A DNA stretch of 35,022 nucleotides from Solirubrobacterales bacterium. Lineage in GTDB: Bacteria > Actinomycetota > Thermoleophilia > Solirubrobacterales > Solirubrobacteraceae. The stretch covers positions 1 to 35,022 of the forward strand of contig JAOPZW010000094.1 in NCBI GenBank assembly GCA_025963905.1, in the 5' to 3' direction. Of this stretch, positions 1 through 35,022 are shown in pieces. Each line of letters starts with the position of its first letter. Position 1 is the stretch's first letter. Below the pieces are notes generated by a model, which had not been told where the DNA came from, did not search any database, and was given only the letters and a program-made list of their open reading frames with translations. Made by a program: the position numbers and the translations under genes.

Positions 1-127
1 TGGGACCGAGGAAGCCATAGATCTCGCCCGGCGAGACCGTGAGGTCGATGCCGTCTACGGCCCGCGGCCCCTTGCGGAACTCGCGCACGAGCTGCTCGAC
101 ATCGATCGCTGCTGAGGGCTCTGGCAC
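1..127 (-). CDS. ABC transporter ATP-binding protein, N-terminus only (runs off left edge)
   Basis: Only the first 42 codons are present. From a GTG start at 127 the protein runs through a short N-terminal segment to VDGIDLTVSPGEIYGFLGP, the first beta strands of an ABC ATPase leading directly into the Walker A loop, which lies beyond the window. The wording FLGP is typical of the DrrA/CcmA class of exporter ATPases that pair with a separate permease, so drug or lipid export is the likeliest role. That is family knowledge, not something visible here. A promoter-like pair (TTGACC, 16 bp, TAGGGT) ends 7 nt before the GTG and there is no Shine-Dalgarno, so the message may be leaderless. The substrate cannot be judged from this piece. 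Confidence 0.8.
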   Translation of the reverse strand, partial: MPEPSAAIDVEQLVREFRKGPRAVDGIDLTVSPGEIYGFLGP

Positions 128-134
128 AAGCGCT

Positions 135-162
135 ACCCTACATGAAAAGTTTAGGTGGTCAA
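135..162 (-). promoter_or_regulatory. Candidate promoter of the ABC ATPase gene
   Basis: On the minus strand TTGACC (162-157) is followed after 16 bp by TAGGGT (140-135). The hexamer ends 7 nt before the GTG at 127, so transcription would begin at or next to the start codon. The stretch is visibly more AT-rich than its surroundings. Confidence 0.45.
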
Positions 163-268
163 ATATGCGTAGAGCGATCGACTTTTCCGAGGGATGGCCA
201 CGACCGCGCACCAGCGCGAGCAATCTTCGGCGGTAGGAGAGCCAGCGATCGACGAGCGCAAGGGTTGC

Positions 269-430
269 TCACCCGCGGGCGCCCATCGGCGTGTCGGTGG
301 CCTCAGCCGGCCGATCGACCGCTGTCTGCTTTCTGGCGTCCTTGCGGGCCTGCTTGTCCAGTCGTCGTTCGCGAAGCTTGGCCTCGCGTTTGAGCTTCGC
401 CATGGTGGTCTTCTTCCCTCTGGGGGCCAT
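269..430 (-). CDS. Small very basic hypothetical protein (53 aa)
   Basis: A 53-codon frame starts at ATG 430 and ends with TGA at 269-271. The first half is almost all Lys, Arg, Glu and Ala in a helical pattern (MAKLKREAKLRERRLDKQAR is residues 10-29); the last part is more neutral. Short proteins of this style, with a KLKREAKLRERR-type core, are common as unnamed genes in actinobacteria; no function is known to me. A GAGGGA about 10 nt upstream could serve as ribosome site for Met1. Met10 is an alternative start, with AGAGGGAAG in front of it. There is no signal peptide or membrane segment. It points the same way as the 58-codon frame at 513-689 and may be co-transcribed with it. That it is coding is an inference from composition and start context. 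Confidence 0.5.
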   Translation of the reverse strand: MAPRGKKTTMAKLKREAKLRERRLDKQARKDARKQTAVDRPAEATDTPMGARG

Positions 431-512
431 GCGTGTCCATTCCCTCGTGGTTGGCTCGCGAGCGCATCGTCGAGGACACGCGGGGGCGACGTCAGAGCGC
501 TTGAACGGCGAC

Positions 513-689
513 CTACAGGGCCAGGTTGCGGCGGGCCCGCTCGGCCAGGGCGTCGCGCAAGTCGCCCAGTTCCGCCTGCCGGCGCAGCAACGTCAGGCGC
601 TTCTCTCTGGTCAACGCTCTCGCCGCGAGCTTGTCACCCACCACGTCGAGTTCCTTGAGGACAGCGTTACGAGTGAGTGAACGGCCCAT
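513..689 (-). CDS. Small charged hypothetical protein (58 aa)
   Basis: A 58-codon frame opens at ATG 689 (MGRSLTRNAV) and is rich in Leu, Arg, Glu and Ala with heptad-like spacing, which suggests a helical hairpin or coiled coil. It contains no recognisable family motif. No Shine-Dalgarno is visible, but TACAGT (701-696 on the minus strand) lies 6 nt before the ATG, a spacing that fits a leaderless message. An ATG at 707 would add six residues. It lies 82 bp upstream of the 53-codon basic protein on the same strand. I do not recognise it, and a chance frame in GC-rich DNA remains possible. Confidence 0.4.
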   Translation of the reverse strand: MGRSLTRNAVLKELDVVGDKLAARALTREKRLTLLRRQAELGDLRDALAERARRNLAL

Positions 690-845
690 GCACCCACTGT
701 AGCCCACGGCCGATCATGCACACGCCCGCGTCGGCGAAGGCGCATAGCGTGACGTCCGAGCGCGGCTCACCGTCGACGTGACCGTTGGCACGGCGCCGTC
801 GACCGGGTTTGTCAGGCCCCCGCCGGCGTCCCGGCTCGTTTGGGT
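690..845. other. Intergenic, nothing recognised
   Basis: This 156-bp spacer separates the small charged gene from the 3' end of the HxlR gene. I see no convincing promoter, hairpin with a T-tract or gene remnant in it. Confidence 0.5.
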
Positions 846-1493
846 TCAGCTCGGCGGGGGTGTCGTTTCCGCGCCGATCCGGTCGAGGATGGCCGGGTCG
901 CCTTGGTAGTCGATTCCGTTTGCTTTGGCGTCGCCGGGTTGGATCAGGCCGAGCAGGAGTCCAAGGATCGGCCTGGGGGGGCCGGTGAGCGTCGCGTCCG
1001 CGCTATCGGCTCGTCCGAGCCGGGTGTGGATCGTCCCGTCGCGCGTTTCGATCACGATCGGCTCATCGCCAGCCTGAAGCTCAACGGTCACGGGGGACGC
1101 GTCCGGCCGGCGGTCGGTGAGCATCAGCTCGAGCGCCCACACGAGCCAGTGGCTGCGGACCGCATCGCCGGGCTTCTGCTCGGTCATCAGCGGAAGCCCC
1201 CACCGGATCAGGTCCTCGAGCACCGGCCGGAGCTGCTCGCCGCGCGCGGTAAGGCGGAAGAGCGTGGTGGCGATCGGTGGCGGCGCGTCTTCGCGAGCGA
1301 TCACGCCCGCGTGCTCGAGTTCGCGCAGCCGCTCGGCGAGCAGGTTGCTGGCGATCCCGGGCAGCCCGTTGCGCAGGTCGGTGTACCGGCACCCCCCGCG
1401 CAGCGCGAGCTCGCGGACGATCAACAGCGTCCACCGGTCGCCGACCACGTCGAGCGATTTCGCGATCGCGCAGTACTCGTCGTAGGACCTCAT
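846..1493 (-). CDS. HxlR-family transcriptional regulator with SCP2-like C-terminal domain
   Basis: A 215-residue protein. Residues about 8-95 form an HxlR winged helix: YCAIAKSLDVVGDRWTLLIV is the characteristic opening, followed by the recognition-helix region (LPGIASNLLAERLRELEHAG) and a wing. The C-terminal half (about 120-200) resembles the SCP2/sterol-carrier-like domain often fused to this regulator class, which may sense a hydrophobic ligand. It is divergent from the drug exporter at 1603, with 109 bp between them, and most likely represses it and itself. That is an inference from arrangement. ATG 1493 is the chosen start. A TTG at 1499 is an alternative, and the -10-like element is so close that the message is nearly leaderless. 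The same frame stays open upstream only because it is antisense to the exporter. Confidence 0.88.
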   Translation of the reverse strand: MRSYDEYCAIAKSLDVVGDRWTLLIVRELALRGGCRYTDLRNGLPGIASNLLAERLRELEHAGVIAREDAPPPIATTLFRLTARGEQLRPVLEDLIRWGLPLMTEQKPGDAVRSHWLVWALELMLTDRRPDASPVTVELQAGDEPIVIETRDGTIHTRLGRADSADATLTGPPRPILGLLLGLIQPGDAKANGIDYQGDPAILDRIGAETTPPPS

Positions 1494-1503
1494 CGTCAAA
1501 CAT

Positions 1504-1512
1504 ATTCTAGCA
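1504..1512 (-). promoter_or_regulatory. Extended -10 element for the HxlR gene
   Basis: The minus strand reads TGCTAGAAT (1512-1504), a TGn extended -10. Transcription would begin around 1497, only a few bases before ATG 1493. No good -35 hexamer is seen, as is usual for extended -10 promoters. Confidence 0.45.
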
Positions 1513-1538
1513 TAAGGTAGAGAAGCTAGTCGGGATAC

Positions 1539-1567
1539 TTGACTTTCTTGTCCTTGTGGTTTAGGAC
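1539..1567 (+). promoter_or_regulatory. Candidate promoter of the MFS exporter
   Basis: TTGACT (1539-1544), a 17-bp spacer and TAGGAC (1562-1567) lie in the divergent gap. The predicted leader is about 30 nt and contains a strong GGAGGGG ribosome site just before ATG 1603. The HxlR protein may bind between the two promoters; a partial inverted repeat (TTCTA...TAGAGAA) lies at about 1505-1524. Confidence 0.45.
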
Positions 1568-1602
1568 TTGCAGTTGTCCGACCGCACTCTCGTGGAGGGG
1601 CC

Positions 1603-3171
1603 ATGAACCACAAGCCGCTGATCCTGATCTCGCTGCTGTTGGCGGCGTTTGTGATCAATCTCGACGCGACGATCGTCAACGTCGCGCTGCCGACGCTCGT
1701 TCGCGAGCTGCATGCGTCGAACTCGCAACTGCAGTGGGTCGTTGACGCGTTCAACCTGCTGTTCGCTGGATCGGTGCTGGCCGCTGGGAGCCTCTCGGAC
1801 CGCTTCGGGCGCAAGGGCATGCTGCTCGCCGGCCTGTCGGTCTTCGGTCTGGCGAGCCTGGCCGGCGGGCTGACGGACAGCGCCGGCGCGCTGATCGCGG
1901 CGCGCTCGGTAATGGGCGTGGGTGCGGCGATGGTGTTCCCCTCGACGCTGTCGCTGATCTCAAACGTGTTCACCGAGCGTGACGAGCGCGCGCGCGCGAT
2001 CGGACTGTGGGGCGCGATCACCGGCGCGGCGATCGCGCTCGGACCCATCGTCGGCGGCTGGCTGCTCCAGGCGTTCGACTGGACGAGCATCTTCTTCGCG
2101 ATGACTCCGATCGCCGCCATCGCCGGCGTCTTGGTCGCTCGCTACGTCCCGGCCTCGCGCGACCCGCACGCGCCCCGCACCGACCGCGCCGGGTTCGCGC
2201 TGTCGACCGCGATGGTCGGGCTGATCGTCTACACGGTCATCGAGGCCCCGAACCACGGTTGGGGAAGCGCGCGGACGCTCGCCAGCTTCGCCTTGACGGC
2301 AGTGCTTGCGGCGGCGTTCGTGGCCTGGGAGCGCCGTACCGACCAGCCGATGCTCGACCTCAGCCTGTTCCGGAACCCTCGGTTCACCGCCGCCAGCGTG
2401 TCGGTCGCGATCTCGTTCTTCGCGCTATCCGGGTTCATCTTCCTGGTCACCCAGTACTTCCAGTTCCTGAAGGGCTACGGCCCGCTGTCAACCGGCGTGC
2501 GCCTCCTGCCGGTCGCCTCCTGCGTCGCGATCTCTTCGATCCTCGGCGCCAGGCTCGCCGTGCGCCTCGGCACGAAGCTGGTCGTCGCGTCCGGGCTGTT
2601 CTCGATGGCGGCGTTCTACCTTTGGGTCGCGACCGCATCGGCCAGCACTGGCTACGGGACGATCGCCGCCCAGATGGTCGTGCTCGGGACGGGCATGGGC
2701 CTCACGAGCGCGCCCGCGACCGAGGCGATCATGGGCGTGGTGCCGAAGGCCAAGGCCGGTGTCGGCTCGGCGGTCAACGACGCCACGCGGCTGCTCGGGG
2801 CCACACTCGGCGTCGCCGTGATCGGCAGCGTGTACGCCTCGCTGTACGCCAGCCAGCTCGCGACCGCGCTGCCGATCGGGTTGCCGGCCAGCCTCGCGCG
2901 GACCGCGCACGAATCTGTCGGCGCCGCCCTCACCGCCACGAGCAAGCTGGGATCCGCCGGCCATCCGGTGCTGGCGTCGGCCGTCCACGACGCCACCAGC
3001 GCGGCCTTCTTCCACGGTTTCCACGCGGCCAACTACCTCGCCGCCGGCGTTGCCGCCGCGGGCGCGGTGATGGCGCTCGCGCTGCTTCCCGCCCACCCGA
3101 CCGCCAGCACCGATGACACCGCCGAGGTGCGAGCACTTGGCTCGCCCGCCACAGCCGCCGCCCGCAGCTGA
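1603..3171 (+). CDS. MFS drug exporter, DHA2 (14-TM, EmrB/QacA) family
   Basis: A 522-residue integral membrane protein. It opens with FVINLDATIVNVALP, the TM1 signature of the DHA2 subfamily, followed by the MFS loop motif SLSDRFGRKG at about residues 63-72. Hydrophobic segments run to the C-terminus, consistent with 14 membrane passes and with the usual DHA2 length of 470-530. Members are proton-driven exporters of amphipathic drugs, dyes or antibiotics at the cytoplasmic membrane; the substrate is not predictable from sequence. ATG 1603 has a strong ribosome site (GGAGGGG). The divergent HxlR regulator is the likely controller. The carbonic anhydrase begins 30 bp downstream on the same strand and may be co-transcribed. 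No disruption is seen. Confidence 0.93.
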   Translation: MNHKPLILISLLLAAFVINLDATIVNVALPTLVRELHASNSQLQWVVDAFNLLFAGSVLAAGSLSDRFGRKGMLLAGLSVFGLASLAGGLTDSAGALIAARSVMGVGAAMVFPSTLSLISNVFTERDERARAIGLWGAITGAAIALGPIVGGWLLQAFDWTSIFFAMTPIAAIAGVLVARYVPASRDPHAPRTDRAGFALSTAMVGLIVYTVIEAPNHGWGSARTLASFALTAVLAAAFVAWERRTDQPMLDLSLFRNPRFTAASVSVAISFFALSGFIFLVTQYFQFLKGYGPLSTGVRLLPVASCVAISSILGARLAVRLGTKLVVASGLFSMAAFYLWVATASASTGYGTIAAQMVVLGTGMGLTSAPATEAIMGVVPKAKAGVGSAVNDATRLLGATLGVAVIGSVYASLYASQLATALPIGLPASLARTAHESVGAALTATSKLGSAGHPVLASAVHDATSAAFFHGFHAANYLAAGVAAAGAVMALALLPAHPTASTDDTAEVRALGSPATAAARS

Positions 3172-3201
3172 GCACCGTCAAGCCACAGGAGACAGCACAC
3201 C

Positions 3202-3825
3202 ATGAGCAACCAGGAACCCACGCCCCTGGTGACCGGCGCCGGCTCGGGGGTCGGCCGGGCGACTCGGTTCGAGCTGGCCGATCGGGGCCAGCCCAACGCG
3301 ACCAACATCGAGTCCGCGCTCGAACGCAACCGCGCCTTCGCCGCCGCCGGCGGCCATGAACGCGCCGTCGTCTTCCCCAATCTGCGCCTGTTCGTGATCA
3401 CGTGCCTCGACCCGCGCGTCGACCCCGCGCACTTCCTCGGCCTCGGCCTCAGCGACGCGATCGTCGTCCGCAACGTCGGAGGGCGGGTCACCCCGGAGGT
3501 GATCAACGACGTCGCCTTCATCTGCCAGCTCGCTGAGAGCGCGCTGCCAGACGGCCCGCTGTTCGAAGCCGCCGTGATCCACCACACCCAGTGCGGAACC
3601 GGGGCGCTCGCCGACGACACCTTCCGCCACCGCTACGCCGAGCGGATCGGCGCCGAAGAATCCACCCTGCTCCCGCACGCCGTCCTCGACCCCGCGGCGA
3701 CCGTCACCCGCGACGTCGAGCGCCTCCGCTCCGTACCCGCAATCTCCCCGCGCGTCAGCGTGTCCGGCCATGTCTACGACGTGGTCACCGGCTTGGTGGA
3801 GACGGTCATCCCCGCCGGCCGCTGA
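3202..3825 (+). CDS. Beta-class carbonic anhydrase-like protein with an SDR-like N-terminal tag
   Basis: A 207-residue protein. From about residue 33 it follows beta-carbonic anhydrases: CLDPR gives Cys68, Asp70 and Arg72, VRNVGGRVTP is at 89-98, and HHTQCG gives His128 and Cys131. The zinc ligands (Cys, His, Cys) and the Asp/Arg dyad are thus present, so CO2 hydration to bicarbonate is chemically possible. The first 29 residues do not belong to that family: LVTGAGSGVGRATRFELADR matches the start of a short-chain dehydrogenase Rossmann fold, including TGxxxGxG. AGGAGA lies 8 nt before ATG 3202 and there is no nearer start before residue 33, so the tag appears to be translated. It looks like a recombination joint between two genes. 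It follows the exporter closely and converges on the SDR at 3985. Confidence 0.82.
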   Translation: MSNQEPTPLVTGAGSGVGRATRFELADRGQPNATNIESALERNRAFAAAGGHERAVVFPNLRLFVITCLDPRVDPAHFLGLGLSDAIVVRNVGGRVTPEVINDVAFICQLAESALPDGPLFEAAVIHHTQCGTGALADDTFRHRYAERIGAEESTLLPHAVLDPAATVTRDVERLRSVPAISPRVSVSGHVYDVVTGLVETVIPAGR

Positions 3826-3875
3826 GGAGCTCGAAGCGTCGAGGTCCTCCTGGCGCGCGGATCATCGCGCGGGCC

Positions 3876-3968
3876 CTCTTGCCTGTCCGGAGAAGGCTCG
3901 AGCGCGCCGGATACCTCGAGCGAACGCCCCATCCGGACGACCGCCGCGCCCGGGTCGTGCGGCTCACC
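3876..3968 (+). pseudogene. Remnant of a MarR-family regulator (wing and C-terminal part of HTH)
   Basis: In the frame that includes 3897-3899, the translation reads VRRRLERAGYLERTPHPDDRR followed by ARVVRLT. This is the third helix and beta-wing of a MarR repressor (LERxGYLxRxxxPxDRRxxxVxLT). No start codon, N-terminal helices or dimerisation helix flank it, and the frame ends at 3993-3995 after unrelated residues. It is therefore a gene fragment between the carbonic anhydrase and the convergent SDR. It probably belonged to a regulator of one of these genes before a deletion. Confidence 0.6.
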
Positions 3969-3984
3969 GTGTCCGTCACTCTGC

Positions 3985-4710
3985 TCATGCCGTGACGGGC
4001 GCTGCTTCGAGGAGCGCCGCGTTCTGGCGCTCGAGCGCCTTGGCCGCACCGCCGCGCCAGGCCTCGGCCATGGACTGCGACATGGGATCCGGGAAGATCT
4101 CCTCCTCCCCGTTCTCCACTCCGTCGAAGATGGCTCGCGCGACGGACTCCGGAGAGGCCTTCGGCACGTCGAGGCCTCGAGACATATCGGTATCCACCGG
4201 GCCGGTCAGGACGCCATGGACGCTGACGCCGCGTCCGGCCAGAAGCGCGCGCAGCGATTGTGTCAGGGAGAACGCGGCCGCCTTTGAGATCGAGTAGGCC
4301 GGAATGATCGGCAACGGGGCAAAGGCCGCCACCGACAGAGCGTTGACGATCGCTCCCCGAGAACGAGTCAGCAACGGCAGGAAGGCCTGGGTCACGCCGT
4401 AGGTGCCGAAGAGGTTGACGGCGAGGTGCTGCTCGAGTGCGACACGATCGCTGAGGTCGTCGTACAGCGCCAAGCCGGCGTTGTTGATGAGGATGTCGAG
4501 AGACTCGACCCTCTCGACGGCCGCCTGAGTCTGCTCCGCGTCGGTCACGTCCAGGGTCAGGGGCGTGACGCGCGCGTCGGAGTGGACCAAGGGTTGGCGC
4601 GTACCGGCATACACCCGCTTCGCGCCTCTCCTCAGCGCTTCCTCCACCAGCGCTTGCCCGATGCCACGATTGGCCCCGGTCACCAGAACTGCTCTGTCTT
4701 CGATTGTCAT
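3985..4710 (-). CDS. Short-chain dehydrogenase/reductase (SDR)
   Basis: A 241-residue classical SDR. It has the nucleotide-binding motif TGANRGIG (residues 11-18), NNAG (76-79), an active-site Ser near 126 in NALSV, and the YxxxK pair as Tyr139 and Lys143 (AYSISK). Length and motifs fit an intact NAD(P)-dependent oxidoreductase acting on an alcohol or ketone in the cytoplasm; the substrate cannot be read from sequence. ATG 4710 has AAGGCGG just upstream. It converges on the carbonic anhydrase and covers the last bases of the MarR fragment's reading frame. No partner gene indicates its pathway. Confidence 0.9.
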   Translation of the reverse strand: MTIEDRAVLVTGANRGIGQALVEEALRRGAKRVYAGTRQPLVHSDARVTPLTLDVTDAEQTQAAVERVESLDILINNAGLALYDDLSDRVALEQHLAVNLFGTYGVTQAFLPLLTRSRGAIVNALSVAAFAPLPIIPAYSISKAAAFSLTQSLRALLAGRGVSVHGVLTGPVDTDMSRGLDVPKASPESVARAIFDGVENGEEEIFPDPMSQSMAEAWRGGAAKALERQNAALLEAAPVTA

Positions 4711-4863
4711 GAATCCGCCTTGTGGTCATTCGAGTTCGACCAGCTCGAGCTCATACCGATGTAGGCGTCGCCCGAGAGCGCAACTGAGCGACGAGTTTCA
4801 GGCGCCGCGAGCGTCTGTACTCGTGATGGCGACAAACGACCCGCCCGATGCGAGGATCCGAGC

Positions 4864-5883
4864 GTGACCGACACCGACCGCGCGCTGGTGCGTGCCCGCG
4901 CGGGCGACGAGGACGCGTTTCGCGAGCTGACCGACCCCTACCGGCATGAGCTGCAACTGCACTGCTATCGGATCGTCGGCTCGACGCAGGACGCCGAGGA
5001 TTTGGTCCAGGAGACCCTTCTCGCTGCGTGGCGCGGGCTCGGGCAATTCGGCGAACGCGCGTCGATCCGGACCTGGCTCTACCGGATCGCGACGAACCGC
5101 TCCGTCGACACGCTCCGAGCGAGCGCCCGGCGGCCACAAAGCCTCGAGCCGATGACCGAGCTACCCGAGCCGAGCAGGGTCAGCGAGCCGATCTGGCTCC
5201 AGCCATACCCGGACGTCCTGCTCGAGGGGCTCGCAGACGCAGCGCCAGGGCCCGAAGCCCGCTACGAGGCCAAGGAAGCGACCGCGCTCGCGTTTGTCGC
5301 CGGACTCCAGCACCTCCCGCCGCAGCAGCGAGCGGTGCTCGTCCTGCGCGACGTGCTCAGCTTTCGCGCAGCGGAGGTGGCCGACATGCTCGACACGACC
5401 GAAGCCGCGGTGAACAGCCTCCTGCGACGCGCCCGCACCGCCCTCGATACCCGCCTGCCGGCCGCCGGGCGCGAGCGAGCGCCGCTGCCGAACTCCCGGT
5501 CGGAGCGCGAGGTGGTCGGGCGGTTCGCCGACGCTGTCGAAGCCGGCGACGTCGAAGGGGTCCTCGCGTTGCTGACCGACGACGCCTGGGTGACGATGCC
5601 GCCACAGCCCCACGAGTATCAGGGGACGGAGGCGATCGGGCGTTTCCTGCTCGACCGCGCGGTGAGCCGCGGGGGGCCGCTGCGGCTCGTCCCGACCCGC
5701 GCCAACGGGCAGCCCGCCTTCGGCTGCTACTTCCCCTGCCCCCACACGGAGATCGCGCGTCCCTACGGGCTACTCGTGCTCACGCTCGCCGGCAGCAACG
5801 TCGCCGAGATCACCTTCTTCGCCGACAGCAGCGTGTTCCCTCACTTCGGGCTCCCACGCACGCTGACCACACAGCGAACATGA
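4864..5883 (+). CDS. ECF RNA polymerase sigma factor with SnoaL-like C-terminal domain (TIGR02960/SigX5 type)
   Basis: A 339-residue sigma-70 factor. Region 2 spans about residues 5-90 (DAEDLVQETLLAAWRG, then RTWLYRIATNRSVD). Region 4 spans about 145-198 (LPPQQRAVLVLRDVLSFRAAE followed by a helix-turn-helix to LLRRARTAL). Residues about 212-330 form a SnoaL/NTF2-like domain, as in the TIGR02960 group and related ECFs, where the tail rather than a separate anti-sigma factor is thought to modulate activity. No anti-sigma gene is adjacent, which agrees. The start is GTG 4864 with GAGG about 8 nt upstream. The signal and regulon are unknown. Confidence 0.9.
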   Translation: MTDTDRALVRARAGDEDAFRELTDPYRHELQLHCYRIVGSTQDAEDLVQETLLAAWRGLGQFGERASIRTWLYRIATNRSVDTLRASARRPQSLEPMTELPEPSRVSEPIWLQPYPDVLLEGLADAAPGPEARYEAKEATALAFVAGLQHLPPQQRAVLVLRDVLSFRAAEVADMLDTTEAAVNSLLRRARTALDTRLPAAGRERAPLPNSRSEREVVGRFADAVEAGDVEGVLALLTDDAWVTMPPQPHEYQGTEAIGRFLLDRAVSRGGPLRLVPTRANGQPAFGCYFPCPHTEIARPYGLLVLTLAGSNVAEITFFADSSVFPHFGLPRTLTTQRT

Positions 5884-5911
5884 CCGGCTCGCGATCTGTA
5901 CCTCATGTCGG

Positions 5912-5939
5912 TTGTCGCCGCTCGCCGCGAGCGTATGGT
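5912..5939 (+). promoter_or_regulatory. Candidate promoter with palindrome in its spacer, before the FAD oxidoreductase
   Basis: TTGTCG (5912-5917) and TATGGT (5934-5939) are 16 bp apart. Exactly between them lies a perfect inverted repeat, CGCTCG CCG CGAGCG (5919-5933), well placed for a repressor or activator dimer. The -10 ends 8 nt before the ATG at 5948, so the message would be leaderless. No regulator gene lies beside it. Confidence 0.45.
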
Positions 5940-5947
5940 CGTCGGCA

Positions 5948-6058
5948 ATGGCGACTGAGGCGGCATCCGGCATCGTCGCGCTGCCCGTGCGGGCGCGGGC
6001 CGGCGACGGGCGGCTGAAGCGGACCATCGGCTTCTTCGGGCCTTTCCCGCCGGGGTGA
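5948..6058 (+). CDS. Possible 36-aa leader peptide coupled to the FAD oxidoreductase
   Basis: A 36-codon frame starts at ATG 5948, where transcription from the promoter just upstream is predicted to begin, and stops with TGA at 6056-6058. The stop overlaps the ATG of the next gene (TGATG), the classic arrangement for translational coupling. The peptide has a Gly/Arg-rich middle and ends in GFFGPFPPG. It has no signal peptide and no family I recognise. The downstream gene lacks a clear Shine-Dalgarno, which gives the coupling idea some weight. It could still be a chance frame. Confidence 0.38.
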   Translation: MATEAASGIVALPVRARAGDGRLKRTIGFFGPFPPG

Positions 6059-7437
6059 TGGCGCGGGTCGTCGTCCTCGGCGCCGGCGTGTGCGGGCTTG
6101 GGGCCGCGCTGATGTTGCGCCGCGACGGCCACGACGTGGCGGTGCTGGAGCGCGATCCCGCGCCGGTGCCAGATTCCAACGAGGGCGCGTGGGAGCGCTG
6201 GGAGCGCGCCGGAGTGACCCAGTTCCGCCAGGCGCACTTCCTGCAGCCGCTGGGCCGGATTGTCCTCGACGAGGAGCTGCCCGACGTGCGCGACGCGTTG
6301 CTCGCCGCGGGCGCCGCGCGGTTCGACCCGCTGCGGCTGATGCCCCCGTGGATCGCCGATCGCAGACCACGGCCGGGCGACGAGCGCTTCGCGACGATCA
6401 CCGCGCGCCGCCCCGTGATGGAGCACGCGTTCGCGCGCGTCGCGCAGGAGGAGGTCGACGTGCGGCGCGGCATCGAGGTCGAGCGACTGCTGACCAACGG
6501 CGTCCCGCGCATCGCCGGTGTCCGCACCACCCGCGGCGAGGAGCTCCCCGCCGACCTCGTCGTCGACGCGATGGGCCGCCGTTCACGGCTGCCGGCGTGG
6601 CTCGCCGACGCGGGCGCGCGCGGCATGCACGAGGAGTCCGAGGACTTCGGCTTCCTCTACTACACACGCTTCTTCCGCGGCGAGCAGCCGCGGATGCTCG
6701 CGCCGCTGCTGACGGCGATCGGGACGATCTCGCTGCTCACGCTGCCGGGCGACGACGACACGTGGTCGGTGACCGTGTTGGGCGCCGCCGGCGACCGGCC
6801 GCTCAAGCGCCTGCGGAAGACGGAGGCGTGGACGGCGGTGGTGAGGGCCTGTCCGCTGCAGGCGCACTGGCTCGAGGGCGAGCCGATCACGGAGATTCTG
6901 GGCATGGGCGGCATCGTGGACCGCTACCGGCGGCTCGTCTCCGGTAGCCGCCCGGCCGTCACCGGCGTCGCGCTGCTCGGGGACGCCTGCGCCTGCACGA
7001 ACCCCTCGCTCGGCCGCGGCATTGCGCTCGGCCTGCGCCACGCCCAGCTGCTGCGCGACACGCTGCGCGAGGAGGAGGAGCCCGGCCGCTTCGCCGAGGC
7101 GTGGGATGCCGCTACCGAGGTGGAGATCACGCCGTGGTACCGCGCCACCGCCCGACAGGACCGCGAGCGCCTGCGCGAGATCGACGCGCTGCGGCAGGGC
7201 CTCGAGCGCCCCGCTCCCGCCGACCGCCAGGCCGCCGTGCGCGCGGCGCTGACGCCCGCGGCGATGTGCGACCCCGACGTGCTCCGCGCCATGCTCGCCG
7301 AGCGATGCTGCCTCGACTCCCCCACCGCGCTCGACGAGCCCGAGCTCGCCGAGCGGATCCTCGAACTCGCGCGCGACGCGGAGCCGGCGCAGTTCGCGGG
7401 CCCGGACCGCAAGCAGCTCTTGACGCTCCTGGCCTAA
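6058..7437 (+). CDS. FAD-dependent oxidoreductase / monooxygenase-like flavoprotein
   Basis: A 459-residue flavoprotein. The N-terminus is a Rossmann fold: VVVLGAGVCGLGAALMLRRDG gives GxGxxG, and the acidic end of the second strand is VLERD. In the C-terminal half GVALLGDACACTNPSLGRG is the GD motif that contacts the FAD ribose and pyrophosphate in PHBH/squalene-epoxidase-like enzymes. The overall plan is that of a group A flavin monooxygenase or related dehydrogenase; the substrate is unknown. The start is ATG 6058, with GTG 6055 immediately before it as an alternative. It overlaps the stop of the 36-codon peptide. Its stop overlaps the convergent CoA-transferase gene by 4 bp. Confidence 0.88.
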   Translation: MARVVVLGAGVCGLGAALMLRRDGHDVAVLERDPAPVPDSNEGAWERWERAGVTQFRQAHFLQPLGRIVLDEELPDVRDALLAAGAARFDPLRLMPPWIADRRPRPGDERFATITARRPVMEHAFARVAQEEVDVRRGIEVERLLTNGVPRIAGVRTTRGEELPADLVVDAMGRRSRLPAWLADAGARGMHEESEDFGFLYYTRFFRGEQPRMLAPLLTAIGTISLLTLPGDDDTWSVTVLGAAGDRPLKRLRKTEAWTAVVRACPLQAHWLEGEPITEILGMGGIVDRYRRLVSGSRPAVTGVALLGDACACTNPSLGRGIALGLRHAQLLRDTLREEEEPGRFAEAWDAATEVEITPWYRATARQDRERLREIDALRQGLERPAPADRQAAVRAALTPAAMCDPDVLRAMLAERCCLDSPTALDEPELAERILELARDAEPAQFAGPDRKQLLTLLA

Positions 7438-8024
7438 CGCGTCGCGATGCTGTCCTTCCAGGCCACGACCGGCGCGTCGGCGGCCGCTTGCCCCGCGGGG
7501 TCCTGCGCCCACCTGGAGCGCAGCGCCACCGCGCACCCGCCCGCAGCGAACACGGCATCCTCGAGCGCGCGTGGCACGAGCGACGCTGCGGCTGCCTCCA
7601 GCGCCGTCACGGCGTCCGGCTGTGCGACGTCGATCCCCAGCGCCCGCCCGAGCGCCGCCGCATGGTGGCGGTAATTGGCGTGCGTGCGTGCCCAGCCGCC
7701 GTGCGCACAGCGCACGAGCCGCGACAGCGGCGCGAACCCCACCCCAGCCGGTGCGCCCCGGATCAGGGCACGGCGCTCGGAACGGAAGCTGAGCGCGACG
7801 TGCTGGCCTGACAATCCGACCGCCGGCCGCCTGGCGCCTCGCGCCTCCGCCAACTCCGCCGCGGCCAGCAGCGCCGTCGCGGTGGCGCCGACCGCCAACC
7901 CATCGACAGGAAGCGGCCCACCGAGCCAAGCGTCGCGTTCCACGACGTCAAGACCCTCGAGCGCCCGCTCGTCTCCGCCGACCGCAGCCCAGCACACGCT
8001 CGTCAGGCCACTCGAATCTGGCAT
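7434..8024 (-). CDS. CoA-transferase family III (CaiB/BaiF)-like protein, N-terminal half only
   Basis: A 196-residue protein. It resembles the N-terminal half of actinobacterial family III CoA-transferase-like proteins: a GLSGQHVALSFRSER segment at about residues 68-82, then GFAPLSRLVRCAHGGWARTHANYR-type sequence at about 95-120. Full-length relatives are about 400-460 residues and continue with the catalytic CaiB core (DLTRVIAGP-type motifs). That part is absent: the frame stops at 7434-7436, tail-to-tail with the flavoprotein. It may be a truncated gene, a natural single-domain form, or one partner of a split protein whose other half lies elsewhere. Activity alone is doubtful. ATG 8024 has a strong GGAAGG ribosome site. 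Confidence 0.65.
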   Translation of the reverse strand: MPDSSGLTSVCWAAVGGDERALEGLDVVERDAWLGGPLPVDGLAVGATATALLAAAELAEARGARRPAVGLSGQHVALSFRSERRALIRGAPAGVGFAPLSRLVRCAHGGWARTHANYRHHAAALGRALGIDVAQPDAVTALEAAAASLVPRALEDAVFAAGGCAVALRSRWAQDPAGQAAADAPVVAWKDSIATR

Positions 8025-8118
8025 CAGTCCTTCCTTCCGGCGAGCCCGCGCGCCCGGTCGCCGGTAGCGTTGAGAGGCATCAGGGGGCTAGGCAAATAGC
8101 GGGCGTAGGAGCGACGGC

Positions 8119-8814
8119 GTGAGGCGGATAGGCCTGTTGGGGGGAATGAGCTGGGAGTCCTCACTCGAGTACTACCGCCTGGCGAACGAAGTCGTACGTG
8201 AGCGCCTCGGAGGTCTTCACTCGGCCGACTGCGTCCTTCGCTCCGTCGACTTCGCTGCGGTGGAGGAGCTGCAACGAACGGGTCGCTGGGATCAGGCAGG
8301 AGAGCTGCTCGCTGCCGAGGCGCAGACGTTGCAGCGCGCCGGCGCCGAGCTGCTCGTGCTGTGCACGAACACGATGCACAAGGTGGCAGATCAGATCGTC
8401 GCGGCGATCGACATCCCGTTCCTGCACATCGCCGATGCCACCGCCGCTGCCGTTCGGGAGGCGGAGCTGAGCTGCGTCGGGCTGCTGGCCACGGCTTACA
8501 CGATGGAGCAGGAGTTCTATGTGGGACGACTTCGCGACCTGCACGGGCTGACCGTCATCACGCCGACTGCGACGGACCGCAGACTTGTCCACGACATCAT
8601 CTACGAGGAGCTGTGCCTCGGAATCATCAGCGAGAGCTCCCGCGGCGAGTACCAGCGGATCATGCGAGACCTCGCCGGGCGCGGCGCCGAGGGGGTTCTG
8701 CTGGGCTGCACCGAGATCGACCTGCTCGTCGGGCCACCCGACTCGCCGGTACCGGTGTTCGACACCACCCGCCTGCACGTTCGGCAAGCCGTCGAGCTGG
8801 CGCTCGCCAGTTGA
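8119..8814 (+). CDS. Aspartate/glutamate racemase family protein (YgeA-like amino-acid racemase)
   Basis: A 231-residue protein opening with RRIGLLGGMSWESSLEYYR, typical of the PLP-independent Asp/Glu racemase family. Both catalytic cysteines are present: Cys82 in CTNTMH and Cys197 in GCTEI. The enzyme should interconvert L- and D-amino acids by the two-base thiol mechanism; YgeA relatives act on several substrates, so specificity is open. The GTG start at 8119 has AGGAG 7 nt upstream. It is divergent from the CoA-transferase-like gene, and no neighbour indicates cell-wall or D-amino-acid metabolism. Confidence 0.92.
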   Translation: MRRIGLLGGMSWESSLEYYRLANEVVRERLGGLHSADCVLRSVDFAAVEELQRTGRWDQAGELLAAEAQTLQRAGAELLVLCTNTMHKVADQIVAAIDIPFLHIADATAAAVREAELSCVGLLATAYTMEQEFYVGRLRDLHGLTVITPTATDRRLVHDIIYEELCLGIISESSRGEYQRIMRDLAGRGAEGVLLGCTEIDLLVGPPDSPVPVFDTTRLHVRQAVELALAS

Positions 8815-8831
8815 TCTGCGCTCGAGGCGGA

Positions 8832-8905
8832 TCAGGCCGCGCGGTCGTCATCGTCGCCGGCCGAGTCCTCGATGCGGTAGCCGACGACGGGAAGCGTCTG
8901 AATGA
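8832..8905 (-). pseudogene. Possible C-terminal fragment of an OmpR-type response regulator
   Basis: Between the racemase and the MMPL gene the minus strand encodes DPTIIQTLPVVGYRIEDSAG followed by DDDDRAA and TGA (8834-8832). The first part resembles the wing hairpin at the end of OmpR/PhoB DNA-binding domains (VIxTVRGVGYRL). Nothing else of the domain is present: the frame upstream runs into the end of the MMPL gene in a different phase. Such a fragment after an exporter would be the scar of a lost two-component gene. The match is short and could be coincidence. Confidence 0.28.
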
Positions 8906-8939
8906 TCGTCGGGTCGGTTCCTCCTTGCGTGTCGGTTTG

Positions 8940-11084
8940 TCACGCCGCGCTCTCGGTGGGCGCGGCGGCAGGCTCCAGATCCAGGCTCGGCAGGGTTCGC
9001 TCGAGCCAGTCGGGAATCCACCAGTTGCGGCTGCCGAGCAGCTGCATCACTGCGGGGACAAGGACCATGCGGACGATCGTCGCGTCGACGAAGATCGCGG
9101 TGGCCAGTCCGATCCCGATGAGTTTCAGGAACACCTGGTTATCGGTGAGGAACGCGAGGAACACGACGACCATGATCGCGGCGGCGGCTGTGATGACGCG
9201 GGCTGTCTTGGCGAGCCCCTCGGCGACGGCGCGACGGGTGTCACCGTGCCTTGCGAACTCCTCGCGGATCCGCGACAGCAGGAACACCTCGTAATCCATC
9301 GAGAGGCCGAAGAGGATCGCGAACATCATCACCGGCATGAACGGCGCGATGGGCACCTCGTGGTCGATCCCGATGACGCTGCCGATCGACCCGCCCTTGG
9401 CGACCAGGGTCATGACGCCGTAGGCCGCCCCGATCGACAGGAGGTTCATGATCCCGGCCTTCAGGGCGATCAGCGGCGAGTGGAAGGCAAAGAGCAGGAG
9501 CAGGAACGAAAGGCCGATGATCCCCAGGAAGAACACCGGCAACCGGGCCGCGATGTAGTTGCTCTGGTCGTGGAACGTGGCCGTCGTTCCGCCGAGGAAC
9601 GCCTCGATCCCGGAGCCCTGCAGGGCCTGGGGGATCGTCTGGTTGCGCAGCCGGGTGACGAGCTCGTCCGTGGCCGCCGACTGCGGGCCGGTCCTCGGGA
9701 CGACGGTGATGATCGCGGCGTCGCCGGCCTGGTCGACCCTCGGCGCAGCGACGAACGCAACGCCGGGATCCCTGCGTGCCGCGTTGACCAGCGCGTCGAG
9801 CTTCGCGGCGGCCACCCGGTCGGGCAGCTTGGCGACGACCAGCAGCGGACCGTTGAACCCCCGACCAAAGCCCCGGGTGTTCAGGTCGTAGGCCGCGCGA
9901 GTCATCTTGCCGGGTGGATCGTTCCCGGCATCGTCAAAGCCGAGGCGCATGCCGAGCGCCGGCGACGCGAGAGCAAGGAGCACCACCGTGCCGGCTATCG
10001 CGAACCGCCACGGGTGACCCTGGACGACGTGGCTCCAGCGAAGCGCCGGTGATTCGCCGGCCGTGGCGGGAGCGCGCCGGCGGCCGAGCAAGGGGATCCG
10101 CAGCCGGTCGACCCTGTGGCCCGCGAAGCCCAGCAACGCGGGAAGCAACGTGATCGCGGCGAGCATCACCGTGAGCACGGCGATGCTCGCGGCCAGCGCC
10201 ACACCGTGCATGTAGCTGAGGCCGACCAGAAAGAGGCCGAGCATCGCGATGATGACCGTCGAGCCCGCGATGAGCACGCTGCGTCCGGCCGTGCTGACGG
10301 CCTCGATCACGGCATCGTGTGGGTCCTTGCCGTCATCGAGGGCGCTGCGAAAGCGCGTCAAGACGAGCAGCGCGTAGTCGACACCGACCCCGATCAGCAT
10401 CAGGCTCGAGATCGCGGTCGCCCAGTCGGGGACATCGATGACAGCCGCGAGCACGCCGATCAGAGCTGACGAGATCCCGAGGCCGAACAGCGCAACGGCA
10501 AGCGGCAGTCCGACGGCGACGATCGAGCCGAATGCGATCAGCAGCACGATGCTCGCGCCGAGGAAGCCGGCCCCTGCCGGGGGGTTGCTGCCCTGGGCGT
10601 CCTGGATCGGCCCCCCGCCGAGCTTCACCTCGAGTCCGTTGCCGCTGGCCTTGTTGGCGAGCGAGATCAGGTCCTTGCCGGTCTGCTTGGGGATGTCCCA
10701 CGGCTGCCGCGTCAGCTCGAGGCTCGTAGCGGCGATCCTGCCGTCGGGCGAGACGCGGGTCGGGCCGGCCCGGCCGACGCCGTTGAGCATCGAGGCTCGG
10801 GCGAGGAAGCCGCCCACCCGTGCCTTCGTCGTGGGGCTGTCGGCGCCACCCTCGGCGTGCCAGACGACATCCACCGTGCTCCCCGAGAACCCGCCGAACC
10901 GCTGCTGGATCAACGTGCTCGCCGTCCTCGAGTCTGAACCGGGGGTCGCGTAGTCGGCGTGGAACTTGCCCTTGAGGGCGTTGCTCACCGGGAAGATCAC
11001 GATCAACAGGGCGATCCATGCCGCGACCGTCAATCGGCGGCGTCGGTAGGCGATGTCGGCGAGGCGAGCGAGGCGAGCGGTCAT
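8940..11084 (-). CDS. MMPL-family RND transporter
   Basis: A 714-residue membrane exporter with the two-fold MMPL/RND plan: an N-terminal TM, a large outside loop, a five-to-six TM block, a second loop and a second TM block. Each block has its signature: GVGVDYALLVLTRFR in the first and GLSMDYEVFLLSRIREE in the second, with charged and Tyr residues used for proton coupling. Relatives move lipids or hydrophobic compounds across the membrane by proton motive force; the substrate here is unknown. ATG 11084 (MTARLARLADIAYRRRR) is chosen because TM1 follows directly. Upstream starts to 11192 would add a 36-residue unrelated extension. Confidence 0.92.
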   Translation of the reverse strand: MTARLARLADIAYRRRRLTVAAWIALLIVIFPVSNALKGKFHADYATPGSDSRTASTLIQQRFGGFSGSTVDVVWHAEGGADSPTTKARVGGFLARASMLNGVGRAGPTRVSPDGRIAATSLELTRQPWDIPKQTGKDLISLANKASGNGLEVKLGGGPIQDAQGSNPPAGAGFLGASIVLLIAFGSIVAVGLPLAVALFGLGISSALIGVLAAVIDVPDWATAISSLMLIGVGVDYALLVLTRFRSALDDGKDPHDAVIEAVSTAGRSVLIAGSTVIIAMLGLFLVGLSYMHGVALAASIAVLTVMLAAITLLPALLGFAGHRVDRLRIPLLGRRRAPATAGESPALRWSHVVQGHPWRFAIAGTVVLLALASPALGMRLGFDDAGNDPPGKMTRAAYDLNTRGFGRGFNGPLLVVAKLPDRVAAAKLDALVNAARRDPGVAFVAAPRVDQAGDAAIITVVPRTGPQSAATDELVTRLRNQTIPQALQGSGIEAFLGGTTATFHDQSNYIAARLPVFFLGIIGLSFLLLLFAFHSPLIALKAGIMNLLSIGAAYGVMTLVAKGGSIGSVIGIDHEVPIAPFMPVMMFAILFGLSMDYEVFLLSRIREEFARHGDTRRAVAEGLAKTARVITAAAAIMVVVFLAFLTDNQVFLKLIGIGLATAIFVDATIVRMVLVPAVMQLLGSRNWWIPDWLERTLPSLDLEPAAAPTESAA

Positions 11085-11301
11085 CAGGCATTTCCGTTTC
11101 GGACTGGAGCTACGGTCGGCGGCGACACTAGGCGGGCGCCGTGTGACTGTCTTCTCCAAAGCTGCTGGATCGCGGGGCCGCATGTGAACCACCTCGCGGC
11201 GCGGCAGGCCTATGTTCGGTCGGGCGTAACTTCAGCCGCTCGTCGTCGTTTCGTTCCAGGTGCCTCGCGAGGAAGCCCGTGGTTCGACAAGGGGAGCCGG
11301 T
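11085..11301. promoter_or_regulatory. Divergent intergenic region between MMPL and secreted protein genes
   Basis: This 217-bp gap must hold promoters for both flanking genes. I see no hexamer pair good enough to name. GGGGAG at 11291-11296 is the ribosome site of the gene starting at 11302. Confidence 0.4.
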
Positions 11302-12723
11302 GTGCGTCGTCTCTGTGTGATTACGGTGGCAGCCGCGCTGGCGGTGACTGCGCCGGCTGCGGGCGCGGCGGAGCCGTGGAGCCCGGCCGCTGCGGTTCCC
11401 GGAGCCCGCGACGCCTGGCCGCGGGTGGTGGTGGGATCCGACGGGCGCGGCGCGGTGATCTGGCGCGACAAGGCCGCGCCGTGCGTGTTTGTCCCGGCGG
11501 TGTTCGAGGCCGCCTTCGGACCGGACGGCACGGTCGGCGCCGCGACGGCGGTCAGGACCGACATGGATCTGGCGGGCGTGGAGGATCCGGCGGTCGTCGC
11601 GGGTCGCCGGCTGGCGGTGATCGGCATGCAGAGGCGCGGATCGCGGTGGCGCGGCGTGGTGGTCACCGGCCGCGTCGGGAAACGGCTCGGGGCGCCCGTC
11701 GCGCTGCCGGGGAGCTGGTCGGCCGCCGCGCCGGCGAGCGGGCCGCCCCCGCCGTGCAACCCCCGCCTGCCGATGCCAAACGGCCTGGCGGTCACGCGCG
11801 GCGTCACCGTGCCGCTTGGCGTCGCCGGCACCCCCAACGGGGACGTGGCGGTCGTGGCGCGACGCTGCGCCGGCGGCAGTGACTGTCGCCCGTCGGCTGC
11901 GCTGCTGTGGGTGCGACGGGCCGGACGGCCGCCCGTCACGTACCGCCTGGCCGCAAACGGGCGCACCTACGCGGCCGGGGTCGCGATGAGCGCACGCGGC
12001 GACGTGCTCGTCGCATGGGAGCGCAACGACGCGCTCTACGCGCGCGTGCTGACCAGGCACGGATGGCGCTCCGGCGCACAGCGACTCGGCCACACCCAGG
12101 CCTTCGCGCACGTCCGCGCGCTCTTTGCCTCCGACGGGCATGCCGTCGTCGCATGGTCCGACCAGGCCGTCTCGGAGGGCGACCCCGGCTCGGACTTCAC
12201 CGCCCAGGTCGCCCGCGAGACCACCCCCGGGCGGTTCGGTCGCGCGCTGCGCCTGGGCAGCGCCCCGATGGCCGGGACCGGCAACTACGTCGGCTACGCC
12301 GGAGTCGCCGCCACGCCCCTCCCCGGCGGCCGTGTCGCGCTCGCCTGGACCGACTACCTCGACCAGTTCACCGTCCGCGCCGCCGACCTAAACCCCGACG
12401 GGACGCTCACTGCACCCCAGATGCTCGCGCCGGCCGACGGCAACGCCGTCCTCACCGGGCTGGCCGGCGCACCGTCGGGCCGCGTCGTGGCGCTATGGCT
12501 TGCCGGACGGGCCGGCGCCGACCCCGCCAGCGGCGAGCCGCGCTACGGCCTCTACGCCTCGACCCGCCCGCCCGCAGCCACCGCATACGGCGCGCCCGAG
12601 CAGCTCATCGACGGCACCCCCGACGGAGGCTCGGTCGCCATCGACCCCATCGGCGACCACGCCATCGCGACCTGGCGCACCGTCAGCGGACCGATCGCGT
12701 TCTCCACACGCCCGCCCGGGTGA
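11302..12723 (+). CDS. Secreted beta-propeller-like protein of unknown function
   Basis: A 473-residue exported protein. The GTG at 11302 lies 5 nt after GGGGAG and gives a clean Sec signal peptide (MRRLC, hydrophobic core of about 15 residues, APAAGAAEPW) with cleavage near residue 22. The mature part is a series of repeats of about 50 residues, each with a strand of the type GDVLVAWERN, HAVVAWSDQA or GRVALAWTDY. This suggests a multi-bladed propeller of the kind found in cell-surface proteins. There is no enzyme motif and no C-terminal anchor, so it is probably released or wall-associated. Paired cysteines occur in several loops. The next gene is also a secreted propeller on the same strand and may be co-expressed. 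Confidence 0.8.
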   Translation: MRRLCVITVAAALAVTAPAAGAAEPWSPAAAVPGARDAWPRVVVGSDGRGAVIWRDKAAPCVFVPAVFEAAFGPDGTVGAATAVRTDMDLAGVEDPAVVAGRRLAVIGMQRRGSRWRGVVVTGRVGKRLGAPVALPGSWSAAAPASGPPPPCNPRLPMPNGLAVTRGVTVPLGVAGTPNGDVAVVARRCAGGSDCRPSAALLWVRRAGRPPVTYRLAANGRTYAAGVAMSARGDVLVAWERNDALYARVLTRHGWRSGAQRLGHTQAFAHVRALFASDGHAVVAWSDQAVSEGDPGSDFTAQVARETTPGRFGRALRLGSAPMAGTGNYVGYAGVAATPLPGGRVALAWTDYLDQFTVRAADLNPDGTLTAPQMLAPADGNAVLTGLAGAPSGRVVALWLAGRAGADPASGEPRYGLYASTRPPAATAYGAPEQLIDGTPDGGSVAIDPIGDHAIATWRTVSGPIAFSTRPPG

Positions 12724-12836
12724 GGGCGCCGGGGCACCGGCAACAGCGGCACGCCGCTTCCGGCTGCGGGTCAGGCACCAGACGGCCGGTCACCGGCGCA
12801 CCGCAACCCGCGCAGCCCCGGTCGCGTTGGTGGAGG

Positions 12837-15416
12837 GTGGTCACGCCGATCCGCCGCGCCTGCCTTGCCGCCCTCGCGCTTGCCGCGCTGGCGGGCGTTC
12901 CCACGGCGCGCGCCGCTGCCCCGCTCAGCCCGTCGGTCGTCGGCGAGCCCCCGAGCTCCGGAGGCGTCTTCCGGTTCCCGCAGGCGGTGACGTTCTCGCC
13001 CGGCGGCGGAACGGTGTACGTCGGCGACCAGTACAGCGGGACCGTGCAGGCCTTCGATCCGGGCGGCGGCTTCCGGTTCGCCCTCGGCTCGCGGGCGACC
13101 CGCCGGGAGCCCGGCCGGCTCGGCGTCGTCGGCGGCGTCGCGACGGACCACAGCGGCCACGTGTACGTCCTGGACTCCGAGAACGACCGGGTGCAGATCT
13201 TCTCCGCGGCCGACGGGCGCTACCTCGCGGCGTTCGGCGACAGCTCCGTGTTCGACCTTGCCACCGCCACGCCGAACGTCAACGGCGGGATCAGCGCCAG
13301 CGGTCTCGCCGTGACGCAGGCCGACGCCTCGGCGCCGCCCGTCGTCTACGTCGCGGACCAGGGCCGCGAGCGGGTGGACCGCTTCACGCTCGACCCGTCG
13401 ACGCTGATGCCGACCGGGCCGCCGGTCACGAGCGCCCCGGGACTGGGCCTGTCGCATCCCCAGGGCATTGCGCTGGACCCGGCGGCGACGCGCGTCTACG
13501 TCGCCGACGACGACAACGACCGTGTCGTCGTGCTCGACCCCCAGACCCTGGCGTTCGTGAGCCAGGTCGGCAGCCACGGCACCGGCCCCGGGCAGTTCCA
13601 GAACCCGTACGACGTGGCGGTCGACGCCCACCAGCCGAGCCAGCTGTACGTGGCCGACAACCTCAACAACCGCCTCGACGTCTTCGACGCCGCGACCCTC
13701 GGCTTCGTGAGGATCATCGGCGGCTTCGGGCGGACGGTGGGCCTCTTCTCGATCGTGCGCTCGGTCGGGGCGCTCGCCGATGACCCGCGCGGCGGCGTCG
13801 ACGTCGCCGACACGGCCAACAACCGCATCCAGGCGCTCGACGCGGACGGTGGCATCGTCGCCGCGTGGGGCCTCGCCGGGCGCGGCCCGGGATATGTCAC
13901 GCGGCCGCGCGGTGTGGCGTTCACGCCGAGCGGAGGCGTGGCGGTCGCCGACACGTTCGACCACCGGATCGAGCGCTTCGATCCCGACGGGACGTACGCC
14001 GGCCAGCTCGGGCTCATCAGCGCGTTCACGGGCTACGCGGCACAGGGCGCGGCGACCGGGCAGCTCAGCGTGCCGGCGGCGGTCGCCTACGACACGGCCG
14101 GGAACACGTGGGTCGCCGACACCGGCAACGATCGCGTCGTCGAGTTCGACGGCGGCGACGCGGTGCTGTTCACGACACCGCCGGGGCAGCTCTCGGGCCC
14201 GCAGGCCATGGCGCCGGGGCCCGCCGGAAGTGTCTACGTCGCCGACACCGGCCACGGGACGATCGTGCAGTTGCTCCCCGACCGGACGACCACGACGATC
14301 CGCACCGGTCTCTTGCACCCCGCGGCGGTGGCATGGAACGGCTCCGGCCGCGTCTTCGCCGCGGACGACGCCAGCGTGCTCGACGCCGCCTCCGGCACGC
14401 AGGTCGCCCCGCCGCCGGACGAGGCATCGTGGGACCACCCCGGCGGCCTGGCGGTCGACCAGGCCACCGGCACGCTGTACGTGAGCGAACGCCGCCCGGG
14501 CACGGCGAACGGCGCGCGCATCGTGCGCGGCACCCCGGCCGGCGCCGGGTTCACGTGGGACACGATCGCGACCGAGGGAGCGGGCAGCGGCCAGGTGATC
14601 GAGCCGGGCGGGCTCGCGCTGAGCGCCGACGGCGGGACGCTGCTCGTCGCCGACGCGGGAAACAATCGCGTCCTGCGCTTCGACGCTCCGGGGCACGCGC
14701 CCCCCCAGCCGCCCGCGCTGACCGTGAGCGTCGACCAGATGACGCGCGGCGTGGTGACGAGCGACCTGCCGGGCATCTCGTGCGCGACGGACTGCGTGCA
14801 GCACTACGGCGCCGGGCGACAGGTCACGCTGACCGCAGCGCCGGCGGCCGGCTCCGTCCTGGCGGGCTGGACCGGCGCCTGCGCACCCGCGGGCGCGGCG
14901 CCGACGTGCACGGTCACGATGGACGGCGCGCAGGCGGCGGGCGCCTCGTTCGCTCAGGCCGCTCCCCCGGCGCCCCCGGCGCCGCCCGCGCCGCCCCCGC
15001 CAGCGGGCTTCACGAGCGCCAGGATGTCGACCCACCGCCTGCACCTCGCCCGCCCGGCCGACCGCCGCCACCACCGGCCGGCGAGCCGCGCCACGCGCGC
15101 ACTCGTGACCGTGCGGCTCACCCAGCCCGCGACGCTGACCATCGGCGTGCAGCAGGGCCGTCCGGGCCGGCGGCGCGGCTCGCAGTGCCTCGCGCCGAGC
15201 CGCAGCCTGACCCACCGGCCCCGGTGCACCCGCTTCGTCGCGCTGCGTGGCACCCGGACCGTGAACGCGGCCTCGGGCACCGTGACGTTCGGGTTCCGGC
15301 CGGTCCTCGGCGGGCGGGCACTGCCCCCGGGCGTGTACCGGCTTGCCCTGGTCGCGCTCGACCGCAACGGGAACCGCGTCGGGCCCGTCACGGTCTCCTT
15401 CCGGGTGACCCGCTAG
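12837..15416 (+). CDS. Secreted NHL-repeat propeller protein with Cys-rich repeat, Pro linker and C-terminal Ig-like domain
   Basis: About 859 residues. A signal peptide (TPIRRACLAALALAALAG, cleavage near ARA-AA) is followed by roughly a dozen NHL-type repeats to about residue 620, each with motifs such as VYVADDDNDRVVVLD, VDVADTANNRIQAL and WVADTGNDRVVEF. Residues about 627-706 form a divergent bacterial repeat with two cysteine pairs (ISCATDC, GWTGAC). A Pro/Ala linker (about 709-724) leads to a C-terminal beta domain ending GVYRLALVALDRNGN. NHL propellers bind proteins, glycans or nucleic acids; no catalytic residue is evident. The start is uncertain. GTG 12837 gives a normal signal peptide but GGAGG directly abuts it; GTG 12720 overlaps the previous stop (GTGA) and would add 39 residues. 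Confidence 0.85.
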   Translation: MVTPIRRACLAALALAALAGVPTARAAAPLSPSVVGEPPSSGGVFRFPQAVTFSPGGGTVYVGDQYSGTVQAFDPGGGFRFALGSRATRREPGRLGVVGGVATDHSGHVYVLDSENDRVQIFSAADGRYLAAFGDSSVFDLATATPNVNGGISASGLAVTQADASAPPVVYVADQGRERVDRFTLDPSTLMPTGPPVTSAPGLGLSHPQGIALDPAATRVYVADDDNDRVVVLDPQTLAFVSQVGSHGTGPGQFQNPYDVAVDAHQPSQLYVADNLNNRLDVFDAATLGFVRIIGGFGRTVGLFSIVRSVGALADDPRGGVDVADTANNRIQALDADGGIVAAWGLAGRGPGYVTRPRGVAFTPSGGVAVADTFDHRIERFDPDGTYAGQLGLISAFTGYAAQGAATGQLSVPAAVAYDTAGNTWVADTGNDRVVEFDGGDAVLFTTPPGQLSGPQAMAPGPAGSVYVADTGHGTIVQLLPDRTTTTIRTGLLHPAAVAWNGSGRVFAADDASVLDAASGTQVAPPPDEASWDHPGGLAVDQATGTLYVSERRPGTANGARIVRGTPAGAGFTWDTIATEGAGSGQVIEPGGLALSADGGTLLVADAGNNRVLRFDAPGHAPPQPPALTVSVDQMTRGVVTSDLPGISCATDCVQHYGAGRQVTLTAAPAAGSVLAGWTGACAPAGAAPTCTVTMDGAQAAGASFAQAAPPAPPAPPAPPPPAGFTSARMSTHRLHLARPADRRHHRPASRATRALVTVRLTQPATLTIGVQQGRPGRRRGSQCLAPSRSLTHRPRCTRFVALRGTRTVNAASGTVTFGFRPVLGGRALPPGVYRLALVALDRNGNRVGPVTVSFRVTR

Positions 15417-15434
15417 CGCGTCAGGCGGCGAGGC

Positions 15435-15821
15435 TCATACCGTGCCGGCGACGCCGATGAGGTGGCCTTCCGGATCGGTGAAGTGGCCGACCACGAGGTT
15501 CGCCCCCGGGGCCCGCTCGGGGCCCATCGTGCGGGTCCCTCCGAGGCTCTCGGCCTTCCGGAGCGCGGCTTCCACGTCGGGAACGCCGACGTAGAAGACC
15601 ACGTGCCCGTCGAAGTCCGGGCCGCCGCCGACGCCGCCTGGGATCCCGACGCCGTCGTCGTTCGCGTTGCGATCGACGAACCCGTAGTTGCCGGCCTCTG
15701 AGACCGCATTCGCAACCGGGCCGCTGGTGTCGAACTCCCATCCGAAGAGCTCGCCGTAGTAGCTGCGGAGCTTCTCGGGATCCCTTCCGATGACCTCGAA
15801 GTGGATGACTGGCTGTCCCAT
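15435..15821 (-). CDS. VOC-family (glyoxalase/bleomycin-resistance-like) protein
   Basis: A 128-residue protein with two beta-alpha-beta-beta-beta modules of the vicinal oxygen chelate fold. The first runs from VIHFEVIGRDPEKLRSYYGE to about residue 50; the second from GHVVFYVGVPDVEAALRKAE to the end, closing with FTDPEGHLIGV. This subgroup (GRDPEKLRxFYGELFGW) is widespread in actinobacteria and mostly uncharacterised, so resistance, lyase or dioxygenase roles are all possible. ATG 15821 is preceded by AAGGAAGAG. It is divergent from the YHS permease, with 114 bp between, but I see no functional link. Confidence 0.9.
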   Translation of the reverse strand: MGQPVIHFEVIGRDPEKLRSYYGELFGWEFDTSGPVANAVSEAGNYGFVDRNANDDGVGIPGGVGGGPDFDGHVVFYVGVPDVEAALRKAESLGGTRTMGPERAPGANLVVGHFTDPEGHLIGVAGTV

Positions 15822-15896
15822 GGCTCTTCCTTTCCGCGCCGCTGTCTCATGGTCCACCGTGGCTGGTGGTTCGACACCGTACCGACCCCGAGACGC

Positions 15897-15928
15897 TTGT
15901 CTCTGCTGATACCCCCACCCGGTATACT
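15897..15928 (+). promoter_or_regulatory. Promoter with metal-sensor-like operator before the YHS permease
   Basis: TTGTCT (15897-15902) and TATACT (15923-15928) are separated by 20 bp, longer than normal. The inverted repeat ATACC-N7-GGTAT (15909-15925) sits in that spacer and runs into the -10. A stretched spacer with a central dyad is the hallmark of MerR-type activator promoters. The 17-bp ATACCC...GGTAT element also resembles CsoR copper operators. Both readings point to metal control, and no such regulator lies in the window. The -10 ends 7 nt before ATG 15936, so the transcript would be leaderless. Confidence 0.5.
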
Positions 15929-15935
15929 CGCTGCC

Positions 15936-17213
15936 ATGCAGAGCGTTCTCGACGTCATTTGGCACGGCCTGAAGGACTCGTTCCTGATGGCCTGGCAGGT
16001 CTGGTGGGCGCTGGTCCTGGGCTTCGCGATCTCCGCGATCGTCCAGGCGTGGGTCCCGCGCGAGCGCATCGAGGCCGCGCTCTCGGGCTCGGGCCCCCGG
16101 CCGATCGCGTGGGCGACCGCCCTGGGCGCCGCCTCGTCCTCGTGCTCCTACGCGGCGATCGCGATCGCCAAGTCGCTGTTCCAGAAGGGCGCGTCGGCTG
16201 CAGCGGCGCTGGCGTTCCAGTTCGCCTCCACGAACCTCGTGTGGGAGCTCGGGTTCGTGCTGTGGGTGCTGATCGGCTGGCAGTTCACGCTCGCCGAGTA
16301 CGTCGGCGGCATCGTGATGATCGTGCTCATGACGGTCCTGCTGCGGCTGTTCGTCAGCCCGCGGCTCGAGGAGGAGGCGCGCAAGCATGCGCAGGCGGCC
16401 GACACCGGCCATCAGCACCACGCGAGCGGGGAGCGGTTGCCATGGCGTGAGCGCCTGACGAGCGCTCGCGCCTGGTCGGATGTCGCGCACAACTTCCGCG
16501 GCGACTGGCAGATGCTGTGGAAGGAGGTCACGATCGGCTTCGTCCTGGCCGGTTTCATCGCGCAGTTCGGCAACGGGTTCTTCGAGTCGCTGTTCATCAG
16601 GAACGCTCCCGAGCCGCTGCCGACGATCGAGAACGTCGTCGTCGGGCCGGTGATCGCGGTGCTCAGCTTCGTCTGCTCGATCGGCAACGTCCCGCTGGCG
16701 GCGGTGCTGTGGTCGGGGGGGATCAGCTTTGCCGGGGTCCTGGCCTTCCTGTTCGCCGACCTCATCGTCCTGCCGATCATCGCGATCTACCGCAAGTACT
16801 ACGGCATCGCGTTCGCGCTGCGGATCACCGCGCTGATGTTCGTGACGATGGTCGTCTCGGCGCTGCTGGTCGACGGGATCTTCAGCGGGCTCGACCTCAT
16901 CCCCACCGGACCGCGACCCACGCGGGCGGACATCTTCAGCTCGATCCAGGTCGACTACAAGCTGTTCCTCAACGCGCTCGGCGTCGTCGTGTTCGGCGCC
17001 TTGTTCTGGCTGACCGCCCGCCGGGGAGCCACCGATCCGGTGTGCGGGATGAAGGTCGACCGTGCCAAGGCCGCGACCATGGAGCTCGGCGGCCGGACCT
17101 TCCACTTCTGCTCGCAGCACTGCCGGCACGCGTTCGAGGCCGATCCTGAGCGCTACGTCCACGGCAACGCCGCGAAGGGCGCCGCCCACGAACATCCCCA
17201 TGCCGGCGGCTGA
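15936..17213 (+). CDS. Permease (DUF318/ArsP-like) with C-terminal YHS metal-binding domain
   Basis: A 425-residue membrane protein. Residues 1-340 carry eight or more hydrophobic segments in two halves. Each half has a conserved Cys/Ser-rich re-entrant motif, GAASSSCSYAAIAIAKSLFQ and LSFVCSIGNVPLAAVLWSGG, as in the YraQ/ArsP permease family (two-TM-domain exporters, some moving arsenicals). A His-rich cytoplasmic loop (HQHH) lies between the halves. Residues about 367-409 are a YHS domain (DPVCGMKV, then FHFCSQHC), found also at the termini of copper ATPases and other metal proteins. The C-terminus is again His-rich. The fusion and the upstream operator suggest metal or metalloid transport, an inference. 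The start is ATG 15936. Confidence 0.85.
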   Translation: MQSVLDVIWHGLKDSFLMAWQVWWALVLGFAISAIVQAWVPRERIEAALSGSGPRPIAWATALGAASSSCSYAAIAIAKSLFQKGASAAAALAFQFASTNLVWELGFVLWVLIGWQFTLAEYVGGIVMIVLMTVLLRLFVSPRLEEEARKHAQAADTGHQHHASGERLPWRERLTSARAWSDVAHNFRGDWQMLWKEVTIGFVLAGFIAQFGNGFFESLFIRNAPEPLPTIENVVVGPVIAVLSFVCSIGNVPLAAVLWSGGISFAGVLAFLFADLIVLPIIAIYRKYYGIAFALRITALMFVTMVVSALLVDGIFSGLDLIPTGPRPTRADIFSSIQVDYKLFLNALGVVVFGALFWLTARRGATDPVCGMKVDRAKAATMELGGRTFHFCSQHCRHAFEADPERYVHGNAAKGAAHEHPHAGG

Positions 17214-17277
17214 GGGCCCCTATCCTCGACTGGTAGTGGCCGACTTCCGTCCGCGCCATCGACACGCGGCCCGACGC

Positions 17278-17604
17278 ATGAGCCCACTCGCACTGCGCAG
17301 GCTGCTGGCTCGCCCACGCCGTCGAGTCGTGCTGCTCATGGCGATGATCGCGGTCGCCGGCGCCGTCGCCGCGCATCACAGCATTCCGGCAGACATGCAC
17401 GACATGCCAGCGGGCGTGACGTGCGTCGCCGTGCTGGGCGCCGGTATCGCGGTCGCCACGGCGATCGGGCTGCTCGCCCTGCGGCGCACGTGGGCCGCGC
17501 CCGACGAGTGGCGGCCGACGTGGACGTGGATAGGAGCGCCGCGCAGCGCGCCGGTCCGCGCCGGTCCGCTCATCTTCCTCCGTCTCCAGATCCTCAGGCG
17601 TTGA
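17278..17604 (+). CDS. Small two-TM membrane protein with His/Met-rich external loop
   Basis: A 108-residue protein with an Arg-rich N-terminus, TM1 (VVLLMAMIAVAGAVAAHH), a short loop rich in possible metal ligands (HHSIPADMHDMPAGVTC), TM2 (VAVLGAGIAVATAIGLLAL) and a basic tail. The loop between the helices should face outward and could bind copper or silver through His, Met and Cys. It lies 64 bp after the YHS permease and 93 bp before the DUF305 protein, all on the same strand. The start could be ATG 17278 or GTG 17236, which adds 14 basic residues. I do not know a named family. Confidence 0.65.
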   Translation: MSPLALRRLLARPRRRVVLLMAMIAVAGAVAAHHSIPADMHDMPAGVTCVAVLGAGIAVATAIGLLALRRTWAAPDEWRPTWTWIGAPRSAPVRAGPLIFLRLQILRR

Positions 17605-17613
17605 TCGTCGGGG

Positions 17614-17641
17614 CGAGCCCGGCCGTTGTCGGCCGGGCTCG
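17614..17641 (+). terminator. Strong GC hairpin between the small membrane protein and DUF305 genes
   Basis: A perfect 11-bp stem (CGAGCCCGGCC / GGCCGGGCTCG) with a 6-nt loop starts 10 nt after the upstream stop codon. No T-run follows. It may end or attenuate the permease transcript, or protect an mRNA end, so that the DUF305 gene is expressed at a different level. Confidence 0.6.
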
Positions 17642-17697
17642 TCGGCGCCCACGCGCGCCCTCCCAGCCCGATGACCAACCCGAACCACAGGACGGAA

Positions 17698-18336
17698 ATG
17701 ACCATGTCTCACCGATTCACCAGCGCGGCGGGGCTCGCCGTCGCCGTGGCGCTCGCGATCCCGGCGAGCGGCGCAGTCGCCGCGCCCGCGCAAGCGGGCA
17801 GGCCGGCGGCGAACGCCATCGACCGCGCCTTCGTGCGCGAGATGATCCCGCACCACGAGATGGCCGTCGCGATGGCCAAGATGGCCAAGATGCAGGGCCG
17901 CCACGCCGAGGTCCGCACGCTCGCCGGGAAGATCATCACGGCCCAGAACGCGGAGATCCACACGCTGACCACCATCGCCAAGAGCCTCGGCGTGACCCCC
18001 GCCAAGATGCCGGCGAACGGGCAGATGAGCGCCCAGATGATGCGTGACCTCGACACGCTCGGCGTCACCATGAGCCAGAGCGGGATGACGATGAACATGA
18101 GCGACCTCGACGGCGCCAAGCCGTTCGATCGCAAGTTCATCGACCTGATGATCCCCCACCACCAGGGCGCGATCCGCATGGCCCGCGCCGAGCTGGCCAA
18201 GGGCAAGAACGCCAAGCTGCGGAGCATCGCCAGCGGCATCATCACCGCCCAGGCCGCCGAGATCCGCGATATGAACTCGTGGCGCAAGGCCTGGTACGGC
18301 AAGACGTCACCCGCGGGCGGCGTGCCGAAGGCCTGA
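17698..18336 (+). CDS. Secreted DUF305 protein
   Basis: A 212-residue exported protein. A signal peptide of about 28 residues (cleavage near AVA-AP) is followed by two repeats of the DUF305 four-helix unit. Each starts with the family signature: REMIPHHEMAVAMAK at about residue 45 and IDLMIPHHQGAIRMARAEL at about 145, and each ends with QxAEI-type helices. The His pairs and many Met residues make a ferritin-like or copper-binding role plausible, and DUF305 genes often sit with copper resistance genes. ATG 17698 has AGGACGG 5-6 nt upstream; ATG 17704 is an alternative. Its place after the YHS permease supports an extracytoplasmic metal-handling group. Confidence 0.9.
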   Translation: MTMSHRFTSAAGLAVAVALAIPASGAVAAPAQAGRPAANAIDRAFVREMIPHHEMAVAMAKMAKMQGRHAEVRTLAGKIITAQNAEIHTLTTIAKSLGVTPAKMPANGQMSAQMMRDLDTLGVTMSQSGMTMNMSDLDGAKPFDRKFIDLMIPHHQGAIRMARAELAKGKNAKLRSIASGIITAQAAEIRDMNSWRKAWYGKTSPAGGVPKA

Positions 18337-18345
18337 CCACGGCGA

Positions 18346-18377
18346 GCGACCGGCCGGCGCCGCCGCCGGCCGGTCGC
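18346..18377. terminator. Bidirectional hairpin between convergent genes
   Basis: A perfect 14-bp stem (GCGACCGGCCGGCG / CGCCGGCCGGTCGC) with a 4-nt loop starts 9 nt after the DUF305 stop and ends 3 nt before the stop of the convergent flippase-like gene. Its position and strength fit a shared terminator without a T-tract, as is common in GC-rich actinobacteria. Confidence 0.7.
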
Positions 18378-18380
18378 CAC

Positions 18381-19457
18381 CTATTGAGGGACGACCGCGT
18401 GCTGGGTTGCGCGTCGCAGGTCATCCGGACTCAGCCCTTCCGCGAGCAGAGCCGGCAGTCCGAGTGCGATGGCCGTCGTCACTTCGAGCAGTTGCAGCGC
18501 GAGCCCGTACGCGAGTGCGCTGCCGGCGTCGACCCCGTATGCAGCGAGGACGGCGACACAGGCGGCCTGAAAGACGCCGACGTTGCCCGGTGTGATCGGG
18601 ACGACGGCGGCAACGTTGGTCGCAACGAGCACGGCCGCCGCGGCGCTCAGGCGTGACGGCGTCGCGATCCCGAATGCGCTGAGCAGCGTGTCGCACGCCA
18701 ACAGCTGCACCGACCATGCGGCGAACTGAGCGGTGCCCGCGTGGAACGCGTCACGCGGGCGGCGGAACACGCGTAAGCCTCCTCGCATCCGCTCGATCTC
18801 GGTACGCACGAAGGCGGCCGCGCGACCCAGCACCGTCGCCTTGGGCCCCGCCCGGTCAAGCAGTCTGGGCGCGGCGAGGATCACCCCGACGACTGCGATG
18901 GGAAGGGCCGCGGCGAGCACGATCACCGGCGCCGCATTGCGGAACAGCGCGACGCTGGCGACGAGTACGGACGCGAGTGCGACGAGGGCCGCCAGGTTCA
19001 ACAGCGTCTGGGCGAGCACCGTGCCGGCGACGAGCGCGATGCAGTTGCGCGTGTTGCCGGCGCGACGCGCGATCACGAACACGCGCGCTGGCTCACCGAG
19101 TCGTCCCGGCAGGGTCGCCGAGACCATCACCCCGATCATCGTCGCCCGGGCCGCGACGAGGCGACTGATCCGCCTGCCGCCCAAGGCGCCGCGGAGGATC
19201 ACGTACCAGCATTCGGCTCGAAGGATCAACGCCGCGCACAACAGGGCAAACGTCATGGCAAGGAGCCCGGGCCGGACGTTCGCGAGCGCGTGCAGACTGC
19301 TCGAGAGGTCCAAGCGCGTGAGGGCCAGCGCCGCGAGCCCGATCCCGCCGGTGACGACGAGCGACACGAGGACCGGTCTCGCGCGCCAGCGCGCGCGCCG
19401 CCGCGACGACGCCTCGAGCAGCCCCGCAGGGTTTTTCCGAGCGACTCGTCGCGACAC
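18381..19457 (-). CDS. Lysylphosphatidylglycerol synthase TM / flippase-like (UPF0104) membrane protein
   Basis: About 358 residues, with a basic N-terminus and around eight hydrophobic segments. The motif LPGRLGEPARVFVIARR at the second-third TM boundary and VVPITPGNVGVFQAACVAVL near the C-terminus are the two conserved elements of the LPG-synthase transmembrane (UPF0104/AglD) family. These proteins are thought to flip or transfer lipid-linked groups; the soluble synthase domain is absent, so a flippase-like role is likelier. The GTG at 19457 has a weak AGAG ahead; a TTG at 19478 would add seven residues. It converges with the DUF305 gene across a strong hairpin and has no obvious partner. 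Confidence 0.88.
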   Translation of the reverse strand: MSRRVARKNPAGLLEASSRRRARWRARPVLVSLVVTGGIGLAALALTRLDLSSSLHALANVRPGLLAMTFALLCAALILRAECWYVILRGALGGRRISRLVAARATMIGVMVSATLPGRLGEPARVFVIARRAGNTRNCIALVAGTVLAQTLLNLAALVALASVLVASVALFRNAAPVIVLAAALPIAVVGVILAAPRLLDRAGPKATVLGRAAAFVRTEIERMRGGLRVFRRPRDAFHAGTAQFAAWSVQLLACDTLLSAFGIATPSRLSAAAAVLVATNVAAVVPITPGNVGVFQAACVAVLAAYGVDAGSALAYGLALQLLEVTTAIALGLPALLAEGLSPDDLRRATQHAVVPQ

Positions 19458-19633
19458 GGTCTCTAAGGCTAAGACCAAGCCGCCCGGGAGGTCGCCGGGG
19501 AAGTGGTTCCTGCCGATACACCCCTTTGGCGGCCGCCGCCAGGCTCACGCCCGTGCCGGACCCGCCCGAGGGCACGATTGCGCTGCTTTCACCGACATCC
19601 AGGGGTCGACGCGAGAGCCGGCGGTCATTGCGG
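19458..19633. other. Intergenic, nothing recognised
   Basis: 176 bp between two minus-strand genes. It must contain the promoter of the flippase-like gene. No clear hexamers, hairpin or gene fragment is seen. Confidence 0.5.
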
Positions 19634-20722
19634 TCAAGCGACGCGTCGATCATCGATGAGATCGAGTTGCCAGTCGATCCCAAGACCCGGCGTCTCGGGG
19701 GCGATGGCGTGTCCATCGATGATCTCCATCTCCGCGCCTGTGACCGCACGAAGCTGCGGAATGTGCTCCACGAAGATGCCATTTGGCACCGCGGCCACGA
19801 GACTCACGTGAAGCTCCATGAGGAAATGCGGAGCGACGCTGACGTTGAAGGTCTCGGCCAAGTGAGCGACCTTGAGCCAGGGCGTGATACCTCCAACGCG
19901 TGCAACGTCAACCTGGATGATGGACGCCGCTTCGCTGGTCAGGTACTCCCGAAATTGAGCCGGCGAGTACAACGACTCGCCGACCGCGACCGGGATGCTG
20001 GTGCTCGCGGACAAGCGCGCGTGGCCGGACACATCGTCGGCGGGCAGCGGCTCTTCGAACCAGCTCAAGTCGAGGCCCTCGAAGGCGCGGGCGCGCCGGC
20101 GTGCCTCGGCGCACGTCATCGATTGGTTGGCATCGACCATGATCTGTGTCGCGGGCCCTAGTGCGTTCCGTACCGCCGTGAGGCGCTCGAGGTCGTCGTG
20201 CAGCGAGGGCTTGCCGACCTTGAGCTTGATGCCCGACCAACCGGCTGCCTGGGAGGCCAAGGCTCCAGCGACGAGTTCATCGGTCGTGAGATGCAGCCAC
20301 CCGCGTTCGGTGTCATACAGCGGCACCTCGCGTCGAAACCCGCCGGCGAGGCGCCACAGCGGCTCGCCTGCTCGCTGGCAACGAAGGTCCCAGAGGGCCG
20401 TATCCACCGCCGCGAGCGCGAGCGATGTAACGGCGCCCACCGTCGTTGCCCGCGTCCGCGCGAACAGGGTTCGCCAGAGCGCCTCCACCTGAGTGGCGTC
20501 CTCGCCGACCAGCGCGTCGAGAAGGTAGCCACGAAGCATCGCCAAGACGGCCGTTCCGCCGGTACCGATCGTGTAGGCGTACCCGATGCCCGTCGCGCCG
20601 TCGTCGGTTTTCAGCGTCACGATGACCGTTTCCTGTTTGAGGAACGCCTGTACCGCGTCGGTACGGACCGTTTCGACCGGGATGTCGATCAGCGACGCGG
20701 AGGCGTCGATGATGCGCGTCAC
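19634..20722 (-). CDS. Enolase-superfamily sugar-acid dehydratase, mandelate racemase subgroup
   Basis: A 362-residue protein with the full mandelate-racemase-subgroup active site: Lys166-x-Lys168 in GIKLKVG, metal ligands Asp197 (VDANQ), Glu223 (WFEEP) and Glu249 (VGESLYS), and the dyad Asp272 (QVDVARVGG) with His299 (VAPHF). The spacing matches mandelate racemase itself. Most such enzymes in sugar clusters dehydrate aldonates to 2-keto-3-deoxy acids, so L-fuconate or L-rhamnonate is the likely substrate. It is clearly shorter than the roughly 440-residue Xanthomonas L-fuconate dehydratase. GTG 20722 has GGAG 7 nt ahead and suits the family's N-terminus. A leaderless ATG at 20821 would add 33 unrelated residues. 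It is controlled by the operator at 20823-20839. Confidence 0.88.
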   Translation of the reverse strand: MTRIIDASASLIDIPVETVRTDAVQAFLKQETVIVTLKTDDGATGIGYAYTIGTGGTAVLAMLRGYLLDALVGEDATQVEALWRTLFARTRATTVGAVTSLALAAVDTALWDLRCQRAGEPLWRLAGGFRREVPLYDTERGWLHLTTDELVAGALASQAAGWSGIKLKVGKPSLHDDLERLTAVRNALGPATQIMVDANQSMTCAEARRRARAFEGLDLSWFEEPLPADDVSGHARLSASTSIPVAVGESLYSPAQFREYLTSEAASIIQVDVARVGGITPWLKVAHLAETFNVSVAPHFLMELHVSLVAAVPNGIFVEHIPQLRAVTGAEMEIIDGHAIAPETPGLGIDWQLDLIDDRRVA

Positions 20723-20822
20723 GACGCGGCTCCGCGGATGATCCGAGGCCGCCGCACTGATGTCCCTGTCCTTACGACCGGCCGTCGGCAGAGCCGCATC
20801 ACGCCTCCCATGCATTGGCATT

Positions 20823-20839
20823 ATCCGATACTATAGGAT
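20823..20839. promoter_or_regulatory. GntR-type operator 1 (enolase / gntR1 divergent promoter)
   Basis: Contains ATACTATAGGAT (20828-20839), one mismatch from the palindrome ATCCTATAGGAT seen at 29197. A second ATCC half lies at 20823-20826. On the minus strand TATAGT (20835-20830) would be the -10 of the enolase gene; on the plus strand TAGGAT (20834-20839) would be the -10 of gntR1. A protein bound here would cover both. Confidence 0.65.
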
Positions 20840-20896
20840 CGTGCCTGAGCGACGGCTCCTGTGTCAAGACCCTTCCCCGGGAGCCTCTGATCGTCG

Positions 20897-21589
20897 ATGA
20901 TCGACGCGATGAACGCGGGCGGGCCCATCAAGTCCGAGAAAGGCGGAGCGCGTCAGGCGATGGTCGACGACGTCTACGAGCGCTTGAAGTCTTCGGTCTT
21001 GGACCATGTCGTCGAGCCCGGTCATCGCATCAACGTCGATGCGCTCACGCGAGTCTTCGCGGTCTCGCAGACCCCCATTCGAGAGGCGCTCGCCCGCCTC
21101 GAAGCCGAAGGACTGGTCGTCAAGGAGCCCTTGCGCGGCTTCCGGGCCTCCCCGCCGCTGAGCAACGCGGAATTCGAGGAGCTCTACGACTTCCGGCTGC
21201 TCCTCGAGCCCTGGGCGGCGGCACGCGCCGCACAACGGATCACGCCAGACGCGGCCGCCGGCCTCGAGCAGGAGCTCGCAAGCTGGACCTCCGCGCCAGA
21301 AAGCAGCGGGTACTTCGGTTACCGCGAGCTATCAGCCCACGACGCGCGGTTCCACGGCCGAATCGTCGAGCTTGCGGAGAACGGGCCGCTGAGCACCGCT
21401 TACGAGCGACTGCATGCTCATCTTCACCTGTTCCGTCTGAACTACCAGCGGACCATCGGCGACGAGGCCATTCGAGAGCACCGCGCGATCACAGCAGCGA
21501 TCGTCGCCGGTCGACCCGACGACGCGGAGCAGGCGATGCGGCTGCACCTCACAGCGTCACGCGATCGGCTGCGCGAGTTCGCAGCCTGA
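20897..21589 (+). CDS. GntR-family (FadR/FCD) transcriptional regulator 1
   Basis: A 230-residue regulator. The winged helix occupies about residues 22-88, with recognition region VFAVSQTPIREALARLEAEG. The C-terminal FCD domain (about 92-225) retains the usual metal ligands: Asp149 and His153 (AHDARFH), a His in HAHLH (173-177), and His195 (EHRAI). Such domains bind a carboxylate, often the sugar acid of the pathway they control. It is divergent from the enolase gene and ends 7 bp before the stop of the convergent hydrolase. It closely resembles the regulator at 29216, including LYxFRLLLEPWAAARAA, so the two probably read the same operator. The ATG at 20897 is weakly supported; ATG 20909 is an alternative. 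Confidence 0.9.
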   Translation: MIDAMNAGGPIKSEKGGARQAMVDDVYERLKSSVLDHVVEPGHRINVDALTRVFAVSQTPIREALARLEAEGLVVKEPLRGFRASPPLSNAEFEELYDFRLLLEPWAAARAAQRITPDAAAGLEQELASWTSAPESSGYFGYRELSAHDARFHGRIVELAENGPLSTAYERLHAHLHLFRLNYQRTIGDEAIREHRAITAAIVAGRPDDAEQAMRLHLTASRDRLREFAA

Positions 21590-21596
21590 GATCCAA

Positions 21597-23357
21597 TCAC
21601 CCAAGAACGTCCAGGAGCACGCGGGACGGATGCTCGGGGTCGTGAAACACCCGCTGCCGCGCAACCACGTAATCGGCTTCGCGGGCCCGTGCGATGTCAC
21701 CGCCGTGATTGGGGTTGACATCGAACCGCGGGAAGCTCGAGCTGGAGATGTCCAGTTGCAGACGGTGACCGGCGTCGAAGACGTAGTAGGTGTGCCCGAG
21801 CTCGATCTCGTAGAGCTCGACGCCGTCCGGATCCGCGGACGGCGCGCGTAGCTCGTTCGCTGTTCTGGTCAGGTGGCGTCGCCGGATGATGCCATCGCAG
21901 ACGAGGAGCGCCCGGCCGTCGGGCTGGACTTCGACGAGCTTGGCCGTGAAGTCCGTGTCCTGTGCCGAGGTGGCGGCGTAGAGCTCGACCGTCACGCTGC
22001 CGGCGATGGTGAGCGGCGCGTCGAGCGCCGGGCCGGTGAACGTCAGGACGTCCTGGCGGTGATACGTCGGGCGTTGATCGCGTGGCCCGGCATGGAGGCC
22101 GATGTAGGCACCGGGCAGGAACGTGGCTCCTCCGATGGTCGGCACGGGGTCCACGGGGTCGAACGTGAAGTCCGACGACGGCTGGTCTTCTCGAGGCCGG
22201 CGGTCGGACAAGCGTCCGCGCGCCTCACCGTCGGGCCCGGTGAGCCAGAGACTCTGCGTCCGGGCTTCGGCCGGCGGCCAGCGGCTGTGGCTGACCCAGG
22301 TGTTCGAGCCCATCGCGAAGACCTTCGCGGCCGGCCGTTCGACCTCCGGTGGATGGTCTCCGAGGTGCCGGTCGAAGAACTCGAGGTGCACCCCCGTCAT
22401 GTCCAGCGCGGCCGCACTGGCGCCGGGGCCGAACTCGACCTCGCCGAGCGCGTCGTATTCCACCGCGTGCGCCCACGGTCCGACGAGGAGCTCTTGGTCC
22501 GGCGCGTGCTGCGCCATCCCGAGGTAGTTGGCGATCGTCCCGCGCAAGAAGATGTCGTACCAGCCGGCGATGTGCAGCGCTGGGATCTCGATCGCAGACC
22601 AACGGTCCGACACGCTGATCGCACGCCAGAAGGCATCGTCGCGGTCGCGGGTCAACCATGCCTCGTAGGCGGGCAGCATGGCATTGAGAGCCCCACGGGC
22701 GATCAACGGCCGGCTCCCGAACGCGTGGGCAGGATCGTTCAGCCACTGTTCGAGCTCGTGCAACTCGGCGGACGTGTCCTCACCCGCCCCGGCTCGGCGA
22801 GTCGCCTCCGCGGCCGCCAGCCCGAGCGCCCAGTAGATCGAGAAACCCAGCTGCAATGCGCCGCCGTAGTAGAACCACGAGTCGAAGTAGTCCGCGGCCG
22901 TTGCCTTCGGAGCGATCGCCTTGAGCGCTTCGGGCCTCCGCGTCGCCGCAAGGAGCTGCGTCGCCGCGTAGTAGGACGCGCCGTACATGCCGATCCGGCC
23001 GTTGCAGTAGCTCTGCTCAGCGAGCCACCCGATGGTGTCGGCGCCGTCGTCGCCTTCATGTTCGAACGGGCGAAACACGCCTTCGGAGCCGAAGCGGCCG
23101 CGCGTGTCCTGAATGACCACGACGTAGCCGCGTTCGACGGCGCGCAGCTGCTCGATGCCGGCGTTGACCGCCACGGCGAAGCTGTCTCGCCTGTTGTACG
23201 GCGTGCGCTGAAGCAGGACCGGGTGGCGCTGCTGGTCGTCCGGGCGATAGACGTCAGCCTTCAGGCGCACTCCGTCGCGCATCGGAATCCAAACGTCCCG
23301 ATCGACGACCATCCGCGATGGCGGTTGGTTCGACGCCTCTTGGCGCTCGCCGGTCAC
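21597..23357 (-). CDS. CocE/NonD-family (X-Pro dipeptidyl-peptidase S15-like) hydrolase
   Basis: A 586-residue alpha/beta hydrolase of the CocE family. The N-terminal part, VWIPMRDGVRLKADVYRP, is typical. The catalytic triad can be placed as Ser128 (GMYGASYYA), Asp268 (GWYDIFLRG) and His297 (GPWAHAVEYD), with spacing like cocaine esterase. Residues about 370-586 form the C-terminal jelly-roll (SVTVELYAATSAQDTDFTAKL). It should cleave an ester or acyl bond. In this locus it might remove acyl groups from an imported sugar conjugate, but that is only context. GTG 23357 overlaps the permease stop (GTGA), so it is translationally coupled to the importer. Confidence 0.88.
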   Translation of the reverse strand: MTGERQEASNQPPSRMVVDRDVWIPMRDGVRLKADVYRPDDQQRHPVLLQRTPYNRRDSFAVAVNAGIEQLRAVERGYVVVIQDTRGRFGSEGVFRPFEHEGDDGADTIGWLAEQSYCNGRIGMYGASYYAATQLLAATRRPEALKAIAPKATAADYFDSWFYYGGALQLGFSIYWALGLAAAEATRRAGAGEDTSAELHELEQWLNDPAHAFGSRPLIARGALNAMLPAYEAWLTRDRDDAFWRAISVSDRWSAIEIPALHIAGWYDIFLRGTIANYLGMAQHAPDQELLVGPWAHAVEYDALGEVEFGPGASAAALDMTGVHLEFFDRHLGDHPPEVERPAAKVFAMGSNTWVSHSRWPPAEARTQSLWLTGPDGEARGRLSDRRPREDQPSSDFTFDPVDPVPTIGGATFLPGAYIGLHAGPRDQRPTYHRQDVLTFTGPALDAPLTIAGSVTVELYAATSAQDTDFTAKLVEVQPDGRALLVCDGIIRRRHLTRTANELRAPSADPDGVELYEIELGHTYYVFDAGHRLQLDISSSSFPRFDVNPNHGGDIARAREADYVVARQRVFHDPEHPSRVLLDVLG

Positions 23358-24655
23358 GGCTGGCCCGGCGATGCGCCGGCCCCGTCCACCGCGGCGGTCG
23401 CGGTGGCCGCGCCGGCTCGGCGCCGCACGTTGCCGCCGCGTGACGCGACCGTGTAGATGGCCGACGCCGCAACGAGGACGACGCCCTGCACGACGTACTG
23501 GTAGTTGGATCCGAGGTTGAGGACGTTGAACCCGTTGGACAACGTGAACAGCACGATCGTCCCGAGCACCGACTTGGCCACGAAGCCGGCTCCTCCGAAG
23601 AGCGACGTGCCCCCGAGGATGGCGGCGGCGATCACCGTCAGCTCCGTACCGGAGAGCGCGTTGGGGTCGAGCGAGTTGAACTGACCGGCGAAGATGATCC
23701 CGACCCCGGCAGCGGCTACTCCCGAGAGCACGAAGGGGACCATCTTGTAGCGGTTGACGCTGATGCCCGAGAGCCGAGCTGCCTCCAGGCTGCTGCCGAC
23801 GGCGTGCAGGTTGCGTCCGACCGTCAGGAACCGCAGCATGAGGCTGACGACGAGCGACAGGGCCAGCATGAGCCACACCGGGAGCGGTTGCGTCAGCGCG
23901 CCCGGGGCGATGATCGCCAGGATGATGGCACCGGCCCCGACCGCGACCGACGCGACGAAGAAGCCATCGAGCGGCACGCCGTCGGCGGCGCGCAGCGCGG
24001 CCCGTAGCCTCGCCGCCGCTCCGGCCAGCACAGCACACCCGACCAGCACGCACAGGGCGGCGGGGATCGCCACGGTCTGCGCGTCGAAAGACGCGAGCGC
24101 CTGAGACTGAGCGGTGACGCTTTCGCCGTTGAGCAAGATCAGGACCACGCCGCGGATGGCGGTCAGCGACCCGAGGGTCACGATGAACGCGTTGACGCCG
24201 ACGATCTGCACCAGGACCGCGTTGATCGTTCCGGCGACAAGCCCGGCGCCAAGGGCCAGCGCCACGGCTCCGACCGTGCCGATGTCGTCGATCGTCAGGA
24301 GCGCGACGGCCCCGGCCAGCGCAGCGACCGACCCGACGGACAGGTCGAAGTTGCCGGAGATCAGCACGACCGTCATGAAGATCGCCAAGATCCCGTAGGG
24401 AGCAGCCTGCCCGACGATGTTCGAGGCGTTGGTGACCGAGAGGTACGCGGGCTGTCCCCTCACCGCGGTGGCGATCATCAGCCCGACGACCAGCAGGACC
24501 AGGGCATAGACCACGCCGGCGCGCTGCGGCCGAAATGCGGCGCGCACCGAGCCGAGACGCGGGACGGCCGCCCGCGCGATCGGAGCGTGTCGCTCGTGGG
24601 ACGACGGCGCGGCCGAAGCGTTGCTCTCGCGCGTCGGATTGGCAGCGCCGCTCAT
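23354..24655 (-). CDS. CUT2-family sugar ABC transporter permease (RbsC-like)
   Basis: A 433-residue membrane protein with a roughly 40-residue polar N-terminus, then about ten TM segments. FMTVVLISGNFDLSVGSVAALAG is the permease signature of the ribose/autoinducer (CUT2) group; FVLSGVAAAGVGIIFAGQFNSLDP and AAAILGGTSLFGGAGFVAKSVLG are the conserved later loops that meet the ATPase. It forms the inner-membrane channel with the ATPase gene, whose stop it overlaps by 4 bp (ATGA), and uses the binding lipoprotein at 26158. The substrate is probably the 6-deoxy sugar degraded by the surrounding enzymes. No damage is seen. Confidence 0.92.
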   Translation of the reverse strand: MSGAANPTRESNASAAPSSHERHAPIARAAVPRLGSVRAAFRPQRAGVVYALVLLVVGLMIATAVRGQPAYLSVTNASNIVGQAAPYGILAIFMTVVLISGNFDLSVGSVAALAGAVALLTIDDIGTVGAVALALGAGLVAGTINAVLVQIVGVNAFIVTLGSLTAIRGVVLILLNGESVTAQSQALASFDAQTVAIPAALCVLVGCAVLAGAAARLRAALRAADGVPLDGFFVASVAVGAGAIILAIIAPGALTQPLPVWLMLALSLVVSLMLRFLTVGRNLHAVGSSLEAARLSGISVNRYKMVPFVLSGVAAAGVGIIFAGQFNSLDPNALSGTELTVIAAAILGGTSLFGGAGFVAKSVLGTIVLFTLSNGFNVLNLGSNYQYVVQGVVLVAASAIYTVASRGGNVRRRAGAATATAAVDGAGASPGQP

Positions 24656-26148
24656 TGGAGGCCTCCTACGATGGCCGTCAGACTGCTTGTGTCGATCGAC
24701 GCCGCCGCCACATCGCGCACGACGTCGCCGTGACGCATCACGAGAACCCGATCGGCCACGCTCAGCAGCTCGTCGAAATCAGAGATCGCCACGAGGATCG
24801 CCGCTCCTCGGGAGGCCAGGTCACGGATCAACCCGATCAGGTCGGCCTTGCCGCTGACATCGATGCCGGCCGTGGGCTCGTCGAGGAGCAGAACGCTGAG
24901 CGCTCCGTAGATCCACTTCGCGAACACCACCTTCTGGGCGTTGCCGCCGCTCAGCCGGCTCACCGGCGTGTCGATCGACTCGGCAACGATCCCCAGGTCG
25001 GTGCAGGCCTGCTCAGCGCGTCGGCGCTCGGCGCCCACGTCGAGGACCCCGGACCTCGAGAGACCGCCAAGGTCCGTGAGGGAGATGTTGCGCCAGATCT
25101 CCCACTCGGGGATGAGCCCTTGGCCGGCGCGGTCTTCGGGCACGAACGCCATGCCGGCCCGCACGGCGTCGCCTGGCCGAGCGGCAACGGCGCAGCCCTC
25201 GACCGTCACCGCGCCCGCCACGCGCCGGTCCGCGCCGAAGATCGAACGAAGCAGCGCCGTGCGCCCCGACCCGAGGAGACCGGCGAGCCCGACGATCTCG
25301 CCGGCTCGGAGCCGAACGTCGACCGGGTTGCGAACGGTCGTTGAAGTGAGGGCGCTGACCTCGAGTACGGGCTTGCCCATCGCCTTGCTCGGACGGGCTT
25401 TCTCGATCGCCTCGAGGCGCTCGCCGACGATGCCTCGAAGAATGCGGTCCTCGTCGACCGCGCCCTCCTCCATCTCGTCCACGAGTCGACCGTCGCGGAG
25501 CACGCTGACGCGATCGCAGATCGCCACGATCTCGTCGAGGAAGTGCGAGACGAACAGCACGGCGGTCCCGTTGACCGCCAGGCGACGGGCGGACCGCAGC
25601 ACCGCCTCGCGCTCTGCGCGGCCGATGGAGGCAGTCGGCTCGTCGAGCACGATCATCGCCGCTCCCGTCGCCAGCGCCCGCAGGATGGAGACCATCTGAC
25701 GGTCCCCGATCGACAGCTCGCTGACCCGTTCGAACGGGTCGATGACGTAGTCCAATCGCTCGCAGGTCCGCCGGAAGTGCTCGAGGCGCCGGCTCGGGAG
25801 CCAGCTCCCACCTGCGCCGTGTCCGAGGTACACGTTCTCGATCACGTTGAGTGCCGGCGCCACCGGGCTCTGCTGGTGGACCACTGCGATGCCCGCCGAG
25901 ACCGCGTCCGCGGGCCGGCGGAACTGCGCTGGCTCGCCACGCCAGCGCAGGGTTCCGGTCGTCGGCGCCTCCGCACCGGCGATGATCTTGATGAGCGTCG
26001 ACTTGCCGGCACCGTTCCCGCCGACCAGGCCGTGGACCAGCCCCGGGCGAACCGCCACCGACACGTCTCTGAGCGCGCGGGTGCCGCCCACGTAGACCTT
26101 CGAGACCGAGCGCAGCTCGAGCAGCGGCTTCTGGGCACCCTCAGCCAC
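24652..26148 (-). CDS. CUT2-family sugar ABC transporter ATP-binding protein (RbsA-like, two ABC domains)
   Basis: A 498-residue double ATPase. Domain 1 has Walker A GGNGAGKST (43-51), an altered signature ELSIGDRQ (144-151) and Walker B MIVLDEPT (165-172). Domain 2 has a degenerate Walker A, GLLGSGRTA (290-298), an intact LSGGN (399-403) and Walker B VLLLDEPTAGID (419-430). This asymmetry, with a non-canonical second P-loop, is normal for RbsA/MglA-type proteins. The GTG start at 26148 lies 9 bp after the lipoprotein stop. The order binding protein, ATPase, permease is that of a single importer operon. Confidence 0.93.
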   Translation of the reverse strand: MAEGAQKPLLELRSVSKVYVGGTRALRDVSVAVRPGLVHGLVGGNGAGKSTLIKIIAGAEAPTTGTLRWRGEPAQFRRPADAVSAGIAVVHQQSPVAPALNVIENVYLGHGAGGSWLPSRRLEHFRRTCERLDYVIDPFERVSELSIGDRQMVSILRALATGAAMIVLDEPTASIGRAEREAVLRSARRLAVNGTAVLFVSHFLDEIVAICDRVSVLRDGRLVDEMEEGAVDEDRILRGIVGERLEAIEKARPSKAMGKPVLEVSALTSTTVRNPVDVRLRAGEIVGLAGLLGSGRTALLRSIFGADRRVAGAVTVEGCAVAARPGDAVRAGMAFVPEDRAGQGLIPEWEIWRNISLTDLGGLSRSGVLDVGAERRRAEQACTDLGIVAESIDTPVSRLSGGNAQKVVFAKWIYGALSVLLLDEPTAGIDVSGKADLIGLIRDLASRGAAILVAISDFDELLSVADRVLVMRHGDVVRDVAAASIDTSSLTAIVGGLQ

Positions 26149-26157
26149 GGCGGGAGC

Positions 26158-27189
26158 TCACCACTGCGGAGCGCACTGGCTGACGTTCTTGAGCGTGATC
26201 GCCGGTGTGTTGTAGCTCAGGACCTGGTGCGGGGCCGGGGCCTTTCCGGTGATCTGCGCGTAGAGCGTGTCGAACGCCTTGGCGCCCTCGTCCTCGGGCT
26301 TGAAGCACACCGTGCCGTAGATCGAGTGGTCCTTGATCCCGGTGATGCCGCCCTTCGAGCCGCCGTTGCCCAGGACCTTGGCCTTCGACTTCGCCGCGGC
26401 CACGGCCTTCGCACAGCCGTTGGCCATGTCGTCGCTCAGCGCGTAGAACAGCTGGATGTCAGGGTGCGCGGACAGAATCCCCTGGCACGCGGCCTGGCCC
26501 TTCTGAGCCGTCCAGTCGCCCGGCTGGGTGGCGACGATGTTGTACTTGCCTCTGGCGAGATCGGCCTTGAAGCCCGCCGTCCACGAGGTGTTCTCCTGGA
26601 AGCCGGCGGCGCCGGTGATGATCGCGATCTTGCCGCCCTGGGGAAGGGCCGACTTCGCGAGACCCGCCTCGAGATGGCCGAGCTGGTCGGCGTTCTCATT
26701 GATGGTGAACGACAGCTTGTCGTAGGGCTTGCTCGCAGGCCCGGTCCCGACGTTCCCATGCACTGAGGCGACGGGAATGCCTGCGGTGGCCGCGCGATCG
26801 ACCATCGCCTTCGCCGGTCCGGGCGAGTTCGGCACCAGGAGGATTCCGCTGACCTTCTGCGCGACGAGGTCCTGCATGTCGCTCCCCTGCTTCTGGACGT
26901 CGCCCTTGCTGTCGAGGACGACGAGCGTCGCGCCGAGCTTGTCGGCCTCCTGCTTCGCGCCCTTCGCCAGGCCAACCGGGAACGTGACGGCCATCGTCTG
27001 GTTGGACAAGCCGACGACAACCTTCTTCGACGCGGTCTTGGTGGTCGCCGCTGCCGTGGCAGCCGACGCGCCGCTGCCCGAGGAGTTGGAGCTTCCGCAA
27101 CCGGCCATCACCGCGGCACCGGCCACCAGAAGCGCAACCGTGCCGGCGTACCAGGCAGTGCGGCCCCGTCGCTTGTTCGTGTCTCGCAT
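26158..27189 (-). CDS. Sugar ABC transporter substrate-binding lipoprotein (RbsB-like)
   Basis: A 343-residue periplasmic-binding-protein type 1 component. The N-terminus has basic residues, a hydrophobic stretch and a lipobox, VMAGC, with Cys31 as the lipidation site, followed by a Gly/Ser/Ala/Thr linker. The core starts VVVGLSNQTMAVTFPVGLAKG and has ILLVPNSPG, GKIAIITGAAG and LFYALSDDMANGCAKAV, the usual RbsB-like segments. It should capture the imported sugar outside the membrane for the ATPase and permease encoded next. ATG 27189 is supported by AAGGG just upstream. An operator-like palindrome lies 23 bp upstream, over the predicted -10. Confidence 0.92.
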   Translation of the reverse strand: MRDTNKRRGRTAWYAGTVALLVAGAAVMAGCGSSNSSGSGASAATAAATTKTASKKVVVGLSNQTMAVTFPVGLAKGAKQEADKLGATLVVLDSKGDVQKQGSDMQDLVAQKVSGILLVPNSPGPAKAMVDRAATAGIPVASVHGNVGTGPASKPYDKLSFTINENADQLGHLEAGLAKSALPQGGKIAIITGAAGFQENTSWTAGFKADLARGKYNIVATQPGDWTAQKGQAACQGILSAHPDIQLFYALSDDMANGCAKAVAAAKSKAKVLGNGGSKGGITGIKDHSIYGTVCFKPEDEGAKAFDTLYAQITGKAPAPHQVLSYNTPAITLKNVSQCAPQW

Positions 27190-27211
27190 GTCCCTTCGAC
27201 CCTCCAATCCG

Positions 27212-27223
27212 ATCCTATAAGAT
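27212..27223. promoter_or_regulatory. GntR-type operator 2 (ABC importer promoter)
   Basis: ATCCTATAAGAT, one mismatch from the perfect palindrome at 29197. On the minus strand it contains TAGGAT (27217-27212), suited to be the -10 of the importer operon. A leader of about 16 nt would follow, carrying the ribosome site. Binding here would block transcription of the importer genes. Confidence 0.65.
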
Positions 27224-27302
27224 TTCTGGCGATGCTGATCGTTGCTAGGGCGGATGTCAAGTCGGCTCCCGTGAAACGCCACGACAAGACGTCCACGGGC
27301 GG

Positions 27303-28190
27303 TCACGTCTCCGCGTTGCCGGGCGACGTGCGAGCTGCCGGGGAGAGTCGGTAGGCGGCTCGGGCGGCACCGCCGAACACGGCTTCACGCTCGGCGGGAT
27401 CGAGCGCTTCGACCAGACGCTCGGCGGTCCGGACCACCTCGTCGTAGCTGCCTGCCAGCGTGCAGACCGGCCAGTCAGATCCGAAAAGGACGCGGTCGGC
27501 GCCGAAGGCGTCGAGGACCGATTCGGCGTAGGGACGCAGCTGCGCGACCGTCCAGCTCGTCCAGTCGGCCTCGGTCACCATCCCGGACAGCTTGCAGGTG
27601 ACGTTCGGAAGCGACCCAAGCGCCCGCAGCCCGGTGGCCCACGGCTCGATGCGCCCTGTCGCGATCGCCGGCTTTGCGAGGTGGTCGACGACGAATCGGA
27701 GCTCGGGGATGGCGGCCGCCGTCTCGTGCGCCGCGCCGAGCTGATGCGGGAGGATCAGCAGGTCGTAGGCCAACCCGGCATCGGCCACCGCGAAGAGGCC
27801 GCGGCGGACGTCCGGGCGGCACAGCCAGCGAGGATCGGCCTCTCCCTGCACCAGGTGACGGATCCCTACGAGGCGATCGCCGAACGGCTCCGCCTGCAGC
27901 CGGCACAGGCGCTCGGAGACGTCGGCGGAAGTCAGGTCGACCCACCCGACGACGCCCGCCACCGCCGTGTTGGCACCGGCGAGCATCAGGAGCTCCGGTG
28001 TCTCCTCGGGCACGGCCAGCGTCTGGACGAGCACGACGCCCTCGATGCCGGCTCGCTCGCGCTCGTCGGCCACGTCCGCCAGAGCGAAGCTGCGGTGCAG
28101 CGGAGCGAGGTCGCCCGCCGTCCACGGCTGGTCACGCACAGCCAGGTCCCAGACGTGCATATGAGCGTCGATCCGCGCCACGGAGGTCAC
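27303..28190 (-). CDS. Amidohydrolase (COG3618), probable sugar lactonase (L-fuconolactonase-like)
   Basis: A 295-residue TIM-barrel metal-dependent hydrolase of the amidohydrolase-2 family. Likely metal or catalytic residues are His10 and His12 (DAHMHVWD), His149 (LPHQ), His170 (VVDHLAKP) and Asp239 (LFGSDWPV), with Lys200 in CKLSG. Characterised relatives in fucose and rhamnose oxidation open the 1,4- or 1,5-lactone to the aldonate. GTG 28190 overlaps the stop of the aldo-keto reductase gene (GTGA), so lactone formation and hydrolysis are coupled in one message. The lactone specificity is inferred from context. Confidence 0.87.
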   Translation of the reverse strand: MTSVARIDAHMHVWDLAVRDQPWTAGDLAPLHRSFALADVADERERAGIEGVVLVQTLAVPEETPELLMLAGANTAVAGVVGWVDLTSADVSERLCRLQAEPFGDRLVGIRHLVQGEADPRWLCRPDVRRGLFAVADAGLAYDLLILPHQLGAAHETAAAIPELRFVVDHLAKPAIATGRIEPWATGLRALGSLPNVTCKLSGMVTEADWTSWTVAQLRPYAESVLDAFGADRVLFGSDWPVCTLAGSYDEVVRTAERLVEALDPAEREAVFGGAARAAYRLSPAARTSPGNAET

Positions 28191-29134
28191 GCCCCGAGCT
28201 CCTCCCACAGGTCAGCGGGGATCTCGCACGCAAGCTGCGCCAGGCAGTCGTCGAGCTCGCGGACGCTCCGTGCACCGGCCAGGACCGAGGTGACAGCTGG
28301 GTGCCGCATCGGGAATTGGAGAGCCGCAGCACGCAACGAGACGCCGTGGCGCTCGCAGGTCACCGCGAGGGCCCTCGCACGGGCGAGCGTGTCGGGACTG
28401 GCCGACACGTAGCCGTAGCGCGCGCCCGGTCCGGGATCGGCCAGGATCCCGGAGTTGAACACGCCGCCCACGACCACCGCCACGTCGCGCTCCAGACACG
28501 CCGGGAGGAGCGACGACGCGGCTTCGCGGTCCAGCAGGGTGAACCGGCCCGCGACCAGGACGAGATCGACGTCGGTCTCCCGGACGAAGCGCTCGAGTAC
28601 CCGCGTCTGGTTCATGCCCGCGCCGATCGCGCGCACGACGCCCTCGGCGCGCAGCTCCTCCAGGACGGGATAGGCCTCCCGCAGGGCTTGTTCCTCGTAG
28701 TCGTCGGGGTCGTGGATGAGGACGACGTCGACGTGGTCGAGTCCGAGGCGGTGGAGACTGGCCTCCAGCGAACGGAGAATCCCGGTGCGGCTGAAGTCGA
28801 AGACCGCATCCGACGGAGGAGCGTCCGGGAAGATGCCGGTGTCGCCGCCCGGGCGGGGCACGATGAGCCTGCCGACCTTGGTGGAGAGGATGAACGCTCC
28901 GCGGTCGACCTCCGCCAGCGCGGCGCCGACCCGGCGTTCCGCCGTCCCGTGACCGTATTGCGGGGCCGTGTCGAGGTAGACGACGCCCGCCTCGAGCGCG
29001 CGCCGGACCACCGCATGCGCTTCGTCGTCGGCAACCGACGTGTACAACCCGGCGATGCCCGCGGTGCCGAGACCGACCGTCGGCAACTCCACCCCCGTGC
29101 GGCGGACCGGGCGACGCTGCAGCGGGACGGTCAA
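28187..29134 (-). CDS. Aldo-keto reductase, probable L-fucose (6-deoxy sugar) dehydrogenase
   Basis: A 315-residue AKR with the catalytic tetrad Asp55 and Tyr60 (YLDTAPQYGHG), Lys86 (STKVGR) and His141 (LIHDPDD). PTVGLGTAGIAGLY at the start and ERRVGAAL after the Tyr are features of the D-threo-aldose/L-fucose 1-dehydrogenase and pyridoxal dehydrogenase group, which oxidises sugars to lactones with NAD(P). The neighbouring lactonase fits. The best start is TTG 29134 with GGAA upstream; no ATG or GTG fits better. It is divergent from gntR2, with operator 3 between them. L-fucose as substrate is an inference. Confidence 0.87.
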   Translation of the reverse strand: MTVPLQRRPVRRTGVELPTVGLGTAGIAGLYTSVADDEAHAVVRRALEAGVVYLDTAPQYGHGTAERRVGAALAEVDRGAFILSTKVGRLIVPRPGGDTGIFPDAPPSDAVFDFSRTGILRSLEASLHRLGLDHVDVVLIHDPDDYEEQALREAYPVLEELRAEGVVRAIGAGMNQTRVLERFVRETDVDLVLVAGRFTLLDREAASSLLPACLERDVAVVVGGVFNSGILADPGPGARYGYVSASPDTLARARALAVTCERHGVSLRAAALQFPMRHPAVTSVLAGARSVRELDDCLAQLACEIPADLWEELGA

Positions 29135-29195
29135 CGGGTTTCCACGGGTACAGCGCGGTGATGGATCAGCCCGATCACGGCCTGGCTCACCCCCA

Positions 29196-29209
29196 CATCC
29201 TATAGGATG
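29196..29209. promoter_or_regulatory. GntR-type operator 3 (AKR / gntR2 divergent promoter)
   Basis: A perfect 14-bp palindrome, CATCCTATAGGATG. TAGGAT (29203-29208) inside it ends 7 nt before ATG 29216, so it would also be the -10 of a leaderless gntR2 message. This is the best-conserved of the three sites and implies autoregulation. Confidence 0.7.
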
Positions 29210-29215
29210 TCGGAA

Positions 29216-29905
29216 ATGGGATCCTCTCCCCTATCGCCGCCGCCGGCGCGCCTGCCCGAGCGCCATCTGCTGGCTGACGACGTCTACGAGACCGTCAAGG
29301 CGATGCTCATGGACCATGCGATCGCTCCGAAGGCGCGGCTCTCGATCGATGGCCTCGCGCGCCAGCTCCACGTGTCCCAGACTCCGATCCGCGAGACGCT
29401 TGCCCGCCTGGAGTCAGAAGGATTGGTCACCAAGGAGCCGATGCGCGGTTACTCGGCGACGAGCCTGCTCGACCGCCAGTCGCTCGAGGATCTCTACGAA
29501 TTCCGGCTCCTGCTCGAGCCGTGGGCCGCGGCGCGCGCCGCCCGGCTGGTCAGCGAGGAAGGCGTGGCTCGCCTGGAGGCTGAGTTGGATACCTGCCCCG
29601 TCGCCCCGGAGGGGACCGACTACCACGCCTACGGCCTCATCACCGCCCACGACGCCCGGTTTCACGATCTCGTTGCCGAGCTCTCCGGCAGCGCGCGGGT
29701 GCGCGCGGCCTTCCGGCGAACGCACGCGCACCTGCACCTGTTCCGCCTGGCATACGGGCAGAACCTCGGTTCCCACGCGCTGGAGGAGCACCACGAGATC
29801 GTGCGTGCCATCGCCGGGCGTTCGCCCGGAGACGCGGAGCGCGCGATGCGCACCCATCTGGTCACGGCCCGCGACCGGCTCTTGCCGATGGTGGGCGAGA
29901 CATGA
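29216..29905 (+). CDS. GntR-family (FadR/FCD) transcriptional regulator 2
   Basis: A 229-residue regulator, paralogous to the one at 20897. The winged helix is at about residues 20-80 (LHVSQTPIRETLARLESEG), and the FCD domain follows, with Asp and His of AHDARFH, HAHLH and EHHEI as metal ligands. Large blocks, such as DDVYE, VSQTPIRE, LARLE and FRLLLEPWAAARAA, are shared with regulator 1. I prefer ATG 29216 to ATG 29207 because the latter lies inside the palindrome and the -10 position then fits a leaderless start. Its stop overlaps the SDR start (ATGA). It probably controls both this operon and the importer. Confidence 0.9.
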   Translation: MGSSPLSPPPARLPERHLLADDVYETVKAMLMDHAIAPKARLSIDGLARQLHVSQTPIRETLARLESEGLVTKEPMRGYSATSLLDRQSLEDLYEFRLLLEPWAAARAARLVSEEGVARLEAELDTCPVAPEGTDYHAYGLITAHDARFHDLVAELSGSARVRAAFRRTHAHLHLFRLAYGQNLGSHALEEHHEIVRAIAGRSPGDAERAMRTHLVTARDRLLPMVGET

Positions 29906-30678
29906 CCGCGCCGACTCGGAGCGAGATGGCGCACATGGAGTTCGCCGGTACGAGCGCGGTGGTGACCGGCGGCGTCTCCGGCATCGGCCTTGCGACGGCC
30001 CGCCTGCTTGCTGAGCGTGGCGCGCGCGTCGCAGTGCTCGACCGCTCGGCGGACAGCGCGCCTGTGGACGCAGAGCAGCTTCGTTGCGACGTGGGCGACG
30101 ATGCGTCGGTCCGAAGCGCCGTCGCCGCGGCGGCACAACGGCTCGGCGGGATCGACATCCTCATCAACAACGCCGGGATCGGCGCGCGCGGCACCGTCGC
30201 CGACAACGACGATGCCGAGTGGCACCAGGTGCTCGACATCAACGTCGTCGGGATCGTCCGCGTCACCCGCGCGACCCTGCCGTATCTGCGCCGGTCGCGA
30301 AGTGCCGCCATCGTCAACACCTGCTCGATCGCAGCGACGGCCGGGCTGCCGCAGCGTGCGCTCTACAGCGCGACCAAGGGCGCGGTCCTGGCGCTCACCC
30401 TGGCGATGGCCGCCGACCACGTCGGGGAGGGCATCCGGGTGAACTGCGTGAATCCCGGTACGGTCGACACGCCGTGGGTCGCACGCCTGCTCGACGCGGC
30501 CGACGACCCCGCCGCCGAGCGCGCCGCGCTGGAAGCGCGGCAGCCCACCGGCCGCTTGGTCTCGGCCGAGGATGTGGCGCACGCGATCGCCTATCTGGCG
30601 TCGCCCAGCAGCGGGTCGACCACGGGCACGGCGCTGCCCGTCGACGGAGGCATGCAGGGCCTCCGGGTGCGACGTTGA
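29902..30678 (+). CDS. SDR, probable 2-keto-3-deoxy-L-fuconate (or rhamnonate) dehydrogenase
   Basis: A 258-residue classical SDR. Nucleotide motif TGGVSGIG (22-29), LDR after the second strand suggesting NAD(H), NNAG (89-92), Ser142, Tyr155 and Lys159 (YSATK) are all present. The C-terminus, TGTALPVDGGMQG, is that of the intact family. In the Xanthomonas-type fucose and Sphingomonas-type rhamnose routes an SDR oxidises the 2-keto-3-deoxy acid at C4 to the 2,4-diketo acid. The position after the regulator and before a hydrolase remnant matches this role. It overlaps gntR2 by 4 bp. Confidence 0.88.
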   Translation: MTAPTRSEMAHMEFAGTSAVVTGGVSGIGLATARLLAERGARVAVLDRSADSAPVDAEQLRCDVGDDASVRSAVAAAAQRLGGIDILINNAGIGARGTVADNDDAEWHQVLDINVVGIVRVTRATLPYLRRSRSAAIVNTCSIAATAGLPQRALYSATKGAVLALTLAMAADHVGEGIRVNCVNPGTVDTPWVARLLDAADDPAAERAALEARQPTGRLVSAEDVAHAIAYLASPSSGSTTGTALPVDGGMQGLRVRR

Positions 30679-30791
30679 CCATCGACCTCGCCCTCGTGGG
30701 CGAGCCCGGGCACTACCTGCGCGCCGGCGACGTCGTCGAGGTCGACGTTGGCGGCATCGGCACGCTGACCAACCCTGTGGAAGTGGTGTGA
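30675..30791 (+). pseudogene. C-terminal remnant of a fumarylacetoacetate hydrolase (FAH)-family protein
   Basis: A 38-codon frame opens at TTG 30675, overlapping the SDR stop (TTGA), and ends at TGA 30789-30791. Its second half, [20 protein letters not shown] followed by PV, is the closing segment of FAH-fold enzymes (LxPGDVVEVEIEGIGTLxNPV). The 200 or more residues with the metal ligands are missing. In this pathway an FAH enzyme normally splits the 2,4-diketo-3-deoxy acid into pyruvate and L-lactate. The simplest reading is a deletion that joined the SDR 3' end to the hydrolase 3' end. Confidence 0.72.
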
Positions 30792-30838
30792 CGCCCACGG
30801 CGTTGCGGATCTTGGATCCGGGCAGGAAGGTGTGAGGG

Positions 30839-31561
30839 ATGGAGGTCGCGCTGTTCATCACCTGCCTGAACGACACGCTGTTTCCCAGCACCGGCCGGGC
30901 GACGGTGACGCTGCTGGAGCGCCTCGGCTGCACCGTCACGTTTCCCGAGGAGCAGACGTGCTGCGGTCAGATGCACGCCAACGCGGGGTACGGCCGCGAC
31001 GCGGTGGCGCTCGTCCGGCGGTTCGTGGACGTCTTCGCGCCGTACGAGGCCATCGTCACCCCATCGGGCTCGTGTGCCGCCATGGTGCGGACGCACTACG
31101 CCGAACTGGCCCGCGAGGCCGGCGACGACGAGCTCGCGCGCGCCGCCGCGGCGGTGGCGCCGCGCGTGCACGAGCTGACCGAGTTCCTGGTGTCGGTGCT
31201 CGGCGTCGAGGACGTCGGCGCGGTGTTCCCGCACCGCGTCACCTACCACCCCGCCTGCCACGGCCTGCGAGCGCTGGGCAATGCCGATGCCGCGCTGCGC
31301 CTGCTGCGGCGCGTGGACGGCATGACGCTCATCGAGCTGCCGGAGGCCGCCACCTGCTGCGGCTTCGGCGGCACGTTCTCGCTGAAGAACCCCGAGACAT
31401 CCACGGCGATGCTGACCGACAAGATGCGCGCCGTCCTGCAGACCGGCGCCGAGGTGGTCTGCGCCGTCGACAGCTCGTGCCTCATGCACCTCGGCGGCGG
31501 CCTCTCCCGCGCGCGGGCCGGAGTGACGACGATGCACGTCGCGGAGATCCTCGCCTCGTGA
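30839..31561 (+). CDS. lutA: L-lactate utilisation protein LutA ((Fe-S)-binding, CCG domains)
   Basis: A 240-residue protein with two cysteine-rich CCG modules: CCG at 41-43 ([10 protein letters not shown]), HPACHG near 137-142 and CCG at 173-175 ([11 protein letters not shown]), plus Cys residues in SGSCAAM and DSSCLMH. This is the plan of LutA/YkgE, one subunit of the LutABC complex that oxidises L-lactate to pyruvate in the cytoplasm. GAGGG directly before ATG 30839 is very close; GGAAGG further up may be the real ribosome site. LutB follows with a GTGA overlap. In this operon it would consume lactate released from the deoxy sugar. Confidence 0.92.
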
Positions 31562-32964
31562 CCGGGACGTTCCGCCAGGCCGCGGCCACCGCCCTGGACG
31601 ACGCGCAGCTGCGCAGCAACCTTCGGACCGCCACGCACACGATCCGCGACAAGCGCCTGGCCGCCGTCGGCGAGGTCCCCGACTGGGAGCAGCTGCGCGA
31701 GGCCGGCCGGCGCATCAAGGCCCGCACGATGCGCCACCTCGGCGTCCACCTCGAGACGCTCGAGCGATCGGTGACCGATCGCGGCGGCACGGTGCACTGG
31801 GCCGTCGATGCCGCGGAGGCCAACGGCATCGTCACACGGCTCTGCCTCGCGGCCGGTGCGCATGAAGCGGTCAAGGTCAAGTCCATGGCGACTGACGAGA
31901 TCGGGCTCGCCGCGGCGCTCGAGCAGGCCGGCGTGCGGCCGATCGAGACCGACCTCGCGGAGCTCGTCGTCCAGCTCGATCCGCAGGACCGCTCATCGCA
32001 CATCCTCGTTCCCGCGATCCATCGCAACCGCGAGCAGATCGCCGCCTTGTTCCGGGCGCGCATCCCGGGCGCCGAGGACGTCACCTCGAACCCGGCGGAC
32101 CTCGCCGCGGCGGCCCGGCGCTACCTGCGCGAGCGCATGCTCGGCGCGACGGTGGCCATCAGCGGCGCGAACTTCGCCGTCGCGGACACCGGCACCATCG
32201 TGGTCGTCGAGTCCGAGGGCAATGGGCGGATGTGCCTGACGCTCCCCCGCACGCTCATCACCGTCATGGGCATCGAGAAGGTGCTTCCCCGGCTGGAGGA
32301 CCTCGAGGTCATGCTGCAGCTCCTGCCGCGGTCCTCGACCGCCGAACGCATGAACCCGTACACCTCGCTGTGGTCCGGCGTGCACGAGGGCGACGGACCG
32401 CAGGAGTTCCACCTCGTGCTGCTGGACAACGGGCGCACCAGCGTGCTGGCCGACGACCGCGGGCGCGACGCCCTGCACTGCATCCGCTGCAGTGCCTGCC
32501 TGAACGTCTGCCCCGTCTACGAGCGGACGGGTGGGCAGGCGTACGGCTCGACCTATCCGGGGCCGATCGGCGCGATCCTCGCGCCCCAGCTCTCGGCCCT
32601 GCGCGAGCACCGAGACCTGCCATGGGCGAGCTCGCTGTGCGGCGCCTGCTACGAGGTCTGCCCGGTCAAGATCGACATCCCTGCGATCCTCGTGCACCTG
32701 CGCCGCCGGATTGTCGAAGACCGCGCCGAGGGCGGTAGACGTCTGGACCCGGAGCGCACGTCGATGGCGCTGCTGGGCCGCTTGTTCCGCTCGCGGCGAC
32801 GCTACGAGGCCGCCCAGCGAGCGGCGCGGATCGCCGCCCGGCCGCTCAGCGACGGCCCGCAGATTCGCCCGGTTCCGGGCCTGCTGCGCGCCTGGACGCA
32901 CTCGCGCGACCTGCCGGCCCCGGCGGCGCAGTCGTTCCGCGACTGGTGGCGGGAGCGGTCGTGA
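31558..32964 (+). CDS. lutB: L-lactate utilisation protein LutB (LUD domain plus two 4Fe-4S motifs)
   Basis: A 468-residue protein. Residues about 60-290 form the LUD domain ([39 protein letters not shown]). The ferredoxin-like part has [12 protein letters not shown] (Cys308, 311, 314, 318) and CGACYEVCP (Cys361, 364, 368), the pattern of LutB/YkgF. The C-terminal domain ends in FRDWW. It should pass electrons from lactate with LutA and LutC. GTG 31558 overlaps the lutA stop and its own stop overlaps lutC, so the three subunits are translationally coupled. Confidence 0.93.
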
Positions 32965-33647
32965 CCGACGCGCGCGCGACGATCCTCGACCGCGTCCGCT
33001 CGGCGCTCGCCGATGTCCCGGCTGCCGAGCCGCACGTGTGGCCGGGGGCCGACGAGCCGATCGACCCGCCTGCGGCGTACCACCGCACGAGCGACCTCTC
33101 CGCTGGCGAGCTCGCCGACCGCTTCGCCGCACGGGCGGGCGAGTACCAGGCGCGGATCGTGCGCTGCGGGCAGGAAGACTCCGAGATCGCCGCGGCGGTC
33201 GGCCGGGCCCTGGCTGCCGAGCCGGGCGACGGGCCGCTCGTCGTGCCACCGGGTCTGCCCGCCGCGTGGCGCCCGGCCGGCGCCGTGGAGGACACCGGGC
33301 TCGCCATCGGCGACCTCGACCGGGCGGCGGGGGCCGTCACCGGATGCGCGATCGCGATCGCGGACACCGGGACCGTCGTGCTCGACCACGGCCCTGCCCA
33401 GGGACGCCGCGCGCTCACGCTCGTCCCCGACCTCCACGTCTGCGTCGTGCGCGAGGACGACCTCGTCGGAAGCGTCCCCGAGGCCGTCGCCCGCTTGGCG
33501 AACGCGGTACGCGCCGGCCGCCCGATCACCCTGATCTCGGGACCGTCGGCGACGTCGGACATCGAGCTGCAGCGCGTCGAAGGGGTGCACGGGCCGCGGC
33601 GCCTCGTCATCGTGCTCGCCGCCGGCGCCAGGAGACGCGCGACCTGA
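32961..33647 (+). CDS. lutC: L-lactate utilisation protein LutC (LUD domain)
   Basis: A 228-residue LUD-domain protein. The second half carries the family elements [32 protein letters not shown] and [20 protein letters not shown], the last being the strongest LutC/YkgG mark. It completes the lutABC set. GTG 32961 overlaps the lutB stop by 4 bp (GTGA). An ATG at 32946 would add five residues but lies inside lutB. It converges on the mutarotase gene, 12 bp away, with no clear hairpin between. Confidence 0.92.
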
Positions 33648-33659
33648 TGGGGCGCGGTG

Positions 33660-33983
33660 TCAATCGAGGTGGAAGACCTCGTCCATCGCGGCCCACCACT
33701 CCCCCTCGCCACGGCTGGGCAGCGGCTTCTGCATCGGTTCGGTCAGCGCCCACCACCGCCTGGTCTCGGGATCCGAAGCCATCGCGCGCATGTCTGCCTC
33801 GAGATCACCGCCTCCGTACTCGAAATAGCCGAACAGCATGCCGTCGTGCAGGAAGATCGAGTAGTTATGGATATTGCTGCGCTTGAGCTGCTCCTTGACG
33901 GCGGGCCACGCATCGGCATGGAGTTGGCGGTACTCCGCCTCAGCGTCGGAGCGCAGTCCGATGACAAAGCCGTGACGTGTCAT
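33660..33983 (-). CDS. rhaM: L-rhamnose/L-fucose mutarotase (RhaM, DUF718 family)
   Basis: A 107-residue protein of the dimeric alpha/beta-barrel RhaM family, normally about 104 residues. Tyr18 and His22 occur at the same positions as the catalytic residues of E. coli RhaM (EYRQLHADAWP), followed by NYSIFLHDGMLFGYFEY and the Trp-rich WWALTEPMQ. It interconverts the anomers of L-rhamnose or L-fucose so that the dehydrogenase gets the right form. A DUF718 mutarotase also belongs to the Xanthomonas fucose cluster. The start is ATG 33983, with only a weak ribosome site. It lies opposite to lutABC and needs its own promoter; no copy of the operator is seen near it. Confidence 0.9.
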   Translation of the reverse strand: MTRHGFVIGLRSDAEAEYRQLHADAWPAVKEQLKRSNIHNYSIFLHDGMLFGYFEYGGGDLEADMRAMASDPETRRWWALTEPMQKPLPSRGEGEWWAAMDEVFHLD

Positions 33984-34119
33984 GGAAGTTGTCCGTTGGC
34001 TCGTGGAAGTTCGTAGACGGCCGTCCCCCCGCCTCGCCCGGTTCGCCGACCGACCATGGCGAGTGCGAACAAGTTCGCCGAGGACAGGAGAACTCCCCCT
34101 GCCCCGTTCCGCAAACGAC
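33984..34119. other. Intergenic, nothing recognised
   Basis: 136 bp between two minus-strand genes. It should contain the mutarotase promoter. No ATCCTATAGGAT-like site or strong hairpin is seen. Confidence 0.45.
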
Positions 34120-34458
34120 CTACCCGAGCCGTCCGGCGGTCTGCTGCGCGGTCGAGAGGTTCGCGTTGACGAACGATCCGACGGTGAAGCCCGGCAGCGC
34201 GAAGCTGCTCGCTCCGCCGCAGTTCGTGGCGGGATTGGGCTGCCCGGCGTGGTCTCCCAGCGGACCGTATGCACCGAGCGGTCCGTACGGGCCGAGGACG
34301 GCCATCGCGCCGCCGTTGGCCACGCTGTCACAGACGCCGGCGGCGGGCGCCGTGGACGCGGGACTCGTCGCCGCGGCGCTCGCGCCGGAGACCGGCGCCG
34401 CGATCGCGAGGGCGCCGAGGACGGCCGCTGTGGCCGTGAGGCGCTTGTTCAAGGTCAT
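34120..34458 (-). CDS. Small secreted protein with GPYGPLG-type repeats
   Basis: A 112-residue exported protein. MTLNKRL plus a hydrophobic core and a cleavage site near SGASA form a good signal peptide. The mature part has an Ala/Ser/Thr/Pro stretch, a Cys, the short repeat GPYGPLGAYGPLG, a second Cys (NPATNCGG) and a hydrophobic end (FALPGFTVGSFVNANL). The two cysteines could form a disulfide. AGGAGA 10 nt before ATG 34458 supports the start. I do not recognise a named family; a surface or structural role is only a guess. Longer upstream starts would hide the signal peptide. Confidence 0.75.
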   Translation of the reverse strand: MTLNKRLTATAAVLGALAIAAPVSGASAAATSPASTAPAAGVCDSVANGGAMAVLGPYGPLGAYGPLGDHAGQPNPATNCGGASSFALPGFTVGSFVNANLSTAQQTAGRLG

Positions 34459-34630
34459 GAGCTGCGGGTCTCCTTGTGTGGGCGGCATACCGTCGCCGCT
34501 CCCGGCGGAACGGCAAGCTGGACCCGCGATCGGCTCGGGCTGGCCCGTCGGGGCGAGGAGCACGCCGCTCCTAGGTGGCCCTGAGCTCACGGTCGCCGGC
34601 TGACCACCGCTGTCCGCGAGCCAGAACGCG

Positions 34631-34666
34631 GACGTCCCGGCGACCGCGCGGGGTCGCCGGGACGTC
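34631..34666 (-). terminator. Strong hairpin after the BNR-protein gene
   Basis: A perfect 15-bp stem (GACGTCCCGGCGACC / GGTCGCCGGGACGTC) with a 6-nt loop starts 15 bp after the stop of the minus-strand BNR gene. No T-run follows. It is the best terminator candidate in the window. Confidence 0.72.
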
Positions 34667-34681
34667 TGCTGATCCTCGCTG

Positions 34682-35022
34682 CTAGATGCCGCCGACCGGG
34701 ATCGTCCAGATCCCGCGGCCGTGCGTGGCGGCGATGAGCGTGGTGCCTTTGGGCGAGACGCTCAGGTCGTTCACGACGGCGTTGGGCAGGCCGCCGCCGA
34801 CGGTCTTCCAGGTCCCCGGCGTCGCCGCGCTCGTCTCGAACGCGCCGAAGTCGGTGCCGACGACGACGTTGCCCGCGGCGAGGACGACGTCGTTGACCGG
34901 GCCGTCGACGAGGTTGCCCGAGATGTCGGTCCACGAGGCGCCGCCGTCCTTCGTCTCGAAGACGTGGCCGACGCCGGCGTCGTAGGGCCCGACGATCCAG
35001 CGCCGGGAGAACCCCGAGTACG
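34682..35022 (-). CDS. BNR/propeller-repeat protein, C-terminal part (continues past right edge)
   Basis: The last 113 codons of a larger gene, ending with TAG at 34682-34684. The sequence contains VFETKDGGASWTDISGNL, a typical BNR/Asp-box blade (S/TxDxGxxW), then FETSAATPGTWKTVGGGLP and a last strand pair, LSVSPKGTTLIAATHGRGIW, as in VPS10/sialidase-like propellers and secreted photosystem-stability-like proteins. No catalytic residue can be assigned from this piece, and the signal peptide would lie outside the window. With the two propellers at 11302-15416 it suggests a lineage rich in secreted repeat proteins. Confidence 0.85.
   Translation of the reverse strand, partial: YSGFSRRWIVGPYDAGVGHVFETKDGGASWTDISGNLVDGPVNDVVLAAGNVVVGTDFGAFETSAATPGTWKTVGGGLPNAVVNDLSVSPKGTTLIAATHGRGIWTIPVGGI

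Follow-up and report, generated by a model that had tools for sequence, protein, structure and literature searches.

We propose that a palindrome occurring at three promoters of the window (the whole stretch of 35,022 nucleotides from a Solirubrobacterales bacterium that we analyzed) is the operator of two paralogous regulators, GntR1 and GntR2, and that it defines a local, auto-regulated regulon for the uptake of a 6-deoxy sugar of the L-fucose type and its oxidative breakdown to pyruvate and L-lactate. We give this reading, which is built on sequence evidence, a probability of roughly 0.85. The initial annotation of this DNA had suggested a local GntR/FCD regulon, and several findings support it: both sites that a related locus allows us to test are conserved in it, the palindrome recurs beside distant homologs, and one residue of the regulators is associated with the operator. 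A guess made from the sequence alone thus becomes a regulon prediction for an uncultured lineage. With it comes a rule, open to testing, that links protein and DNA in a clade of catabolic repressors: where Asp stands at position 28 of the helix-turn-helix (HTH), look for ATCCTATAGGAT. The rule aids the annotation of sugar-acid pathways and allows recognition by GntR-family proteins to be probed cleanly through mutation.

The locus, its predicted operators and its two regulators

A pattern search of the window locates the perfect palindrome ATCCTATAGGAT (0 mismatches) at 29197-29208 (site C), between the aldo/keto reductase (AKR) gene and gntR2, where TAGGAT reads in both directions. Two forms with one mismatch lie at 20828-20839 (site A, ATACTATAGGAT), between the enolase-superfamily dehydratase gene and gntR1, and at 27212-27223 (site B, ATCCTATAAGAT), upstream of the sugar importer operon and its binding-protein gene; the three predicted operators are assigned to no strand. 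These positions are the ones given in the initial annotation, which was also right about the promoters concerned: those of the enolase-family gene and gntR1 (A), the importer binding protein (B), and AKR and gntR2 (C). The mutarotase apart, all operons of the cluster have one of the three sites upstream; upstream of the mutarotase gene no match with up to 3 mismatches was found. An accessory half-site, ATCCGAT, can be read from the sequence abutting site A (20823..20829, + strand) and site B (27207..27213, + strand); it adjoins both imperfect operators, whereas the perfect operator C is without it, and possibly these half-sites compensate for the mismatch.

We used Pfam and NCBIfam profiles and the nearest solved structures to define the gene content. 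The sugar-acid dehydratase of the enolase superfamily (MR/MLE; 19634..20821, - strand, with a true start that may be GTG 20722) is nearer to talarate/galactarate-type enzymes and 3,6-anhydro-L-galactonate cycloisomerase than to L-fuconate dehydratase when compared with solved structures. The importer operon, also on the - strand, contains a periplasmic sugar-binding protein (Peripla_BP_4, 26158..27189), a sugar ABC ATPase with two ABC domains (24652..26148), an ABC sugar permease (23354..24655) and, as its last gene, a CocE/NonD (S15) hydrolase (21597..23390), which perhaps strips an acyl group from the imported sugar. On the same strand are an amidohydrolase (27303..28208), whose top NCBIfam match, below the cut-off, is L-fucono-1,5-lactonase, and the AKR (28187..29134), whose nearest solved relatives are L-galactose dehydrogenases. 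On the + strand, gntR2 (29216..29905) is overlapped through ATGA by a short-chain dehydrogenase (SDR, 29902..30678), and downstream of this pair are lutABC-type L-lactate oxidation genes (30839..33647); a RhaM-type sugar mutarotase (33660..33983) is on the - strand. An oxidative L-fucose (6-deoxyhexose) pathway would call for a dehydrogenase, a lactonase, a dehydratase, an SDR and an acylpyruvate hydrolase of the fumarylacetoacetate hydrolase (FAH) family; the locus holds AKR, lactonase-like, MR/MLE and SDR candidates for these steps, and FAH as a 37-aa remnant only. The oxidative pathway for 6-deoxyhexoses yields pyruvate and L-lactate, and LutABC would oxidize the lactate; the gene set fits such a pathway, with the substrate being putative. 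The FAH remnant (37 codons, 30678-30788, + strand) matches only the last 26 positions of PF01557 and sits between the SDR gene and lutA, which is the expected place of the acylpyruvate hydrolase in an L-fucose-type pathway; complete FAH genes are present on other contigs of the genome.

Both gntR1 (20897..21589, + strand) and gntR2 encode a regulator with a GntR HTH, an FCD domain and Asp at HTH position 28. The two proteins pass the cut-offs for the N-terminal GntR winged HTH (PF00392, 50.2 and 48.8 bits, cut-off 27) and the C-terminal FCD domain (PF07729, 83.6 and 84.5 bits, cut-off 24.3), and both combine Asp at the position aligned with FadR Arg35 with a non-Arg residue, Gln, at the position of FadR Arg45. 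The operators predicted near their own genes, site A upstream of gntR1 and site C upstream of gntR2, are two-fold symmetric. In a tree, GntR1, GntR2 and the regulator of a related locus from an Ilumatobacteraceae MAG (L023) fall into one subclade (support 96/95), which makes GntR1 and GntR2 paralogs, and because their recognition helices are nearly identical (SQTPIRE) both could bind the predicted sites. Paralogs within one locus commonly split tasks, and it is quite possible, if not our preference, that the predicted operators serve one regulator only and that the other has diverged to another effector or other sites. In the L023 genome, where sites B and C are conserved, only the gntR2 ortholog was found, and GntR2 by itself could therefore suffice for these two sites; the missing gntR1 is weak evidence because that assembly is fragmented. 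Against such a division stand the near identity of the two recognition helices and the location of site A directly upstream of gntR1.

Promoters and the proposed mode of repression

A scan of the region with the standard sigma-70 consensus returned no promoter, so our promoter assignments draw on conservation and not on consensus score. The candidate -35 of the dehydratase gene is a TTGACA at 20862..20867 (- strand), 22 nt from site A. The candidate importer promoter, TTGACA-N17-CAGCAT (27232..27260, - strand), is conserved in L023, and site B starts 8 nt downstream of it, at about +1. A TTGAC[A/G] box is found 11-44 nt from the palindrome, on the side of the structural operon, at sites A and B of the window, in L023 and L024, in Rhizobiaceae and in several actinobacteria, where the background is 0.04 per 70 nt per strand; most of the operators of this type that we compared have the box on that side, and at site C none was found. 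The initial annotation had stated that each copy of the palindrome overlaps a -10-like hexamer. The hexamers TAGGAT and TATAGT are literally present and a -10 inside the palindrome is probably right for site C, but at site B it is probably wrong because the conserved promoter upstream puts the palindrome near +1.

The TAGGAT of site C is followed, after 7 nt, by ATG 29216; L023 has the equivalent ATG, and in L042 an ATG at the gntR start lies 6 nt after the TAGGAT of the palindrome. This spacing suggests that gntR2 is probably leaderless from ATG 29216 and would be shut off by a predicted operator on its -10. ATG 29207 is a less likely start since in L023 that frame stops before gntR2. In L023 (2874-2918) the leaderless frame that follows site C forms a short ORF whose TGA overlaps the ATG of gntR2 (ATGA), while the equivalent start in the window reads into GntR2 with no stop.

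In the proposed mechanism, a regulator dimer would bind each ATCC-TATA-GGAT site and, because the sites cover the -10 (C, probably A) or the transcription start (B), RNA polymerase would be blocked. The transcripts affected would be those of the dehydratase and gntR1, the importer, AKR-lactonase and gntR2-SDR-lutABC, and release would be brought about by a sugar acid, for example L-fuconate or its 2-keto-3-deoxy derivative. For the steric repression that the initial annotation had predicted, the support comes from the positions of the sites and from knowledge of the family. Some regulators of the FadR subfamily, such as CitO and HypR, activate from sites upstream of the -35 (PMC6608401), and at part of these promoters the regulators of the window might likewise be activators instead of repressors. 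We consider this improbable, given that the palindromes here lie at -10 to +1 and not upstream of the -35, and that in Atu1419 and HypR repression goes with sites over the -10. It is also conceivable that the palindromes are parts of divergent promoters, with TAGGAT in both directions, that no regulator reads: TAGGAT resembles actinobacterial -10 boxes, site C has no other promoter-like element and the sigma-70 scan was empty. This is very improbable, since a core promoter sequence would recur genome-wide, but the genome has no other copies with up to 1 mismatch; moreover, the palindrome accompanies a single regulator clade in phyla whose promoters differ, and it is separate from the promoter elements both at site B and in Rhizobiaceae.

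Rarity, conservation and the residue-operator association

We searched the draft genome (4.71 Mb, 512 contigs, 88.6% complete) and compared the counts with the expectation from Markov models of order 0-3 trained on the window. With up to 1 mismatch, the whole draft genome contains sites A, B and C only, that is 3 copies where 0.3-0.9 are expected per genome and 0.002-0.006 per window. With up to 2 mismatches, 13 more places are added, giving 16 where about 13-22 are expected in the genome. The three sites are therefore far above chance and the 2-mismatch places are at chance level; among the 2-mismatch copies of this genome that were followed up as loci, none has a GntR gene beside it. Within the window, the only further matches with up to 3 mismatches are at 4962 and 20823, each at 3, the latter overlapping site A. 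The earlier statements that the window holds no further copy and that such a recurrence is unlikely to be chance are borne out, and the genome scan with up to 2 mismatches, which the initial annotation had recommended, did not reveal many unrelated copies. Across 397 genomes of the phylum the perfect palindrome shows no overall enrichment (12 genomes, about the same as a reversed control pattern) and is by itself no marker; among those perfect copies, a GntR gene adjoins only the ones in the window and in G274. This background level would suit a chance recurrence of an AT-rich 12-mer, but the 3 copies with up to 1 mismatch inside 8.4 kb of the window, the conservation and the association with Asp28 described below make that explanation negligible.

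The L023 locus has a gntR2 gene that is 85% identical, and its AKR, lactonase and importer genes are ordered as in the window. At site B a stretch of 19 bp, AATCCGATCCTATAAGATT, is conserved down to the single mismatch and the adjoining ATCCGAT half-site, and at site C a stretch of 17 bp, ACATCCTATAGGATGTC, is conserved within a spacer that is otherwise poorly alignable. The L023 genome contains no site with up to 1 mismatch beyond its B and C equivalents. In Yinghuangia, the importer operon of a related cluster is preceded by two sites with 2 mismatches each.

In Rhizobiaceae and Actinomycetota, GntR relatives with 35-46% identity are likewise flanked by perfect or near-perfect copies. Pararhizobium (L033) and Rhizobium (L041) have the perfect palindrome upstream of a gntR relative, and ATCCGATCGGAT or forms with one mismatch are found beside others. 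In the actinobacterial genomes G208 and G274 the palindrome is near a gntR gene in a neighborhood with dihydroxyacetone-kinase-like, isomerase-like, 3HCDH and GntP genes. In Agrococcus (G586), a gene-blind search showed that the only 3 sites of the genome with up to 1 mismatch are on one contig, within 8.2 kb, surrounding a GntR/FCD gene that shares the HTH signature and has PdxA-type, TIM-barrel and SDR genes around it; judged from its sequence, this cluster is an independent copy of the arrangement in the window, for a different pathway. The three sites of this locus (L066, contig C184) are of the form TTCCTATAGGAT and the neighbors also include MFS and TctC genes, which makes a sugar-acid regulon of its own likely. 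On Rhizobiaceae plasmids (L033, L034, L035, L037 and L039), related gntR genes with the same predicted operator are divergent to genes for an Ldh-type oxidoreductase, an iron alcohol dehydrogenase and a succinate-semialdehyde dehydrogenase, a conserved pathway.

To compare residue and operator, we gathered 54 GntR/FCD relatives by homology, some of them picked for taxonomic spread. For each we noted which residue aligns with FadR Arg35 and how well the palindrome is matched, at its best, in the 400 bp around the gene, counting it as present with up to 2 mismatches. The palindrome is present for 18 of the 22 regulators with Asp at this position versus 0 of the 32 with other residues (Fisher p = 7.5e-11, Mann-Whitney p = 6e-9, values that are not exact because the rows are related). 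Despite the kinship of the rows, each individual site is improbable in its own right. The association is mainly a property of a clade, since 21 of the 22 Asp regulators belong to one supported set of 25 rows (96/98 in the tree), the clade that includes both GntR1 and GntR2, and the effect of Asp28 is not separated here from that of other residues of the clade. The Asp regulator outside the clade (L076) has Arg at the FadR-Arg45 position and is without a site; L087 and one of the two Asp regulators of L025 have 3-mismatch sites only, and the Agrococcus gntR L025:10001, with no site nearby, was retained as a negative case.

The motif built from 26 sites is strongest at T2, C3 and the central AT, with C4 weaker, and its information is highest at C3/G10 and the central AT. 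In a published study of the FadR subfamily, HTH position 28 (FadR Arg35) correlates with site positions 6/14, through Arg-G and Asp-C contacts, and HTH position 39 correlates with site positions 9/11 (PMC4494728). Taking 10 as the center, a numbering that we infer from that text, 6/14 would be the K/M bases of TKGT/ACMA and correspond to C3/G10 here, and 9/11 would be the central A and T. Asp at position 28 would then go with C at the K position, and the loss of Arg45 (here Gln) with the loss of the following G. Throughout the clade the Arg45 position is occupied by Gln, Pro or His and the corresponding operator base is mostly C, so the operator departs from TKGT/ACMA as the published code predicts. 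We dropped an assignment in which Asp28 takes the place of the contact to the G of TKGT, since 6/14 are K/M and equal C3 while this G equals C4, the base read by Arg45 in Atu1419. We lean slightly towards the broader reading that a widespread and hitherto undescribed clade of sugar-acid GntR/FCD regulators in Actinomycetota and Rhizobiaceae shares the operator ATCC[T/G]A[T/C]AGGAT as a result of two residue changes, FadR Arg35 to Asp and the loss of Arg45, which turn TKGT/ACMA into TCCT/AGGA. If this is true, operators could be predicted from protein sequence throughout the clade.

Comparison with known systems

As a mechanism, the proposed GntR repression is an ordinary one; the type of operator appears to be undescribed in the literature searched, in which we found no regulator paper with ATCCTATAGGAT or its variants, while supplementary site lists (including that of PMC4494728) and RegPrecise, which were outside the scope of the search, may hold the motif. 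Two candidates were set aside: the published account of SCO1678 is without a palindrome of this kind, and the motif of HypR differs from ATCCTATAGGAT. The top NCBIfam match of both regulators, over almost the full length, is the phosphonate-associated regulator TIGR03338 (phnR_burk), but the scores of 105.5 and 98.9 bits fail the cut-off of 271.5 and the neighborhood here is one of sugar, not phosphonate, catabolism. Compared by pathway, the FucR-type L-fucose regulation of Halomonas (PMC5507952) is alike in its dehydrogenase, lactonase, dehydratase and SDR, but the members differ, the dehydratase here being nearer to talarate/galactarate dehydratases.

The window shares with the FadR subfamily, as described by Suvorova et al. 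2015 (PMC4494728), the GntR HTH and FCD domains, palindromic operators in divergent intergenic regions, the single site, and the control of catabolic neighbors and of the regulator itself. It differs in the operator, TCCT-AT-AGGA here against the published TKGT/ACMA box, to which the window sites do not conform, and in Asp at HTH position 28, which the same study describes as much rarer than Arg and predicts to contact C. Since that source names NanR and BioR as subfamily members outside the consensus, we regard the window sites as a deviating operator and keep the two proteins within the family. Atu1419 of Agrobacterium fabrum (VanR group of FCD, PMC7797058) is similar in having a short perfect palindrome, ATGTATACAT, over the -10, several copies in one catabolic region, and repression; its Arg45 reads the G at palindrome position 3, whereas GntR1 and GntR2 have Gln at that residue and the operator has C.
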